Made by a program: the position numbers and the translations under genes
Source: Daejeonella sp.
GTDB taxonomy: Bacteria > Bacteroidota > Bacteroidia > Sphingobacteriales > Sphingobacteriaceae
Direction: 5' to 3'
DNA length: 64,000 nucleotides
NCBI RefSeq assembly: GCF_030684675.1
Contig: NZ_JAUXXZ010000076.1
Location: 1 to 64,000 of the forward strand
Notes under the pieces: generated by a model
Databases searched by the model: none
The model's input: the letters and a program-made list of their open reading frames with translations, nothing else
What the model was told of the DNA's origin: nothing
Part shown: positions 1 through 64,000 of the stretch, piece by piece
Position numbering within the stretch: position 1 is the first letter of the stretch
Layout of the letters: every line of letters starts with the position of its first letter

Positions 1-684
1 GCGATCAATCTGACGGTTTCCGGTGGAACTGCACCGTATTCATACACCTGGAGTTCTGGTCAGGCAACGGAAGACCTGAGTGCTTTGACAGCAGGTTCTT
101 ATACCATTACAGTGACTGATTCGAAAGGATGTACCGTTACAAAAACTATTTTGATTACTCAACCCACTGCTATTCTTTCAATAAGCAGCACTCAAGCCAA
201 TATCAATTGCTTCGGTGAGAGTACCGGTGCAATTAACCTGACAGTCTCGGGGGGCACTGCTCCTTATTCATACACCTGGAGTTCAGGTCAAACTGCCAAA
301 GACCTCAATGCTTTAGCAGCAGGTTCTTACACCGTTACCGTCACAGATTCGAAAGGATGTACCGCTACAGAAACGATTCAGATTACTCAACCTGCTGCAA
401 TACTTGCAATAAGCAGTACTCAAACCAATATCAATTGCTTCGGTGAGAGCACCGGCGCAATCAATCTGACAGTTTTGGGTGGAACTGCACCATATTCTTA
501 CAGCTGGAGTTCAGGGCAGGCGACAGAGGATCTAAGTGGAATAAAATCTGGAAGCTATTTCGTAACAGTGACAGATGCGAAATCCTGTACTAAAAAATTA
601 GAAATTTCGATAAGCCAGCCCGAGCGAATGTCCGTTTCACTAATAGTCAAAAATGCTTCATGTATGAATACTTCCGATGGTAGC
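1..684 (+). repeat. Tandem 228-bp coding repeats (SprB repeat units)
   Basis: Units start at 1, 229 and 457, an exact 228-bp (76-codon) period. A fourth diverged unit starts near 682. By my count units 1 and 2 differ at 12 of 76 residues, and silent DNA differences are also present. The array runs off the left edge, so the copy number is unknown. High similarity between neighbours makes this a recombination-prone stretch. Confidence 0.85.
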
Positions 685-1830
685 ATTATTGCAAATATAA
701 TAGGAGGGAAGGCACCATACAGTCTGATCTGGAATGAGAATAAAGATTTTAAAAATCCTGAAATAAAGAACGTAAAGACGGGTAAATATACTCTCCTAAT
801 TACAGATTCAAATGGATGTTCCCTCAAAACTGAAACTGAGATTTTATATGGAGATTGTTCGCCAATTGCACTGGATGATAGCTTTAAAACGGAGCAGCAG
901 GTCCCTTTTACGGGTGATGTGTCTCCAAATGATTCTGATCCTAATAATGAAAATTTGACCTTCCTTAAATTGTCAGAACCCGGCAATGGAAAGATTGTCT
1001 TTAATCAGGATGGAAAATTCAGTTTCCAGCCGGATAGTGGTTTTAATGGACAGACTAGTTTTACTTATCAGATTTGTAATATCAGCGGAAATTGTCAAAC
1101 AGCTAAGGTGCAAATAACTGTGACTCCTGTTTCTCTTGTAAGTCTTAGCCCTGAAATTTCTTCAGTTAAAGAGGGCGGAAAGGTCAATATTACAGCCAGA
1201 TTAAGGCAAACATTTACTGAAGATGTGTTCGTTACTCTCGAATACAGTGGAAAAGCAGAAAAGGAAAAAGATTATTTGGTTCTGGATAATTATCAGGGTT
1301 TAAAAATACCCAAAGGTTCACTTTCAACAACTGATAAAATTACAATTGCCGTGGTAAATGATGCATTTGAGGAGGGCATTGAGGACATCAAAATAAAGAT
1401 TAAGACAGTCTCAAATCCTGCAGTTAAAATAGGAAATGGAGCTCTGGTTACGATTAATGATGTATATCCACCTCCACCAATAACTGACGTTCCTGGTGTA
1501 GAACTTGTTAATCAGGATATAGAGATTGATCCGCTTCTGTCACCAAACGGCGACGGTCTTGGAAATGAATATTTCACTATCAATAATATTGAAGAGTATC
1601 CTGATAATGAGGTCATTATATTCAACAGATGGGGTAATGAATTATTCAATATTAAGTCATACAATAGCAGTGACAGGACATTTAAAGGTTATGCGAATAA
1701 AGGCCTGCTTGTCAATTCTGAGGCGCCCCTTACTGATGGAGTCTATTTCTATATCGTTAATACATTCATAACAAATGATGGTGTTAGAACCAAAAATATG
1801 AACAGAGGTTATCTTATACTTAAAAGGTAA
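1..1830 (+). CDS. SprB-repeat surface protein with T9SS type B sorting domain (5' truncated by window edge)
   Basis: The reading frame is open from base 1, so the N-terminus lies outside the window; 609 codons are visible. In order they hold three 76-residue SprB-type repeats (core APYSYTWSSGQ, then GSYTVTVTDSKGC) and a fourth diverged one up to about codon 285. A cadherin/Ig-like module starting near SPIALDDSF follows (codons 287-375), then a Calx-beta-like module (about 378-485). The last roughly 100 codons are a gliding-motility-type C-terminal domain (LSPNGDG, FNRWGNELF, GVYFYI). Known for the family: this domain directs export by the type IX secretion system and attachment at the cell surface. 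The protein is probably a large adhesin or gliding-related surface protein; the ligand is unknown. Domain identity is confident, exact role is not. Confidence 0.85.
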   Translation, partial: AINLTVSGGTAPYSYTWSSGQATEDLSALTAGSYTITVTDSKGCTVTKTILITQPTAILSISSTQANINCFGESTGAINLTVSGGTAPYSYTWSSGQTAKDLNALAAGSYTVTVTDSKGCTATETIQITQPAAILAISSTQTNINCFGESTGAINLTVLGGTAPYSYSWSSGQATEDLSGIKSGSYFVTVTDAKSCTKKLEISISQPERMSVSLIVKNASCMNTSDGSIIANIIGGKAPYSLIWNENKDFKNPEIKNVKTGKYTLLITDSNGCSLKTETEILYGDCSPIALDDSFKTEQQVPFTGDVSPNDSDPNNENLTFLKLSEPGNGKIVFNQDGKFSFQPDSGFNGQTSFTYQICNISGNCQTAKVQITVTPVSLVSLSPEISSVKEGGKVNITARLRQTFTEDVFVTLEYSGKAEKEKDYLVLDNYQGLKIPKGSLSTTDKITIAVVNDAFEEGIEDIKIKIKTVSNPAVKIGNGALVTINDVYPPPPITDVPGVELVNQDIEIDPLLSPNGDGLGNEYFTINNIEEYPDNEVIIFNRWGNELFNIKSYNSSDRTFKGYANKGLLVNSEAPLTDGVYFYIVNTFITNDGVRTKNMNRGYLILKR

Positions 1831-1938
1831 ATAATTCATAGTTCTCTAATCAGAACAGACCTTCTTTTGCTTTGATAGCCCCGGTTCTTATCTTCTTTCA
1901 ATAAAATTTCGATATTTGAGCTATAAAACCCAATTATC

Positions 1939-2475
1939 ATGTATAATATAAAACTTAGTATTTCAATTTTTGCATTGGCGGCTTTGCTTGTAGCCTGCAA
2001 CCAGACTCAGGAAAGCAAAGAGACTCCTGCAAGTGATTCGCTTGTAACGGTACCTGTAGTTGCAGTTGAATTAAGAGACACATCAATCAACCAGGCTTAT
2101 AAATGTTATGTAGATCTTAAGGATGTACTTGTTACATCAAACGCATCTGAAGCCCGGATAGCTGCTGCAGAGCTTGGAGCCGCTTTGCGTAAGGTTAAAG
2201 GATCTGAAAATACCGCAGTTTTAGCCGATAAAATTGCCGCCAGTACTGATCTCTCAGAGCAGCGTACCAGTTTCACTGCTTTAAGTAATGATGTGATTAC
2301 TTTGTTTAAACAATCTGAGATATCTTCCGGTAGTATTTATATTCAATATTGTCCGATGGCCAACGAAGGAGAAGGTGGATACTGGCTTTCTTCACAGGAG
2401 GAAATAATGAACCCTTATTATGGTGATGAGATGCTTCATTGTGGTGAGGTGAAAGAAACTATAGCAAAGAAATAA
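1939..2475 (+). CDS. DUF3347 domain lipoprotein
   Basis: The 178-residue protein begins with a lipoprotein signal peptide: a hydrophobic stretch followed by lipobox LVAC at about residues 17-20. It is therefore probably anchored in a membrane facing the periplasm. The remainder matches DUF3347: the tail holds YCPMANEGEGGYWLS, then NPYYGDEMLHCGEV, the hallmark of the family. DUF3347 is often found next to or fused with metal-efflux adaptors and the Cys/Met/His-rich tail suggests metal contact, but function is not established. It stands alone between the surface protein and citrate synthase, with about 110 bp on the left and 175 bp on the right. Start ATG 1939 is the only one giving a signal peptide. 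Confidence 0.8.
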   Translation: MYNIKLSISIFALAALLVACNQTQESKETPASDSLVTVPVVAVELRDTSINQAYKCYVDLKDVLVTSNASEARIAAAELGAALRKVKGSENTAVLADKIAASTDLSEQRTSFTALSNDVITLFKQSEISSGSIYIQYCPMANEGEGGYWLSSQEEIMNPYYGDEMLHCGEVKETIAKK

Positions 2476-2621
2476 TTCGCATCTGTTTTAAGCTTTAATT
2501 TTTTTAGTTATAATTCAATAAATACCAGCCAATCTTTCACTATTTGTATACTTTTTTGATTTTTTAACAAAAATATTGCAAAAGCTTTTACCAAAATTAG
2601 GTCAAAAGCGCACATAATTAT

Positions 2622-2629
2622 TAGTTTTG
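2622..2629 (+). promoter_or_regulatory. Candidate Bacteroidota -7 box of gltA
   Basis: TAGTTTTG fits TAnnTTTG exactly and lies 21 nt before the gltA ATG, so the leader would be about 15 nt. I see no convincing -33 TTTG at the right spacing, so this is a candidate. Confidence 0.4.
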
Positions 2630-2650
2630 TGAATCAACTATTAGAATTTT

Positions 2651-3937
2651 ATGTCAGAATCAGCATCCCTAAAAATAGGAGAACAAACTTACGAACTGCC
2701 AATCATTACTGGTACTGAAGGTGAAAAGGCCATTGATATTTCTAAACTTCGGGACGCAAGCGGATATATAACTCTTGATTCTGGATATAAAAATACAGGC
2801 GCAACAAAAAGTGCCATTACATTTTTGGATGGGGAAGATGGGATATTAAAATACAGAGGCTATGGTATTGAAGAATTAGCAGAGAAATCTACTTTTATCG
2901 AAGTTGCCTATCTGTTGATTTATGGCGAATTACCAAATCAAACACAACTTGACGCCTTTCAGTCGAGTATTTCAAGACATACTCTGGTTCATGAGGATAT
3001 GAAGAAATTTTTTGATGGATTTCCTTCAAAATCTCATCCCATGGGTCAGCTTTCTTCCCTAATCTGCTCCCTATCTTCTTTTTATCCGGAATCATTAAAT
3101 GCAAAGCAAACGCCTGAAGAGCAAAATCTGACGATTATCAAGTTATTTGCAAAAATGACTACTGTGGTTTCCTGGATTTATAAAAAATCACTCGGACATC
3201 CGATCATATACCCACAGAATAATCTGGATTACGTAAGTAATTTTTTGAACATGACCTTTGGTCAGCGTACAGAAGAGATCCAAATTGATCCTGTAGTGGT
3301 GAAGGCAATGAATGTTTTATTCATTCTCCATGCTGATCATGAGCAAAACTGTTCAACTTCAACTGTTCGTATGGTTGGTTCATCAGACTGTAATTTATAC
3401 GCTTCAATTTCAGCAGGTATTTCAGCACTTTGGGGTCCACTTCATGGTGGTGCCAACCAGGCAGTAATTGAGATGCTTGAGGAGATTAAAAATGATGGTG
3501 GTGATACTGATAAATGGATCAATAAAGCAAAAGATAAGAACGATGGCTTCCGGCTTATGGGATTTGGCCATCGCGTTTACAAAAATTTTGACCCACGGGC
3601 TAAAATTATTAAGAAAGCATGTGATGAAATTCTTGATAAACTGGGTATTGATGATCCGGTTCTGGATATTGCTAAGAAACTTGAAACTGCAGCTTTGAAC
3701 GATCCTTATTTTGTTGATCGTAAACTTTATCCCAATGTAGATTTCTATTCTGGTATTATCTATCGGGCATTAGGCTTTCCAACGGATATGTTCACTGTAC
3801 TTTTTGCTTTAGGCCGTTTACCGGGATGGATTGCTCAATGGAAGGAAATGCGTGAAAATAAAGAACCAATTGGCAGACCAAGACAGATATTTATAGGTGA
3901 GACAGTGCGTACGTATGTAGATTTAAAGAATCGTTAA
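2651..3937 (+). CDS. gltA: Citrate synthase
   Basis: The 428-residue protein has the length of bacterial hexameric (type II) citrate synthases. It condenses acetyl-CoA and oxaloacetate to citrate in the first TCA step, in the cytoplasm. The catalytic triad can be placed: His in WGPLHGG (about residue 265), His in GFGHRVY (about 307) and Asp in PNVDFYSG (about 364), close to E. coli His264/His305/Asp362. The HADHEQNCSTST segment is also typical. The gene is monocistronic: a candidate promoter lies just upstream and a strong hairpin terminator follows. Start ATG 2651 gives the usual N-terminal beta domain. Confidence 0.97.
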   Translation: MSESASLKIGEQTYELPIITGTEGEKAIDISKLRDASGYITLDSGYKNTGATKSAITFLDGEDGILKYRGYGIEELAEKSTFIEVAYLLIYGELPNQTQLDAFQSSISRHTLVHEDMKKFFDGFPSKSHPMGQLSSLICSLSSFYPESLNAKQTPEEQNLTIIKLFAKMTTVVSWIYKKSLGHPIIYPQNNLDYVSNFLNMTFGQRTEEIQIDPVVVKAMNVLFILHADHEQNCSTSTVRMVGSSDCNLYASISAGISALWGPLHGGANQAVIEMLEEIKNDGGDTDKWINKAKDKNDGFRLMGFGHRVYKNFDPRAKIIKKACDEILDKLGIDDPVLDIAKKLETAALNDPYFVDRKLYPNVDFYSGIIYRALGFPTDMFTVLFALGRLPGWIAQWKEMRENKEPIGRPRQIFIGETVRTYVDLKNR

Positions 3938-3956
3938 TTCGCTGCTAAAATTATAG

Positions 3957-3993
3957 AAAAACTCCTTGGGCTAAAATCCATAGGAGTTTTTTT
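3957..3993 (+). terminator. Rho-independent terminator of gltA
   Basis: The arms AAAAACTCCT (3957-3966) and AGGAGTTTTT (3982-3991) pair over 10 bp around a 15-nt loop. The right arm runs into a T tract, 20 nt after the stop codon. Confidence 0.85.
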
Positions 3994-4511
3994 TGACAAA
4001 TAGAAGAGCTCAAATTTATTGAGAACAACTTGAAAACTATTTATTTATCCTGAGTTCAATATAAAATCTTGCGAGACTAATTAGATTGAAGATTTTCTTT
4101 TGTTTTAGAAAGTAAGGTATGTGATTCTTCAGTCGCGACAGTCTTGTGTTCTGCTTTATTTTTGTAGCAGTTCAGTATATATCATGAAATTTCGTGTTTC
4201 AAAAAAGCTACATCAGCCAGCCGGGTTTATTTCAAATGGCAGATGGTCCTATTGCCGGGCTTTCCCTTCCGATGAAAAACAGCCCCGGATAAAATAAACC
4301 TTGCCGGAGGAGGTATCTTCCGGCTATTCGTAATTTGAAATAGAACGCAATTTCTTGCCGGAAATACTCCGAAGGAAAGGGCTGAACCAGCCTATGACAC
4401 ACAGGTATTGATTTTCAAAATCAAATCATTGAGGTTCAAGAGCCTTATCTGACCAATTATAACCGTATTTTTTGCTCTTCCTTATATCGTCGAACTCAGG
4501 TTAATTTAATC
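3994..4511. other. Gene-free 0.5-kb stretch with a GC-rich self-complementary block (4205-4400)
   Basis: No credible ORF is seen on either strand. The core at 4205-4400 is more GC-rich than its flanks and can fold. GGTTTATTT (near 4215) is complementary to AAATAAACC (near 4292), enclosing a CCGGGCT / AGCCCCGG pair. A second hairpin is GCCGGA (4303-4308) with TCCGGC (4319-4324). GGGCTTTCCCTTCC near 4257 is roughly matched by the complement of GAAGGAAAGGGCT near 4371. It could be a dispersed intergenic repeat, a decayed mobile element, or a structured RNA; I recognise no known family. Flanks 3994-4200 and 4400-4511 are AT-rich and featureless. Confidence 0.4.
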
Positions 4512-5786
4512 CTACATCAAAATTCCTGCGATAGTTGCAGAAAGATAGGAGGCAAGAGTACCGCAGATCAGCGCCCTCATTCCAAGCTTGGCAAGGTCGG
4601 TTCTTCTCTCAGGGGATAACTCACCAATTCCACCAACCTGAATAGCAATTGAACTGAAATTTGCAAACCCACACAAAGCAAAACTGGTAATCAGTATAGT
4701 TTTCGGATCCAGGGTTTCTTTGATCTTTGCAAGGTCGAGATAAGCAACAAATTCATTGATTACCATTTTAGTACCCATTAAGGACCCTGCTATTTGAATG
4801 TCCTTGCCCGGAACGCCCATTGCGTATGCAAATATTGAGAAAAGCGATCCCAGAATTTGGTTTAGACTGAGTGTCTGTAAATTGATCCCAATGAAAGAAA
4901 GGGTTAATCCCAGACTGTGAAGTCCAAATCCAATTTTTCCAAGTACAAAATCAACCAGTGCGATGATAGCTATAAACCCGATTAGCATGGCCACAACATT
5001 TAAACCTACTTTTAATCCATCACTTGCACCATGGGAGATCGCATCGACCAGATTCGCATTTGTTTTCTTAATTTCTAAAGAAACCCTTCCTTTAGTTTCT
5101 GAGATTTCTGTTTCAGGCCATACGATCTTGGAAATGACTAATGCGGCAGGGGCGGCCATTAAACTTGCTGCTATGAGATATTCTGCCGGCACACCCAGAG
5201 CAATATAAACTGCCATGACACCACCGGCGATACAAGCCATGCTACCAGTCATAGAGGCTAATAATTCTGACATGGTCATGCCCTTTAAATAAGGTTTGAT
5301 CATAATCTGTGCCTCAACTTGCCCAACAAATGCACTGGCCACATTAGAAAGCGCTTCAGAACCCGAAACTCCCATTAATTTATAAACGATATAGGCTATG
5401 AACTTTACAATGCGCTGCATGATTCCAAGATAATAGGCAACACTAACTAATACTGCAACAAAAATGATGGTTGGGATTATGTTGAAGAAGAAGATAAATT
5501 CGTTACCATTACCAAATGCCTTACTCATATTGGCCGTATTCACCAATGGGCCGAATACGAATGCTGCTCCAGCCTGTGAAAAGTTCAGAATTTTTGTAAC
5601 TGCATCACCAAGCCAGGCGAAAATACTTTTGCCTATAGGGATTTTAAGTATGAACACTGCAAGAGAGATTTGTATCGCTAAACCGGAAAATACCAATTTG
5701 TAATTGATTGCCTTTCTATTATTGGACATAAGAAAGGCAATTGCAAAAATCAATACAACGCCAATCAGTCCGGTAAATCTCTCCAT
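4512..5786 (-). CDS. nupC: NupC-family concentrative nucleoside transporter
   Basis: The 424-residue integral membrane protein has an N-terminal pair of helices, a gate region (about residues 90-190) and a C-terminal transport domain. This is the order of concentrative nucleoside transporters, which take up nucleosides with Na+ or H+. Typical stretches are GQVEAQIMIKPYL, MTGSMACIAGGVMAVYIALG and LCGFANFSSIAIQVGGIG. It lies upstream of the bifunctional-nuclease gene on the same strand in divergent orientation to gltA. The two minus-strand genes could share a transcript (71-bp gap). Substrate range and coupling ion cannot be read from the sequence. Confidence 0.92.
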   Translation of the reverse strand: MERFTGLIGVVLIFAIAFLMSNNRKAINYKLVFSGLAIQISLAVFILKIPIGKSIFAWLGDAVTKILNFSQAGAAFVFGPLVNTANMSKAFGNGNEFIFFFNIIPTIIFVAVLVSVAYYLGIMQRIVKFIAYIVYKLMGVSGSEALSNVASAFVGQVEAQIMIKPYLKGMTMSELLASMTGSMACIAGGVMAVYIALGVPAEYLIAASLMAAPAALVISKIVWPETEISETKGRVSLEIKKTNANLVDAISHGASDGLKVGLNVVAMLIGFIAIIALVDFVLGKIGFGLHSLGLTLSFIGINLQTLSLNQILGSLFSIFAYAMGVPGKDIQIAGSLMGTKMVINEFVAYLDLAKIKETLDPKTILITSFALCGFANFSSIAIQVGGIGELSPERRTDLAKLGMRALICGTLASYLSATIAGILM

Positions 5787-5857
5787 AAGAATATTAGATT
5801 CTGATTAAAACGTGAAATTTAGAAATAAGAATTAGAATTAATACTTTTTAAAGAAAA

Positions 5858-6454
5858 TTATGAAGATTTTCTTCTCGAAAGTTCATCACGTAGTTTTGCA
5901 GCTTTTTCATAGGCTTCATCAGCCAGGGCATCTTTAAGTTTTGCTTTTAGCTCATCTTCTGTAAGGGAGCTGAAATTGATTGTCGTAGAAACTGCCTTTT
6001 CTTCAGCGGGAGCTTCGATATTCTCCAGAAATACAAATTCATTACCCTCAATTACTATTCCCGCTGTAGCTAAGATAAATTCATAGGTATAAATCGGACA
6101 ATCAAAACGTACCGCCAAAGCAATGGCATCAGAAGTTCTGGCATCAATCTCGGAAGTTTTTTTACCGTCAGAACAAATCAGTTTGGCAAAAAATATTCCG
6201 TCAACCAGATTATAAATTATAATCTCCTGTATGTTAATGTTGTATGAACCTGCGAGCGATTTGAATAGATCGTGGGTTAGTGGACGGCTTGGCGTCATCT
6301 TCTCAATCTCAATTGCAATAGCCTGGGCTTCAAAAGCCCCAATAATAATAGGAAGTCTTCTTCGCCCATTTATTTCCCCCAATACGAGTGCATAAGCCCC
6401 CGATTGAGTTTGGCTGTAAGAAAGGCCTACAATATCTAATTTTATCTTCTTCAT
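5858..6454 (-). CDS. Bifunctional nuclease (BFN/DUF151) domain protein with UVR motif
   Basis: The 198-residue protein has an N-terminal BFN domain (about residues 1-135; markers LPIIIGAFEAQAIAIE, DARTSDAIALAVRFDCPIY). A UvrB/UvrC-type helical hairpin closes it (about 160-195; DEAYEKAAKLRDELSRRK). BFN proteins are described as DNases/RNases in plants and are widespread in Bacteroidota, where the role is unclear. It sits 45 bp downstream of etfA on the same strand, so it could be the last gene of an etfB-etfA-BFN run. The length is normal for the Bacteroidota form with the UVR tail. Confidence 0.85.
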   Translation of the reverse strand: MKKIKLDIVGLSYSQTQSGAYALVLGEINGRRRLPIIIGAFEAQAIAIEIEKMTPSRPLTHDLFKSLAGSYNINIQEIIIYNLVDGIFFAKLICSDGKKTSEIDARTSDAIALAVRFDCPIYTYEFILATAGIVIEGNEFVFLENIEAPAEEKAVSTTINFSSLTEDELKAKLKDALADEAYEKAAKLRDELSRRKSS

Positions 6455-6499
6455 TAAATTAGCTAAAAATCAATGGAGCTCAAATAAGCGCGCCGGAGA

Positions 6500-7477
6500 T
6501 TAGGAATTTGATTTATAAGCCTTTATCGCCTCAATTAATTTAGGAATCACTTCAAATGCATCTCCCACAATTCCGTAATCTGCAACCTTAAAAAAGGGAG
6601 CTTCAGGATCTTTGTTGATTACTACAATAGTTTTAGATGAACTAACTCCTGCAAGATGCTGTATTGCGCCGGAAATACCAATGGCAATGTAGAGGTTAGG
6701 ACTTACTGCGATTCCGGTCTGGCCAACATGTTCTTCATGAGGGCGCCATCCCGCATCAGAAACAGGTTTAGAACAGGCCGTTGCTGCTCCCAGTACAGAT
6801 GCCAACTCCTCAATCATACCCCAGTTTTCAGGTCCTTTCATTCCGCGACCTGCCGAAACAACAAGTTCAGCATCTGGAAGTGCAATTTTATCACTTGCTC
6901 TTACAATCTCGGTAATCATCGTGCGAAAGTCAGATTCTTTAAATTCAGGTGTAAAATCTTCTACTTTACCGGTTGATCCACTTTCTTTAAGTTGATATGA
7001 ATTTGGATTTAGTGTGATAACCTTAATAGGAGAAACCAGTTCAACAATGGCGAATGCCTTTCCTGAAAATGCTGTTTTCTTTATCAAAAACTTATCATTG
7101 TCCATTTCAGGTAATTCAACAGCTGAATCGGCAAGTCCGGCCTTAAGTTTTACAGCTACACGAGGGGCAAGGCCCTTAGCACTGAATGTATTTGAGAAAA
7201 CAACAAGTGTAGAACCTTCTTTTTGGGCGGCTTCAGCAATGATTGATGCATACGCCTGATTGACAAAGGACTTTAATTTATCATTTGATACATTGAGCAC
7301 TTTTGTAGCACCGTATTTTCCAAGACTGCTCAGGTCAGCCTGATTTACATTGCCTATTGAAATAGCGATCAATTCTGTTTTTAACTGTTCTGCAATAGCA
7401 GCGGCGTAGGAAACCACTTCAAAGATAGATTTCTTGAATTTCCCCTCTGCATTCTCTACATATACTAAAACTGACAT
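6500..7477 (-). CDS. etfA: Electron transfer flavoprotein subunit alpha
   Basis: The 325-residue ETF alpha chain binds FAD and pairs with ETF beta to carry electrons from acyl-CoA dehydrogenases to the quinone pool. The N-terminal alpha/beta domain is followed by the conserved FAD domain: VVSAGRGMKGPENW, VGQTGIAVSPNLYIAIGISGAIQHLAG and INKDPEAPFFKVADYGIVGD. The gene follows etfB by 47 bp on the same strand, the usual order, so co-transcription is likely. Start ATG at 7477 gives the typical MSVLVYVE beginning. Confidence 0.95.
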   Translation of the reverse strand: MSVLVYVENAEGKFKKSIFEVVSYAAAIAEQLKTELIAISIGNVNQADLSSLGKYGATKVLNVSNDKLKSFVNQAYASIIAEAAQKEGSTLVVFSNTFSAKGLAPRVAVKLKAGLADSAVELPEMDNDKFLIKKTAFSGKAFAIVELVSPIKVITLNPNSYQLKESGSTGKVEDFTPEFKESDFRTMITEIVRASDKIALPDAELVVSAGRGMKGPENWGMIEELASVLGAATACSKPVSDAGWRPHEEHVGQTGIAVSPNLYIAIGISGAIQHLAGVSSSKTIVVINKDPEAPFFKVADYGIVGDAFEVIPKLIEAIKAYKSNS

Positions 7478-7524
7478 ATTCTCTTCTTTATAGCCTTAAC
7501 GGGCTTAATGAATTTATTATAGCT

Positions 7525-8262
7525 TTAAATAACTTTGGATTTGGTATGTAAAAGGTCAACCAGTTTCTCTGTTTCATCTACCCCAAGCATCGTTACTGAG
7601 CCACGGGGAGCTGGTATTGAATAGGATTTGAAATCTAGCAGCTTTTCGACCGACGAAGCTTCAATAATTTCCAATGGTTTAGTTCTTGCCGACATAATTC
7701 CACGCATATTTGGAATCTTAGGCTCAGCCACACCCTCAGCACAACTTGCAACAAAAGGGAATGAGACTTTCAGCATTTCCTTACCACCCTCAATTTCACG
7801 AACAAGACTGGCTTGATTACCATCAATATCTAATTTTTTGATAATCGAAATCGATGGGATATCCATAAACTCGCCAATCATTGAAGCAAGTTGAGATCCG
7901 TTATAATCAATTGATTCTCTGCCGGTAAGGATCATTTCAAAGCCTTTGTCTTTTGCATAATCAGCAATCTGAGCTGCTACAAAATAAGCGTCCCTTGGAG
8001 CTGAATTGACACGTACAGCGTCATCAGCACCAATTGCAAGAGCTTTTCTTATGGTTGGTTCAGAACTAATTTCACCAACATGTATGATGGTCACCGTGCC
8101 TTTTCCACCTTCAGTTAACTCGATAGCACGGGCTAGCGCAATTTCATCGTAAGGATTCAAAATATATTGAACACCTGCAGTATTGAATTGGGTATTATCG
8201 CCGCTAAAAGTTACTTTTGTTGTAGTATCTGGAACATTACTGACACAAACTAATACTTTCAT
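7525..8262 (-). CDS. etfB: Electron transfer flavoprotein subunit beta
   Basis: The 245-residue ETF beta subunit holds AMP and forms the heterodimer with EtfA. I chose ATG at 8262 (MKVLVCVSNVPDT). The frame stays open 18 codons further upstream, but that extension is not family-like and would overlap the divergent TPR gene. Family marks are NPYDEIALARAIELTE, DYNGSQLASMIGE and the C-terminal MSARTKPLE. A -7 box TAGATTTG lies at 8280-8287 on this strand, 17 nt before the start, so transcription probably begins close to the ATG. It leads a probable etfB-etfA operon. Confidence 0.95.
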   Translation of the reverse strand: MKVLVCVSNVPDTTTKVTFSGDNTQFNTAGVQYILNPYDEIALARAIELTEGGKGTVTIIHVGEISSEPTIRKALAIGADDAVRVNSAPRDAYFVAAQIADYAKDKGFEMILTGRESIDYNGSQLASMIGEFMDIPSISIIKKLDIDGNQASLVREIEGGKEMLKVSFPFVASCAEGVAEPKIPNMRGIMSARTKPLEIIEASSVEKLLDFKSYSIPAPRGSVTMLGVDETEKLVDLLHTKSKVI

Positions 8263-8279
8263 ATAGATTTCTGTTTTTG

Positions 8280-8287
8280 CAAATCTA
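8280..8287 (-). promoter_or_regulatory. Candidate -7 box of etfB
   Basis: Read on the minus strand this is TAGATTTG, an exact TAnnTTTG match 17 nt before the etfB start. It supports the shorter etfB start. No well-spaced -33 TTTG was found. Confidence 0.4.
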
Positions 8288-8307
8288 CTCAAAAAAGCCA
8301 AATTAAA

Positions 8308-8643
8308 ATGCATCATATCCGTTTACAAAAGCTTTTGGATTTTCTTAAAAATGAACCTGAAGATCCTTTTTTAAAATATGCACTTGCTACAGAGTATTTT
8401 AATGTCAATGACCATGAAAAAGCTTTGTTTTATTTTGAAGATCTGATCACTAATCATCCTGATTATGTTGGAACTTATTATCATTTGGGTAAATTATATG
8501 AAATAATTGACAGAAAGCCTGAAGCAATAGATATTTACAGAAAGGGGATGGAGGTTGCCAGGAAAAAAGGGGACATGCATGCATTTTCAGAGTTACAGAC
8601 GGTATTTAACTCTGCAAATGGTTTAGATTACGAAGACGACTAA
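8308..8643 (+). CDS. Small TPR (tetratricopeptide repeat) protein
   Basis: The 111-residue protein consists of about two and a half TPR helical pairs (DPFLKYALATEYFNVNDHEKALFYFEDLI, then YVGTYYHLGKLYEIIDRKPEAIDIYRKGM). It has no signal peptide, so it is probably a cytoplasmic protein-protein adaptor. It is divergent from etfB and only 5 bp upstream of the chromate transporter gene, so the two probably share a transcript. No specific function can be assigned. Confidence 0.8.
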   Translation: MHHIRLQKLLDFLKNEPEDPFLKYALATEYFNVNDHEKALFYFEDLITNHPDYVGTYYHLGKLYEIIDRKPEAIDIYRKGMEVARKKGDMHAFSELQTVFNSANGLDYEDD

Positions 8644-8648
8644 ATTTT

Positions 8649-9851
8649 ATGCTCAGAAAACGTCAGCTTATTTTTCTTACTGATGTAATATGGTTTACAC
8701 TGACAGCATTTGGCGGAGCGCAGGCTCATATCGGCATGATGCTCAAAAATTTTGTCAAAAAGCGTCAGTATATTTCTGAAAATGAGTTGTTAGAATTAAA
8801 TGCTCTGACTCAAATCCTTCCGGGACCTTCTTCGACACAAACACTGATTGGAATTGCTTATAAGGTTGGCGGACTTCCAATCGCAATCAGCGCTTTCATT
8901 ATCTGGATATTACCTTCAACGGTATTGATGTGCCTTGCGGTGTTAAGTTATACCTTACTTGGGCAAAAGGAAAAATTTACTCAGGTACTTCATTACGTTC
9001 AGCCGGTAGCTGTTGGTATTGTAGCCTATGCAGCTTATTCTTTCGGAGAGAAGGTTTTGAAATCAAAAACATCATTCTGGCTAGCTGCAGGTTCATTATT
9101 CGCCACATTGCTATTGCGAAATGCGTATGCATTTCCAATCCTGATTTTGATTGGGGGTATCGTCTCATCCAGCATCAACAAAGAAGTTGAAGAGAATAAT
9201 CTGAGAGTCAGACTGTTCTCGAACATAAATCCTAAAAAGATTGCTTATTTCATAGGTGTTTTGCTTTTGTTTGCCGGATTGGGAGCGCTCATTAACCGTA
9301 CTTCACCTTTCAGTTTGCCGATTCGATTGTTTGAGAATTTTTACCGTAACGGGATTATGATTTTTGGAGGAGGACAGGTTCTGGTACCATTTATGTATAC
9401 CGAATTCGTGGAGATGAAAAGTTACCTTAGCTCCGACCAATTTCTTTCAGGATATGCTTTTCAGCAAGCTTTGCCAGGGCCAACTTTTTCATTTACTTCC
9501 TTTGTAGGCGGCATGACCATGAAAAATTCAGGCGCGAGTATTTATGGTCAGATTATGGGTAGTATAATTGCGGTCCTTGGAATAAACCTTCCGGGTTTGA
9601 TACTCATCTTATTTATCGTCCCTTTCTGGAATGATCTGAAGAAAATAACCAGAATCAAGAATTCCTTATCGGGTATAAATGCAGTTTCTGTTGGATTTAT
9701 GGGTGCGGCATTTCTGCTATTGATACATCCTGTCGGAATAAATTACCTCTCAGTAGGTCTGATTGTAAGCACTTTCCTTTTACTGGCCTTCACCAAAATC
9801 AGAACCCCACTGATCATTCTGGCAGCAGTGTTATTGGGTTTGTTTCTTTAA
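8649..9851 (+). CDS. chrA: Chromate transporter, CHR family (ChrA-like, two-domain)
   Basis: The 400-residue membrane protein has two homologous halves, the long-chain CHR form. Each half has the family signature around a Gly/Pro-rich stretch: FGGAQAHIGMM with LTQILPGPSSTQT in the N-half; FGGGQVLVPFM with FQQALPGPTFSFTSFVGG in the C-half. Known members export chromate, taking it for sulfate. Here there is no other chromate gene nearby, so the physiological anion is uncertain. The gene starts 5 bp after the TPR gene. Confidence 0.9.
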   Translation: MLRKRQLIFLTDVIWFTLTAFGGAQAHIGMMLKNFVKKRQYISENELLELNALTQILPGPSSTQTLIGIAYKVGGLPIAISAFIIWILPSTVLMCLAVLSYTLLGQKEKFTQVLHYVQPVAVGIVAYAAYSFGEKVLKSKTSFWLAAGSLFATLLLRNAYAFPILILIGGIVSSSINKEVEENNLRVRLFSNINPKKIAYFIGVLLLFAGLGALINRTSPFSLPIRLFENFYRNGIMIFGGGQVLVPFMYTEFVEMKSYLSSDQFLSGYAFQQALPGPTFSFTSFVGGMTMKNSGASIYGQIMGSIIAVLGINLPGLILILFIVPFWNDLKKITRIKNSLSGINAVSVGFMGAAFLLLIHPVGINYLSVGLIVSTFLLLAFTKIRTPLIILAAVLLGLFL

Positions 9852-9874
9852 GAAAACTCCTATTAGGCCCTTAT

Positions 9875-11440
9875 TTAAAAAGGTTGTTCATCATCCATAT
9901 CATCCATTCTGGAAGGACGGATAATAAAGTTATTCGGTTTCTCAAAATCCTGAGAAGGACTGATACCGGCAAATGGATTAGGATTACTTGCAGAAGCATT
10001 ACTGAAGTCCTCTTCCAAATCAACGAATTTCACATATTTACCAACAAATCGCAATGGAACCGTGCCTGTTTCACCATTTCTATGTTTTGCCACGATCACT
10101 TCACCTATACCAATGGTTGAACGCCCCTGTTCATCTTCGGTTAGCCCGTAATATTCCGGACGGTAAAGGAAGAGAACCATATCCGCATCCTGTTCAATAG
10201 ATCCCGATTCACGAAGATCTGATAGCATAGGCTTTTTAGCTGCTCCTGGCCGGGTTTCTACTGCCCTGCTCAACTGTGACAAAGCGATAACAGGTACGTT
10301 TAGTTCTTTTGCCACTGATTTTAAAGCTCTCGAAATACTACCAATCTCCTGCTCACGGTTGCCGCCTTTACCATCATTTTTACCATGCATCAACTGCAGG
10401 TAGTCAATGATGATCATTTGGATATCGTACTGTGCTTTTAATCGTCTGCATTTGGCCCTGAACTCAAAAATGTTCAATGCTGGTGTATCGTCAATAAATA
10501 ATGGAGCTTCGGTTAGAGTTCCGATTTTGGAATGAAGTTTCTGCCATTCCCATTCTGCCAAATGACCTTTTCTAATTTTTTCCTGTTCAATTTCCGTTTC
10601 TCCTGAAATCAGACGATTTACTAATTGAACTGAAGACATTTCCAGTGAGAAAAAGACCACAGGTTTATTGAATTGCACGGCAGCATTACGGGCACAACTT
10701 AATACAAAGGCGGTTTTACCCATTGCAGGCCTCGCCGCAATAATTACCAGATCAGAAGGTTGCCAGCCTGAGGTAATGCGATCAAGAGCAGTGAAGCCTG
10801 ATGGCACACCTGTTAAACCGTCTACTTTATCTTTGATTTTTTCCAGATTTTCGAGTGATTCTCTGATGATGTCATCCATCTTTCTTGAATCTCTCCTTAA
10901 ATTGTTCTGGGCAATATCAAACAGGTTCTTTTCAGCATGATCCAGAAGATCAAAAATATCTGTAGTATCCTCATAGGCATTACTTATGATTTCAGTCGAA
11001 ATCCTGATCAACTCACGCTGAATAAATTTTTGTGAGATGATTCTTGCATGATATTCGATGTTTGCCGCTGATGCAACACGATTGGTGAGTTCAGTAATAT
11101 AGTATGCTCCACCAATCATTTCAAGGTCGCCCTGCTGACGCAATTGAGCTGTAACAGTTAATATATCAACTGGGGATGATTTTTGGAAAAGTGTCTGTAT
11201 AGCCTCAAAAATTTTTTGATGACTATCCTTGTAAAAAACATCGGGTTTTAATATATCAATAACAGCAGACAGCGCATCTTTTTCAAGCATCAGGGCACCT
11301 AAAACGGCCTCTTCCAAATCCAGTGCCTGAGGAGGTAATTTTCCCAATCCGCTTGCGATCGTACTCAATCTGTTACGACGCTCAGATGAAAATGTATTTT
11401 TGTTACTTTTATTAAATTCCTGGTCTTTTTCTAAACTCAT
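9875..11440 (-). CDS. dnaB: Replicative DNA helicase DnaB
   Basis: The 521-residue helicase unwinds DNA ahead of the replisome. The N-terminal DnaB domain (LPPQALDLEEAVLGALM) is followed by the RecA-like core: Walker A in AARPAMGKTAF, Walker B in MIIIDYLQLM, and SDLRESGSIEQDADMVLFLYRPE. No intein interrupts it. The frame can be extended six codons to a TTG, but I take ATG 11440 (MSLEKD) because the -7 box TACTTTTG (11446-11453, minus strand) sits directly upstream. That would give an mRNA with almost no leader. The gene is convergent with chrA. Confidence 0.95.
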   Translation of the reverse strand: MSLEKDQEFNKSNKNTFSSERRNRLSTIASGLGKLPPQALDLEEAVLGALMLEKDALSAVIDILKPDVFYKDSHQKIFEAIQTLFQKSSPVDILTVTAQLRQQGDLEMIGGAYYITELTNRVASAANIEYHARIISQKFIQRELIRISTEIISNAYEDTTDIFDLLDHAEKNLFDIAQNNLRRDSRKMDDIIRESLENLEKIKDKVDGLTGVPSGFTALDRITSGWQPSDLVIIAARPAMGKTAFVLSCARNAAVQFNKPVVFFSLEMSSVQLVNRLISGETEIEQEKIRKGHLAEWEWQKLHSKIGTLTEAPLFIDDTPALNIFEFRAKCRRLKAQYDIQMIIIDYLQLMHGKNDGKGGNREQEIGSISRALKSVAKELNVPVIALSQLSRAVETRPGAAKKPMLSDLRESGSIEQDADMVLFLYRPEYYGLTEDEQGRSTIGIGEVIVAKHRNGETGTVPLRFVGKYVKFVDLEEDFSNASASNPNPFAGISPSQDFEKPNNFIIRPSRMDDMDDEQPF

Positions 11441-11727
11441 AACAACAAAAGTATACAAAAAATGAAGCGGAAATTTTTTAGTTTTTCACACTGATTTTTT
11501 TTAGCAATGGACACTATTTGCTTTAAGCTGTCCAAATCACTTTTTTATTAACATAAAATGTTTAAAAATTATTGATTTTTTGATAAATCAGCTTTCAAAT
11601 CCATAAATGATAATTGTTAATAACTTTTTGGGATGTGGATAAACTTCGATTTAATTCAAAAAAAATATGTCATTTATATGAAAATGGAAATAATATCTAA
11701 CTTCGTTGCTTACTATAATCTATAGAA

Positions 11728-12513
11728 ATGAACACTAACTCTTTTAAAAGAAGAAGGGATAATGAAAGCCATGAGTCTAACCAAATGGTATTCGGAATCC
11801 GGGCGATTATTGAGGCAATAAAGAGTGGAAAGGAAATTGAGAATCTCTATCTGCAGCGTGGGCTTACCGGGGGTATAATATTGGAACTTCGTTCCTTGAT
11901 AAATGAGCAGGAGATCGGATTTCAGTTGGTACCTGTAGAAAAGCTAAACCGTTTAACACCCAAGAACCATCAGGGGGCAGTTGCATTCATTTCTCCTATC
12001 AGCTATGATAAGATTGAAAATATAGTTCCAGCTATTTATGAGAAGGGAGAAGTGCCATTAATATTAATACTGGATGGTATTACCGATGTAAGGAATTTTG
12101 GTGCTATTGCCCGGACTGCAGAATGTGCAGGAGTACATGCCCTGATTGTTCCGGCAAAAGGATCAGCACAAATTAATCCTGATGCAATAAAAACATCCGC
12201 AGGGGCCTTATACAAGATCCCGGTATGCCGTCATGATAGTTTGTTTAAAATAGCTAAATTTTTGCAGGAATCTGGTTTACAGCTTGTTGCATGTACCGAA
12301 AAAACAAATGATTATCTTTATCAGCCGGACTATACTGTTCCTACTGCAATCATAATGGGCTCGGAAGAAAATGGTATTTCTATTGATCTTATCAGGATAG
12401 CTGATCATCTCGCAAAAATACCAATGTATGGAGAGATTGAGTCACTAAACGTTTCGGTTTCTGCAGGTATTTTGCTTTATGAAGCTGTCAGACAAAAGTT
12501 TGCTCTTAAATAA
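11728..12513 (+). CDS. rlmB: 23S rRNA (guanosine-2'-O-)-methyltransferase RlmB
   Basis: The 261-residue SpoU/TrmH-family enzyme 2'-O-methylates a guanosine in the 23S rRNA peptidyl-transferase region (G2251 in E. coli). An N-terminal substrate-binding domain (FGIRAIIEAIKSGKEIENLYLQ) precedes the knotted SPOUT domain. The latter shows LDGITDVRNFGAIARTAECAGV, IMGSEENGIS and IPMYGEIESLNVSVSAGILLYE, the three SpoU motifs. The 287-bp region from dnaB to this gene is AT-rich, without a gene, and holds both divergent promoters. The gene ends overlapping the convergent manC by 8 bp. Confidence 0.93.
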   Translation: MNTNSFKRRRDNESHESNQMVFGIRAIIEAIKSGKEIENLYLQRGLTGGIILELRSLINEQEIGFQLVPVEKLNRLTPKNHQGAVAFISPISYDKIENIVPAIYEKGEVPLILILDGITDVRNFGAIARTAECAGVHALIVPAKGSAQINPDAIKTSAGALYKIPVCRHDSLFKIAKFLQESGLQLVACTEKTNDYLYQPDYTVPTAIIMGSEENGISIDLIRIADHLAKIPMYGEIESLNVSVSAGILLYEAVRQKFALK

Positions 12514-13588
12514 ACTCCGGTCCAAATCGCTGTTTTACATCACCTACAATTTGTTTAATTTCCTGTTCCTCGCTTCTAGGGCAGATGAGTAATGTGTTGT
12601 TATCCTCAACCACAATAAAGTCGTGCAGACCTTGCATGATCACCAGTTTTCCTTTTGGGACATTAACCATACAATTGGATGAATCATACATGATAACCAT
12701 TTCGGAAGGAATTACAGCATTACCCACATAATCCTTTTCGGATAAATCATAAACAGAGGCCCAGGTTCCAAGATCTGACCAGCCAAATTCTGAAGGGAGT
12801 ACGTAGACATTTTCAGCTTTTTCCATGATTCCATAATCAATAGAAAGGTTGGTGCACTGGGAAAATGCAGAATGAACAAACTCTTGCTCCTCAGGGGTAT
12901 TGTATATTGCTTCACCTTCCCTGAATATATCATTCATCTCGGGCAGATATTTTTTAAAAGCATTGAGGATACTTTTCACCGACCAGACAAATATTCCGGC
13001 ATTCCATAAAAAATCGCCGCTTTGAACGAAGGTTTTGGCTAATTCTTTATTTGGTTTTTCAGTAAACGTTTTAACCATAAAGAAATCATCTCCAATTTTT
13101 TTTGTATTGAATTGTATATAACCATACCCAGTATCAGGTCGGGAAGGCTTAATACCCAATGAGATGAGGCAATCGTGGTTTGAAGCAGTTTCAAGAGATT
13201 TTTTTATGCAACGGGTAAATTCTTCTGAATCCATGATAAGATGGTCGGAAGGCGCAACGACAATCGAGGCATCAGGGTTAAGTTTAAGAATCTTATGACT
13301 TCCATATGCGATGCAGGGAGCGGTATTTCGCATTACTGGTTCTGCAAGTATCTGAGAATCGTCAAGATCAGGTAACTGCTCTTTTACTAGTTTAATATAG
13401 GATTCATTGGTCAGAATAAAGATATTTTCTTTGGGTACGATCTTTAAAAATCGATCATAGGTTTGCTGAATTAGTGTTTTTCCTGTACCTAGTATATCGA
13501 TAAATTGTTTTGGATGGGCAGTCCGACTTATTGGCCAAAATCTGCTGCCAATTCCTCCTGCCATTATCAGGGCATAATAATTTTTCAT
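12506..13588 (-). CDS. manC: Mannose-1-phosphate guanylyltransferase
   Basis: The 360-residue nucleotidyltransferase makes GDP-mannose from GTP and mannose-1-phosphate for surface glycans. The signature MAGGIGSRFWPISRTAHPKQF at the N-terminus is the nucleotide-binding loop. Further marks are APSDHLI, TGYGYI, FTEKPN and LWNAGIFVW. The C-terminal cupin domain of long bifunctional enzymes is absent, so it has no isomerase half. It lies 14 bp downstream of kdsD on the same strand, so both may be one surface-polysaccharide transcript. Its 3' end overlaps rlmB tail-to-tail by 8 bp. Confidence 0.92.
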   Translation of the reverse strand: MKNYYALIMAGGIGSRFWPISRTAHPKQFIDILGTGKTLIQQTYDRFLKIVPKENIFILTNESYIKLVKEQLPDLDDSQILAEPVMRNTAPCIAYGSHKILKLNPDASIVVAPSDHLIMDSEEFTRCIKKSLETASNHDCLISLGIKPSRPDTGYGYIQFNTKKIGDDFFMVKTFTEKPNKELAKTFVQSGDFLWNAGIFVWSVKSILNAFKKYLPEMNDIFREGEAIYNTPEEQEFVHSAFSQCTNLSIDYGIMEKAENVYVLPSEFGWSDLGTWASVYDLSEKDYVGNAVIPSEMVIMYDSSNCMVNVPKGKLVIMQGLHDFIVVEDNNTLLICPRSEEQEIKQIVGDVKQRFGPEFI

Positions 13589-13602
13589 ATAGATTTATGC
13601 TT

Positions 13603-14568
13603 TTAAATGATTCCTTCTTTCAAAAGGTCATGAAGATGGATAAAGCCTTCAAATTTTGTGCCTGTTCCTACAAGTATCTGAGTAATATTATTTTCACGGA
13701 GTATTTCAAGTGCGTTAACAGCAAGTTCGTTCTTATCTATGTACTTTGGTGAGCTTGTCATAATGTCTGCTGCACAAAGTCCCTCAATGGTACTATTTTT
13801 ATTTAACATCCGGCGTATATCACCATCTGTTATAATGCCTTTTAAAATTCCATGATCAACAACGGCAACTGCACCTAAACGGTTCTTTGTGATTTCGATG
13901 ATTACCTCTTTAACGCTGGCATTCGAAGGTACTAGCGGTTTTTCGTTTTGTGCAGCCAGATCAGCTACTTTCAGATAGAGTCGTTTCCCTAATGAACCTC
14001 CCGGATGATATTTTGCGAAATCAGCACTACTGAATTCACGACATTCAAGCAAACTAACTGCCAAGGCGTCACCCATAGCCAATTGGGCAGTCGTACTGCT
14101 TGTTGGAGCCAGATTATGCGGGCAAGCTTCATGTTCAACCGAGGTATCCAGTATCCAGTCCGATTGTCGGGCCAGAAAAGAGTCTTTATCGCCTACCATT
14201 CCAACCAGTTTATTACCTCCCTGTTTCAATAATGGGATCAGAACTTTAATTTCAGGGGTATTTCCGCTTTTTGAGATGCAAATCACGAGATCGTCTTTTT
14301 GAATCATTCCCAAATCACCATGAATGGCATCTGCTGCATGCATGAAAATAGAGGGAGTTCCGGTAGAATTGAAAGTCGCAACAATTTTTTGAGCTATTAT
14401 CGCACTTTTTCCTATGCCAGTTACTATGACTCTGGCATTTAGGTACAGAATTTGATGTACTAATTCTGAAAAATTATCATTTAATTGATTTGCAAGTCGT
14501 TTTACACTTTCTGCTTCAATTTGAAGCGTTTTTCTTGCGATTTCTAATATTTCAGCATTGCTTTTCAA
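13603..14568 (-). CDS. kdsD: Arabinose-5-phosphate isomerase (KpsF/GutQ family)
   Basis: The 321-residue enzyme converts ribulose-5-phosphate to arabinose-5-phosphate, the first step to Kdo in LPS. An N-terminal SIS domain (VIVTGIGKSAIIAQKIVATFNSTG; ISKSGNTPEIK; AQLAMGDALAVSLLE) is followed by two CBS domains (about residues 200-320). The start appears to be TTG at 14568: an in-frame stop lies four codons upstream and no ATG/GTG is available near the conserved N-terminus. A -7 box TATTTTTG is present at 14603-14610 (minus strand). The next pathway gene, kdsA, is 2.3 kb away behind recQ. Confidence 0.92.
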   Translation of the reverse strand: MKSNAEILEIARKTLQIEAESVKRLANQLNDNFSELVHQILYLNARVIVTGIGKSAIIAQKIVATFNSTGTPSIFMHAADAIHGDLGMIQKDDLVICISKSGNTPEIKVLIPLLKQGGNKLVGMVGDKDSFLARQSDWILDTSVEHEACPHNLAPTSSTTAQLAMGDALAVSLLECREFSSADFAKYHPGGSLGKRLYLKVADLAAQNEKPLVPSNASVKEVIIEITKNRLGAVAVVDHGILKGIITDGDIRRMLNKNSTIEGLCAADIMTSSPKYIDKNELAVNALEILRENNITQILVGTGTKFEGFIHLHDLLKEGII

Positions 14569-14661
14569 TGAGATTTTTTTTTAATAAATAGATAATTAAT
14601 CGCAAAAATATGTTATTTTGAATATTATTATGATCCATTTTCAATTTTTTCCAACCAGGCA

Positions 14662-16848
14662 ATGGAAATAAACAAATCCCTGTTTGATAATTTACAAAAT
14701 TTTTTCGGCTTTGATAACTTTAAAGGTGATCAGGAAGCTATAATAACCAGTATACTTCAAAAGAAAGATACCTTTGTCATAATGCCAACTGGTGGTGGCA
14801 AATCAATTTGTTACCAGTTACCAGCCCTGATGAGTGAAGGTACGGCAATTGTCATTTCGCCTCTAATTGCGCTGATGAAAAATCAGGTTGATCAGTTACG
14901 GGCTTTTGGTGGCACTGACAGCATTGCTCATTTTTTAAATTCCTCCTTAAATAAATCTGAGATTTCCAGAGTTAAGGAAGATGTAACCAATGGGGAAACC
15001 AAATTACTATATGTAGCTCCTGAATCACTTACCAAACCAGAGAATGTCGATTTTTTGCGCGGGATATCCATTTCATTTGTAGCAGTTGACGAAGCGCATT
15101 GTATTTCAGAATGGGGTCATGATTTCAGACCGGAGTATCGTAGAATTCGTCAGGTAATTGATAATATTGGAGACAATATTCCAATTATTGCGCTTACAGC
15201 TACCGCAACTCCTAAGGTTCAGCAGGATATTCAGAAAAACCTGCAGATGAATAATGCTGCTCTCTTTAAATCATCCTTTAACCGTCCCAATTTATTCTAT
15301 GAAGTACGCGCCAAGCGGAATGTCATTAAGGAAATTGTCAGGTATGCGAAAATGAATTCCGGCAAATCGGGAATTGTTTATTGCCTGAGCCGTAAAAAGG
15401 TAGAGGAGGTTGCAGAAGCATTAAAACTGAATGGAATTAAGGCTCTTCCATACCATGCCGGACTTGATCCGAAGACAAGGGCTGAAACACAGGATAATTT
15501 CCTGATGGAAGATGTTGATGTGATTGTTGCAACCATTGCTTTTGGTATGGGTATCGACAAGCCGGATGTTCGTTATGTCATTCACCATGATATTCCAAAG
15601 AGCATGGAAGGTTATTACCAGGAAACCGGTCGATCAGGAAGGGATGGGGGTGAAGGTATTTGTGTTGCTTTTTACTCACAGAAAGATATTGATAAGCTCA
15701 CCAAGTTTATGAAAGATAAACCTGTTTCTGAAAGAGAAATAGGGACTCAGATACTTAAGGAAGTGATTGATTATGCCGAATCTTCTGTATGCAGGCGTAA
15801 ACAGATATTGCATTATTTTGGTGAGAACTTCAACGAAACGGGTTGCAATAGTATGTGTGATAATTGCCGTCACACAAAAAAATATTTCGATGCTGAGGCT
15901 CCATTACATAGCGTATTAAAATTAATAAGAGAGTTAGGAGAAAAATTTGATGATCAGTATTTCATCAATATTATGATGGGTATAGAGAATGCCCAAATCG
16001 CTTCTTATGAACATAGCAAACATCCTCTTTTTGGTTCCGGAAAGGAACAGGGTGAAATTTTGTGGAAATCCTTATTGCGGCAGGCTGTTCTTAATAATTA
16101 TGTTCAAAAGGATATTGATAATTATGGATTATTAAAGCTAACCAAATCCGGCAATTCATTTATTGAAAACCCGCATTCATTGAAGTTTATATTAAACTAT
16201 TTGATGGATGAGGCTGAAGATGAGGTTGAAGAATCTCAGCAGCAGAGCGGAGCACTGGATACCCAGCTTTTACAGATGCTTAAAGATCTGCGGAAAAAGA
16301 TCGCCAAACAGAAAAATTTACCTCCATTTGTGGTTTTTCAGGATCCATCGCTGGATGAAATGTGTATCCACTATCCGGTTTCCATTGAGGAACTTAAACA
16401 GATTCATGGTGTTGGTTCGGGAAAAGCTTTGAAGTTTGGTCTGCCGTTTATTGAACTCATTAAAAAATATGTTGATGATAATGATATTGACCGACCAGTA
16501 GATCTTGTTATAAAGAGTGCTGCCAATAAATCTGCTCTCAAAGTGTCAATAATACAAAATATCGACAGACAAATCGCATTGGAAGATATAGCATCTGCCA
16601 AAGGAATTACCTACGATGATATTTTGAAAGAACTGGAAACCATCGTAAACTCCGGGACTAAACTAAACCTCAATTATTATATTGATGAATTGATAGAGGA
16701 GGACAGGCAGGATGAGGTTTACGATTATTTCAGGTCGACAGAAACGGATTCCATTGATACCGCAATAGCTGAACTTGGAACAGATGATTATACACGCGAA
16801 GAGGTACAACTGATGCGTATCAAATTTATATCAGAATTAGGAAATTAA
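14662..16848 (+). CDS. recQ: ATP-dependent DNA helicase RecQ
   Basis: The 728-residue 3'-5' DNA helicase acts in recombination and repair. The core holds Walker A MPTGGGKS (about residue 45), DEAHCISEWGHDFRPEY (about 142) and TGRSGRDG. A RecQ-type zinc site follows (SSVCRRKQILHYFGE, CNSMCDNC), then the RQC winged helix and an HRDC domain (about 530-615). An extra C-terminal helix-rich tail of about 110 residues is common in Bacteroidota RecQ. The stop codon overlaps the start of kdsA by one base, so the two are translationally coupled. Confidence 0.95.
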   Translation: MEINKSLFDNLQNFFGFDNFKGDQEAIITSILQKKDTFVIMPTGGGKSICYQLPALMSEGTAIVISPLIALMKNQVDQLRAFGGTDSIAHFLNSSLNKSEISRVKEDVTNGETKLLYVAPESLTKPENVDFLRGISISFVAVDEAHCISEWGHDFRPEYRRIRQVIDNIGDNIPIIALTATATPKVQQDIQKNLQMNNAALFKSSFNRPNLFYEVRAKRNVIKEIVRYAKMNSGKSGIVYCLSRKKVEEVAEALKLNGIKALPYHAGLDPKTRAETQDNFLMEDVDVIVATIAFGMGIDKPDVRYVIHHDIPKSMEGYYQETGRSGRDGGEGICVAFYSQKDIDKLTKFMKDKPVSEREIGTQILKEVIDYAESSVCRRKQILHYFGENFNETGCNSMCDNCRHTKKYFDAEAPLHSVLKLIRELGEKFDDQYFINIMMGIENAQIASYEHSKHPLFGSGKEQGEILWKSLLRQAVLNNYVQKDIDNYGLLKLTKSGNSFIENPHSLKFILNYLMDEAEDEVEESQQQSGALDTQLLQMLKDLRKKIAKQKNLPPFVVFQDPSLDEMCIHYPVSIEELKQIHGVGSGKALKFGLPFIELIKKYVDDNDIDRPVDLVIKSAANKSALKVSIIQNIDRQIALEDIASAKGITYDDILKELETIVNSGTKLNLNYYIDELIEEDRQDEVYDYFRSTETDSIDTAIAELGTDDYTREEVQLMRIKFISELGN

Positions 16849-17660
16849 TGATCAATAATATCCCGCAAATAAAACATACCGGCTCAGGCAATTTTTTTCT
16901 CATGGCTGGTCCTTGTGCAATAGAAAGTGAAGAAATGGCTCTCAGAATAGCCGATCGGATTGTAAATATTACAGACAGATTAGCTATCCCATTGATATTC
17001 AAGGGTTCATATAGAAAGGCAAACCGTTCACGTCTTGATTCTTTTACAGGAATTGGGGATGAAAAAGCGCTTAAAATATTATCACGGGTCAGTCGTGAAT
17101 TTGCTGTACCTACGGTAACAGATATTCATGAAAGTCATGAAGCTGCAATGGCCGCTGAGTATGTGGATGTATTGCAAATTCCTGCTTTTTTATGCCGTCA
17201 GACCGATCTTTTGATTGCTGCTGCTAAGACCGGAAAGACAATTAATGTAAAAAAAGGGCAGTTTCTGTCTGCCTCAGCAATGCGTTTTGCAGTAGATAAG
17301 GTTCAGGATTCGGGTAATCCGAACGTGATCCTAACCGATCGGGGTAACACTTTCGGATATCAGGATATGATAGTTGATTTCAGGGGCATACCAGAAATGA
17401 GATCCTTTGGAGTGCCGGTAGTGATGGATTGTACACACTCATTGCAGCAACCCAATCAGGCCAGCGGTGTAACCGGAGGAAAGCCTGCCCTGATAGAAAC
17501 TATTGCAAAAGCTGCCATAGCCGTCGGATCAGATGGATTATTCATAGAAACCCATCCTGACCCGGCCAATGCCAAATCAGATGGGGCAAATATGCTTCAC
17601 CTGGATAATCTGGAAGACCTGCTGATCAAATTAATCAGGATAAGACAGGCAATTGACTGA
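16848..17660 (+). CDS. kdsA: 3-deoxy-8-phosphooctulonate synthase
   Basis: The 270-residue TIM-barrel enzyme condenses phosphoenolpyruvate with arabinose-5-phosphate to Kdo-8-phosphate for lipid A-core assembly. Diagnostic stretches are MAGPCAIESEE, FKGSYRKANRS, IPAFLCRQTDLL, KKGQFLSA and FIETHPDPANAKSDG. It starts on the last base of the recQ stop, so expression follows recQ. The divergent upstream kdsD provides its substrate. Confidence 0.95.
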   Translation: MINNIPQIKHTGSGNFFLMAGPCAIESEEMALRIADRIVNITDRLAIPLIFKGSYRKANRSRLDSFTGIGDEKALKILSRVSREFAVPTVTDIHESHEAAMAAEYVDVLQIPAFLCRQTDLLIAAAKTGKTINVKKGQFLSASAMRFAVDKVQDSGNPNVILTDRGNTFGYQDMIVDFRGIPEMRSFGVPVVMDCTHSLQQPNQASGVTGGKPALIETIAKAAIAVGSDGLFIETHPDPANAKSDGANMLHLDNLEDLLIKLIRIRQAID

Positions 17661-17715
17661 TCCTGAGTAAATTGCAGGGTGACATACTAGAGGATCAGAC
17701 AAGTAAGTAGAAAAC

Positions 17716-18615
17716 TTAAGATTTGTTGTAAATATTAGCTTTTAGCCATTCCACACTTGATGCCGGATCATCAATAATCTTTGCACCATCCTGTTCAATA
17801 AAGGCGTGCTTAACACCCGAAAGTCGTGAATTTTCAAAAATATGTTTGAAATCAACCTTGCCTTTTCCCACCGGGCAAGGCTTGCCAGTAGCTTTGTCAA
17901 GGTCTTTAACATGCCATAAGGGGAATCGGTTTGGGTATTTTTTGAACAATGCCACCGGATCCATACCCGCTGCTGTTGCCCAGGCAAGATCCAGTTCCAT
18001 GAACACTTTATTTTTATCAGTATTGCCTAAAACATAATCGAAAGCAGATGTACCTTCAATGACAGTAAACTCCGACTGATGGTTATGGTAGGCAAATTTC
18101 ATTTTATTTTTTGCGGCGGCATCACCTGCCTTAATAAAGATTTCAGTGGTTTTTTTAATCTCATCAAGATTATTGATTGATGAACTTGAACAAATTACCC
18201 AGCCACAGCCACCTTCGGCTGATTCATCTACGATTTGCTGCAAATTATCTCTCAGATTTCGTGAGCCCGCGGCTACCTGAGTAGTACGGGGTAAGCCGCC
18301 CACATGATTACCTATCCATTTTAAACCCAAATCATTTACCATTGCCGCAAAATCCCTCGCTGAATGTCTGTAATATAAGCCACCGGTCCCTGTGGCCGTT
18401 TCGAGTTCCCTGATTCCAAGGTCTGCAATTTGTTTAAGAACAGTTTTTGTATCCGCGCCCGGCGCATTAATTATGCTGTTTAATGTATATACCTGTAAAC
18501 CAAATGGGGGATATTTGAGTGCAGGGTAACCATTTATTGAATTAGCCCATACAGGTAAAGCACTGCTTAATGCAATGATCCCTGAGGTTTCAAGGAAAGA
18601 TCTTCTATTGATCAT
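17716..18615 (-). CDS. Sugar phosphate isomerase/epimerase-like TIM-barrel protein, exported (Tat-type signal)
   Basis: The 299-residue protein begins with NRRSFLETSG and a hydrophobic stretch, a twin-arginine-type signal. The rest is a xylose-isomerase-like TIM barrel (GLQVYTLNSI, WIGNHVG, FAYHNHQSEF, VFMELDLAWATAAGMDPV, WHVKDLD, HAFIEQDG), with Glu/Asp/His metal-site residues in the usual strands. Such exported epimerase-like proteins are common in Bacteroidota sugar-utilisation clusters; the substrate is unknown. It is the third gene of a run with the mutarotase-like gene and the broken mannonate-dehydratase-like gene (gaps 18 and 37 bp), probably one operon. Confidence 0.82.
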   Translation of the reverse strand: MINRRSFLETSGIIALSSALPVWANSINGYPALKYPPFGLQVYTLNSIINAPGADTKTVLKQIADLGIRELETATGTGGLYYRHSARDFAAMVNDLGLKWIGNHVGGLPRTTQVAAGSRNLRDNLQQIVDESAEGGCGWVICSSSSINNLDEIKKTTEIFIKAGDAAAKNKMKFAYHNHQSEFTVIEGTSAFDYVLGNTDKNKVFMELDLAWATAAGMDPVALFKKYPNRFPLWHVKDLDKATGKPCPVGKGKVDFKHIFENSRLSGVKHAFIEQDGAKIIDDPASSVEWLKANIYNKS

Positions 18616-18633
18616 ATATTTTTTATTTGATGA

Positions 18634-19596
18634 CTATTTTTTTGTATTGTAGAATTGATATTTGATAGCCCAGTTGAATTCTTTACCCGGGTCAGCATCA
18701 ACCTTAATAAAAGGCTCAGGACTCAGTGTGGTGGGAACAGACCAGTACATGAATTTTGACAAGGCCCTGTCGGCAGTTATTCTGACACCAGCACCGGTTT
18801 TTTTGTTTTCGATTCTGAAATCATAATCTTCAACTTTATCACCTGAATATCCTGTTGGGTACTCCATTGTACTTTCACCTTTTTTGAGATCCCTTAAATA
18901 AGTCATTTTGTTTTCACTGAAATCCATCAGTTTCTTACCTGTTGGTTTATTTTCAATTTTGAAGGGAAGTGTAACTGTAAAATCGGATCCGGTGGTCTGA
19001 TTGTCGATCACGAAGAAATTATGGTTAAAAACACTCGTATTAATTGATTTCTGACCGGTGTTCTTTAAATTATGCTCTAGTACCAGTTCAGGTTTGCCTT
19101 TTAATAATCTTACCGTTTTAGTATAGGTATATGAATAACCTTTACCATCATTCAGTTTATGAGTAAAGATAATCCTGTCAGCTTTTTTACGAACTTTCCA
19201 TGTTCCAGTATTGACAAGTTCAAAAGGAGCATTGAAGCGGTATGGATTGTTATTTATCTTTTTAACTGTTCCAATACCAATTTTAATAAAGGTTTCACCC
19301 GGAGCGGCTGAATCATATTCAATCGGATCAAAAGCCTCTACAGGGCCAGTAATCGCATCGTGTCTTTTGGGATCATGTTTTGCATACCACTCTCCGAAAT
19401 ATTCATGACCCTTATATTTAAGACTTGGAATTACACCAGCCCAGTCAAACCTGGTACCGCGGTAAAATCCTTCTTTTACGTCAGGTAAGTATAATCTGGC
19501 TTCAATTTCTACATTTGAAATCCTGGCTTCAGGATATTGAGCAGAGACCTGCAAGCAGGAAAGTAGAAGACATACAGTTAAAATCTGTTTTAGCAT
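18634..19596 (-). CDS. Secreted galactose-mutarotase-like protein of unknown function
   Basis: The 320-residue protein has a cleavable signal peptide (MLKQILTVCLLLSCLQVSAQ). The mature part looks like an all-beta aldose-epimerase fold: FDWAGVIPSLKYKGHEYFGEW near the start, VFNHNFFVIDNQTTGSDF in the middle and YWSVPTTLSPEPFIKVDADPG near the end. The classical mutarotase His/Glu pair cannot be placed with certainty. It is the middle gene of the sugar operon and is probably periplasmic, possibly acting on a free or oxidised sugar. The fold assignment is an inference from sequence feel. Confidence 0.65.
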   Translation of the reverse strand: MLKQILTVCLLLSCLQVSAQYPEARISNVEIEARLYLPDVKEGFYRGTRFDWAGVIPSLKYKGHEYFGEWYAKHDPKRHDAITGPVEAFDPIEYDSAAPGETFIKIGIGTVKKINNNPYRFNAPFELVNTGTWKVRKKADRIIFTHKLNDGKGYSYTYTKTVRLLKGKPELVLEHNLKNTGQKSINTSVFNHNFFVIDNQTTGSDFTVTLPFKIENKPTGKKLMDFSENKMTYLRDLKKGESTMEYPTGYSGDKVEDYDFRIENKKTGAGVRITADRALSKFMYWSVPTTLSPEPFIKVDADPGKEFNWAIKYQFYNTKK

Positions 19597-19633
19597 TATG
19601 ATTAATATTTATAGTTTATTTTAAAAATCAGGG

Positions 19634-20542
19634 TTATGGTCTGATCAGTGTACCATCTGCTTTACGCACCTGCCAGTTTGATTTTGTACCTATCGGATAT
19701 TTTGCAGCTTCTTTTTCATTAATATCCACACCCAATCCCGGCACCTCATTCACATACATATAGCCGTTTTTCATCGTAGGGCATCCTGAAAATACCTCTT
19801 TCATTTTATCCGAAAAACGAATCGACTCCTGGATTCCAAAATTCCAGACCGCAAGGTCGATGTGTGCATTTGCTGCATGACCTACAGGTGAAACATCGCC
19901 AGGTCCGTGCCAGGCACCATAGCCTCCTTGCTGTATCCTGACGTACTTATATCCCTCATCCATAAACTTCTGGACATTATCTGCTACTTCCTCAGGAGTG
20001 CTTCCACTTGCATGGGCATAACAGGGTACAGCAAACCTTACCTTTCTACCAAGAAGCTGATATGCAGGCATGTTTGCACGTTTCCCCTTAATATCCCACA
20101 AGGCCTGATCCAATCCACTTAGTGCATTATTCAACACAGGGCCATTTCGCCAGTATGAGCTGACATAGACTCCATGCCACATATCTTCAATATTGTCTAC
20201 ATCCTTTCCAACACAAAAATCATTCAGGTAACTATTGATCGCAGTGACCACAGCCATCGCTCTTTGGGTGAATGTGGCACAGCCCAATCCATATAAGCCA
20301 GGTTCAGAGGTCTCAACTTTTACAACGATCAGGTTGGATCCAGCCGGGGCGCAGGCAATAGCCTTAACACTTGTAATCTTAACAGGAGCCATTCCACGTG
20401 TGTAGGATGGTGCTTCTTTTTCAGAGGCTCTGGCAGTAGATGATGAGCCAAACATACCTAGAATTCCTGCGCTTGAACCTATGCCGAGCATTTATAATGC
20501 TTCACGACGGTCAAATATGTTTTGATCTTTTTTGCTATCCAT
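19634..20542 (-). pseudogene. Broken mannonate dehydratase-like enolase-superfamily gene (nonsense codon and internal deletion)
   Basis: From ATG 20542 the frame reads MDSKKDQNIFDRREAL, then TAA, then continues in the same frame as MLGIGSSAGILGMFGS. A Tat signal peptide (DRREAL-x-MLGIG) is thus cut by one stop, plausibly a Lys codon AAA changed to TAA. The body matches the RspA/ManD group: VKVETSEPGLYGLGCATF, YWRNGPVLNNALSGLDQALWDIKGK, then directly AWHGPGDVSPVGHAAN and NFGIQE. The whole segment between GGYG and AWHGPGD, roughly 150 residues with the metal-binding Asp/Glu/Glu of the barrel, is missing, yet the frame is kept. About 302 codons remain of an expected 400-450. It cannot be an active dehydratase. 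First gene of the sugar run. Confidence 0.85.
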
Positions 20543-20636
20543 ATTTAAAAAACTGATTAAATGTTATGATTGTTATCCTAGATAAAGCCAGTCAAAAGAT
20601 AATTATTTTTTATAGCATTTGTATAAAATACACTGT

Positions 20637-21065
20637 TTAAACTCTGTGATAATCAGGTTTCCAATTTTTGATCAATAATTTAATGGCTTTATTTGTCATA
20701 TTCTCTGCAAGTGCTTTTTGTACAAGTTCCAAAAACTCTACATCAGATGCAAAACGAAGCGCCACAATCTGACTAATTCGCAATCCTGCCGGAAGAGGTT
20801 TGCCGCTCAGAATGAAATGCCTGAAATTTTCTTCTGCACGTATGGCTCTGTCCTGAGCCTTGAGTGGAAAAACCCGAACGAACCAGTATAGCATGATACA
20901 ACATACAAATAAGAGCAGCAGCAGACTTGCAGCGTATAAATTATCAGTCCCAAAAGATTCAACAAGATTGACAGATGATCCAATTGATCCTGATATTAAA
21001 AATAAAGCAAGTATTCTGTGATAACTTGTGATAAAGCGTGTGTGATTTTTGAAATTTTGTTCCAT
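20637..21065 (-). CDS. DUF6526 family membrane protein
   Basis: The 142-residue protein has two predicted transmembrane helices near the N-terminus (about residues 15-35 and 42-65), followed by a cytosolic helical part (RAEENFRHFILSGKPLPAGLRISQIVALRFASDVEF). This matches the uncharacterised DUF6526 family. I take ATG 21065 (MEQNFKNHTRF), which matches the family beginning; a longer frame would overlap the PorE-like gene. It starts 1 bp after that gene's stop codon, so the two are probably co-transcribed. Confidence 0.75.
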   Translation of the reverse strand: MEQNFKNHTRFITSYHRILALFLISGSIGSSVNLVESFGTDNLYAASLLLLLFVCCIMLYWFVRVFPLKAQDRAIRAEENFRHFILSGKPLPAGLRISQIVALRFASDVEFLELVQKALAENMTNKAIKLLIKNWKPDYHRV

Positions 21066-21066
21066 T

Positions 21067-22974
21067 TTATTTCGTTGTGATTTTAAATTCTGTTCTCCTG
21101 TTATTTTTTCTGTTTTCTTCAGATGAATTATCATTAAGCGGAAGCCCTTCGCCATAGCCTTTATAACTTATCTTATCTGCAGAAATATGGTTACTTAGGA
21201 GATAATCATAAACAGTACGGGCCCGGTTTTCAGAAAGCTCAAGATTTGACTTCTCATCACCGACATCATCTGTATGCCCGCCAATTTCGATAGAGACTGA
21301 TGGATTCTCCTTCATAAAACGAATCAAATGTTGTAATTCGGTTTTCGATTCATGGAGGAGATTATATTTGCCGCTCTCGAAAAAGATATTATTAAGTATT
21401 ACCAGTCCGCCAACCTCTATTTTCTTTAAAGGAATTTCCAAAATAAATGGTTTATTAATCAGGTTCAGATCAGGCGTGAAGTTTTGTGAATAGAAAAGGT
21501 ACCCATCTTTAGAGACATTTAACCCAAAAGACTTACCTGCCATTATGGTCGCCAGAAACTCACCTGTTTCGGGATCGGTAACATCGTCAAAAATAGCTTT
21601 CCCGTCTTTAAGATTAATAATTTCGACTTTCGCGTCGAGAATTTCTTTTGTGATTTTGTCAAAAACCAATCCCTTAACATAGGTTACAGTATTGGGTCTC
21701 ATGGCTTCCGGCAATTCGAAAGAGTAAATGTCAAGTCCGCCAAACCCGCCTTTCTGGTTGGTAGAAAAGAAAGCAAGTTTGCCATTGCTGCTGATACTTA
21801 AGCCACTTTCTTCACCAAAAGTATTGATCGGATATCCCAGATTCTGAGGCCTTTTCCAGCCTGCTTGAACTTCATCCTTAAAAAGTTTTCGGCTAATGAA
21901 AAGATCCTTGTTTCCCAGTCCCGGCCAACCATTTGAAGAGAAATAAAGGCTTTCATCATCGGGGTGAATAAATGGCGATTGTTCGTCGTACGAGGTATTT
22001 ATCTCTGGTCCTAGATTTAATGGAATACCCCATGATCCATCATTATTAAGTTCTGATTTCCAGATGTCATAGCCACCGAATCCTCCATTTCGGGTACTTA
22101 CAAAGTATAAGGTTCTGCCATCGGCACTGATAGATGGCTGAGATTCCCAGCCAGGAGTATTAATTGGCCCACCTATATTAAAGGGTTTACTCCAGCCATT
22201 TCCTTCCCATCTGGAAATATAGATATCGCATCTCCCTAAGCCATCCGGACGGTTACAACCTGTGAAAAACAAATAATTCCCATCAGGCGAAATGCATTGA
22301 GCTCCTTCATTATAATTAAACGTATTAATCTCTTTGCTCAGATACTCAGCTGTAGCCCAGAGGCTGTCACGTTTGACACTTTTGAAAAAATCTTCGTTTC
22401 TGTTAGTCTGACGAGTGAATATGATCATTTTCTCATCGGCAGTAATTACAGGCAGATACTCTTCTTCTTTTGAATTAATTCCGGGACCCAGATTGACAGG
22501 TTTAAAGCTTACCGGATTCTTGATTGCATCAAGGCTAAAACTACAATCTGCAACATATTTACCTGTTTTTTGTTTGCTTTCTGCACTCAGGCCGGGATAC
22601 GAAAGATATTTATTGAAATGTTCATATGCATTGGCATAATTGCCCGTATTTAATTCGCTTTCGGCAAGACCAAAATAAGTTAGTGGTAAAAATTCAGGAT
22701 CTATTTCAAGAACCTTTTTGTAACTGATCAGGGCTTTACTATAATTTCCGGACTTTCGATAAATATCCCCTAGCTGCTGATAGGCAGCAGTGAAATTTTT
22801 ATCCAGGATAACCGCCTGACTCAGTTCAGCTATTGCCTTATCATATAATCTGTAGCTTAAATATTGATTTGCCAGATTATATGATTTTTGTGCCTGTTTA
22901 ACCGGGGAGGAAGTTTGTTTTTGTGCTAAACAAATACAAGGTAATAGACATAATAACAGCAGTAATATTTTCAT
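21067..22974 (-). CDS. PorE-like protein: TPR, PD40 propeller, carboxypeptidase-regulatory and OmpA domains
   Basis: The 635-residue exported protein has a signal peptide ending near CLAQ. In order it holds TPR repeats (about 25-130), a WD40-like PD40 beta-propeller (about 150-420; repeated ISPDGNYLFFTG, ISADGRTLYFVSTRNGGFGGYDIW), a carboxypeptidase-type Ig fold (about 430-515) and an OmpA peptidoglycan-binding domain (about 525-635; IEIGGHTDDVGDEKSNLELSENRARTVYDYL). This is the architecture of PorE, which ties the type IX secretion machine to peptidoglycan. Bacteroidota carry several paralogs, so it may be a PorE homolog of another role. I see no clear lipobox, unlike PorE. Confidence 0.82.
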   Translation of the reverse strand: MKILLLLLCLLPCICLAQKQTSSPVKQAQKSYNLANQYLSYRLYDKAIAELSQAVILDKNFTAAYQQLGDIYRKSGNYSKALISYKKVLEIDPEFLPLTYFGLAESELNTGNYANAYEHFNKYLSYPGLSAESKQKTGKYVADCSFSLDAIKNPVSFKPVNLGPGINSKEEEYLPVITADEKMIIFTRQTNRNEDFFKSVKRDSLWATAEYLSKEINTFNYNEGAQCISPDGNYLFFTGCNRPDGLGRCDIYISRWEGNGWSKPFNIGGPINTPGWESQPSISADGRTLYFVSTRNGGFGGYDIWKSELNNDGSWGIPLNLGPEINTSYDEQSPFIHPDDESLYFSSNGWPGLGNKDLFISRKLFKDEVQAGWKRPQNLGYPINTFGEESGLSISSNGKLAFFSTNQKGGFGGLDIYSFELPEAMRPNTVTYVKGLVFDKITKEILDAKVEIINLKDGKAIFDDVTDPETGEFLATIMAGKSFGLNVSKDGYLFYSQNFTPDLNLINKPFILEIPLKKIEVGGLVILNNIFFESGKYNLLHESKTELQHLIRFMKENPSVSIEIGGHTDDVGDEKSNLELSENRARTVYDYLLSNHISADKISYKGYGEGLPLNDNSSEENRKNNRRTEFKITTK

Positions 22975-23109
22975 TCTTATGAGGCTTTCCCTTTGTATGA
23001 AGGTAGAAAATATTCTGTATTAAGCCTACCGATTAATTAAGCAGGAATAATAAAATTCCGGGATGGATTTATTCCGAATTAAACGCCAATAATCTAAATG
23101 AAAAAAGAA

Positions 23110-23733
23110 TCAGGGAATATTAAGATATTTATGAGTCTGCAGAGAGATTTCCCACTTTGGGTTCTCCATAACATAATCAATGATCAACGGGATCACTTCT
23201 GCTGATTTTGACCATTCAGGCTGCAGGTATAGTTTACATCCTTCGGATACTGTAGCGGCATATTCCTCTGCCCATTTAAAATCACTTTTGTTGAAGACAA
23301 TCACTTTTAATTCTCCGGCCAGTGGAGCTATATCCGGACGCGGGGCCTTGAATTTTTTTGGTGAAAGACAAATCCAGTCCCAGGTGCCGGAAAGGGGATA
23401 GGCACCTGATGTTTCAATAAATGTTTTAATTCCTCTTTGCTGTAATTCTGAGGTAAGATAATCCAGGTTATAGATAAGAGGTTCACCACCAGTCACTACA
23501 ACTGCTTTACCGGGGTATTTTTCGGCATTTTTCACGATTTGATCTGAATCTGTCAATGGATGCAATTCTGCATCCCAGCTTTCTTTCACATCACACCAGT
23601 GACAACCCACATCGCAACCGCCCAAACGAATAAAATAGGCTGCTTTTCCGGAATGAAATCCTTCACCCTGTATGGTGTAGAACTCTTCCATTAATGGTAA
23701 TAAGGTGCCGTCGGCTGGAATTTGGTGTGCCAT
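23110..23733 (-). CDS. queE: 7-carboxy-7-deazaguanine synthase
   Basis: The 207-residue radical SAM enzyme converts carboxy-tetrahydropterin to 7-carboxy-7-deazaguanine in queuosine synthesis. The iron-sulfur motif is CDVGCHWC (CX3CX2C) near residue 35, preceded by EEFYTIQGEGFHSGKAAYFIRLGG. Then come VVTGGEPLIY and ETSGAYPLSGTWDWICLSPKK. Length and motifs are normal for the short Bacteroidota form. No other queuosine gene is in the window. A good promoter lies 16 nt upstream, so the leader is very short. Confidence 0.93.
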   Translation of the reverse strand: MAHQIPADGTLLPLMEEFYTIQGEGFHSGKAAYFIRLGGCDVGCHWCDVKESWDAELHPLTDSDQIVKNAEKYPGKAVVVTGGEPLIYNLDYLTSELQQRGIKTFIETSGAYPLSGTWDWICLSPKKFKAPRPDIAPLAGELKVIVFNKSDFKWAEEYAATVSEGCKLYLQPEWSKSAEVIPLIIDYVMENPKWEISLQTHKYLNIP

Positions 23734-23749
23734 TTTGTAATTTAGAGCG

Positions 23750-23776
23750 CAAATATACTTAAGTTTAAGAGATCAA
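23750..23776 (-). promoter_or_regulatory. Promoter of queE
   Basis: On the minus strand TTG (23774-23776), 16 bp, then TATATTTG (23750-23757). This fits the Bacteroidota -33/-7 pattern. Transcription would begin within about 10 nt of the queE ATG (23733). Confidence 0.55.
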
Positions 23777-23824
23777 CCTTGAGCAAAACAGATAGAGACG
23801 CAATTCTGACAATTCAATTTTAAT

Positions 23825-24154
23825 ATGAACTGGATTAATATACTTCCCGCGAGCATCACAGCTTCTGAAGATTTTATCAGAACTGTACAGGTATCGGGAA
23901 GAAAACTGTGTATAGTGAAGACAGGAAATGAATTTTATGCTGTACAGAGCAAATGCCCCCATGCTGGTGCTGAACTTAGTAATGGATGGTGTGTCTCTGG
24001 TAAACTGATATGTCCTTACCACCGGCATGAATTTGATCTTAAAACTGGCCGTGGTGCCGAAGGACAAGGTAATTATATTGATACCTATCCGGTTGAGCTG
24101 AGAGAAGATGGATTTTATATCGGAATTTCAAAACCCTGGTGGAAGTTCTGGTAA
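23825..24154 (+). CDS. Rieske [2Fe-2S] domain protein
   Basis: The 109-residue protein is a single Rieske domain. It carries both halves of the cluster site: CPHAGAELSNG (Cys-X-His) and CPYHRHEFD (Cys-X2-His), spaced as in ferredoxin-type Rieske and NirD-like proteins. No signal peptide, so it is a cytoplasmic electron carrier or an assembly partner. It is divergent from queE and stands alone; the redox partner is not evident. Its end faces the toxin gene tail-to-tail with a 10-bp gap. Confidence 0.88.
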   Translation: MNWINILPASITASEDFIRTVQVSGRKLCIVKTGNEFYAVQSKCPHAGAELSNGWCVSGKLICPYHRHEFDLKTGRGAEGQGNYIDTYPVELREDGFYIGISKPWWKFW

Positions 24155-24164
24155 ATTTCTAATC

Positions 24165-24584
24165 TTATTTGAAAAGGTATTTTTTACAGAATTCTTCACT
24201 GTTCAGTATTTCGATTTCAGAAAAATAGAAATCTGTTTTATCTTCAGTAATGATGCAGTCACACTTACTTTCCAGGGCAGCATAATATTCAAGTCCATCT
24301 TCAAAATCATGAATGGAAGGATTCGCTATACATTTCAAAACAGCTTCACATGAATTTGTTGCAATGCTAATATGCTCTGAAAGTATTTTTATTTTGGATT
24401 TTGCAACACTGCTCTTATGCTTTTTTTCTGCAAAATAATAGGCAATAGCCAGACATATCGGTGAAGTCAGTAAACAGAATTTTTTGTTTCCGGCCAGACT
24501 CAATATTCTCGCTGAATTTGTAAAAGTGGGATATTCCTTGTTCAATACAGAAACCAGAATGTTGGCATCCAAAAAAATATTCAT
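24165..24584 (-). CDS. PIN-domain toxin (VapC-like RNase)
   Basis: The 139-residue PIN-fold protein has acidic residues in the usual places: Asp in FLDANIL at residue 6, an Asp/Glu cluster in IHDFEDGLEYYAAL and the Asp of TEDKTDF. Known PIN toxins cleave tRNA or rRNA. It overlaps the preceding small gene by four bases (ATGA), the coupling typical of type II toxin-antitoxin pairs. Target unknown. Confidence 0.85.
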   Translation of the reverse strand: MNIFLDANILVSVLNKEYPTFTNSARILSLAGNKKFCLLTSPICLAIAYYFAEKKHKSSVAKSKIKILSEHISIATNSCEAVLKCIANPSIHDFEDGLEYYAALESKCDCIITEDKTDFYFSEIEILNSEEFCKKYLFK

Positions 24585-24835
24585 TTTCTTGAATCGAAAA
24601 ATTCCTTTTTAGCTGATTTTCTACTTTGTTTAGTCTGATATTCAGCTTTGCCTTCGGCAATCAGATTTACCCAATCAGCTATGGGGTATTCTTCGAGGGA
24701 TTGGTAATCTGTTGAAGTAACTTTTGTTAAAAGAAATTCTATGAGCCTTGATAGACTAATGTCGTTTTCATCTGCATACTTTTTTGCTTTATTGATGACA
24801 TCTTCATTAAAGCTAAGCGTTAATTTAGCATTCAT
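24581..24835 (-). CDS. Antitoxin of the PIN toxin (DUF6364-like)
   Basis: The 84-residue protein begins MNAKLTLSFNEDVINKAKKYADENDISLSRLIEFLL, a ribbon-helix-helix-type DNA-binding start like DUF6364 antitoxins. A charged tail probably wraps the toxin. I chose ATG 24835: the frame runs further upstream but into the operator region and folD. A Shine-Dalgarno-like GAGGAG precedes this ATG, which is unusual for the window. It lies upstream of the toxin with a 4-bp overlap. Confidence 0.8.
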   Translation of the reverse strand: MNAKLTLSFNEDVINKAKKYADENDISLSRLIEFLLTKVTSTDYQSLEEYPIADWVNLIAEGKAEYQTKQSRKSAKKEFFDSRK

Positions 24836-24860
24836 AAATAAACTCCTCTCTGTTTTTACA

Positions 24861-24906
24861 CAAAAATAATATTTTTTACGTATATCTTTTAGTATTTTTA
24901 CGTATA
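24861..24906 (-). promoter_or_regulatory. Promoter and twin direct-repeat operator of the PIN toxin-antitoxin pair
   Basis: The -7 box TATTTTTG (minus strand) lies at 24861-24868. Two identical 12-mers (TTTTTACGTATA on the plus strand) lie at 24873-24884 and 24895-24906. They are 22 bp apart, about two helical turns, and cover the -33 region. They are likely binding sites for the antitoxin (inference). Confidence 0.5.
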
Positions 24907-24909
24907 ATT

Positions 24910-25788
24910 TTAATAAATTTCTTTTTTTGCAGAAGCCAGGGTATTTTTCAGTAAGCCTACGATGGTCATCAAACCCACACCTCCAGGAACAGGAGTAATC
25001 CATGAGCTTTTTGGTGCTACATTTTCAAAATCTACATCTCCGTAAAGTTTGAAACCTGATTTGGTCTCAGAGGAAACCTCGCGATTCATACCAACATCAA
25101 TGACAATAGAACCTTCTTTAACCATGTCGGCGGTAATGAAATTCTTTTTACCTATTGCAACGATTAATATGTCAGCATCCAGGCTATATTTTTTAATATC
25201 AGGAGTTTTGCTGTGGCAGATGGTAACAGTGCAATTTCCAGGATTTGTATTCCTTGCCATTAATATGCTCATCGGTGAACCCACAATATTACTTCTGCCA
25301 ACAACGACACAATGTTTACCGGCAGTATCGATTCCATATTCCTGAAGCATCAGTAAAATACCATAAGGAGTTGCCGGTAAAAAGGAGGGAAGGTTACGCT
25401 GCATCCTACCAAGGTTAACCGGATGGAAGCCGTCCACATCTTTTTCAGGAGATATTTTTTCAGTAACTTTATCTGCAGAGATATGTTTTGGAAGAGGAAG
25501 CTGAACAAGGATACCATCTGTTTCAGGATCTTTATTTACTTCATCAATTTTCCGGAGTAATTCTTCTTCAGTGATTGTATTCTCAAAGCGATACAAGGTT
25601 GAATTAAAACCTACCTTTTCACAGTTTTTTATTTTACTGGCAACATAGGTTTCTGAACCCCCATCATGCCCAACAAGTATGGCTACCAGATGGGGTTTAC
25701 GGCCAGTATTCTTTAAAATTTCGGCTGCCTCAATTGCGATTCTTTCTTTTAGTTTCTCTGAAACAAATTTTCCGTCGAGTAACTGCAT
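24910..25788 (-). CDS. folD: Bifunctional methylenetetrahydrofolate dehydrogenase / methenyltetrahydrofolate cyclohydrolase
   Basis: The 292-residue enzyme interconverts 5,10-methylene-THF and 10-formyl-THF for one-carbon metabolism. Markers are [24 protein letters not shown] (with catalytic Lys), [46 protein letters not shown] and the C-terminal TPVGGVGLMT-type segment ([12 protein letters not shown]). Length is normal. Its 3' end abuts the operator of the downstream toxin-antitoxin pair, leaving only a few bases between. Confidence 0.95.
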
Positions 25789-25872
25789 TTTTATTGAAAT
25801 ATAGTATTTATTAACATTTAGTGGCTTATTAACATGTTAATTTCGCAATTCGCGTAATGCGAAATAGTTAAA

Positions 25873-27660
25873 TTAATCTAATTTCAGGACTGCCATGAAG
25901 GCTGTTTGAGGTATTTCCACATTGCCTACCTGTCTCATTCGCTTTTTACCCTTTTTCTGTTTTTCAAGAAGCTTACGTTTCCTTGAAATATCACCACCAT
26001 AGCATTTCGCAGTTACATCTTTACGCAGGGCCTTTACAGTTTCGCGGGCAATAATTTTCGCTCCGATGGATGCCTGAATAATAATCTCAAACTGCTGGCG
26101 CGGAATCAGTTCTCTAAGTTTTTCACAGATCTTTTTCCCAAAATTATAGGAGTTTGTTCTATGAATTAATGATGAAAGGGCATCAACAGGTTCACTGTTT
26201 AAGAGTATATCCAAACGAACCAGGTCAGACTGCCGGTAACCGATCTGATGATAATCGAATGATGCGTAACCTTTGGAAATTGTTTTTAAACGATCATAAA
26301 AATCGAATACAATTTCACCCATCGGCATTTCAAAGATCAGCTCAACCCGGTCGGAGGTTAGGTAGGATTGATTGACTATCGTGCCACGTTTCTGAATACA
26401 GAGCGACATGATTGGCCCTACAAATTCAGATTTAGTGATAATATTGGCCTTAATATAAGGTTCTTCAACATGATCCAGTTTACTTGGATCAGGCAGATCG
26501 GAGGGGTTATGTACATCGATCTCCAGACCTTTGGAAGTAAATGCTTTATAGGATACATTCGGAACAGTGGTAATCACTGTCATGTCGAATTCTCTTTCCA
26601 GTCGCTCCTGAATAATCTCCATGTGGAGCATACCCAGGAAACCACAACGGAAACCAAATCCCAAAGCCGCTGATGATTCAGGTTCGAATACGATAGAAGC
26701 ATCATTAAGCTGCAGTTTGTGCATACTTTCACGAAGTTCCTCGTACTCATCCGTGTCAACCGGATATATACCGGCAAATACCATTGGTTTTACTTCCTCA
26801 AAACCTTTGATCGGTTCTGAACTTGGTTTATCTTTATGTGTAATCGTATCTCCGACCTTAACTTCACGTGCTTCTTTTATCCCCGAAATGATATAACCTA
26901 CATCCCCGGTTTTAATCACATCTTTTGGTTTCTGGGTCAACTTTAAGGTTCCTACTTCCTCTGCGATATAATCCTTATCTGTCGCTACAAACTTCACCTT
27001 ATCTCCCTTACGGATCTCGCCATTAAGTACCTTATAATATGCAATAATACCCCTGAATGAATTAAAAACAGAGTCGAATATCAAAGCCTGTAATTCCCCA
27101 TCAGGATTGCCCTTTGGAGCAGGAATACGTTCAATTATGGCTCTTAAAATACTATCTACACCTAAACCGGTTTTGCCGGATGCCGGAATAATTTCTTCGC
27201 GTTTACAACCAATCAGTTCAATAATCTGGTCTTTCACTTCTTCAGGCATAGCTCCCGGAAGGTCCATCTTGTTCAAAATTGGAATAATCTCCAGGTCGTG
27301 CTCAAGTGCCAGGTACAAATTAGATATGGTCTGTGCTTGTATTCCCTGCGAAGCATCCACGATTAGTAATGCACCTTCACAGGCAGCAATCGAGCGAGAA
27401 ACTTCATAGGAAAAATCCACGTGACCCGGTGTGTCTATCAGATTAAGAACATAGGGCTGACCATCCTGAATGTAATCCATTTGGATTGCATGACTCTTAA
27501 TGGTAATTCCGCGCTCACGTTCCAAATCCATATCATCAAGCAGTTGAGCCTGGGATTCACGCTGGGTGATTGTATTAGTATACTCCAGAAGACGGTCAGC
27601 CAGAGTGCTTTTACCGTGATCAATATGAGCAATTATGCAAAAGTTACGTATATACTTCAT
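25873..27660 (-). CDS. lepA: Elongation factor 4 (LepA GTPase)
   Basis: The 595-residue translational GTPase acts on stalled or mispositioned ribosomes. Motifs are G1 AHIDHGKST, the switch region [13 protein letters not shown]3 DTPGHVDF and G4 NKMDLPGA. Then follow domain [16 protein letters not shown] and the LepA-specific C-terminus ([28 protein letters not shown]). The -7 box TATATTTG ends 8 nt before the ATG, so the mRNA may be nearly leaderless. The gene lies 84 bp upstream of folD. Confidence 0.97.
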
Positions 27661-27668
27661 TTGAGGCG

Positions 27669-27676
27669 CAAATATA
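27669..27676 (-). promoter_or_regulatory. Candidate -7 box of lepA
   Basis: Minus-strand TATATTTG, an exact consensus match, followed by GCGC as in the queE box. It lies only 8 nt from the lepA ATG. No well-spaced -33 box is evident. Confidence 0.45.
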
Positions 27677-27852
27677 GTTTATTAAGCTCAAATTTTATTC
27701 CAATAAATGAATTCATGATCCTGATTAGCTAAGCGCCAAAAGCTTAATGTTTGCCTTGAAAATATTTGTAATTTTTTTAATGCAGCTTTCTTTATAGCTA
27801 ATTTTTTTTTCTATTTTGGGAAATAATCACTTTATAAACATTACAAGAATTC

Positions 27853-28983
27853 ATGACTATTGGTATTTTGCTTGAGCCCATCCCGGAAACACGGGTATCA
27901 TTAATTCCCGAACATATTTCAGTCCTGAAGAAACAAAATATAAATGTATTAGCCGAAAGCAATTGTGGTGCAAAGGCATTTGCTCCTGACATACTCTATT
28001 CTGAACAGGGTGCCGAGATCAGTTCAAGAGAGAATGTTTTAAAAAATTCAGATATTTTATTGAGTATTCATCCCCTAACGGAGGATGATCTTAACAAAGT
28101 CAAAAAATCAGCTGTAATATTGGGTGTTTTTAATCCGCTGGCCAATTTTGAATTAATTAAGAAATGGGCGGAATGTGGATTTACGACCTTTAGTATGGAT
28201 ATGCTGCCCCGTACAACCAGAGCGCAGAGTATGGATATACTGAGTTCTCAGGCTAATATTGCAGGCTATAAAGCTGTGATTCTGGCTGCTATGCAACTTC
28301 CCAAGTATTTTCCGATGTTTATGACCGCTGCAGGAAGTATTGCTCCGGCAAAAGTGATGATACTGGGAGCAGGAGTTGCCGGACTCCAGGCAATTGCGAC
28401 AGCCAAACGTTTGGGTGCTGTTGTTGAAGTTTTTGATACCCGTCCGGCTGTTAAAGAAGAAGTGATGAGTCTGGGTGCCAAGTTTATAGAAGTGGAAGGT
28501 GCTCTTGATGCTTCAAAGGCCGGTGGTTATGCAGTTGACCAGACCGAAGAATATAAACAAAAGCAACAGGCAAGGATTGCTGAGGTTGCAACTAAAGCTG
28601 ATGTAATTATTACAACCGCACAGATTCAGGGTAAAAAAGCTCCAATACTTTTGCCCGACAGTATTTTGGATAATATGAAGGCCGGTTCGCTTATAATCGA
28701 CCTGGCCTCGATCACAGGAGGTAATACGACCCGTACTAAAGACCGTGAAACCGTTGTGTATAAAAATGTAACAATCATTGGCAATTCAAACTTGCAGGGC
28801 ACAATGCCATCTGATGCAAGTAAGTTATATGGAAAGAATATTTTAAACTTTCTGCAGCTCATCATAGGGAAAGAGGGACAACTCAATTTAAATTTTGAAG
28901 ATGATCTGGTGAAAGGTACATGCATCAGCAATAATGGCGAAGTGTGTAATGATAGGGTGAAGGAATTGACAGTTAATAAGTAG
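27853..28983 (+). CDS. pntA: NAD(P) transhydrogenase subunit alpha part 1
   Basis: The 376-residue soluble NAD(H)-binding domain (dI) of proton-translocating transhydrogenase transfers hydride between NADH and NADP+. Family marks are RVSLIPEHI, SSQANIAGYKAV, VMILGAGVAGLQAIATAKRLGAVVEVFD (Rossmann GxGxxG) and VIITTAQIQGKKAP. It contains no membrane helices, as in organisms that split the alpha chain in two. It is followed by the membrane part and pntB in one operon. The 79-bp gap to the next gene holds a short tandem repeat. Confidence 0.95.
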   Translation: MTIGILLEPIPETRVSLIPEHISVLKKQNINVLAESNCGAKAFAPDILYSEQGAEISSRENVLKNSDILLSIHPLTEDDLNKVKKSAVILGVFNPLANFELIKKWAECGFTTFSMDMLPRTTRAQSMDILSSQANIAGYKAVILAAMQLPKYFPMFMTAAGSIAPAKVMILGAGVAGLQAIATAKRLGAVVEVFDTRPAVKEEVMSLGAKFIEVEGALDASKAGGYAVDQTEEYKQKQQARIAEVATKADVIITTAQIQGKKAPILLPDSILDNMKAGSLIIDLASITGGNTTRTKDRETVVYKNVTIIGNSNLQGTMPSDASKLYGKNILNFLQLIIGKEGQLNLNFEDDLVKGTCISNNGEVCNDRVKELTVNK

Positions 28984-29025
28984 TAAGTTTTAAGTAATAA
29001 GTTGTAAGTGATAAGTTTTAAAACT
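28984..29025 (+). repeat. 14-bp tandem repeat between pntA parts 1 and 2
   Basis: Three diverged units: TAAGTTTTAAGTAA (28984), TAAGTTGTAAGTGA (28998) and TAAGTTTTAAAACT (29012). They begin directly after the TAG stop inside the operon, so they are transcribed. Confidence 0.7.
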
Positions 29026-29062
29026 GTTTCAAACCACTGAAATACAATATTTGATAGATAAT

Positions 29063-29371
29063 ATGGACGAGATATTTAACTGGCTTAACCAGCATCAGCA
29101 GATTATTTACATTGTTATTCTGAGTGTATTTCTTGGAATTGAGGTCATTGGCAGAGTTCCCAGCGTTTTACATACGCCATTAATGAGTGGTGCTAATGCG
29201 ATTCACGGAGTGGTTATAATAGGGGCTATTATTGTAATGGGAAAGGCCGAAAGCGATAATTTGCTTGCCCTTATTCTGGGATTTCTTGCGGTGATTCTGG
29301 GTACCTTAAATGTTGTGGGCGGTTTTGTAGTGACGGATCGTATGCTTGAAATGTTTAAAAAGAAGAAATAA
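29063..29371 (+). CDS. pntA2: NAD(P) transhydrogenase subunit alpha part 2 (membrane)
   Basis: The 102-residue protein has three transmembrane helices and corresponds to the membrane part of PntA (IYIVILSVFLGIEVIGRVPSVLHTPLMSGANAIHG, then LGTLNVVGGFVVTDRML). It forms the proton path with PntB. I chose ATG 29063 rather than the in-frame TTG four codons upstream. The gap to pntB is 63 bp. Confidence 0.93.
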   Translation: MDEIFNWLNQHQQIIYIVILSVFLGIEVIGRVPSVLHTPLMSGANAIHGVVIIGAIIVMGKAESDNLLALILGFLAVILGTLNVVGGFVVTDRMLEMFKKKK

Positions 29372-29434
29372 TAAACCTGATTTCTATCAGATTAGTTTTA
29401 ATCCAACCCTTATAAAATTCAGAAATACAGTACA

Positions 29435-30841
29435 ATGGAATTAAATATCTTGATTATTTGTTACCTGATTGGTTCTGTAACCTTCATTATTGGTTTAAAG
29501 ATGTTAAGTCATCCGGAGAGTGCAAGAAAGGGTAATCTTATTGCCGCCGCTGGTATGGCTGTTTCTATTTTGGGTACAATCTTTCTTTACGAGGAAGAGG
29601 GGCTAAGACTGGGGAACTATGTCTGGATTTTTTCGGCATTAATCATTGGTACAATTTTAGGTACAATGGCCGCCAAGAGGGTAATGATGACGGCTATGCC
29701 TGAAATGGTGAGTTTATTTAACGGAATGGGAGGGGCCTGTGCCGCTCTGATTTCCATTGTAGAATTTGACCACCTTTCGCATCTGGTTCAGGCTGGTGCT
29801 ACTGCTGACCGTGGAATATTACTGATTATTTTTGCTGGATTGATCATCGGGACAATTTCGTTTGCAGGTAGTATGGTTGCATGGGGTAAATTAAATGGAA
29901 AAATCAAAGACTTTTCATTCAATGGGCAACATATCGTAAACCTGGTCATTTTCGGTGTAATAATTGCGCTTTCTGCTTATCTGATAATTTCCCTAGATAC
30001 AGCAGCCAGTACATTATTCTATGTCATATTTGCTTTGTCGATCGTTTACGGACTCTTTTTCGTTTTTCCAATTGGAGGTGCAGATATGCCCGTTGTTATT
30101 TCATTATTAAACTCATTTACCGGGGTTGCCGCCGCATTTGGTGGTTTCCTGTATGATAATCCGGTGATGTTAACGGGTGGTATTCTGGTTGGTTCTGCGG
30201 GTACTATTCTGACAATTCTGATGTGTAAAGCAATGAACCGTCCGCTTAGCAATGTCTTGATAGGTTCATTCGGCGGTGCTTCTGCCGGATCTGCAGGGAA
30301 GGAGCAGGGAGCTTACAAAGAAATTAGCATCAGCGACTCTGCTGTGGTCATGAGCTATGCTAAACGGGTAATGATCGTGCCAGGCTATGGTCTTGCAGTT
30401 GCTCAGGCTCAGCATGTATGCCATGAGCTGGAAAAGTTACTGAGTGACAAAGGAGTAGAGGTTAATTATGCTATTCATCCGGTTGCAGGACGTATGCCCG
30501 GTCATATGAACGTTCTTCTTGCCGAAGCAGATGTAGATTATGCGAGATTACTTGAAATGGAACAGGCAAATGAGGAATTTCCTATGACTGATGTTGTCTT
30601 AATTTTGGGGGCCAACGATGTGGTCAACCCGGCAGCAAAAACAGATCCTGGGTCTCCAATTTATGGCATGCCTGTTTTGGATGTAGAACTCTCTAAGCTC
30701 GTGATTATTAATAAACGAAGCATGAACCCTGGATATGCGGGTATCGAAAATGAGCTTTTCTTTCAGCCTAAATCCTCTATGCTTTTCGGAGATGCTAAAT
30801 CAGTGCTTCAGCAGTTGGTAACTGAAATCAAAACACTCTAG
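29435..30841 (+). CDS. pntB: NAD(P) transhydrogenase subunit beta
   Basis: The 468-residue subunit has about nine membrane helices (domain II) and a C-terminal NADP(H)-binding domain III. The latter holds VPGYGLAVAQAQH (nucleotide loop), HPVAGRMPGHMNVLLAEA, LGANDVVNPAA and KRSMNPGYAGIENELF. It completes the proton-translocating enzyme in the inner membrane, which supplies NADPH. The transcript probably ends at the inverted repeat just after the stop. Confidence 0.96.
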   Translation: MELNILIICYLIGSVTFIIGLKMLSHPESARKGNLIAAAGMAVSILGTIFLYEEEGLRLGNYVWIFSALIIGTILGTMAAKRVMMTAMPEMVSLFNGMGGACAALISIVEFDHLSHLVQAGATADRGILLIIFAGLIIGTISFAGSMVAWGKLNGKIKDFSFNGQHIVNLVIFGVIIALSAYLIISLDTAASTLFYVIFALSIVYGLFFVFPIGGADMPVVISLLNSFTGVAAAFGGFLYDNPVMLTGGILVGSAGTILTILMCKAMNRPLSNVLIGSFGGASAGSAGKEQGAYKEISISDSAVVMSYAKRVMIVPGYGLAVAQAQHVCHELEKLLSDKGVEVNYAIHPVAGRMPGHMNVLLAEADVDYARLLEMEQANEEFPMTDVVLILGANDVVNPAAKTDPGSPIYGMPVLDVELSKLVIINKRSMNPGYAGIENELFFQPKSSMLFGDAKSVLQQLVTEIKTL

Positions 30842-30843
30842 CT

Positions 30844-30956
30844 AAGCTGAAAGCCTAAAGCTAAAAGGATAAAGCTGGATTCGTTTATATATTTCTACTT
30901 TTCTACTTTAACTATTAACTGTTAGCTTTCTGCTTTTGGCTTTGTGCTTTAAGCTT
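30844..30956. terminator. 33-nt imperfect inverted repeat, probable bidirectional terminator
   Basis: The arms at 30844-30876 and 30924-30956 match in 27 of 33 positions when one is reverse-complemented. Each arm is itself made of repeated AAAGC-type words. It lies between the convergent pntB and the sigma-54 regulator gene and touches that gene's stop codon. Confidence 0.6.
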
Positions 30957-32334
30957 AATCGGCTCTTTTCAGTCCATATTTCTCAATTTTACTGTACAGA
31001 TGGCTTCTTTGTATATCTATGTCATCTGCTGTTTTAGACACATTCCAGTTGTTTTTTTCCAGTTTGTATTTGATATAATCCCTTTCGGCAAAATCTTTGT
31101 ACTCCTGAAAGTTGGTGAACTGATCAAAATTTTGCTGAGGTGCTGCTGCTGGGCTTTCAGATCCTAATGAAAAAGAAGCTGGATTTGCATAATTGGTAAC
31201 ATCAGCTTCTGTAATTAATTTATCACTCAAAATAATCAGTCGCTCAATCATATTACGAAGCTCCCGGATATTACCGGTCCAGTTCATTTCCTGTAATGCA
31301 ATCATTGCCGAATCACTGATTTTTTTAACCGGCATTCCGTAATCATTACAGATTTCTTCACAGAAATTTTGGGCAATAAGTGGTATATCTTCTTTCCGCT
31401 CAGTTAAATGTGGTACATGTATCAGTATTACACTTAAACGATGGTATAAATCCATTCTGAAATTTCCTGCTTCAATTTCCTTTTGAAGGTCCTTATTTGT
31501 AGCAGCAATTACCCTGACATCTACATCAATCTCTTTTTCGCCGCCTACCCGGGTTATTTTATTTTCCTGAAGAGCACGCAGAACTTTTGCCTGTGCTGAA
31601 AGACTCATGTCTCCAATTTCATCCAGAAACAAAGTGCCGCCGCTTGCCTGTTCAAACTTTCCTATTCTTTGCTTGATGGCTGAAGTAAAAGATCCCTTCT
31701 CATGCCCAAAAAGCTCACTTTCAATCAGCTCTGAGGGTATTGCAGCACAATTCACCTCAACAAGTACATAGTTGGCACGATTTGATTTTTCATGCAGCCA
31801 GCGAGCCACGAGCTCTTTTCCGCTTCCATTTGCCCCTGTAATAAGTACTCTTGCATCAGTAGGGGCAACCCTTTCAATTGTAGCTTTGATTCGTTCAATG
31901 GCTACTGAATTACCCAGCATCTCACGGGTCTTACTGACCTTACGCTTTAAAACTTTTGTTTCTGTTACCAGAGTTTTACGTTCTAATGCATTTCTTACCG
32001 TAATCAGTAAGCGATTAAGATCAGGTGGTTTTGAAATAAAGTCATAGGCTCCCTTTTTACTGGCCTCTACAGCTGTTTCAATTGTCCCATGACCAGAAAT
32101 CATAATAAATGGCAGATCAGGCTGAATTTTCAGTCCTTCAGTAAGAACCTCCAGGCCGTCCATTTTATTCATTTTTATATCGCAAAGAACCAGATCATAT
32201 TCATTTTTCCTGATCAGTTCTAATGCATCGATTCCGTTATCTACATCCTCAACCTGGTACTCCTCATATTCAAGTATTTCTCTTAAAGTATTTCGGATTG
32301 CCCTCTCATCATCAATGATTAATATTTTTGCCAT
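30955..32334 (-). CDS. Sigma-54-dependent response regulator (NtrC family), with variant GAFTGA loop
   Basis: The 459-residue regulator has a receiver domain (about 1-120; LIIDDERA acidic pocket, phospho-acceptor Asp in LVLCDIKMNKMDG, Lys in FISKPPDL). An AAA+ domain follows (about 140-375; Walker A ITGANGSGKELVAR, Walker B GTLFLDEIGD), then a Fis-type helix-turn-helix (NVSKTADDIDIQRSHLYSKIEKYGL). The sigma-54 contact loop reads GSFTSA instead of GAFTGA (31678-31695): the key Phe-Thr is kept. ATG 32334 is chosen over a TTG three codons upstream. No sensor kinase is adjacent, so the signal is unknown. Confidence 0.93.
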   Translation of the reverse strand: MAKILIIDDERAIRNTLREILEYEEYQVEDVDNGIDALELIRKNEYDLVLCDIKMNKMDGLEVLTEGLKIQPDLPFIMISGHGTIETAVEASKKGAYDFISKPPDLNRLLITVRNALERKTLVTETKVLKRKVSKTREMLGNSVAIERIKATIERVAPTDARVLITGANGSGKELVARWLHEKSNRANYVLVEVNCAAIPSELIESELFGHEKGSFTSAIKQRIGKFEQASGGTLFLDEIGDMSLSAQAKVLRALQENKITRVGGEKEIDVDVRVIAATNKDLQKEIEAGNFRMDLYHRLSVILIHVPHLTERKEDIPLIAQNFCEEICNDYGMPVKKISDSAMIALQEMNWTGNIRELRNMIERLIILSDKLITEADVTNYANPASFSLGSESPAAAPQQNFDQFTNFQEYKDFAERDYIKYKLEKNNWNVSKTADDIDIQRSHLYSKIEKYGLKRAD

Positions 32335-32451
32335 AAGTATCAAGTAGATTTTTAATATAAATCGGTTTAATACCGAATATAATAACCATAATTTTTATTA
32401 CAAACAAGATGCCGAAAACCCTATAATTCAGGGGTTTTGAAAAATAAAAAA

Positions 32452-32843
32452 AATGCAAGCCTGTAAGCCGGGTTCTGTTTTCCCGCAATGCGGGACTTCT
32501 ATCATTTATCTGGTCGCGCAATTGCTTGCGAGATCTAACGACCTACCCATTCCGGATAACCCCGTAGGTACGGGATAAGGAAGCGAGCAGCTTCACGTCC
32601 GGAACCTATTTGGTCTTTCAACTCCTGGGGTTTACCGCACTGCATGTCACCATACAATACCGTGAGCTCTTACCTCACGTTTTCACCTTTTCCCCAAAAC
32701 CTAAGTTTAGGGGTAGTATATTTTCTGTGGCACTTTCCGTATCCGCTTTCGCGGAGCCTTCCCGTTAAGAAGCAGGATGCTCTGTGTTGCCCGGACTTTC
32801 CTCTCTCCCGCAAATGCGGGCGAGCGATAGAACGGCTTGCTTT
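32452..32843 (-). ncRNA. rnpB: RNase P RNA (bacterial class A)
   Basis: Read on the minus strand, the RNA begins AGCAAGCCG, then holds the conserved GAGGAAAGTCCGGGC near the 5' end (about 32800). ACAGGCTTGC closes it at the 3' end. GCAAGCC (32834-32840) pairs with GGCTTGC (32455-32461) to form helix P1 over about 390 nt. It carries the other universally conserved patches, such as GGTAAACCCC and AGATAAATGATAG. The RNA is the catalytic subunit that matures tRNA 5' ends. A T-rich run follows the 3' end on this strand. Confidence 0.93.
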
Positions 32844-32860
32844 ACAAAGATAGTGATTTG

Positions 32861-33763
32861 TTATTTAGGGTTTATGCGGACAAGATTTTTGTCAAGACTG
32901 ATGACGCTTTTCAGGATTGCAATGCTCGCTGAATGGAAAAAATCCTGATTGATATTCGTAAAATCATCACTTGGTTTGTGATAATCATCATGGTCTTCAA
33001 CACCAAAATAAACAAAAGGAATATTCTCCTTCGCAAATGGTCCATGATCACTTTGCATCGTCCAGTCATCTTTCCCTGTCCCTGGTTCATCATGCCCGAA
33101 TTTGATACTAATACCAGTATTCTTATCAGCATGCTTAAGGGCATCTCTCAGAATTGGGGTTTTATAAGTGCCGGCAGCATAAAGTTCAGATTTGTCATTA
33201 TGCGAAACCATATCCAGATTGATATTCAATTTTAGATGCTCCCTCGATGGGATAGGGACCTTTAAAAAGGAATATGCTCCCTGTAAACCCATTTCTTCGG
33301 CGTCAAATGCGATGAATACAAGCGTATTTTTTGGTTTATGTTCTTTGAAATATTTTGCAATTGATAATATTGTAGCAATTCCTGAAGCATTATCATCTGC
33401 ACCATTAAAAATTTCAGAATTGTTCATTCCCACATGATCATAATGTGCTGAAATTACAATTACCTGATCTGACTTTCCTTTAATATATCCTATCAGGTTA
33501 ACCCCATTGATTTCTTCGTTCCTTCGGTTTTTGAATGTAAATGGATGCTTAAAGTCCTTATTGTAAGCATCAAGCCCAATTTCTTTGAATCTGTTAACGA
33601 TATATTCAGCAGCCATGAAATTTCCGAGGCTGCCCGTTTTCCTGCCCTCATACTTGTCGGATGAAAGTGTTTCTATATCATTAAGCAATATTTTCCGATC
33701 GACATTTTGTGCATTAGCATCAAAAATTGATGTTAAGACAAGGATTATAAACAGCTTTTTTAT
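32861..33763 (-). CDS. M28-family zinc aminopeptidase, exported, with non-canonical start
   Basis: The peptidase domain is intact. Its zinc ligands are His in SAHYDHVG, the bridging Asp in GADDNASG, the Glu pair in DAEEMGL, Asp in NLDMVSHN and His in EDHDDYHKPSDD. From the only standard start in frame, TTG 33688, the protein has 275 residues and no signal peptide. Upstream the frame is open for 25 more codons. They encode KKLFIILVLTSIFDANAQ, a clear signal peptide, but at the start position stands ATA (33761-33763); an in-frame stop precedes it. Either ATA (or the CTG at 33754) is used, or an ATG was lost and the protein stays inside the cell. I give the longer form. Confidence 0.8.
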   Translation of the reverse strand: MKKLFIILVLTSIFDANAQNVDRKILLNDIETLSSDKYEGRKTGSLGNFMAAEYIVNRFKEIGLDAYNKDFKHPFTFKNRRNEEINGVNLIGYIKGKSDQVIVISAHYDHVGMNNSEIFNGADDNASGIATILSIAKYFKEHKPKNTLVFIAFDAEEMGLQGAYSFLKVPIPSREHLKLNINLDMVSHNDKSELYAAGTYKTPILRDALKHADKNTGISIKFGHDEPGTGKDDWTMQSDHGPFAKENIPFVYFGVEDHDDYHKPSDDFTNINQDFFHSASIAILKSVISLDKNLVRINPK

Positions 33764-33834
33764 GATAAAATTGTAATGTTAAGCTCCGAATCTATTCGAC
33801 CGGGCTGGTTTAAATTTGCCAATGAATATTGGAT

Positions 33835-36800
33835 TTATGCTACTTCACGAATATCAACAGCCACCACCCTGGAAACACCCTGTTCTGCCATAGTTACACC
33901 ATAAATAATATCTGTACTGGCGATGGTTCGTTTATTATGAGAAACAATAATAAACTGCGACTGATCTGAAAATTCCCTTATGATATTATTGAATTTATCA
34001 ATGTTTGTATCATCTAAGGGTGCATCAACTTCGTCGAAAATACAGAATGGGGCTGGTTTTAATAGATATAATGAAAAGAGCAATGCCGTGGCCGTCAGCG
34101 TTTTTTCACCTCCGGATAATTGATTGATGGATAGTGGCCGCTTACCTTTCGGGCGGGCAATAATATCAATTTCTGATTCCAGCGGGTTGGAAGGATCTGA
34201 CAATACCAGATCGCAGCTATCTTCTTCATTAAACAGAGAACGGAAAACCTGTATAAAATGAGTTCTGACATCGCTGAAGGCTGCCATAAACTTCTCCTTT
34301 GCTGTATCATCAATTTCTTTAATAGTTTGTAACAAAGATGATTTAGCTTCAGCCAGGTCTTTTTTCTGAGATTGAATAAAGTTATAGCGCTCATTCATTT
34401 CCTGATAGGCTTCCATGGCCATTGGGTTTATTGCGCCAAATTCATCCAGTTGTCTTTTTATCCGCTCGGTCTTTTCACGAATATCCTGCTCACTATCAGT
34501 TCTTTGCTCGTAAGATTCTTCATCCAGTAATATAGAAATATCAACATCGAATTCAACAGACAGTCTTTCCTTTAAGGCATTTAACTCCAGTTTAATTGCT
34601 GTTTTTTCTTCTTTTAATTCGTTTGAGATTAGCTCGGCCTGTTCCTTATTTCTGCGTAGCAGGCTTATTTTTTCTTCTATCTCAGTAATCAGTAATCTGG
34701 AAGCATAATAGCTCTGTTCAGCCTCATTAACAGCCGTTTCAAATTCCTCTTTTTGAACGTACATCGCGATCAGATCTTCATCAGAATGATCTGCATGCTG
34801 AAGTGTTTCTTTAATTCCTGCCTGTGTTTTTTCAAGTTCAGCCTGATTTAAACCAATACGAGTTTCCAGGTTTTTTTGCTGACTTTCACGGTATTCAAGG
34901 TCCTTTTCTATACCCGATACTTTGTTTTGCTGCTGATGGAAGCGGATATTCTCCTGGTTATAGAGTGCCGATTTTGAATTTAAGCTTTCTGCAAGCTCAT
35001 TATAGCTTTGCTGGTCGTTTAAAACTTGCTCCTGCTTAATTTGCTTGTTGACTTTTAGCTCAATTAGAAGGGGTTCTGCGGCAATTAATTCATTTCCTAT
35101 ACTCGCTATTTTTTGCTCGATATCCTGTTTTCTATTGAGACTATTTTCAATGAAAGCAAGGTATTGTTCCTGTTTGGTTTTCACAGAAGTATATTCATTG
35201 CTCAATCTGTTGATTTCCTGTTGCGATTCCTGTAGGAGATCTTTTTGTGAAGAATCTATAAGATCTTTTAATTTGATCTCTTCTTCTGCAATGGAGTTCT
35301 TTAATTTAACAATTAAGGTTTCTCCGCTATTAATTTCTTTTGAAAGTTTTTCAAGATTTTTAGCCCTCCCGATTCGTTTTCCTTCAAAAAGTCCGACAGA
35401 ACCACCCGACATTCCCGTTCTGGTTTTTGTAAACATCCCGGTCTTACTTAAGATAACAACCTGTTCTGATGGCAAAGCCGAGCGTAATTCATTTTCTTCT
35501 CCTGATTGCAGCAGATAAACATTATACAGCAGCATTTCACAAAGCGGACGATATTTGGCATTTGTGTCGATTATTTCTAAAGCAGGGATCAGGTCCTTAC
35601 GTTCAGTATTTACTGAAGGTCGTTTTCCTGCTACATTTAAAGCATCAAGGATGAAAAAATTAGCCCGGCCTCTTGACGAATCACTCAGTAATTGAATTGC
35701 CTGTACTGCCTCTGCCTGCGTTTCTACGACATAATGATTCATCACCGGTTCGAGGTAGTTCTCAATGGCAATCCGGTATTCTTCACGGCAAAAAAGTATG
35801 TCAGAGAAAAGTGGTGCCTGCTTTGTCCAGCCGGCATTTTTTTTCAGAAAACGGATCGATTCCGGAAATCCTTCCAGGTTATCAACCATCGATTTGGTTA
35901 GGTTATACTCATTCTGTTTGGAATCGAGTTTTCGGCTTTCCTGATTGAGAATTTCTTTTTGTTCCTTCAGATGTTCAGTACTGCGCCGAATTTGTCGTTC
36001 CAGTTCATCCTCGAGCTCTTTATTCTGAATATATTCCTTTTGTTTACTTTCCAGTTGGCCTTTTAACTCAGTAATAACCTTGTTAAATTCATTGAGTTCA
36101 ACTTCTTTTGATTCTGTATCAGCCATATTACGACTGCTTTCCTGATGAAGTGCTTCTTTCTGAATATTCAAAATGGCAATCTCCTTTTCAAGTTTATAGA
36201 CCTGATTTTGGAGTTCATTATTTTCAAGGCTGATGGTATCGAGTGCTGCTTTTGATTTTTGCTGTTCTGATCTTAGTTCAATGATCCCCTGGTGCTGATT
36301 TTCTGTCGAAATACGAAGTTTCTCAAGAACCTCACTTTCCTGTAAATGTTCTTCATTTAAGCGCTTCTGATTGTAAAAGACATGGTTAAGTTGGTTCTGA
36401 TCTTTTTCAAGCTCATCGCTCAGTCTGGTTTTTTTATCTTCAAGAAAGCGTAATTGCTCGTTCTTTAATTTCTTATCACTTTCATAAGTTCGAATCTTAG
36501 CAATAAATTCATTGGTAGCTTTTTGCTGAATGGAAAGATTCTTTTCCAGATTCAGGTTTTCAAGTTTTAACTTCTGCAAAAATGCCTCCAGATTGCTGAT
36601 TTCAGTGTTTATCCCGCTACTCTCCAGAGAATGCTGCTGCTCTTTGTCTTCAAGCTTAGTCAGGGATTCTCTAAATCCGATGATCCGATAAGAGGCCAGG
36701 CTCAGACTTAATGACTTGTATTGTTCCTTAAGCCGGTAATACCTCTCTGCTTTTTTAGCCTGATTTTCAAGGGTTTTTAGATTTTTTTCAATCTCGAACA

Positions 36801-37383
36801 AAAGATCCTCTACACGGCTAAGATCTGCCTCTGTATCTTTTAATTTATTGAAGGTTTGTTTTTTCCTAAGCTTGTATTTAGATATTCCAGAAGCCTCCTC
36901 AAATAAAGCCCTTCTTGAATTGTCTTTATTGGCAATGATCTCATCGATCATTTTCAATTCGATAATAGAGTAGGAGTCTGATCCTATACCGGTATCAAGA
37001 AACAGATCTGTAATGTCTTTCAGACGGCATTGCACATCATTTAATCGGTATTCACTTTCGCCTGAACGATATAGCTTACGGGTAATGGTGACCTTTGTAA
37101 AATCAGTAGGAAGAATATTTTTGGTGTTATCGAATGTCAGGGATACCTCTGCAAGATTAGATGGCTTGCGTGTTTTTGTTCCATTGAAAATGATATTTTC
37201 CATTTTCTCAGAGCGCAGCATCCGGGTACTTTGTTCTCCAAGTACCCAGCGTACTGCATCTACAACATTCGATTTCCCGCAGCCATTTGGACCCACAATA
37301 GCAGTTACACCATCATTGAAATTGATCGTGATCTTATCGCCAAAGCTTTTAAAACCTTTAATTTCCAGTTGTGTAAGCTGCAT
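33835..37383 (-). CDS. smc: Chromosome segregation protein SMC
   Basis: The 1182-residue condensin ATPase has a Walker A at the N-terminus (VGPNGCGKSNVVDAVRW, about residue 31). Long coiled coils (about 170-500 and 670-1010) flank a hinge (about 510-650; LEGFPESIRFLKK to VGLFEGKRIGR). The C-terminal head carries signature LSGGEKTLTATALL and Walker B FCIFDEVDAPLDD. SMC compacts and separates chromosomes with ScpA/ScpB, which are not in this window. Length is normal. Confidence 0.97.
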   Translation of the reverse strand: MQLTQLEIKGFKSFGDKITINFNDGVTAIVGPNGCGKSNVVDAVRWVLGEQSTRMLRSEKMENIIFNGTKTRKPSNLAEVSLTFDNTKNILPTDFTKVTITRKLYRSGESEYRLNDVQCRLKDITDLFLDTGIGSDSYSIIELKMIDEIIANKDNSRRALFEEASGISKYKLRKKQTFNKLKDTEADLSRVEDLLFEIEKNLKTLENQAKKAERYYRLKEQYKSLSLSLASYRIIGFRESLTKLEDKEQQHSLESSGINTEISNLEAFLQKLKLENLNLEKNLSIQQKATNEFIAKIRTYESDKKLKNEQLRFLEDKKTRLSDELEKDQNQLNHVFYNQKRLNEEHLQESEVLEKLRISTENQHQGIIELRSEQQKSKAALDTISLENNELQNQVYKLEKEIAILNIQKEALHQESSRNMADTESKEVELNEFNKVITELKGQLESKQKEYIQNKELEDELERQIRRSTEHLKEQKEILNQESRKLDSKQNEYNLTKSMVDNLEGFPESIRFLKKNAGWTKQAPLFSDILFCREEYRIAIENYLEPVMNHYVVETQAEAVQAIQLLSDSSRGRANFFILDALNVAGKRPSVNTERKDLIPALEIIDTNAKYRPLCEMLLYNVYLLQSGEENELRSALPSEQVVILSKTGMFTKTRTGMSGGSVGLFEGKRIGRAKNLEKLSKEINSGETLIVKLKNSIAEEEIKLKDLIDSSQKDLLQESQQEINRLSNEYTSVKTKQEQYLAFIENSLNRKQDIEQKIASIGNELIAAEPLLIELKVNKQIKQEQVLNDQQSYNELAESLNSKSALYNQENIRFHQQQNKVSGIEKDLEYRESQQKNLETRIGLNQAELEKTQAGIKETLQHADHSDEDLIAMYVQKEEFETAVNEAEQSYYASRLLITEIEEKISLLRRNKEQAELISNELKEEKTAIKLELNALKERLSVEFDVDISILLDEESYEQRTDSEQDIREKTERIKRQLDEFGAINPMAMEAYQEMNERYNFIQSQKKDLAEAKSSLLQTIKEIDDTAKEKFMAAFSDVRTHFIQVFRSLFNEEDSCDLVLSDPSNPLESEIDIIARPKGKRPLSINQLSGGEKTLTATALLFSLYLLKPAPFCIFDEVDAPLDDTNIDKFNNIIREFSDQSQFIIVSHNKRTIASTDIIYGVTMAEQGVSRVVAVDIREVA

Positions 37384-37472
37384 TTTCTTCTTTCCGCTCA
37401 GGGCGGATCATGATTAGTTTTAAGGGTTCAATTTATAAAATTCTCCATATCTATTAATAATATAAATAATGA

Positions 37473-37495
37473 AATCGTAACTATTTTTTACGATT
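37473..37495. promoter_or_regulatory. Inverted repeat between smc and the aldo/keto reductase gene
   Basis: AATCGTAA (37473-37480) and TTACGATT (37488-37495) are perfect inverted 8-mers with a 7-nt spacer. They lie midway between divergent genes, 55 bp before the reductase ATG. An operator is possible; the dyad has no T tract suitable for a terminator. Confidence 0.35.
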
Positions 37496-37549
37496 ACAAA
37501 ACGTATTTTTAGCTAAGAAATGAACATTGAATTTTAATTATATAAAACT

Positions 37550-38533
37550 ATGGAATACAGACGTTTAGGTAAATCCGGTTTAAAAGTAAGTGCCCTTTCA
37601 TTAGGAAGCTGGTTAACTTTTGGACAGCAGATAGAGGATAAGGTTGCTGAAGAATTAATGGACATCGCCTACGAAGGTGGCGTTAATTTCTTTGATAATG
37701 CTGAGGGTTATGCAGGAGGGAAGTCGGAAATTGTTATGGGGAACATTTTAAAGAAGAAAAAATGGGATCGTAGTTCCTACATTGTATCCAGTAAGATCTT
37801 TTTTGGTGCAGAGGAGAAGAAACCGAATATGATCGGACTTTCTAAAAAGCACTTGTTTGAGGGGACTCATAATGCCCTTAAGCGCTTGCAGCTTGATTAT
37901 GTGGATCTGATCTACTGTCACAGACCAGATAAGGAAACCCCGATAGAAGAAACGGTTTGGGCTATGCATCAATTGATCCAACAGGGAAAAGCATTGTATT
38001 GGGGAACATCCGAATGGAGTGCGCTTGAAATAATGCAGGCTCATTATTTTGCCGAAAAAAACCATTTGGTTCCACCGGTGATGGAACAACCTCAGTATAA
38101 CATGCTTTGGCGTGATAAAATGGAAATGGAATTTTTATTATTGTTCAGGGATTTTGGAATGGGAACCACAATCTGGAGCCCAATGGCATCCGGATTACTT
38201 TCTGGAAAATACAACAACGCCGATCCAAAAGATGCCCGTTTCAGCATGGATAACCTTGAATGGTTAAGAAACAGACTGCTGGTAGAATCAAACATATATA
38301 AAGTTAAATTATTGCAGGCAGTTGCCGAGAGACTGAATACCTCATTAGCTAAACTCGCTATTGCATGGTGTTTAAAAAATCCTCACGTCAGTACCGTCAT
38401 TTTAGGCGCTTCGAAGGCTGCACAGCTAAAAGAGAACCTTACTTCACTTGAAGTAGTGTCTTTGCTGACAAATGAAATTATGCAGGAAATTGATGAAATT
38501 ACAGGAACTAAACCACAGGTTATAATTCCTTGA
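37550..38533 (+). CDS. Aldo/keto reductase, voltage-gated-K+-channel beta-subunit-like
   Basis: The 327-residue NADPH-dependent reductase has the AKR barrel and catalytic residues: Asp/Tyr in NFFDNAEGYAGGKSE, Lys in YIVSSKIFF and His in IYCHRPD. NADPH-site motifs are LAIAWCLKNPHVSTVILGASK near the C-terminus. The start EYRRLGKSGLKVSALSLGSW is typical of the Kv-beta/YghZ branch. The substrate is probably a small aldehyde. It is divergent from smc and ends in a strong hairpin. Confidence 0.93.
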   Translation: MEYRRLGKSGLKVSALSLGSWLTFGQQIEDKVAEELMDIAYEGGVNFFDNAEGYAGGKSEIVMGNILKKKKWDRSSYIVSSKIFFGAEEKKPNMIGLSKKHLFEGTHNALKRLQLDYVDLIYCHRPDKETPIEETVWAMHQLIQQGKALYWGTSEWSALEIMQAHYFAEKNHLVPPVMEQPQYNMLWRDKMEMEFLLLFRDFGMGTTIWSPMASGLLSGKYNNADPKDARFSMDNLEWLRNRLLVESNIYKVKLLQAVAERLNTSLAKLAIAWCLKNPHVSTVILGASKAAQLKENLTSLEVVSLLTNEIMQEIDEITGTKPQVIIP

Positions 38534-38536
38534 GTT

Positions 38537-38587
38537 AAGGCTGACAGGGTTCAAAACCCTGTCAGCCTTTAAAACCCTGTCAGCCTT
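38537..38587. terminator. Terminator hairpin with duplicated right arm (repeat family copy 1)
   Basis: A 15-bp perfect stem AAGGCTGACAGGGTT / AACCCTGTCAGCCTT spans 38537-38569 with a CAA loop. The right arm then occurs again at 38571-38587, ending inside the stop codon of the convergent MBL gene. A closely similar hairpin lies at 47114-47146 (31 of 33 identical bases). It likely terminates transcription from both sides. Confidence 0.75.
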
Positions 38588-39431
38588 ATAATATATCAGT
38601 TAATTTAAAGGTATCCTTTACACGGATGCCTTTTTCTGTTTCCTGGAGGGTACAACATTCATTTATTGGGTCGTGTTCCAGATAGAGGATGTAATCGTTC
38701 TCAAGGGCCTCAGTGAGAAACTTCTTCTTCTCATTCAGGGTTTTGAGCGGAAACATATCATAAGACATTACATAAGGCATTGGAATATGTCCGATGGAAG
38801 GAAGCATATCAGCCATGTAAAGTATAGTCTTGCCCTTATAGCTGATCTGCGGCAGCATCATGGAATCGGTATGTCCGAAGGCAAAGCGTATTTTTATATG
38901 ATCGGTAAAGTCTACACCATCAGTGGTGTCAATAAACTTTAACTTGCCGCTTTCCTGAATTGGCAGAATGTTTTCTTTCAAAAAAGACGCTTTTTCCCGC
39001 TCATTGGGATGAACAGCCCATTCCCAGTGTACCTTATTGCTCCAAATATTAGCGTTCTTAAAAGCAGGCACAAGACTTCCATCTTCAAGTTTTTCTATCG
39101 AGCCACCACAGTGGTCGAAATGAAGGTGGGTTAGAAATACATCAGTGATATCATCCTTGGTAAAACCGTGATTTTCAAGAGATTTTTCAAGAGTATCATC
39201 ACCATGCAGGTAATAGTGCTTTAAAAAACGCTCATCCTGTTTTTGTCCTATTCCATTGTCAATCAGTATTTTACGATCTCCATCTACGATCAGAAGGCAG
39301 CGCATAGCCCAATTGCAAAGGTTGTTTTCGTCAGCCGGATTGGTTTTCTGCCAGATTGATTTAGGTACTACCCCGAACATAGCACCACCGTCCAGCTTAA
39401 AAAATCCTGCGTTTATGGTAAATAATTTCAT
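38586..39431 (-). CDS. MBL-fold metallo-hydrolase (YtnP/AiiA-like)
   Basis: The 281-residue metallo-beta-lactamase-fold enzyme has the HxHxDH motif in THLHFDHCGG (about residue 115), then His in FAFGHTDS, Asp in MADML and the last His in YLEHDP. Overall layout (GAMFGVVPKSIWQK start, FLKENILPI lid) resembles the YtnP/AHL-lactonase branch, but quorum quenching is not shown. There is no signal peptide, so it is cytoplasmic. The gene starts 1 bp after the SMR exporter gene ends, so the two are probably one transcript. Confidence 0.87.
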   Translation of the reverse strand: MKLFTINAGFFKLDGGAMFGVVPKSIWQKTNPADENNLCNWAMRCLLIVDGDRKILIDNGIGQKQDERFLKHYYLHGDDTLEKSLENHGFTKDDITDVFLTHLHFDHCGGSIEKLEDGSLVPAFKNANIWSNKVHWEWAVHPNEREKASFLKENILPIQESGKLKFIDTTDGVDFTDHIKIRFAFGHTDSMMLPQISYKGKTILYMADMLPSIGHIPMPYVMSYDMFPLKTLNEKKKFLTEALENDYILYLEHDPINECCTLQETEKGIRVKDTFKLTDIL

Positions 39432-39432
39432 T

Positions 39433-39762
39433 TCAGACTTTGCTTGAAAGTTTTAATCCAATGATTGAAGATATTAAAAGAAACAGGAAAAACATCCGCC
39501 AGAAGTCGGTTGGGTCTTTAAACAGAATTATTCCCGCAATAACCGATCCCGCAGCTCCAATTCCGGCCCAAACAGCGTAGGAGGTACCCATTGGTAAGGT
39601 TTTGGATGCTAGGAATAAAAGATACATACTGATAGATACACTGATCAGAAAGCCCGTTATCCATAAAACAAACTCAATACCTGTAGCTTCCTTTGCTTTA
39701 GCCAGACAGCTTGTGAAGGCTACTTCAAATAAGCCACCGATGATGAGATAAATCCAGGCCAT
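39433..39762 (-). CDS. Small multidrug resistance (SMR) family exporter, SugE/Gdx-like
   Basis: The 109-residue protein has four transmembrane helices and the essential Glu in the first one (GGLFEVAF, residue 13). YAVWAGIGAAGSVIAGIILF in helix 3 is the SMR signature. SMR proteins work as antiparallel dimers; SugE/Gdx members export guanidinium, others quaternary ammonium compounds. No guanidine riboswitch is seen upstream. It is followed 1 bp later by the MBL hydrolase gene. Confidence 0.88.
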   Translation of the reverse strand: MAWIYLIIGGLFEVAFTSCLAKAKEATGIEFVLWITGFLISVSISMYLLFLASKTLPMGTSYAVWAGIGAAGSVIAGIILFKDPTDFWRMFFLFLLISSIIGLKLSSKV

Positions 39763-39778
39763 AGAATTTAGTTGAGAG

Positions 39779-39841
39779 TTGAGAATGGAGAGTTGAGAAT
39801 GGAGAACCTGTAATTTTCAACTCTCAACTCTCCATTCTCAA
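39779..39841 (-). terminator. 20-bp inverted repeat after lpdA, built of GAGTTGAGAATG words
   Basis: TTGAGAATGGAGAGTTGAGA (39779-39798) has its exact reverse complement at 39822-39841. The left arm continues a direct repeat from 39771. The right arm ends 4 nt from the lpdA stop codon, so it is the likely terminator of lpdA. Confidence 0.65.
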
Positions 39842-39844
39842 TTA

Positions 39845-41233
39845 TTAAAGGTGTATTACTTCACCGTATGCATCAGCAGCAGCTTCCATGATCGCTTCAC
39901 TCATCGTAGGGTGAGGATGTACAGTTTTTACAATATCCATACCGGTGGTCTCCAGTTTTCTTGCTACTACAACCTCAGCAATCATTTCAGTTACATTGGC
40001 ACCGATCATATGAGCACCCAGGAACTCTCCGTATTTGGCATCGAATATTACTTTTACGAAGCCGTCTTTAGCACCGGCAGCACTTGCCTTTCCTGAAGCA
40101 GAAAATGGAAATTTGCCGACTTTAATCTCATATCCGGCTTCTTTTGCAGCCTTTTCTGTATAACCAACTGATGCAATCTCAGGAGAGCAGTATGTACATC
40201 CAGGTATATTATTATAATTTAAAGGTTCAGGGTGATGACCTGCAATCTTTTCGACACAAATAATGCCTTCAGCAGATGCAACATGTGCCAGAGCCTGTCC
40301 CTTTACAATATCACCGATCGCATAAACACCATCGACATTGGTTTTGTAAAAATCATCAACCTGAACACGTCCTTTGTCTATTGTGATACCAAGTTCTTCA
40401 AGTCCGATATTTTCAATATTAGGACTTACCCCAATCGCAGAAAGCACAATATCACACTCAATCGTCTCAGTACCAACAACTGTCTTTACCAGCACTTTGC
40501 ATCCGCTGCCCGAAGTGTCTACCGATTCAACATTTGTACCGGTCATAACGTTGATACCTGCTTTTTTAAAGCTTCTCAGTAATTGTTTTGATATATCCTC
40601 GTCCTCTACAGGAACTATATTGTCGAGATATTCAACAATCGTAACTTTAGTTCCTATCGCATTGTAGAAATATGCAAATTCAACTCCTATTGCTCCTGAA
40701 CCAATAATAACCATAGATTTAGGTTGTTGTGGTAAAACCATTGCCTGACGGTATCCAATCACTTTTTTCCCATCCTGTTTTAGGTTTGGCAATTCCCTTG
40801 ATCTTCCTCCGGTTGCAAGAATTATATGTTTAGCTGTGAACTCTTTATCTGTTCCATCCGGACCCTTAACCTCAACTTTTCCGCCTTTTTTTATCTTTCC
40901 GGTTCCTGTAATCACATCGATCTTATTCTTCTTCATCAGGAACTGAACTCCTTTACTCATTCCGTCAGCAACACCACGGCTTCGCTTAATTATGGCACCA
41001 TAATCAGCTGCAGCATCCTTAACACTTATTCCATAATCTGCAGCATGGTTTATGTATTCAAAAACATTAGCACTTTTCAGCAGGGCTTTTGTCGGAATAC
41101 AACCCCAATTTAAACAAATTCCTCCCAGAGATTCCCGTTCTACAACGGCAACTTTTAAGCCTAATTGAGATGCACGAATAGCTGCCACGTAACCGCCTGG
41201 TCCGCTTCCTATAACTATGATGTCGTAGTTCAT
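39845..41233 (-). CDS. lpdA: Dihydrolipoyl dehydrogenase (E3)
   Basis: The 462-residue flavoprotein reoxidises lipoamide in the 2-oxoacid dehydrogenase and glycine-cleavage complexes. FAD site IVIGSGPGGYVAAIRASQLG, redox disulfide GGICLNWGCIPTK, NAD site MVIIGSGAIGVEFAYF and the C-terminal catalytic His/Glu in VHPHPTMSEAIMEA are all present. No E1/E2 genes are near. A -7 box TAGATTTG is present upstream at 41267-41274. Confidence 0.96.
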   Translation of the reverse strand: MNYDIIVIGSGPGGYVAAIRASQLGLKVAVVERESLGGICLNWGCIPTKALLKSANVFEYINHAADYGISVKDAAADYGAIIKRSRGVADGMSKGVQFLMKKNKIDVITGTGKIKKGGKVEVKGPDGTDKEFTAKHIILATGGRSRELPNLKQDGKKVIGYRQAMVLPQQPKSMVIIGSGAIGVEFAYFYNAIGTKVTIVEYLDNIVPVEDEDISKQLLRSFKKAGINVMTGTNVESVDTSGSGCKVLVKTVVGTETIECDIVLSAIGVSPNIENIGLEELGITIDKGRVQVDDFYKTNVDGVYAIGDIVKGQALAHVASAEGIICVEKIAGHHPEPLNYNNIPGCTYCSPEIASVGYTEKAAKEAGYEIKVGKFPFSASGKASAAGAKDGFVKVIFDAKYGEFLGAHMIGANVTEMIAEVVVARKLETTGMDIVKTVHPHPTMSEAIMEAAADAYGEVIHL

Positions 41234-41266
41234 ATTTTATATAAATAATACAATAGAGATTCTGCG

Positions 41267-41274
41267 CAAATCTA
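41267..41274 (-). promoter_or_regulatory. Candidate -7 box of lpdA
   Basis: Minus-strand TAGATTTG, exact TAnnTTTG, followed by GCGC; 33 nt before the lpdA ATG. The -33 box is unclear. Confidence 0.4.
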
Positions 41275-41422
41275 ACAAAATACTTATCGGGTTGAAAATA
41301 TTTGATCGGACTATCAGCACAGATTCAATTCAAGAATGTTGAAAAGTGTAAATTGTCGAAAAAATTCCTGAAAATTAACATTAAGTTAATACTGGAACTG
41401 CCTAATATTCAGAATGGGTACA

Positions 41423-41430
41423 TATCTTTG
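41423..41430 (+). promoter_or_regulatory. Candidate -7 box of the TonB-dependent receptor gene
   Basis: TATCTTTG matches TAnnTTTG exactly, 48 nt before the ATG, giving a leader of about 42 nt. No clear -33 TTTG. Confidence 0.45.
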
Positions 41431-41478
41431 TGCAGATTATAACAAACCAATTAATCAGTCTCACTTAAAGTACAATTT

Positions 41479-44400
41479 ATGAAGAAGTTTTTACTCTCAA
41501 CAGTTGTTGTTTTACTTATTGCATTTAATCTGAATGCACAGGTTACAACCAGTAGTTTGTCGGGTACTATCCGCGATTCTAAGGAATCGCTTATTGGTGC
41601 TACGATAAAGGCCACACATCAGCCAACAGGTACCGTTTACGGTTCCTCTTCAGGCGTCGACGGAAGGTTCAATATTCCTAACATGCGTGTAGGAGGTCCA
41701 TATCTTATCGTGGTATCCTATGTAGGTTACCAATCAGAGTCGTTCAGTGAAGTCATACTAAAACTGGGTGAGCCCTTTGTTTTAAATGTTTTATTGACTG
41801 CATCCGGTAGAGAGCTGCAGGAAGTTGTGATTACAGCTCAGGATCCAAATTCAGTATTGAATGCAAACCGTACAGGCTCAACAACCAACCTTGGCCGTGC
41901 TCAGATTCAAAGTGTTCCAACCATAACCAGAAGTGTAAATGATCTGACAAAATTTACTCCTCAGGCAAACGGAGCTTCTATTGGTGGTGGAAATTATCGT
42001 CAGAACAACTTCACAGTAGATGGTTCTGATTTTAACAACCAATTCGGAATTGGTAGTAATTTACCAGCAGGTGGTTCACCAATCTCTATCGATGCGATTG
42101 AAGAAGTTTCAGTGAATGTAACACCATATGACGTTAGAATGTCTGGCTTTGTAGGTAGTGCAATTAATGCAGTAACCCGCTCAGGAAGAAATACGTTTTT
42201 TGGAAATGCATTTTTTGGATTTAGAAATGAAAGCAATCAGGGTAATAAAGTTGGTGGAAATAACATTATTTTACAACCTCTTGATGAAACTCAGTTTGCC
42301 TTTAGTTTAGGTGGACCAATCATTAAAGATAAACTCTTTTTCTTTGCAAATATCGATCGGACTGCGCAGGTAAGACCTGGTCAGAGTAGAGTAGCTGCTT
42401 CACCATCAGCACCTTTTGGTTCAAATCCAAACATTGCTCGTCCAACGACTACTGAGCTGGACAATATTCGCAGTTATTTGATGAGAACCTACAATTATGA
42501 TCCGGGAATCTATCAGGGATATGCAAATGAAAGCTATAATAATAAAATCTTAGCCAGATTGGACTGGAATATTAACAAAGATCACCGTTTCAATATCCGC
42601 TATAATCAGGTTGAAAGTGCAACACCTTCTTTTATTAGTACTTCAACAGGAGGAACCGGATATAATTTCCCGAACAATGGCGGTAGGAATAATCCTGGTC
42701 ACCTACATTTCAGCAATTCAAATTATACTCAGGAAGCTAACCAGTACTCATTGGCTGCTGAATTGAACTCTTCATTAGGTTCGAAACTTTCAAATACACT
42801 AAGAGGAAGTTTTACACACCAGAATGATCCAAGAGGCTCAGAAAGCGATGTTTTTCCACTGGTTGATATCATGAAAGATGGTACGGCTTTTACAACTTTT
42901 GGATATGAGCCTTTTACCTATGGAAACTTAAGAGACGTGCAAACCTATAGTTTCACAGATAACCTAACCATGAGTTTAGGAAATCATGAACTAACACTTG
43001 GTTTACAAATGGACTTCAGTACCACCAAAAATGGTTTCCAACGTTTTGGAACTGGAGCTTACCGTTTCAATTCCTGGGATGATTTTGTGAATGGTGTGAA
43101 ACCAAATGATTATGCGATCACTTATTCCCTATCACCGGGATATGCACAGGCTTTCCCAACCTTTAAATTCCAGCAGTATTCAGCCTATTTCCAGGATAAT
43201 TTCCGTGTAGGGGAGAAACTGAATATTACTGCAGGTTTACGCTTTGAATTACCTACATACCCGGACGTACCTGAAATTAAAACTCATCCTTTAATCGCAC
43301 CTTTAACTTTTTCTGAAGGCAGAAAACTGGACACCGGGGTGTTACCTAAAGAAAGAATCATGATATCTCCCAGAATTGGATTCAACTATGATATTAAAGG
43401 TGATCGTTCTTTACAGTTAAGAGGTGGTACAGGTATTTTCACCACTAAAGTGCCATTTGTTTGGATTGTTGCACAATCTGGTGATGCCGGTTTGATTCAG
43501 TTCACTCAAAATTTTAACGGTACTGCAAATACTCCCGGACCATTTAGTCAGGATATCCGGAAATACCTTCCTGCAACACCTCCAACGGCTGGAACTTCTA
43601 TTCCAGCAACTATCAGTGCCATTGACCCTGATTTCAAATTTCCACAAACATGGAAAAGTAGTTTAGCTTTAGATGCGAAATTGCCATGGGGAATTGTAGG
43701 TACTTTAGAAGGTATTTACAACAAAGACCTTAACATCGCTAAAGGGTTTAATGTAAATCTTGTTGATCCGGCTGCATTAAACGTTTCAGGATATCCTGAT
43801 AATCGCCCAATGTACCCAGCTGCAAACGTAAGTAAGTTTATCAATAAATTAACTCCAACCGGACAGGCAAGTGTAACCGGAACAGGCGCATTAAACCCCG
43901 TAGTTTTAGATAACGTTCAGGATGGCCATTCATGGTTCCTTACGGCATCTTTAAATAAATCGTTCAGCAGAGGCTTATCAGCTCAGGTTTCATATACCAG
44001 AAGTGAGCAGAAAGTTCTTTTTGATGGAAATGGTGATCAATTGTTTAATACCTGGTCATTAACACAGACTTCTAATACAGGAAATAATCCAGGTTTGAGT
44101 TATTCAAATTTTAATATTCCTCATCGTGTTATTGCAGGTCTGTCATACCGCAAAGAGTATATCAAAAACCTTGCAACTTCAGTATCGATGTTCTTAGAGG
44201 CTTCACATCAGGGTAGGTTCTCATATACCTATTCTACTGACTTTAACCGTGATGGCCAGACTAATGACCTGATTTATATACCAAGAGATCCTAGTGAAAT
44301 TACTTTCGCAGCACGTCCTGCTTCATCAGCTACAAGTAACGTAGCTTATACCGCACAGCAGCAAAGTGATTTGTTCTTCGCTTATATCGAGCAGGATGAT

Positions 44401-44775
44401 TACCTGAAGAAAAATAAGGGAAAATATGCTGAGCGTAACGGTGGAAAGCAGCCATGGAGAAATCAGGTAGATATCAGATTAACTCAGGAGATTTTCAAGA
44501 ACTTCGGTAAGAGCAGAAACAATTTCCAGTTCACTATGGACATTATTAACTTCGGAAATATGTTAAACAGTAGTTGGGGTAATGTAGATTTTGTTAAATC
44601 TGCTGGTATACTAGTACCTCAGAACGTAGCAGCTCTAACTCCAGGTAGTACCATTAGGCCTACATTCTGGTTAAATACCTTTGATAACAAGCCTGTGGAT
44701 TCAACCTTTGGAACAACTCAGACTTTTGCTTCAACCTATTATATGCAATTTGGATTCCGTTACAATTTCCAGTAA
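41479..44775 (+). CDS. Oar-like TonB-dependent receptor with carboxypeptidase-regulatory N-terminal domain
   Basis: The 1098-residue outer-membrane protein has a signal peptide (ending FNLNAQ), a carboxypeptidase-regulatory-like domain (about 25-105; GTIRDSKESLIGATI) and a plug (about 115-235; RSVNDLTKFTPQANG, DGSDFNNQFGIGSNL). A large beta-barrel follows and ends in FGFRYNFQ with the aromatic C-terminal residue region. This layout matches Oar-type receptors. The substrate is unknown and no SusD partner gene follows, so it is not a Sus pair. Monocistronic with its own promoter candidate and terminator. Confidence 0.92.
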   Translation: MKKFLLSTVVVLLIAFNLNAQVTTSSLSGTIRDSKESLIGATIKATHQPTGTVYGSSSGVDGRFNIPNMRVGGPYLIVVSYVGYQSESFSEVILKLGEPFVLNVLLTASGRELQEVVITAQDPNSVLNANRTGSTTNLGRAQIQSVPTITRSVNDLTKFTPQANGASIGGGNYRQNNFTVDGSDFNNQFGIGSNLPAGGSPISIDAIEEVSVNVTPYDVRMSGFVGSAINAVTRSGRNTFFGNAFFGFRNESNQGNKVGGNNIILQPLDETQFAFSLGGPIIKDKLFFFANIDRTAQVRPGQSRVAASPSAPFGSNPNIARPTTTELDNIRSYLMRTYNYDPGIYQGYANESYNNKILARLDWNINKDHRFNIRYNQVESATPSFISTSTGGTGYNFPNNGGRNNPGHLHFSNSNYTQEANQYSLAAELNSSLGSKLSNTLRGSFTHQNDPRGSESDVFPLVDIMKDGTAFTTFGYEPFTYGNLRDVQTYSFTDNLTMSLGNHELTLGLQMDFSTTKNGFQRFGTGAYRFNSWDDFVNGVKPNDYAITYSLSPGYAQAFPTFKFQQYSAYFQDNFRVGEKLNITAGLRFELPTYPDVPEIKTHPLIAPLTFSEGRKLDTGVLPKERIMISPRIGFNYDIKGDRSLQLRGGTGIFTTKVPFVWIVAQSGDAGLIQFTQNFNGTANTPGPFSQDIRKYLPATPPTAGTSIPATISAIDPDFKFPQTWKSSLALDAKLPWGIVGTLEGIYNKDLNIAKGFNVNLVDPAALNVSGYPDNRPMYPAANVSKFINKLTPTGQASVTGTGALNPVVLDNVQDGHSWFLTASLNKSFSRGLSAQVSYTRSEQKVLFDGNGDQLFNTWSLTQTSNTGNNPGLSYSNFNIPHRVIAGLSYRKEYIKNLATSVSMFLEASHQGRFSYTYSTDFNRDGQTNDLIYIPRDPSEITFAARPASSATSNVAYTAQQQSDLFFAYIEQDDYLKKNKGKYAERNGGKQPWRNQVDIRLTQEIFKNFGKSRNNFQFTMDIINFGNMLNSSWGNVDFVKSAGILVPQNVAALTPGSTIRPTFWLNTFDNKPVDSTFGTTQTFASTYYMQFGFRYNFQ

Positions 44776-44789
44776 CAGATATAAATTAA

Positions 44790-44824
44790 AAAAAGCTTCG
44801 GATAATATCCGGAGCTTTTTTTTT
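44790..44824 (+). terminator. Rho-independent terminator of the TonB receptor gene
   Basis: AAAAAGCTTCGGAT (44790-44803) pairs with ATCCGGAGCTTTTT (44807-44820) with one G-T pair and an AAT loop, followed by a T run. Confidence 0.85.
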
Positions 44825-44867
44825 GAATAAAAAAAAGGAACAATCAGGTTTTCAGTCATTTTGGCTG

Positions 44868-44875
44868 TATATTTG
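44868..44875 (+). promoter_or_regulatory. Candidate -7 box of the S46 peptidase gene
   Basis: TATATTTG is an exact consensus match 28 nt before the chosen ATG 44904. It lies inside the longer open frame, which supports the downstream start. Confidence 0.5.
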
Positions 44876-44903
44876 CCTTAACCAATTAATTAAAATTCAA
44901 TTT

Positions 44904-47108
44904 ATGAAAAAAGTGAATTATGCCGTAGCACTGCTGCTGGCATTTGTGATGGGTTTTGGAAATCTTGTTAAAGCCGACGAAGGAATGTGGCTGCCTATGC
45001 TTATCGGCAAGAACTACGATCAAATGAAAAAGCAGGGATTCAAATTGACCCCTGAAGATTTGTACAGTGTGAATAAGGCGAGTATTAAAGATGCGATTGT
45101 ATCATTTGGAGGTTTCTGTACCGGTGAAATTGTATCAAAAAATGGCTTGATTTTAACAAATCATCATTGTGGATATGATGCCGTTGCCTCCAATTCAACG
45201 GTAGAAAATAATATTCTGGATAATGGATTTTATGCAAAGGCTTTCCAGGAAGAGAAACCTATTCAGGGGCTTTTTGTACGTTTCCTTGTACGCATGGAAG
45301 ATGTTACACCAAAAATAATGACTGCTTTAAATGGAGTTGAGGAAAAGGATAAAGCTGCAAAAATTGCAGAGATCAGTAAAACTATCAGTGCTGATGCCAC
45401 TGCAGGTAGCACATGGGAGGCAGATGTTAGAGATGTTTATAAAGCCAATCAGTATCTGCTTTTTATTTATGAACGATTTAATGATATCCGTTTAGTAGGG
45501 ACTCCACCTCAGTCAATTGGTAAATTCGGTGGAGATACCGATAACTGGGAATGGCCGCGCCAAACCGGCGATTTTTCTGTGTTTCGTGTTTATGCAGATC
45601 AGAATAATAAATCTGCAACTTATTCTGCAAATAATAAGCCATATACCCCAAAAAAATCACTTCCTATTTCTATCAAAGGGGTAAATAATGGTGATTTTTC
45701 AATGGTTTATGGCTTTCCTGGACGTACAGATCGTTACCTTACCTCTTATGGGGTTCAAATGGCTGTTGAAAAAACAAACCCAACAATTGTTAAACTGCGG
45801 GATATTCGCTTAAAAGCATGGAAAGAAGAGATGGATAAAAGTGATAACACACGGCTTGCCCTTTCATCAATCTATGCTAATATTGCAAATTACTGGAAGT
45901 ATTTTATTGGTCAGACAGAGCAATTAAAGAGATTAAAAATATTTGAAGAAAAGCAAAAGCAGGAAAATGATTTCACCCAATGGGCAGCATCATCACCTGA
46001 AAATGCAAATTTAATGGCTCAATATAAAAATGCCTATTCTGCATTTGAGCCTTATGCAGTTCATTTTACATATCTCAATGAAGGCCTTCTTGCTTCGCCA
46101 TGGGTCAGAAATGTATCCCAGCTTGGAAATACAATCAAGTCTATGAATGCCCGTAAAGATGATGCAGCATATATTTCACAGCTAAATCAGAATTTAAATG
46201 CTATGGTCAATACTTATCAGAAGACTTATAATGAGACTGCTGATAAGAAGATTTTTGCCCAGGTATTAAGTTCCTTTTATAACGATGTTCCCAAATCACA
46301 GCATCCTAAGTTCATTACGCTAATTGTCGAAGATTTTTGGAAAGGTTCAGCAGAGGCTACCTTCCAGAACTATGCTGACAATTTATGGAAAAACAGTAAA
46401 CTGATTGAGCCTGAAAGCCTGAAGAAATTTTTAAGTAATCCATCAATGGAAGAACTTCAAAATGATCCGGCTTATAAGTATGCCCTTAATTTAGTTCCTC
46501 AGGACTATGTGAAGAATAACTTTGGTACAGTATACAGTCAGTTTCAGGCAGAGAAAAATCGACTGGATAATCTGTACCTGAAGGCTTTATTGGCAAAAAA
46601 TAAAGGTGCTTTAATCTATCCTGATGCTAACTCTACAATGCGTATCAGCTACGGACAGATTCAAAACTATAGTCCGAAAGATGGAATTACTTATAACATC
46701 ACCACCACCATTGATGGGATGATGGCTAAATATCAGCCTGGTGATGATGAATTTGATCTTCCTCAATCTTTAATTGATGCTTATGCCAAACGTGATTTCA
46801 GGCAATATGCAGAGAATGGAACGCTTAATGTTGGTTTCATCAGCAATAACGATATTACTGGGGGTAATTCCGGATCTCCGGTACTGAATGGGAGCGGAGA
46901 GCTGATTGGTATTGCCTTTGATGGTAACTGGGAAGCGATGAGCGGAGATATTGCCTTTGATAAGCAGTATAAGCGTACAATTTCTGTAGATATTCGCTTT
47001 GTTCTTTGGTGTATTGATGTTCTGGGAGGAGCAAAGAACCTCATCAATGAAATGGATATCCGTACTAACAAACTACCTGTTCCGAAAGAAAAACTGATCT
47101 TAAAGTAA
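44904..47108 (+). CDS. S46-family dipeptidyl-peptidase, DPP7 type
   Basis: The 734-residue exported serine peptidase releases dipeptides from peptide N-termini in the periplasm. I chose ATG 44904 (MKKVNYAVALLLAFVMGF), which gives a signal peptide; a longer frame from 44823 runs through a promoter box. The chymotrypsin-like triad is His in ILTNHHCGYDAV, Asp in GGDTDNWEWPR and Ser in GGNSGSPV. The S1-pocket residue 18 positions after the Ser is Gly (AFDGNWE), as in DPP7, which prefers hydrophobic P1 residues; DPP11 has Arg there. With the TonB receptor upstream it may serve peptide nutrition. Confidence 0.93.
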   Translation: MKKVNYAVALLLAFVMGFGNLVKADEGMWLPMLIGKNYDQMKKQGFKLTPEDLYSVNKASIKDAIVSFGGFCTGEIVSKNGLILTNHHCGYDAVASNSTVENNILDNGFYAKAFQEEKPIQGLFVRFLVRMEDVTPKIMTALNGVEEKDKAAKIAEISKTISADATAGSTWEADVRDVYKANQYLLFIYERFNDIRLVGTPPQSIGKFGGDTDNWEWPRQTGDFSVFRVYADQNNKSATYSANNKPYTPKKSLPISIKGVNNGDFSMVYGFPGRTDRYLTSYGVQMAVEKTNPTIVKLRDIRLKAWKEEMDKSDNTRLALSSIYANIANYWKYFIGQTEQLKRLKIFEEKQKQENDFTQWAASSPENANLMAQYKNAYSAFEPYAVHFTYLNEGLLASPWVRNVSQLGNTIKSMNARKDDAAYISQLNQNLNAMVNTYQKTYNETADKKIFAQVLSSFYNDVPKSQHPKFITLIVEDFWKGSAEATFQNYADNLWKNSKLIEPESLKKFLSNPSMEELQNDPAYKYALNLVPQDYVKNNFGTVYSQFQAEKNRLDNLYLKALLAKNKGALIYPDANSTMRISYGQIQNYSPKDGITYNITTTIDGMMAKYQPGDDEFDLPQSLIDAYAKRDFRQYAENGTLNVGFISNNDITGGNSGSPVLNGSGELIGIAFDGNWEAMSGDIAFDKQYKRTISVDIRFVLWCIDVLGGAKNLINEMDIRTNKLPVPKEKLILK

Positions 47109-47112
47109 TAAA

Positions 47113-47153
47113 GAAGGCTGACAGGATTCCAAACCCTGTCAGCCTTCCTTTTT
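47113..47153 (+). terminator. Terminator hairpin of the DPP7 gene (repeat family copy 2)
   Basis: AAGGCTGACAGGATT and AACCCTGTCAGCCTT (47114-47146) pair with one A-C mismatch, followed by CCTTTTT. It is the near-identical copy of the hairpin at 38537-38569. Confidence 0.78.
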
Positions 47154-47190
47154 AATCCTACAATCCTATAATCCTATAATCCTATTCCTA
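47153..47190. repeat. 8-bp tandem repeat
   Basis: Four units TAATCCTA, CAATCCTA, TAATCCTA, TAATCCTA from 47153, then a partial TTCCTA. It lies between the DPP7 terminator and the end of purM. Confidence 0.75.
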
Positions 47191-47192
47191 TC

Positions 47193-48386
47193 TCAGTGAT
47201 AGACGAACTCCCCATAAGCCGAACGAATTGTCACCTGTTTCTTTTCTGAATCCTCAACCCGGCCGATAATTTGTGCATCCACATTAAATTCCTTTGATAT
47301 TTGAATGATATCATCTGCAATTTCTGAAGGTACATAGAATTCCATCCGATGCCCCATATTGAAAACCTTATACATCTCTTTCCAGTCTGTTCCTGATTGT
47401 TCCTGAATTAAACTAAATAGTGGTGGAACAGCCATCATATTATCTTTTATGATATGCAGACTATCAATAAAGTGAAGTATCTTAGTTTGAGCACCTCCAC
47501 TGCAGTGTACCATACCATGGATTTGAGACCGGTATTGATCCAGAATCTTCTTTATGACAGGGGCATAGGTGCGGGTTGGGGAAAGAACCAGTTTGCCTGC
47601 ACTGATGCTTAAACTTTCGTTAAATTCTGTTGCAGGAATATCAATAGAATCGGTCAGTTTTTTATTCCCTGAGAAAAGCAGTTCATAGGGAACAGCAGGA
47701 TCATAACTTTCAGGATATTTCCCGGCGATATATTTATGAAAAACGTCATGTCTTGCCGAGGTTAAACCATTTGAGCCCATTCCTCCATTATATTCTGTTT
47801 CATAACTGGCTTTGCCATAGGAAGATAGTCCAACTATCACATCTCCTTTTCGGATCTTATCATTCGAGATAATATCCGATCTTTTCATTCTGCAGGTTAC
47901 TGTAGAATCAACAATGATTGTTCTGACAATATCGCCAACATCAGCAGTTTCACCCCCGGTTGAATAGATTCCTATTCCTAATTTGCGTAATTCGCTCAGG
48001 ATATCTTCAGTTCCATTGATCAGTTCTGCAATGACCACACCAGGGACAAGATTTTTATTTCTGCCAATGGTTGATGACAATAAAATATTATCTGTGGCTC
48101 CAACACAAAGCAGGTCGTCAAGATTCATAATGATTGCATCCTGAGCAATTCCTCTCCATACAGATAAATCACCGGTCTCTTTCCAATAAACATAGGCAAG
48201 AGATGATTTTGTACCGGCACCATCTGCATGCATGATATTGCAGTAATCATCATCAGATCCCAGAATATCTGGGATAATCTTGCAAAAAGCCTTTGGAAAA
48301 ATACCTTTGTCTATATTTTTGATGGCATTATGCACATCTTCTTTATCGGCAGAAACGCCCCGCTGGTTATATTTTAGATCTGACAT
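47193..48386 (-). CDS. purM: Phosphoribosylformylglycinamidine cyclo-ligase (AIR synthase)
   Basis: The 397-residue enzyme closes the imidazole ring in purine synthesis using ATP. Markers are YNQRGVSADKEDV, the HADGAGTKSSLAYVYWKETGD metal/ATP loop, DLLCVGATDNILLSSTIGRNK, GGETADVGD and SYGKASYETEYNGGMGSNGLT. It is the longer Bacteroidota form (about 390 residues against 345 in E. coli). Monocistronic. A -7 box lies 6 nt before the ATG, with a heptamer repeat just upstream. Confidence 0.94.
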   Translation of the reverse strand: MSDLKYNQRGVSADKEDVHNAIKNIDKGIFPKAFCKIIPDILGSDDDYCNIMHADGAGTKSSLAYVYWKETGDLSVWRGIAQDAIIMNLDDLLCVGATDNILLSSTIGRNKNLVPGVVIAELINGTEDILSELRKLGIGIYSTGGETADVGDIVRTIIVDSTVTCRMKRSDIISNDKIRKGDVIVGLSSYGKASYETEYNGGMGSNGLTSARHDVFHKYIAGKYPESYDPAVPYELLFSGNKKLTDSIDIPATEFNESLSISAGKLVLSPTRTYAPVIKKILDQYRSQIHGMVHCSGGAQTKILHFIDSLHIIKDNMMAVPPLFSLIQEQSGTDWKEMYKVFNMGHRMEFYVPSEIADDIIQISKEFNVDAQIIGRVEDSEKKQVTIRSAYGEFVYH

Positions 48387-48391
48387 CGATG

Positions 48392-48399
48392 CAAAAATA
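48392..48399 (-). promoter_or_regulatory. Candidate -7 box of purM
   Basis: Minus-strand TATTTTTG, exact TAnnTTTG, only 5 nt before the purM start codon, so the mRNA could be leaderless. The -33 region is occupied by the heptamer array. Confidence 0.4.
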
Positions 48400-48404
48400 G
48401 TACT

Positions 48405-48446
48405 TAGTATTGAGTATTGAGTATTGAGTATTTAGTATTTAGTACT
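48405..48446. repeat. 7-bp tandem repeat (six units) upstream of purM
   Basis: Units TAGTATT, GAGTATT x3, TAGTATT, TAGTACT in exact 7-bp register from 48405. The array covers the region where the purM -33 box should be. Confidence 0.8.
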
Positions 48447-48537
48447 CAAAATAAGAAATTTTGTTTTTGACTATTCGTAATAAACTTTTAATCAAAAGCA
48501 ATCTGCTAATTCAGGATTATATTAATTCATTATAAAT

Positions 48538-48569
48538 AAAAAGAGTCCCCCAGAAGGAGGACTCTTTTT
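48538..48569 (-). terminator. Terminator of glnN
   Basis: AAAAAGAGTCC (48538-48548) pairs with GGACTCTTTTT (48559-48569), with A/T tails on both sides, 53 bp after the glnN stop. It could act in both directions. Confidence 0.8.
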
Positions 48570-48587
48570 GAACTTAGTACAGAATTT

Positions 48588-48623
48588 TCAAATCTCAATA
48601 CTCTGTACTCAAATCTCAATACT
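48588..48623. repeat. Direct repeat of a 15-mer, inverted relative to the heptamer array
   Basis: TCAAATCTCAATACT occurs at 48588-48602 and 48609-48623 (21-bp period). Its CTCAATACT word is the reverse complement of AGTATTGAG in the array at 48405-48446, so the two clusters face each other across the glnN terminator. Confidence 0.7.
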
Positions 48624-50796
48624 ACTTAATAAACAACAACTCTCTGAACTTAGGAAGTGGCCATTTTGTATCATCAACCAGTTGTTCCAATTTATCAACA
48701 TGATAACGGATTGGTTCAAAGTATGATTTTACTTTCTCATCATAGGCGATCGACTTATCTCTGATATCTTCAATGTTATTAGCCTTTTTACGCTCATTAA
48801 CCATTTCAAGATTTGAGGTTCTGATAAAGTTTACATGCATCGAGATTTTTTTGATGATCTCAAGCTGAGCATTGTAGGTATCTTCTCCAAGTCCGATCTC
48901 TTTCAAACCCTTTACGTTTTCGATCAGTGTTGTTTGATAATTGATTGCTGTAGGTATAATCATATTATCAATCAAATCACCCATAACACGGGCTTCTATC
49001 TGAAGCTTTTTGAAATAGCTTTCCAGTAAGATTTCATGACGTGCATGTGATTCACGTTTGCTGAATACACCAGTATCTTCAAACAACTTATCAGTTTTAG
49101 GGTCTAATAAGACGTCCAGTGCTTTCGGAGTAGTCTTAATATTTGATAAACCTCTTTTTTCAGCTTCCTTAGCCCACTCATCGCTGTAACCATTTCCTTC
49201 AAAACGGATGTTTTTGGATTCCTTGATGTAGCGTTTAATGATAGTCATGATTGCAACATCTTTCTTTTCGCCTTTTTTGATCAGTTTATCTGCTTCTGCT
49301 TTAAATTTATTCAACTGATCAGCAACGATAACATTTAATATTGTCATCGGATTTGCTGAATTTGCTGATGAACCAACTGCACGAAGCTCGAACTTATTAC
49401 CGGTAAATGCCATTGGCGAGGTACGGTTACGGTCGGTATTGTCAAGCAGGATAGAAGGTATTTTCGGGATATTAGTCCACAATGCTGAATCCTGCTTCAT
49501 TTTTGAAGTTACTCTTGATGTTTCGATCTCATCCAGTAAATCACTTAGCTGGCTTCCAAGGAAAGTTGAGATAATGGCCGGAGGGGCTTCATTGGCTCCC
49601 AAACGGTGGTCATTATTAACCGAAGCAATCGATGCTCTTAACAAATCTGAATATTCATATACAGCCCTTATTGTATTCACAAAGAATGTAAGGAACATCA
49701 AATTGTTTTTCGGGGTTTTACCTGGAGAAAGAAGATTCTTGCCTGTATTGGTAATCAGCGACCAGTTATTGTGTTTACCTGAGCCATTAATACCTGCATA
49801 TGGCTTTTCATGTAATAAAACCTTGAAGTTATGTCTTCTGGCTACTTTATCCATCAAATCCATCAGTAATGAATTATGGTCGATAGCAAGGTTCATCTCC
49901 TCATACAATGGAGCACACTCAAATTGAGAAGGCGCTACTTCATTGTGACGGGTCTTTAGCGGTATACCCAATTTTATCGCTTCAATTTCCAGATCTTCCA
50001 TAAATGCAAGAACACGCTCCGGAATTGATCCAAAATAATGATCATCCAACTGCTGGTTTTTAGCCGACATGTGACCGAATAAAGTCCTGCCTGTCAGATA
50101 CATATCTGGTCTGGCATTAAATAAAGCTATGTCAACAAGGAAATACTCTTGTTCAATTCCAAGGGAACTATTAACCTTTTCAATTCCTTTATCAAAATAT
50201 TGAGCCACAGCAACTGCTGCCTTATCCATCAGGCTGATTGCCTTCAGAAGAGGAGCCTTGTAATCAAGAGCCTCACCGGTATAGGAAATAAATACAGTTG
50301 GTATACATAAGGTAGACCCGATAATAAATGCAGGTGATGATGGATCCCATGCAGTATATCCACGGGCTTCAAAAGTGCTTCGGATGCCACCATTAGGGAA
50401 GCTGGAAGCATCCGGTTCTTGTTGTGATAAAGCTTCTCCTGAAAATTTTTCAATCCCATGACCATCTGATCCGGGTTCAAAAAAAGAATCATGTTTTTCA
50501 GCAGTGCTTCCTGTCAAAGGTTGAAACCAATGAGTATAATGTGTTGCTTCTTTTGACATAGCCCATGATTTCATTGCAGAAGCCACTTGCTCTGAAATAC
50601 TTCTGTCAATCGGAGTACCCGAGTTAATAGACTCAATAATACCGTTGTAAGCTTCTTTGGATAAAGTGTCCTTCATTTTTTTCTGGTCGAAGACATTTAC
50701 ACCATATAAATCAGAAAGTTTTGATGATGGAGATTTTCCTTCAGGAATTGTCCTGGAAAGTACCGCATTTAATGCTTGGAATCTTAAAGATGACAT
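48622..50796 (-). CDS. glnN: Glutamine synthetase type III
   Basis: The 724-residue enzyme makes glutamine from glutamate, ammonia and ATP. Its size and order are those of the GSIII group common in Bacteroidota. Marks are the N-terminal DVFDQKKMK-like segment (VFDQKKMKDTLSKEAYNGI), GSTAEKHDSFFEP, LGIEQEYFLVD, KTRHNEVAPSQFECAP, HEKPYAGINGSGKHNNWS and FRAVGSSAN-type (ELRAVGSSANSANPMTILN). The 435-bp upstream gap gives room for nitrogen control, though no operator was recognised. A terminator follows. Confidence 0.96.
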   Translation of the reverse strand: MSSLRFQALNAVLSRTIPEGKSPSSKLSDLYGVNVFDQKKMKDTLSKEAYNGIIESINSGTPIDRSISEQVASAMKSWAMSKEATHYTHWFQPLTGSTAEKHDSFFEPGSDGHGIEKFSGEALSQQEPDASSFPNGGIRSTFEARGYTAWDPSSPAFIIGSTLCIPTVFISYTGEALDYKAPLLKAISLMDKAAVAVAQYFDKGIEKVNSSLGIEQEYFLVDIALFNARPDMYLTGRTLFGHMSAKNQQLDDHYFGSIPERVLAFMEDLEIEAIKLGIPLKTRHNEVAPSQFECAPLYEEMNLAIDHNSLLMDLMDKVARRHNFKVLLHEKPYAGINGSGKHNNWSLITNTGKNLLSPGKTPKNNLMFLTFFVNTIRAVYEYSDLLRASIASVNNDHRLGANEAPPAIISTFLGSQLSDLLDEIETSRVTSKMKQDSALWTNIPKIPSILLDNTDRNRTSPMAFTGNKFELRAVGSSANSANPMTILNVIVADQLNKFKAEADKLIKKGEKKDVAIMTIIKRYIKESKNIRFEGNGYSDEWAKEAEKRGLSNIKTTPKALDVLLDPKTDKLFEDTGVFSKRESHARHEILLESYFKKLQIEARVMGDLIDNMIIPTAINYQTTLIENVKGLKEIGLGEDTYNAQLEIIKKISMHVNFIRTSNLEMVNERKKANNIEDIRDKSIAYDEKVKSYFEPIRYHVDKLEQLVDDTKWPLPKFRELLFIK

Positions 50797-51232
50797 CGTT
50801 TTGCTTGGGTTTGATTAAAATTTTGATAAAAATAAATGTTTTGATGCATAAAAACATAAAAAATGTCAAAAAAATCATAAAAAAATCAAAAAATACGATC
50901 AAAAATCCAAATTTTATGAAAATATTCTACTTTTAGACTAAAGTCTCTTGAAAATAACGATTTCTATTATGCGAAGACAGAAAGTGCCCTGTATAAATAA
51001 TAGGTATGCGTATGTTAATTTAAAGACTTAGTTTCTGTCTATTCATTATCCTGATAAAAATCCTATTTCATAATCATTCAATTGAAAGCAAAGCTTTTTT
51101 CTAATTTTGGATTTCCCTGCATGTAAAAGTTCAGGCTGGTTAAACTATGCATATTTGAGAATCAGGAATTTCAGAAAAATGGATTTACTTTCTGAAAACA
51201 GCTGCTTTTACCTTATTTTATCGATAATATAG
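50797..51232. other. Gene-free region between glnN and the VOC gene, with one promoter candidate
   Basis: No ORF is credible. The half next to glnN is extremely AT-rich (runs of A and T, 50815-50940). For the plus-strand VOC operon, TTG (51082-51084), 17 bp, TAATTTTG (51102-51109) fits the Bacteroidota promoter; the leader would be about 120 nt. No clear glnN promoter was found. Confidence 0.4.
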
Positions 51233-51622
51233 ATGCTTAAAATAAATTCCATACACCATCTGGCAATAATATGTTCCGATTATGAGGTTTCTAAACATTT
51301 TTATACCGAAATATTAGGTCTTAAAATACTGAATGAAGTTTACAGGGCTAATCGAAATTCCTATAAGCTGGATCTTTCAGTAAATGGCAGGTACCAGATC
51401 GAATTATTCTCTTTTCCTGATCCACCTGAACGGGTTTCAGGTCCGGAAGCCAGAGGTTTGCGGCATATTGCTTTTCAAATAGACGATTTGACTCAATCTG
51501 TAAATGAATTGAATAGAAAGGGAGTGATTACAGAGGAAATAAGAGTAGATGAGTTTACCGGGAAGAAATTTGTATTTTTTTCCGATCCCGATGGTTTGCC
51601 TATAGAATTGTACGAGAGCTGA
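51233..51622 (+). CDS. VOC-family protein, glyoxalase I-like
   Basis: The 129-residue protein has two beta-alpha-beta-beta-beta units of the vicinal-oxygen-chelate fold. Its metal ligands are in place: His in IHHLAIICSDYEVSKHFYTEILG, Glu in YQIELFSFP, His in GLRHIAFQIDDL and Glu in LPIELYES. It resembles the GloA2 group. The activity may be glyoxalase or a related lyase/dioxygenase. Its TGA overlaps the ATG of trmN6 by one base region (51620-51624), so the genes are coupled. Confidence 0.87.
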   Translation: MLKINSIHHLAIICSDYEVSKHFYTEILGLKILNEVYRANRNSYKLDLSVNGRYQIELFSFPDPPERVSGPEARGLRHIAFQIDDLTQSVNELNRKGVITEEIRVDEFTGKKFVFFSDPDGLPIELYES

Positions 51623-52326
51623 TGGCATCTATTTTTCATTTTAAGCAGTTTAGAATTGATCAGGCAAATTGTGCAATGAAAGTGAATACCGATGGAGTTC
51701 TGCTTGCTGTACTAGCCAATTTTAGTAGTCCTGCTAAAATACTCGATGTAGGAACAGGTACCGGATTGATTGCTTTAATGCTTGCGCAGAAATATACTTC
51801 GGCAATAGTTCATGCCGTTGAGATAGATCAGAATGCCGCTGATACAGCTAAGGAGAATTTTTTAAACTCTATATTTTCGAGTAGGATCGTATTATTCCAC
51901 AGTTCAATCAATGATCATTTTAGAAATAATAATGAACAGTATGATCTGATTATTTCTAACCCGCCTTTTTTTATTAATTCACTAAGTTCTCAAAACCCGG
52001 AAAAAAGTGTTGCCCGACATACAGATATCTCTTTTTTTGATGTATTACTGACAGAGTCAGTGAGACATTTAAACCAATCGGGACATCTTTGTATTATTCT
52101 TCCTCTCGAAACGGCTGCCCTGGTTAAAAAAATGATCTCCAGCTTAAAAGTTCAGAAGGAAATTATGATATATTCATTTCCTGAGTCAAAACCACATCGT
52201 ACAATTATGGTCATGGGTTTTGAAACCCTTGCTCCGGTTGAGCAGAGCCTGGTTATCTATGATAGCAAAGGTGTCTATTCCGCAGTTTATAGAAATCTGT
52301 TAAAGGACTATCTTACAATTTTTTAA
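51622..52326 (+). CDS. trmN6: tRNA1(Val) (adenine37-N6)-methyltransferase
   Basis: The 234-residue SAM-dependent enzyme N6-methylates A37 of tRNA-Val. The SAM loop is ILDVGTGTGLIALMLAQK and the amino-methyltransferase motif is ISNPPFF, followed by SVARHTD, all typical of the YfiC/TrmN6 family. It starts inside the stop codon of the VOC gene. The gap to the phosphodiesterase gene is 13 bp, so it belongs to the same transcript. Confidence 0.9.
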   Translation: MASIFHFKQFRIDQANCAMKVNTDGVLLAVLANFSSPAKILDVGTGTGLIALMLAQKYTSAIVHAVEIDQNAADTAKENFLNSIFSSRIVLFHSSINDHFRNNNEQYDLIISNPPFFINSLSSQNPEKSVARHTDISFFDVLLTESVRHLNQSGHLCIILPLETAALVKKMISSLKVQKEIMIYSFPESKPHRTIMVMGFETLAPVEQSLVIYDSKGVYSAVYRNLLKDYLTIF

Positions 52327-52339
52327 TGCACATTCCGAA

Positions 52340-52834
52340 ATGAAAACTATAGGACTAATTTCAGATACACATGGATACCTGGACGAGGCCGTTTTCAAGC
52401 ATTTTGAAAGCTGTGATGAGATCTGGCATGCCGGTGATTTCGGTACCATTGAAATTGCAGATCAATTGAATGCATTTAAACCACTAAGAGGAGTTTATGG
52501 AAATATCGATGGACAGGATATAAGGTCACAGTATCCGGAGCATTTGAGATTCAATTGTGAAGAATTAAAAGTTTGGATCACTCATATCGGAGGTTATCCC
52601 GGAAGGTATTCCCCTGGCATCAGGGAAGAAATACACCGGAATCCTCCGGGACTTTTCATCACCGGTCATTCCCATATCCTCAAGGTTATTTATGATAAAA
52701 AAATAAGTTGTTTACACTTAAATCCGGGAGCTGCCGGAAAACAAGGCTGGCATAAAGTTCGCACATTGCTTCGGTTTTGCATTTCAGGAGAAAAAATTTA
52801 TAACTTAGACGTCATAGAATTAGCAAATAGATAA
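52340..52834 (+). CDS. YfcE/MJ0936-type metallophosphoesterase
   Basis: The 164-residue calcineurin-like phosphodiesterase has metal ligands in the standard motifs: ISDTHGYLD (D-x-H), WHAGDFG (GD), YGNIDG (GN), THIGGYPG and FITGHSHILK (GHSH). Small enzymes of this type hydrolyse cyclic or diester phosphates; the substrate is open. It is the third gene of the VOC-trmN6 run and is followed by fbp after 21 bp. Confidence 0.9.
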   Translation: MKTIGLISDTHGYLDEAVFKHFESCDEIWHAGDFGTIEIADQLNAFKPLRGVYGNIDGQDIRSQYPEHLRFNCEELKVWITHIGGYPGRYSPGIREEIHRNPPGLFITGHSHILKVIYDKKISCLHLNPGAAGKQGWHKVRTLLRFCISGEKIYNLDVIELANR

Positions 52835-52855
52835 CGTAAAAAGTACACTAAGTAT

Positions 52856-53926
52856 ATGAAAGGCATTTTAACATTAGGACAATTTATAATTGAAAAGCAA
52901 AGCGATTTTCCATATGCAAAAGGGGAGTTGTCACGATTGTTAAGAGATATAGGGATTGCTGCTAAAATTGTTAATCGTGAAGTAAATAAGGCGGGCCTGA
53001 TGGACATTCTTGGGGATGTTGGTACGATCAATATACAGGGTGAATCACAAAAAAAATTGGATGTATTTGCCAATGAACAATTTATTGCTGCTTTGAAGAG
53101 TGGAGGAGAGTGTTGTATCGTTGCTTCTGAGGAGAATGATGAGTTTGTATACATAGATGGTGAAGTTTCAAAAAATGCAAAATATATAGTCGCTATGGAT
53201 CCCTTGGATGGATCATCAAATATTGATGTCAATGTAGCTGTAGGTACCATTTTTTCCATTTACAGAAGGGTATCAACCGATGGGAAAGCTACCCTTGAGG
53301 ATGTGCTTCAAAAAGGCACTGAGCAGGTAGCTGCTGGCTATATAATTTATGGATCCTCAACCATGCTGGTTTATACGACAGGCAAAGGAGTCAATGGATT
53401 TACTCTCGATCCCTCTATTGGAGAATTTTGCCTTTCACATCCCAAAATGAAAGTTCCTGATGATGGTGTTATATATTCAATTAATGAAGGGAATTATGTT
53501 CATTTTCCTGAAGGAGTGAAGAAATATTTGAAATACTGCCAGGTTGAGGACGAACAAACTTCACGTCCTTATACCTCACGATATATTGGTTCTATGGTTG
53601 CAGATGTGCATCGCAACATGATTAAGGGTGGAATATTTATTTATCCTACCACATCAGGAGCACCTAATGGTAAGCTTCGTTTGGTTTATGAATGTAATCC
53701 AATGGCTTTTATTATTGAACAGGCTGGTGGTCGGGCGACTGACGGATTTAACAGAATACTTGATAAAGATGTCACTTCCCTGCATCAGCGATCTGCAATT
53801 TTCATTGGATCAAAGAACATGGTCCTGAAGATTGAGGAATTGATGCAAACTTATTCATCAAAAACCCCTGATGAGAAAGCAGAAGCAACCATGGAGAAGT
53901 TCGGAATAGTAGGAGGGGTAGATTAA
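52856..53926 (+). CDS. fbp: Fructose-1,6-bisphosphatase class I
   Basis: The 356-residue gluconeogenic phosphatase carries the metal-site motif [24 protein letters not shown] and Glu in [10 protein letters not shown]. The substrate loop is [23 protein letters not shown], then [21 protein letters not shown]. It is slightly longer than E. coli Fbp (332) at the C-terminus. It is the last gene of the run and overlaps rnhA tail-to-tail by 4 bp, without a hairpin between. Confidence 0.95.
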
Positions 53927-54390
53927 AGATTTAATTTAAGTTCCTCTTTCTCAAAATAAACATCAATGAGAAGATTTTTTTGTTTCGAAGCCTGAACTGC
54001 AAGTTCATCACATCGCTCATTCTCCGGGTGACCGTTATGACCTTTTACCCAGGTAAATCGAATATGATGCTGTTTGTATACTTCGAGAAATCTCAGCCAG
54101 AGATCTTTGTTTTTCTTACCCTTGAAATTAGTTCTTACCCAGTTAAATACCCATTTTTTCTCAACAGAGTCAATAATATATTTAGAATCTGAATAGATCA
54201 TAATCTCCTGCCCCGGATTTTTGATGCTTTCCAATCCGGTGATTACAGCAAGCAATTCCATACGATTATTGGTTGTCTTACGATAACCCTCCGAAATTTC
54301 TTTATAATGCTTGCCTGAATGCAGTATTACTCCAAATCCTCCGGGACCAGGGTTCCCGCTCGATGCACCGTCAGTATAAATATTGATCAT
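53923..54390 (-). CDS. rnhA: Ribonuclease HI
   Basis: The 155-residue enzyme degrades RNA in RNA-DNA hybrids. The four catalytic acidic residues are present: Asp in [14 protein letters not shown], Glu in [12 protein letters not shown], Asp in [10 protein letters not shown] and Asp in [11 protein letters not shown]. The basic handle ([14 protein letters not shown]) is there too. It lies 22 bp downstream of copA on the same strand and overlaps fbp by 4 bp at the 3' end. Confidence 0.95.
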
Positions 54391-54412
54391 TAAAAATGCT
54401 TTTAATGCGCAA

Positions 54413-56512
54413 TTATAGTGATTTAGTTTTTAAGCGGATAGAATTGCCGATTACAATAACATCCGAAAAAGCCATTGTTAAGGCTCCAACCATTGGGTTA
54501 AGAAAACCAAATGCCGCTACGGGTATCGCTACAACATTGTAGAAAAACGCCCAGAAGAGATTTTGCTTTATCGTTAAGAGTGTATGCTTCCCAATTCGTA
54601 ACATCTGATCTATAACCCCTAATTCATTCTTTAACAGGACCACTTCAGCAGATTGGATCGCAATCTGACTTGAATCACTCATTGAAATTCCGACATCTGA
54701 AGTAGTTAAGGCGGGGGCATCATTTATTCCATCGCCCACCATTGCCGTTTTACCTCTTTCTTTAATCATTTCAATGATCTCAAGCTTTTGATGTGGCCGG
54801 GTTTCGGCATATACTTCCTCTATACCCAAAATAGCAGCCAGATCTTCACATTTCTTTTTCAGATCACCACTCAGTAAAACCGGTTGAATCCCCATAATTT
54901 TTAAGGTATTGATCAGCCTGGATGCATCTGGTTTGATCTCATCTTCAATCGCAATCCTCGCCAAAAGGGTTCCGTTCATTTTCAGAAAAAGGCTGTAATC
55001 TCCCTGTTCTTCTTCCGGATTTAAGATTTGCCTAGACCCGAATTGATAGGTATTACCCTCTGAATCGGTTCCGTTCATTCCGAGACCTTTTTCTTCTGAT
55101 ACCTTTGTGAATATTATTTTTTCAGGAGGTCCGGCACTTAGCTCTGAAACCAGAGAGCGGGCAATTGGATGATTTGAATAGGCTTCTATACCATAAATAA
55201 TCGATTCAGCTTTCTTTTGTGAAATACTTATGCTGTCAATTTTTTTGATTTTGAAATTTCCGGTGGTAAGTGTTCCGGTTTTATCAAAGACCATATACTT
55301 TAGCTTCGCTATCTCTTCTAGAGTATTTCCACCCTTGATAAGAATGCCATTTTTAGCAGCCCTGCCCAAACCCACCATCACCGCGGTAGGTGTAGCTAAA
55401 CCCATAGCACAGGGGCAGGAGATAACCAACACTGCTATTGCATTTAGCATGGATTTTTGAAAGCTTAGATCGAAGGAATAATAGGCCAGGACGAAGGTTA
55501 GGACAGCAATACCAACCACTACCGGCACAAATATCGCAGCCACCTGATCTCCAAGTTTTTGAATAGGCGGTTTTGCCGACTGTGCCTTTTTCATCAGATC
55601 AATGATCTGTGATAAAATAGTATGTTTTCCTGTTTTAGTTACCAGAATGTGTATGCTGCCTTTCTCGATCAAAGTACCACCGATTACCTGGTCATATTTC
55701 GACTTCTCTACTGGCAGACTCTCGCCGGTAAGCATCGATTCATTGACAGAGGCTTCGCCCCAGATGATCTCCCCATCCACAGGAATTTTATCTCCTGAAT
55801 TGATGACCAGTGTATCTCCCGGAACTACTTCCTGTGAATTTATGGTCATTATTTCTCCATTTACCAGTTTATTTGCTTTTGCCTCCTGAAATTTCATCAG
55901 TTCTTTGACTGCAGAGGTAGTTTGTGATACAGATCTCTTTTCCAAAACGTTCCCTAATAGAACCAAAGAGATAATAGTCGCGGCAGTTTCATAGAACAGA
56001 AAATCGGGGCCTAAATTCTGAACTGTTCCGTACAGACTATAAATAAAAGCCGCACTGGAGCCGATAAAGATGAGGACATCCATATTTGGGATACCATTTT
56101 TTAATGAATTGAATGCACTTTTTCCGAAATGGATACATCCTAAAATATAAACCGGAATACATAAGCCTAACTGAACCAAAGGATTGTGTAGCCAATGGAA
56201 AGGCAGAAACATATGGGAGAAGAGGGGAATAGTAAAAATGAGACTGAAATAGAATTTGTTCTCTATTTTTTCATAAAATTTTTCCTGAATAGGGATACTT
56301 TCCTCACTTACTTTATAACCTAATCCCTCGATATCTTTGATAATTAGGGGAGTTTCTGAAGGCTTACTGGTTTTGAATTTAACCTCATCATTGGCAAAAT
56401 CTACATAGATATCCTGAAGGCCTTTTTTTTCTAATAATTTATGGACTGATAGTGCACAGTTATTGCAATGCATACCGCTTACCTGAAGTTCAATCAATTC
56501 TTCTTTTTCCAT
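54413..56512 (-). CDS. copA: Copper-translocating P-type ATPase (CopA-like)
   Basis: The 699-residue pump exports Cu+ from the cytoplasm. One N-terminal heavy-metal-associated domain with GMHCNNCA (CxxC) is followed by eight membrane helices. The intramembrane SCPCAMGLATPTA, phosphorylation site FDKTGTLTTG, TGESLPVEK, SNHPIARSL (HP) and GDGINDAPAL complete the P1B-1 set. ATG 56512 (MEKEELIEL) is chosen; the frame continues upstream to a TTG across the -7 box at 56537-56544. No regulator or chaperone gene is adjacent. Confidence 0.95.
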   Translation of the reverse strand: MEKEELIELQVSGMHCNNCALSVHKLLEKKGLQDIYVDFANDEVKFKTSKPSETPLIIKDIEGLGYKVSEESIPIQEKFYEKIENKFYFSLIFTIPLFSHMFLPFHWLHNPLVQLGLCIPVYILGCIHFGKSAFNSLKNGIPNMDVLIFIGSSAAFIYSLYGTVQNLGPDFLFYETAATIISLVLLGNVLEKRSVSQTTSAVKELMKFQEAKANKLVNGEIMTINSQEVVPGDTLVINSGDKIPVDGEIIWGEASVNESMLTGESLPVEKSKYDQVIGGTLIEKGSIHILVTKTGKHTILSQIIDLMKKAQSAKPPIQKLGDQVAAIFVPVVVGIAVLTFVLAYYSFDLSFQKSMLNAIAVLVISCPCAMGLATPTAVMVGLGRAAKNGILIKGGNTLEEIAKLKYMVFDKTGTLTTGNFKIKKIDSISISQKKAESIIYGIEAYSNHPIARSLVSELSAGPPEKIIFTKVSEEKGLGMNGTDSEGNTYQFGSRQILNPEEEQGDYSLFLKMNGTLLARIAIEDEIKPDASRLINTLKIMGIQPVLLSGDLKKKCEDLAAILGIEEVYAETRPHQKLEIIEMIKERGKTAMVGDGINDAPALTTSDVGISMSDSSQIAIQSAEVVLLKNELGVIDQMLRIGKHTLLTIKQNLFWAFFYNVVAIPVAAFGFLNPMVGALTMAFSDVIVIGNSIRLKTKSL

Positions 56513-56536
56513 AACATGTATTTTAGAGGCTGTACG

Positions 56537-56544
56537 CAAATTTA
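56537..56544 (-). promoter_or_regulatory. Candidate -7 box of copA
   Basis: Minus-strand TAAATTTG followed by GCG, exact TAnnTTTG, 25 nt before the chosen copA ATG. It argues against the longer TTG start. Confidence 0.4.
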
Positions 56545-56655
56545 ATACTTAAGAAGTCTATATTTATAAGCTCAGAATATAATGTTCTAAATATGACAGG
56601 AACATCATGTTATGATTAGAGGTAAAATGAGCTCAATCGATTCTGGAACGTCATC

Positions 56656-56672
56656 ATGCTGATTATCAGCAT
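56656..56672. promoter_or_regulatory. Perfect 17-bp palindrome between copA and tRNA-His
   Basis: ATGCTGAT-T-ATCAGCAT is an 8+1+8 perfect dyad. No T tract follows, so an operator is more likely than a terminator. It may concern copA or the tRNA promoter; no regulator gene is nearby. Confidence 0.3.
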
Positions 56673-56691
56673 TGAAATTTAATATAAAAAA

Positions 56692-56722
56692 TTTGCAATC
56701 TCTGTCGAAATGCTTAGTTTTG
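56692..56722 (+). promoter_or_regulatory. Promoter of tRNA-His
   Basis: TTTG (56692-56695), 19 bp, TAGTTTTG (56715-56722): both Bacteroidota boxes at the expected spacing, 12 bp before the tRNA. It is the best promoter of the window. Confidence 0.75.
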
Positions 56723-56734
56723 CAGAAATAAAAT

Positions 56735-56809
56735 GGTGGCTGTAGCTCAGCTGGTTAGAGTATTGGTTTGTGGTGCCGAGGGTCGTGGGTTCGAGCCCCA
56801 TCAGCCACC
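56735..56809 (+). tRNA. tRNA-His (anticodon GTG)
   Basis: The acceptor arm GTGGCTG (56736-56742) pairs with CAGCCAC (56802-56808). The extra G at 56735 faces C at 56809, the G-1:C73 pair specific to tRNA-His. The anticodon loop TTGTGGT carries GTG, and the T loop is TTCGAGC. CCA is not encoded. A terminator follows at 56825. Confidence 0.95.
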
Positions 56810-56824
56810 CTCCCGAAAGGGATC

Positions 56825-56855
56825 AAAAGCAGTTCTGAAATGGGCTGCTTTTTTT
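56825..56855 (+). terminator. Terminator of tRNA-His
   Basis: AAAAGCAG (56825-56832) pairs with CTGCTTTT (56845-56852) and runs into T7. The whole hairpin is duplicated with one extra base at 58190-58219. Confidence 0.8.
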
Positions 56856-56910
56856 GTTTCCAGCCAGGTCATCTCCAATCATACTCTTATGAAATCTCAT
56901 ATAAACATTC

Positions 56911-56977
56911 TTTGCATGATTAAGTTATCATGTAAATAAAAATTAGTTATCTTTACATGATAAGCATCTCATGTAAA
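56911..56977 (+). promoter_or_regulatory. Candidate operator of the Fic gene: repeated ATCATGTAAA half-sites
   Basis: TTATCATGTAAA (56925-56936) and TTTACATGATAA (56952-56963) form a perfect 12-bp inverted pair with a 15-bp spacer. Further half-sites are CATGTAAA (56970-56977) and the near copy TTTGCATGAT (56911-56920). A near-consensus -7 TATCTTTA (56948-56955) overlaps the pair. The block ends 10 bp before the Fic ATG. The winged-helix end of Fic is a candidate binder. Confidence 0.5.
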
Positions 56978-56987
56978 TAAACTTTGT

Positions 56988-58085
56988 ATGAAAAAACAAG
57001 CCGGGCATAAGAACAACATACCTTTTAATGAATTGCCGCTATTACCTCCTGATCAAGCAATAATAGAAACAATAGCTGTGTTAAGACAAGTTGTGCATTC
57101 TTCAATCGCCTTGGCAGAATTAAAAGGAATAGCATATACACTCCCCAATCCCTCGATACTTCTAAATGCAGTTATACTTAAAGAAGCACGAGTGAGTTCA
57201 GAGATTGAAAATGTGATTACGACTCATGATAAACTCTATCAGGCCTTATCTGCAACGGGATCGCAAATAGATCATGATACTAAAGAGGTTCTGCGATATA
57301 GAGAAGCTATGCTTGCTGGATTTGCTATGATTACAAAAAATGGGTTTCTTAATACAAATGGAATAGTAACGATACAAGAAATTCTGGAAGAGAATAAAGC
57401 CGGTTTGAGGAGATTGCCTGGAACGTCATTGAAAAACGCTGCTACGGGAGAAGTTATTTATACACCTCCAGATGACTATGATACCATTCTTCAATTAATG
57501 AAGAATCTGGAAGTATATATTAACAAAACTGATATACTTTCCCCGTTAATTAAATTGGCTGTTCAACATTATCAGTTTGAAAGCATACATCCGTTTTACG
57601 ACGGTAACGGAAGGACAGGAAGAATTATTAACGTTCTTTATCTATGCTTGCATGGACTTTTAGATAACCCTGTACTTTATCTAAGCGACTACATTATAAA
57701 GCATAAAGCCGACTACTACAGACTACTCGGAGAAGTGAAGACAAGAGGCAATTGGGAAGAATGGGTATTATTTATACTAAAGGCTGTAGAGGAAACTTCC
57801 AAACAAACTACTGATCAAATTAGGTCGATTAATAAACTGTTTTTGGAATTACAGGATAAAATAAAAAAGAATGCAGTTAAGCTTTATAATAAGGAATTAT
57901 TAGAACTGTTGTTCGAACAGCCTTACTGTAAAATAGAATTTGTAGTAGACAGACTTAAGATATCTAGAGTAACAGCATCAAAATACCTTAACGGTCTCGA
58001 AAAGGTAGGAATATTGCAATCAAAAAAAATCTGGAAAGAGACGTTGTATATCAACACGGAACTATTTGAACTTTTGAAAAAATAG
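56988..58085 (+). CDS. Fic-domain AMP-transferase with N-terminal inhibitory helix and C-terminal winged helix
   Basis: The 365-residue protein has a Fic N-terminal region (about 40-125) with SSEIEN at the end of an alpha helix. This fits the class II inhibitory motif (S/T)xxxE(G/N), so it is probably self-inhibited. The catalytic motif HPFYDGNGRTGR (about residue 205) is complete. A winged-helix DNA-binding end follows (about 300-365; RLKISRVTASKYLNGLEKVGIL). Fic enzymes transfer AMP to target proteins; the target is unknown. It lies directly behind tRNA-His and before an att-like repeat. Confidence 0.92.
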   Translation: MKKQAGHKNNIPFNELPLLPPDQAIIETIAVLRQVVHSSIALAELKGIAYTLPNPSILLNAVILKEARVSSEIENVITTHDKLYQALSATGSQIDHDTKEVLRYREAMLAGFAMITKNGFLNTNGIVTIQEILEENKAGLRRLPGTSLKNAATGEVIYTPPDDYDTILQLMKNLEVYINKTDILSPLIKLAVQHYQFESIHPFYDGNGRTGRIINVLYLCLHGLLDNPVLYLSDYIIKHKADYYRLLGEVKTRGNWEEWVLFILKAVEETSKQTTDQIRSINKLFLELQDKIKKNAVKLYNKELLELLFEQPYCKIEFVVDRLKISRVTASKYLNGLEKVGILQSKKIWKETLYINTELFELLKK

Positions 58086-58100
58086 GATCTCATTATTCTA

Positions 58101-58219
58101 CTATTCTCAATAATTTTTGCAAAATCTCCCAATCCCAATCAATTCTTCAACAAAACGGTTCGAATTCTGCACCGCCATCCACCCGTTTTAAAAGCAGTTC
58201 TGAAAATGGGCTGCTTTTT
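58101..58219 (+). repeat. att-like repeat copy A plus duplicated tRNA terminator
   Basis: 58101-58184 is an approximately 84-bp sequence found again at 59006-59088. The last 35 bp (from ACAAAACGGTTCGAATTC to CATCCACCC) differ at only two positions. The GGTTCGA and CCACCC parts resemble a tRNA 3' end. Right after it AAAAGCAG/CTGCTTTT (58190-58219) copies the tRNA-His terminator, including the unpaired loop. It probably marks an insertion or duplication boundary. Confidence 0.6.
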
Positions 58220-58285
58220 GTTTTATCCATTCCTGAAAGCTATTTATTTTCATTATTTTTGTATATACCACATTAGCAAACTACT

Positions 58286-58516
58286 ATGGAGCTCATTTTA
58301 AAATCAAATAACGAGGAGAGTCTTGCGAAGATTATTGCTTTAGCTAAGAAGTTAAATGTGGTGATTGAAAGAAAGAATACTGACTTTAATAAGACTGCCA
58401 GGGTTAATCTCAAAAACCGCATTCTTAATTTCAAAGCCTCAGGGTCTTCTTCTTTTGGTGATGCAGCAGAATGGGAGCAACGCCAACGTTCTGATCGTGA
58501 GTTACCTTTTTCATAG
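58286..58516 (+). CDS. VapB-like antitoxin
   Basis: The 76-residue protein is MELILKSNNEESLAKIIALAKKLNV at the start and ends FGDAAEWEQRQRSDRELPFS. That charged tail is typical of small Bacteroidota antitoxins paired with PIN toxins. It has a -7 box TATTTTTG at 58254-58261. Its stop lies 2 bp before the toxin ATG, in the usual antitoxin-first order. Confidence 0.78.
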   Translation: MELILKSNNEESLAKIIALAKKLNVVIERKNTDFNKTARVNLKNRILNFKASGSSSFGDAAEWEQRQRSDRELPFS

Positions 58517-58518
58517 GA

Positions 58519-58887
58519 ATGGCTTTTCTTCTAGATAGTAATATTATCATTTACTCTTACTCAAATGAGTACGAATATTTAAGGGAGTTAATTATTAATG
58601 AATCCTGCATATTATCAGAAATTTCCAGAGTTGAAATACTTGGCTATCATGGATTAAAGAAAGAGGAAGAAAAGTATTTTGAGGATATTTTTGAGTATGC
58701 ACCCATAATTCTTCCCGATCAGGATATTTTTGATCGCGCTATTGAGATTCGTCAGAAATATAACTTAAAATTAGGAGACAGTCTCATTGCTGCTACAGCA
58801 TTAGTTCATAGTCTTGAAATTTATACTCGGAATTTAAGTGACTTCGAAAGAGTTGAAGGATTAAAATGTATTAATTCTATCCATTAA
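58519..58887 (+). CDS. PIN-domain toxin (VapC-like RNase)
   Basis: The 122-residue PIN-fold protein has its acidic site in LLDSNIIIYSYS (Asp6), Glu in SRVEILGYHG and Asp in LKLGDSLIAATAL, with TRNLSDFERV as the last motif. It cleaves RNA in known relatives; the target is unknown. It forms the second toxin-type unit of the tRNA-His region, enclosed by the two att-like repeats. Confidence 0.87.
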   Translation: MAFLLDSNIIIYSYSNEYEYLRELIINESCILSEISRVEILGYHGLKKEEEKYFEDIFEYAPIILPDQDIFDRAIEIRQKYNLKLGDSLIAATALVHSLEIYTRNLSDFERVEGLKCINSIH

Positions 58888-59005
58888 AAATATATCTTGA
58901 AATACAACTGGGTATACAAAATTAGCCTTCCAGATCTCAAACTTCAATTCATCGCCATTCTTATTACTGTAGATATTGTAAAATTCTCTCTAATGTATGA
59001 TTAAT

Positions 59006-59088
59006 CATTCTTCAAGAATTTTTGAAAAATCGCCTATTTCAATCAATTCGCCCACAAAACGGTTCGAATTCCGCACCGTCATCCACCC
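59006..59088 (+). repeat. att-like repeat copy B
   Basis: The second copy of the 58101-58184 sequence, about 80 percent identical overall and nearly identical in the last 35 bp, again ending CATCCACCC. With copy A it brackets the VapBC-like pair. Confidence 0.6.
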
Positions 59089-59091
59089 TTC

Positions 59092-59131
59092 ACGGGGCAA
59101 AGTCTTTTTAGAAGGATTTTGCCCCGTTTTA
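59092..59131. terminator. Strong hairpin after repeat copy B
   Basis: ACGGGGCAAA (59092-59101) pairs with TTTGCCCCGT (59118-59127), then TTT. It differs from the hairpin after copy A, so the two repeats have different right flanks. Confidence 0.7.
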
Positions 59132-59201
59132 TTTGGGTCTAACTTGTTATTAATCTTATAGATGCAGTTGTAAGCATCGCTTACCGTAGATCAGTTTAAA
59201 T

Positions 59202-59891
59202 TTATGGGGATAATCGTTGTTTTGTCCAGATATTATCTTTTCCAATTTTATACTGAATGCGGTCGTGTAATCTATTTGCCCGTCCTTGCCAGAATTCAAT
59301 TAGAGCCGGCGATAAACAAAATCCGCCCCAATTTCCAGGTCGTGGAACAGGTTTGTTGTGAAATTGTTTTTCTATTTCGTCAATTTTCTTTTCCAACTCT
59401 ATTCTGTCTGTTACGGGTTTGCTTTGAGATGAAATCCAAGCACTGATTTGACTTCCCCTCGGTCTGCTGTTAAAATAATTGTCTGATTCTATGGTCGAAA
59501 CAGGTTGAACAGTTCCCTCGATTCTAACTTGTTTATATAATTCCAGCCACAAAAAGGTCATAGCAGCAAAACTATTTTCGGTTAATTCATTTCCTTTCCT
59601 GCTGTCATAGTTTGTAAAAAAGATAAATCCCCTTTCATCAAATCCCTTTAAAAGCATTATCCTACCAGATGGCTTTCCGTCAGCCGTTGCTGTTGATAGG
59701 TGCATTACATTTGGCTCGTTTAATTTATTGTCAACTGCTTCATTAAACCAATTTTCAAACTGGTCAATTGGATTGCTTTTTAGGTCGGCTTCATTGATGC
59801 CATTAGAGATATATTCGTTTCTAAAATTAGCAACCAATTGCCGAAATGATTTTGTCCGAAAGTGATTAATAATAGATTTTAAAATTTTCAT
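59202..59891 (-). CDS. pdxH: Pyridoxamine 5'-phosphate oxidase
   Basis: The 229-residue FMN enzyme makes pyridoxal phosphate, the last step of vitamin B6 synthesis and salvage. The family body starts at RNEYISNGINEADLKSNPIDQFENW. FMN/PLP motifs are GRIMLLKGFDERGFIFFTNYDSRKG, QVRIEGTV, PRGSQISAWISSQS, and the C-terminal FWQGRANRLHDR with WTKQRLSP. About 18 N-terminal residues exceed the usual length, so the start might be further in. It points toward the island boundary. Confidence 0.94.
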   Translation of the reverse strand: MKILKSIINHFRTKSFRQLVANFRNEYISNGINEADLKSNPIDQFENWFNEAVDNKLNEPNVMHLSTATADGKPSGRIMLLKGFDERGFIFFTNYDSRKGNELTENSFAAMTFLWLELYKQVRIEGTVQPVSTIESDNYFNSRPRGSQISAWISSQSKPVTDRIELEKKIDEIEKQFHNKPVPRPGNWGGFCLSPALIEFWQGRANRLHDRIQYKIGKDNIWTKQRLSP

Positions 59892-60287
59892 TCAGCCGGG
59901 AATGTATTAAGGTGTCGAAATATTCTCCTAAGCCATCAAAGTTTTTCGTTTGGTTTTGTCGTCTGCTACAATGACCGATAACAGGTTCAGGCTTAACGCT
60001 GTTGCCCATTTCAAGTGCCTGTCTTTCATTTTACACTAAAGTACATTAGGTTTGCTTTTGCTAACTTAAAAATAAAAAATGGGATCATTTGTAATTGTAA
60101 ATCATTGGAACGAGTGAAATGTACGAAAGTTTCTCTGCACGTACTAATGGAATCGAATCATTATCCATAAGATCCGAGATGCGGATACTCCCACGGAACT
60201 TTCGTAACAACTGGGATAATTGTAAAAACTGCCAACCAATTTTAAGAATGATGGGAAATCCTTTTTTTTATGATTTCAAATAGGGAC
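59892..60287. other. Gene-free 0.4 kb between pdxH and the efflux genes, with a long-range inverted repeat
   Basis: No ORF is supported. TACGAAAGTTTC (60122-60133) and GGAACTTTCGTA (60195-60206) are inverted 12-mers with one mismatch, 61 bp apart. The DNA on either side differs in character: AT-rich toward 60060, mixed beyond. A TTTTTTT run near 60262 follows the end of the TlpA gene and may be part of its terminator. Confidence 0.4.
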
Positions 60288-60890
60288 TTACTTAGACAGG
60301 TCATTCAGTAACTTCTCGGTTTCCCCCGAATTGTAATCTGCCATCCCTTCGTGCTTAAATATAATTTCTCCGTTTTTATTAATAATTACGGTAGTGGGCA
60401 GACTTCCCGTAAATAATTCTTCAGGCAGGTAAGCAGCCGGGGCATAAACAGGAAGATCGTACTTATTTTTCTTCATAAAAGCTTCAGAGCTTTTTAACTT
60501 ATTTTCCACATCCACCATTATAAAGACCACATTATCGTTGTTCTTCATCTTGTTAAATAGGGAATTGACAGAGGGCATTTCTGCAACACAAGGGGGACAC
60601 CAGGTAGCCCAAAAATTGATGAAAACCACTTTGCCTTTTAAACTGGCAAGGTCTAAGGTTTTTCCATCCAATGAAGTAAAACTAACGGGCGGGGCCACTG
60701 GTCCCGCCGGCTCTGTAGTTGTGCCGGCCGGTTTGGGCTGCAGGTTGCTTACATCTGGTGCAAACAATCCCGTTTTCATCAGGCCACGCATTAAAAGCGC
60801 CTTAGCATCCGGATTAATGACAATAATAGCAAAGAAAATAAGTGCGATGATGAATCCAATATTGGATTTGATAGATTTTATAATGTTCAT
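60288..60890 (-). CDS. TlpA-like thioredoxin-fold disulfide reductase
   Basis: The 200-residue protein has an N-terminal membrane anchor (about 8-32), a Pro-rich linker and a thioredoxin fold facing the periplasm. The redox motif is FWATWCPPCVAEMPSV (CPPC, about residue 95), with cis-Pro in SLPTTVIINKNG. It probably reduces or exchanges disulfides in the periplasm. It lies 32 bp downstream of the RND adaptor gene on the same strand, so it may be the last gene of that operon. Confidence 0.9.
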   Translation of the reverse strand: MNIIKSIKSNIGFIIALIFFAIIVINPDAKALLMRGLMKTGLFAPDVSNLQPKPAGTTTEPAGPVAPPVSFTSLDGKTLDLASLKGKVVFINFWATWCPPCVAEMPSVNSLFNKMKNNDNVVFIMVDVENKLKSSEAFMKKNKYDLPVYAPAAYLPEELFTGSLPTTVIINKNGEIIFKHEGMADYNSGETEKLLNDLSK

Positions 60891-60922
60891 GATTATTTGG
60901 TTTAAAATGGATAAAAATTATT

Positions 60923-62023
60923 TTACTTTTTGATTGTTACCGGGGTGCCTTCTTCAAGTTCTTCCGATCCCTTTTTTATGATCTGGTCTTTTGTAGTAAT
61001 ATCGCCAAACACTTCTATAAAAGAATCTTTCCGGCTGCCTTCAATAACCGGAACACGCTGTACCGTGCCGTTGTTAAGCTTCAGAATAAAAATGCCGGAT
61101 TGGGTATGGATCAAACTCGTAACCGGAACCCATAATGTAGAGTCGGGCCTTTGCAGTTTTAATTTTGCATGGGCATATTCCCCTCCGCTTAAGGATCCTG
61201 CGCTGTTTTCTACATCAAATTCCGTCATTACCGATCTGGTTGTTTGATTCAGAAGGCCGCCGTTACGGGATAATCTGGAGTTGTAAACTTTACCAGGCCG
61301 TCCGCTAACGGTAAAAGTAACCGGGGTATTGGCGTTGACAGAATGCGCATGCTTCTCTGGAATGGCTACTGTTAAACGGAGGTGTTCCTGCTGTGCTATT
61401 GAAAACAATGGCTTTTGATTATTTTCTCCCACCAGAGCCCCAACAGAAACATTCCGGTCTGTTATTGTCCCGTCGAAAGGCGATAGGATGCGAAGGTACT
61501 TCTCTAATTGTCCGGATGCATTTGTTTTAGCTTTTGCTGCAATATAGGCCGCACTGTCACTTCGGAATTGTGCCCTGACTTTATCAAGCTCAATTTCAGC
61601 TACCGCCCCATTTTTTAAAGCTGCCTTTTTTAACCGTTGAAAAGCCTGCCTGCTATACTGATAATCTTCATAAAGCTTTCGCTGATCTGATTGAACCGAT
61701 AAATATTGCTGACTAACTTCAGGGGCTTCCAGTGCAGCCAGCAATTGCCCTTTCTTTACTTTGCTGCCGCGGTCAACGTAAATCTTCTTAATAAAACCTT
61801 TTGCTTTTGGAAATATGTCTACCTGTTCATAAGGCTTTAATTCACCAGGTAAGCTAAGGGAATATACAGGACGGTCCTTTACAGCCCTGATAGTTTCTAC
61901 AACCGGCGTTTTAGCAGAAGGCTGTGCCTGATTTGCTTTCGCTTTTTCATTAGGGGAACAGGCTGCTATTGAAAAAATTAAACTGACAGTTGTAGTAAGA
62001 ATAAATATTGTTTGAAATTTCAT
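60923..62023 (-). CDS. RND efflux periplasmic adaptor lipoprotein (HlyD/MFP family)
   Basis: The 366-residue protein has a lipoprotein signal (lipobox IAAC, residues 19-22), a barrel-sandwich hybrid (GFIKKIYVDRGSKVKKGQLLAALEAPE), a helical hairpin, the second half LSPFDGTITDRNVSVGALVG and a beta-barrel. The family links the inner-membrane pump to an outer-membrane channel. It lies 7 bp downstream of the pump gene. No TolC-type gene is within the window on this side. Confidence 0.93.
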   Translation of the reverse strand: MKFQTIFILTTTVSLIFSIAACSPNEKAKANQAQPSAKTPVVETIRAVKDRPVYSLSLPGELKPYEQVDIFPKAKGFIKKIYVDRGSKVKKGQLLAALEAPEVSQQYLSVQSDQRKLYEDYQYSRQAFQRLKKAALKNGAVAEIELDKVRAQFRSDSAAYIAAKAKTNASGQLEKYLRILSPFDGTITDRNVSVGALVGENNQKPLFSIAQQEHLRLTVAIPEKHAHSVNANTPVTFTVSGRPGKVYNSRLSRNGGLLNQTTRSVMTEFDVENSAGSLSGGEYAHAKLKLQRPDSTLWVPVTSLIHTQSGIFILKLNNGTVQRVPVIEGSRKDSFIEVFGDITTKDQIIKKGSEELEEGTPVTIKK

Positions 62024-62030
62024 GGTTATA

Positions 62031-64000
62031 TTAATTGTTAAGTACAGGTAATTCTAATAAGCTTTTATCAATGGCAAAACGGCTTTCCGGATCATCAGGA
62101 TCTAAGGAATTGCTTTGGCGGCCTGTTTTTTTACGAACAGCCGCAAATAAATGGGGCAAAACCAATAATGTAGTTAATGAAGACAGAATTAAACCGCCGA
62201 TTACAGCCTGGGCCAGAGGGGCAACCTGTTCTGCTCCCTCACCGATACCTGATGCCATAGGAATCATGCCGGCAATCATGGCCAGCGTGGTCATTATTAT
62301 CGGACGTAATCTGGATGAGGCTGCTAAGAATGCAGCTATAGGGGTATCTAAACCTCTATTCAGACGATTGTATTCTGCCTGATTGATCATGAGTACAGCA
62401 TTAGAGACCGAAACGCCCACCGACATAATGATCCCCATATACGATTGCAGGTTCAGGGTACTTCCAAATAAAAGTAACATGAGTAAGCTGCCGCCAAGTA
62501 CAGCCGGAACTACTGATAAGATAACCGCTGATAAAGCAAATGATTGATAGAATCCTGCTAACATTAAAAATATAACGATGATAGCTACAAGCAAGCCGGT
62601 CTGTAAACCACTTAAAGTCTCATCCAGCAATTGCAGGGTTCCTTCGGTTTTCACTAATACCCCACGGGGAGGTTCCCCGGCGTTCTTAAGAGCCTCTTTC
62701 ACTGCCTTTGATGCCGCCCCCAAGTCTTTTTTATAAGTGTTGGCAAGAACAGTAACATACCGGTTAGGGCCCTGCCGATTAACCTGACCCGGAAGTTTCG
62801 TCAACTGTAAAGTGGCTACATCTTCAAGTACCGGTCGTGCAGAGCCTGCTTTTAGAGGTAAAGACCGCAAGTTATCCAGCGACTGCATGTCTTTCTCAGG
62901 TATCTGTACCTGTGTCTGGAATACCAGCCCGGATTTAGGGTCCATCCACAAATTTTTATTGGTAAACCTTGTAGATGAGGTTGCTATGGTTAATGCTTTG
63001 GATACATCCTGCATGGTTAATCCAAATTGTGCCGCAAGTTCACGATCAATATTTATTTGAACACCAGGGTATTGAAGGGGCTCTGCGATATGGACATCTT
63101 TTAAGAATGCGTTCTTTTTAAGTTCTTTTTCAATTTTAGCGGCATATTGCCCCGCTACTTTTAGAGGCCCGGCTGCTACATTAATCTGGATAGGAGTTGT
63201 TGCACCCTGGCTCATAATCTTTTCAACCATTTCCATAGGTTCAAATGTCAATTGGAGTTCCGGGAATTGCTGATTCACCTTTTTCCTGATCTGCTCTTTT
63301 AGTTCATCAATAGGCCGGTCATATATATCCTGGTCTATTGAAATTTGGAGAACAGCTTCGTGCGATGCACTTGTAAATAAAAATATAGGGTTAATGGCCA
63401 GGGCAGATGGTTGTAATCCTACAAAGGCAGAGGTGATATTAATCGCACTGTCAGGAAGTTCTTTTTGAATAAGTGCAGTTACATCCTTCAGGTATTTTTC
63501 TGTTTTTTCTAAGCGGGTTCCCTGCGGGGCGGCAATTCTTAACTGTATATCACCGCTGTTCCCGGCCGGGAGAATATCAGTACCAATTTTCAAACTTCCC
63601 CATAAAACTATAGCAACCACAGCGATCGCATAAATGCTTAATACTTTCCCCTTATTATTATTTGCCTTACGGGTGAACAGTAAATATCTGCGCTTGAATT
63701 TTTCAAAGCGGTTAAGCTTCTTTTTTTGAAAACTTGTGTGATGATGATGAAATTTATCCGTTTTCATCAGCCAGTTTGCCATGATGGGAACAAAGGTTTG
63801 GGAAGCAATGAACGACGCTATCATCGCGAAAGCAACTGCTAATGAAAGTGGGAGGAACATATCTTTAGGGATCCCGGTCATCAGAAATGAAGGGATGAGG
63901 ACAGCCAGGATACATAGTAATATGAGCAGCTTTGGGATGGATATTTCTAAAAGGGCATCCAGGATAGCTCTTTCTTTAGGTTTTTCCATTTCAAAATGCT
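62031..64000 (-). CDS. RND efflux permease (AcrB/MMPL-type), N-terminal part outside the window
   Basis: The reading frame is still open at base 64000, upstream of the first ATG (63989), so this is the C-terminal about 656 codons of a pump of about 1000. Visible are helices 5-6 around VLIPSFLMTGIPKDMFLPLSLAVAFAM, the second periplasmic half and the last helices with LLFGSTLNLQSYMGIIMSVGVSVSNAVLMI and RLRPIIMTTLAMIAGMIPMA. The internal position of the ATG shows that it is not the true start. Cargo (metal or drug) cannot be read from this part. Operon: pump, adaptor, TlpA. Confidence 0.93.
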   Translation of the reverse strand, partial: HFEMEKPKERAILDALLEISIPKLLILLCILAVLIPSFLMTGIPKDMFLPLSLAVAFAMIASFIASQTFVPIMANWLMKTDKFHHHHTSFQKKKLNRFEKFKRRYLLFTRKANNNKGKVLSIYAIAVVAIVLWGSLKIGTDILPAGNSGDIQLRIAAPQGTRLEKTEKYLKDVTALIQKELPDSAINITSAFVGLQPSALAINPIFLFTSASHEAVLQISIDQDIYDRPIDELKEQIRKKVNQQFPELQLTFEPMEMVEKIMSQGATTPIQINVAAGPLKVAGQYAAKIEKELKKNAFLKDVHIAEPLQYPGVQINIDRELAAQFGLTMQDVSKALTIATSSTRFTNKNLWMDPKSGLVFQTQVQIPEKDMQSLDNLRSLPLKAGSARPVLEDVATLQLTKLPGQVNRQGPNRYVTVLANTYKKDLGAASKAVKEALKNAGEPPRGVLVKTEGTLQLLDETLSGLQTGLLVAIIVIFLMLAGFYQSFALSAVILSVVPAVLGGSLLMLLLFGSTLNLQSYMGIIMSVGVSVSNAVLMINQAEYNRLNRGLDTPIAAFLAASSRLRPIIMTTLAMIAGMIPMASGIGEGAEQVAPLAQAVIGGLILSSLTTLLVLPHLFAAVRKKTGRQSNSLDPDDPESRFAIDKSLLELPVLNN

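Follow-up and report, generated by a model that had tools for sequence, protein, structure and literature searches.

Results

A non-coding element occupies the gap between two convergent genes

We analysed a 64,000-nucleotide window of a Daejeonella sp. genome (positions 1 to 64,000 of contig NZ_JAUXXZ010000076.1), in which a citrate synthase gene (2651–3937; PF00285) is followed by a convergent nucleoside transporter gene on the minus strand (4512–5786; PF07662). As the preliminary description had stated, the region after the citrate synthase gene is gene-free: the ORF scan returned no reading frame of at least 60 amino acids between 3938 and 4511. By eye, a stem-loop with a T run after it can be made out at ~3957–3993, just 3' of the citrate synthase gene (the automated scan has no entry there), and it looks like the terminator of that gene, which would locate the repeat described below past the gene's own end. 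Further downstream, a foldable block had been reported at 4205–4400. The block is real, although these limits cut through a longer element whose true ends lie at 4048 and 4501. The features of the locus are as follows.

4041–4047, no strand: left target-site copy, TTATTTA (6 of 7 bases match 4502–4508)
4048–4501, plus strand: whole element, 454 bp, non-coding, classed as an IS982-ended MITE; recognised by its copy number, with ends fixed by the terminal inverted repeats and the target duplication
4048–4064, plus strand: left terminal inverted repeat, family consensus ACSTGAGTTCGATATAA; similar ends occur on IS982-family elements in loci L206, L217 and L218
4113–4300, minus strand: left hairpin unit, head-to-head with the right unit and sharing the central stem with it, decayed in the window copy (model R2, 23.6 bits, E 1.2e-4 in a whole-window search)
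4224–4410, plus strand: right hairpin unit, the conserved core (alignment A1, model R1; 95 bits with R2)
4224–4232, plus strand: 5' strand of stem P1, GGTTTATTT, pairing with 4292–4300
4292–4300, plus strand: 3' strand of stem P1, AAATAAACC, pairing with 4224–4232
4299–4380, plus strand: long hairpin P4, CCTT-G-CC-GNA-GGA-N-GTAT-C-TTCCGGC ... GCCGGAA-ATAC-TCC-GNA-GG-A-AAGG, with the covarying pair T4316–A4364 and the architecture of the Flavo-1 consensus
4482–4501, minus strand: right terminal inverted repeat, read from the sequence, with a 3-base insertion in the window copy
4502–4508, no strand: right target-site copy, TAATTTA, 3 bases from the transporter stop codon at 4512

Rfam gives just two matches at gathering score in the whole window, both elsewhere: an RNase P RNA (class A; 32448–32843) and a tRNA (56736–56809). 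A large ORF at 85–1830 contains repeated units like AGSYTVTVTDSKGCT, which we take to resemble the cell-surface repeats of Bacteroidota.

The element is present in many copies

A BLASTN count of copies had been put forward at the outset as a check that would reveal a repeat. With 4150–4450 as the query against the own genome, all 40 scored candidates matched at 78–100% identity, the window included; these were the best 40 of 75 first-look candidates, so the genome holds at least 40 copies and the block is, as had been suggested, a dispersed intergenic repeat with folding ability. The homologs whose absence, together with that of transcription, the preliminary description had set against its own reading thus proved abundant. 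A longer query showed that full copies extend from ~4040 to 4510, and the covariance model of the core (R1) gave at least 43 own-genome matches at E ≤ 1e-3 among the best 150 of 1758 candidates scored. Across the own genome and 59 relatives, 13 of 60 genomes matched (two of the 13 by a short, weak match only), with strong matches in the own genome and in 10 of 19 genomes of the same genus; the sister genomes contributed at least 86 matches, about 12 at most being scored per genome. The core pattern occurs in at least 99 stretches, and titles among the matches listed name Daejeonella, Sphingobacterium, Pedobacter, Sphingobacteriaceae, Sphingobacteriales and Bacteroidota, the pattern used to choose loci from named contigs being an exact one in which part of the hairpin is fixed. 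No match to the element was found in the phage and plasmid collections, nor any to the core pattern among viral contigs. Where both ends could be placed (53 copies), the span was 440–475 bp in 34 copies and 273–568 bp in the rest.

Several variants were observed among the copies. In family A mosaics the 5' half is partly swapped for another GC-rich palindrome, TTGCTGGAACG..GCGCACCAGCA (L053 near 1708, L061, L065, L068 and L072), while in L112, L117, L149, L178 and L192 some 55–80 additional bases are present around the terminal loop of P4 and both flanking halves still fit the model. A second, shorter repeat of ~180–220 bp, family B, has the same type of ends and a different palindromic interior, ACCACATAGATTGA...TATGTGGT (L194–L201, L204, L209 and L213), some copies carrying a CCTGCCGGCAGGCAGG-type insert; the own-genome stretch G000:C7:96601-96807, judged by its pair of ends alone, is probably another family B copy.

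The ends and the target duplication connect the element to IS982

The copies share imperfect terminal inverted repeats (TIRs), TTAAC[C/G]TGAGTTCGATATAA opposite its reverse complement, the element proper starting at AC[C/G]TGAGTTCGATATAA. Allowing up to 3 mismatches, this pattern occurs 38 times in the own genome, against 0 occurrences of the reversed control; in the window copy the ungapped search detects the left end alone because of the 3-base insertion in the right TIR. The flanks of 41 TIR pairs (the best pair per place, family B included, retained from 54 candidates; a narrower run used 33 of the 41) point to an AT-rich target duplication of 7 bp when the ends are set at AC...GT, with a mean flank identity of 0.585 versus 0.487 in shuffles (z 4.7). 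Mean identity exceeded the shuffles at 7 bp only, where 4 of the 41 pairs agreed exactly (0.60 expected); exact agreements were also above the shuffles at other lengths, with 3 at 6 bp (0.34 expected) and 1 at 8 bp (0.02 expected). A TTAA-only duplication was considered and set aside, since its 4-bp signal, seen in unfiltered pairs, was gone after filtering (z 0.8). A 9-bp signal with ends at C..G is the same thing as the 7-bp duplication with ends at AC..GT.

An AC terminus and a target duplication of several bases are features of IS982 elements. The IS982-family transposase domain (PF13612) scored above cut-off in 2 of 20 genomes of the genus, both ORFs reaching ~228 bits. In L218, a 1044-bp IS982 element holds its transposase between ACGTGAGTTCGGGATAA and ACGTGAGTTCGGGTTAA (15/17 and 14/17 bases matching the MITE end), in L217 the ends that flank an IS982-family transposase have diverged, and in L206 the exact left end of the MITE (17/17 bases) stands ahead of a broken IS982-type gene. 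The MITE resembles these IS982 elements over the terminal 16–34 bp only (17 of the 40 own-genome copies compared), and no deletion intermediate between the two was found. The own genome (G000; 84 contigs, 98.97% complete) gave 0 matches to PF13612 and so shows no parental transposase of this family, which a relic MITE does not need in its own genome; three PF01609 transposase matches are present there. A parent was also sought as a TIR pair enclosing a transposase, with none in 1.02 Mb of loci, the sole long pair being two family B elements around an ordinary ORF.

The element thus combines TIRs shared with IS982, the lack of a transposase gene inside and a short target-site duplication (6 of 7 bases in the window copy), which are the marks of a MITE. 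From these sequence features we conclude that it is an IS982-ended MITE whose mobiliser would be either gone from the own genome or unsampled. The IS982-type ends and the target duplication bear out the idea, raised as one of three in the preliminary description, of a mobile-element remnant.

The hairpin fold is maintained across relatives

The complementary segments that first drew attention to the block are all present: GGTTTATTT (4224–4232) with AAATAAACC (4292–4300), CCGGGCT with AGCCCCGG (~4255–4288), and the related GCCGGA (4303–4308), TTCCGGC (4318–4324) and GCCGGAA (4357–4363). A more distant match between GGGCTTTCCC and GGAAAGGGCT, also pointed out then, is not conserved as a pair: at that place the copies have the consensus GGGCTGCCCGTCCC. 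Folding of 4224–4410 gave a z-score of −2.04 on the plus strand (8/200 shuffles as good) and −0.84 on the minus strand (35/200); single-sequence folding energy alone would not have settled the reality of the block, which homology does. An alignment of 54 copies of this region (A1) is compatible with the central stem P1, two smaller helices and the long hairpin P4. It was drawn from 154 model matches, of which 105 passed the length and score filters; 56 of these had the 5' strand of P1 (the other 49 are without it), and the removal of two of odd length left 54.

Within the genus, most pairs of P4 are nearly invariant; at the T4316–A4364 pair, 33 of the 54 copies have UA and 20 have GC, with at least 8 changes on a poorly supported tree, 2 of them on supported branches. 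Double-changed cells numbered 30 versus 17.0 in shuffles (0/500 as high), 20 of the 30 falling on that one base pair, and there was no excess of pairs changed on both sides (8 versus 7.3; 220/500 as high) or of further pair types (25 versus 24.0), so that covariation within the genus is thin. Private changes, counted in 33 of the 40 own-genome copies, were about 2.4 times fewer per cell in the P4 stem (0.0097; 17/1744) than in its loop (0.0235; 24/1020), the 3' spacer lying at 0.020 (47/2341), whereas the counts of G-U and A-C pairs, a guide to the strand of action, showed no asymmetry (78 versus 60; 81 versus 59 in shuffles). The stems therefore mutate less than the loop, and folding at the RNA level and at the DNA level, which both fit, could not be separated.

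In a search of 301 family genomes, R1 had a match at E ≤ 0.01 in 43, against a chance expectation of ~3 (best 8 candidates scored per genome; the E-values are rough). Of the 43, 13 belong to the window's genus, 28 to one other genus (g14, at a guess Pedobacter) and 2 to further genera. Twenty loci of these relatives supplied 31 R1 matches outside the MITE, in which P1 and P4 are retained. Their double-changed cells number 175 versus 53.6 ± 6.3 in shuffles and 27–37 in slid versions, a comparison in which the matches are non-independent (10 of the 20 loci represent three orthologous sites, and overlaps between the two strands occur among several of the matches) and which uses an alignment fitted to the structure. 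In the wider family, pairing has thus been maintained through compensatory change. A second model, R2, was built solely from these 31 matches and includes no Flavobacterium-like sequence.

Such matched changes might also arise at the DNA level, by template switching at quasipalindromes, instead of through selection for a fold. Quasipalindrome correction gives matched arms without RNA function, and the lack of strand asymmetry is in keeping with it, but correction would tend to erase the internal loops, bulges and GNA/GNA mismatches that have been retained here while the arms co-vary, and we regard this explanation of the compensatory changes as improbable.

Genomic placement and the case for a host RNA

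Compared by eye, P4 and the consensus of Flavo-1 (RF01705) share one layout of helices, mismatch, 3x3 loops and 5' bulge, namely a short helix, one mismatch, 2 bp, a 3x3 loop with GNA, 2 bp, a helix, the 5' bulge and a helix of 7–8 bp. Flavo-1 is typed as an sRNA in Rfam and, by the part of the source available, was reported in 2010 (PMC2864571). The proposal that the block might be an unknown RNA stands in part: the fold lies within a covarying family related to this orphan Rfam family, and its action as an RNA is hypothetical.

A crude ORF rule places 18 of 40 own-genome copies between convergent ORFs and 3 between divergent ones; the remaining 19 have co-directional neighbours, 14 of these copies being in the same sense and 5 in the opposite one. 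No ORF of at least 100 amino acids runs through any of the 40, a rule blind to a gene split by the copy. This placement fits tolerance at gene ends and could also reflect a stable transcript end. In the other genus, hairpin units are flanked by the same neighbour genes in different species at three sites (L233/L235/L237/L249, L236/L238/L246 and L242/L244/L247) and were therefore inherited in place, which suits a kept function better than recent movement.

The hairpins could accordingly be a host-encoded small RNA or cis-regulatory RNA in many copies, with mobility incidental. The compensatory changes across relatives, the constraint on the stem in one genome, the sRNA typing in Rfam, the 10 of 20 other-genus loci at inherited sites and the position of copies mostly at gene 3' ends all agree with such an RNA; at least 40 copies, among them truncated and mosaic ones, a distribution limited to part of the genus, transposon ends and target duplications do not, nor does the situation in F. 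psychrophilum. There, according to the portion of the transcriptome study available, Flavo-1 matches occur in both orientations relative to transcribed regions and many lie outside them (PMC9723704), a placement that would seem to suit a repeat better than a dedicated sRNA. We consider a host RNA with incidental mobility unlikely, and the reading as a MITE with a retained hairpin preferable.

The MITE encloses an inverted doublet

R2 also matches the MITE on the opposite strand, with the P1 region common to both units, in 11/11 full copies given (E ≤ 0.1, the weakest 0.006; the set comprised full copies, truncated ones being left out). The left unit, which scores 23.6 bits in the window copy, reaches 56.9 bits in the sister copy L039. 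Among the 20 loci of relatives, overlapping inverted matches occur in 4 (L233, L234, L237 and L246), tandem matches in 4 (L235, L236, L244 and L249) and single matches in 12, and none of the 20 has an IS982-type end of the MITE family (≤4 substitutions) within 500 bp. The doublet therefore occurs elsewhere without these ends, and the MITE resembles a repackaged doublet.

An inverted-pair layout is characteristic of REPIN doublets, which likewise join two inverted hairpin repeats into one unit. The doublet might be of the REPIN type and owe its movement to a RAYT-type tyrosine transposase, the IS982 ends being a later addition of little effect; the overlapping inverted pairs and tandem arrangements (4/20 loci each) and the lack of IS982-type ends (20/20) in other genera would agree with this, as would the short dispersed hairpins of two Flavobacterium-like genomes. 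The ends of the window element and its 7-bp duplication nevertheless indicate a DDE transposase, and we regard a RAYT-driven origin as unlikely. Its hairpins also differ from REPINs in being much longer, with conserved internal loops.

The core is a distant relative of Flavo-1

Nine of the 20 relatives' loci were scanned with RF01705, which scored above its gathering threshold in four (L233, L237, L241 and L249), all five of these matches coinciding with R1 matches; the other 5 loci gave no match at E ≤ 0.5. The window itself gave no RF01705 match at the gathering score (42 bits; whole window), nor at E ≤ 5 or E ≤ 10 in the intergenic region. R2, by contrast, connects the two: it scores 95 bits on the window core, a value that is partly circular as the members of R2 had been picked by R1, and on the Flavo-1 side, which is not circular, it recovers 18/20 Flavo-1 loci of genome G387 and 19/20 of G485 (37/40 from two Flavobacterium-like genomes), as well as 5 of the 6 own-genome Flavo-1 loci given. 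Over 187 kb, each of the 65 R2 matches coincides with a MITE or a Flavo-1 position. R1 matched just 2 of 12 own-genome Flavo-1 loci given, and one own-genome locus, L260, is matched by RF01705, R1 and R2. Homology to Flavo-1 can thus be traced through intermediate sequences, with the partial circularity of R2 noted above. The window element is a distant relative of Flavo-1 and not a member: it falls below the Rfam threshold and adds the upstream stem P1, the inverted partner hairpin and the transposon ends.

In the phylum sample, Flavo-1 scored above cut-off in 22 of 198 genomes, with at least 22 matches in each of nine genomes of genus g51 (G342, G346, G376, G387, G402, G457, G469, G485 and G489), whose true copy numbers probably exceed 22. 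The Flavobacterium-like copies are short dispersed hairpins, well conserved over only ~85 bp; in one genome a weaker similarity continues past this stretch. The own genome also contains weak 74-nt Flavo-1 matches whose length suggests family B, as do the nearby ends of two or three of them.

That the likeness to Flavo-1 is mere convergence of hairpin repeats, the core being a genus-specific palindrome built of simple motifs such as GNA loops and GC-rich stems, would agree with the missing RF01705 match in the window (E ≤ 10) and with the 2/12 own-genome loci found by R1, but is highly improbable given that R1 and RF01705 select the same places in 4/9 loci, that R2 recovers 37/40 Flavo-1 loci along with the MITE and has 65/65 matches at MITE or Flavo-1 positions, and that L260 is matched by all three models.

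Discussion

Our analysis indicates that the foldable block is very probably the core of a 454-bp non-autonomous MITE, in which a Flavo-1-related doublet was captured between IS982 ends and amplified with its hairpin retained. An older, free-standing doublet of the Flavo-1 type, of the kind seen in another genus without these ends, would have come to lie between IS982 ends before amplification, and an IS982-family transposase presumably moved the element in trans, the own genome now being without PF13612. The own-genome copies would then be relics or, alternatively, await re-supply of a transposase. The hairpin may have been kept because it forms on read-through from neighbouring genes and provides a stable 3'-end structure, a role in keeping with the position of the element between convergent genes; this is the least certain step, and a role at the DNA level is possible.

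The mobile-element part of this arrangement is of a known kind. There is a close likeness to MITECca01 of Cardinium, described in the part of the report available to us as an IS982-derived MITE of ~240 bp with 169 copies, whose parental ISCca4 is intact in the same genome (PMC9769881). Both are short non-coding repeats with IS982-type ends, present in many copies, mostly intergenic and hosted by Bacteroidota (PMC9769881, same part), whereas the window element is 454 bp long, has no parent found in its own genome and contains a Flavo-1-like doublet.

Among other repeats of this general type, ERIC, Correia and further MITE-like repeats of Proteobacteria are intergenic and palindromic like the window element, in other host phyla and with other ends; we know of no sequence relation between them and the window element, and the likeness is one of description only.

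The unusual part is the Flavo-1-like doublet inside. In the literature searched, most subscription journals lying outside the search, we found no description of Flavo-1 as mobile or transposon-borne and no function assigned to it; in the portion available, the authors of the F. psychrophilum transcriptome could make no sense of its placement (PMC9723704). Our results suggest that a family listed as an RNA is able to move as DNA. A wider and more tentative possibility, to which we give somewhat less than even weight, is that Flavo-1 is fundamentally a mobile Bacteroidota repeat made of hairpins, free-standing and sometimes doubled. It would have proliferated in certain lineages and come to rest at inherited sites in others; in the window's genome it would have been enclosed anew by IS982 ends, its stem being under selection either for spread or for a role at the ends of neighbouring transcripts. 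That a relative of Flavo-1 forms the paired core of a MITE would offer a concrete, testable reason for the scattered placement of the family, and the some 40 copies in the own genome are natural replicates for gauging the effect of the hairpin on nearby genes.
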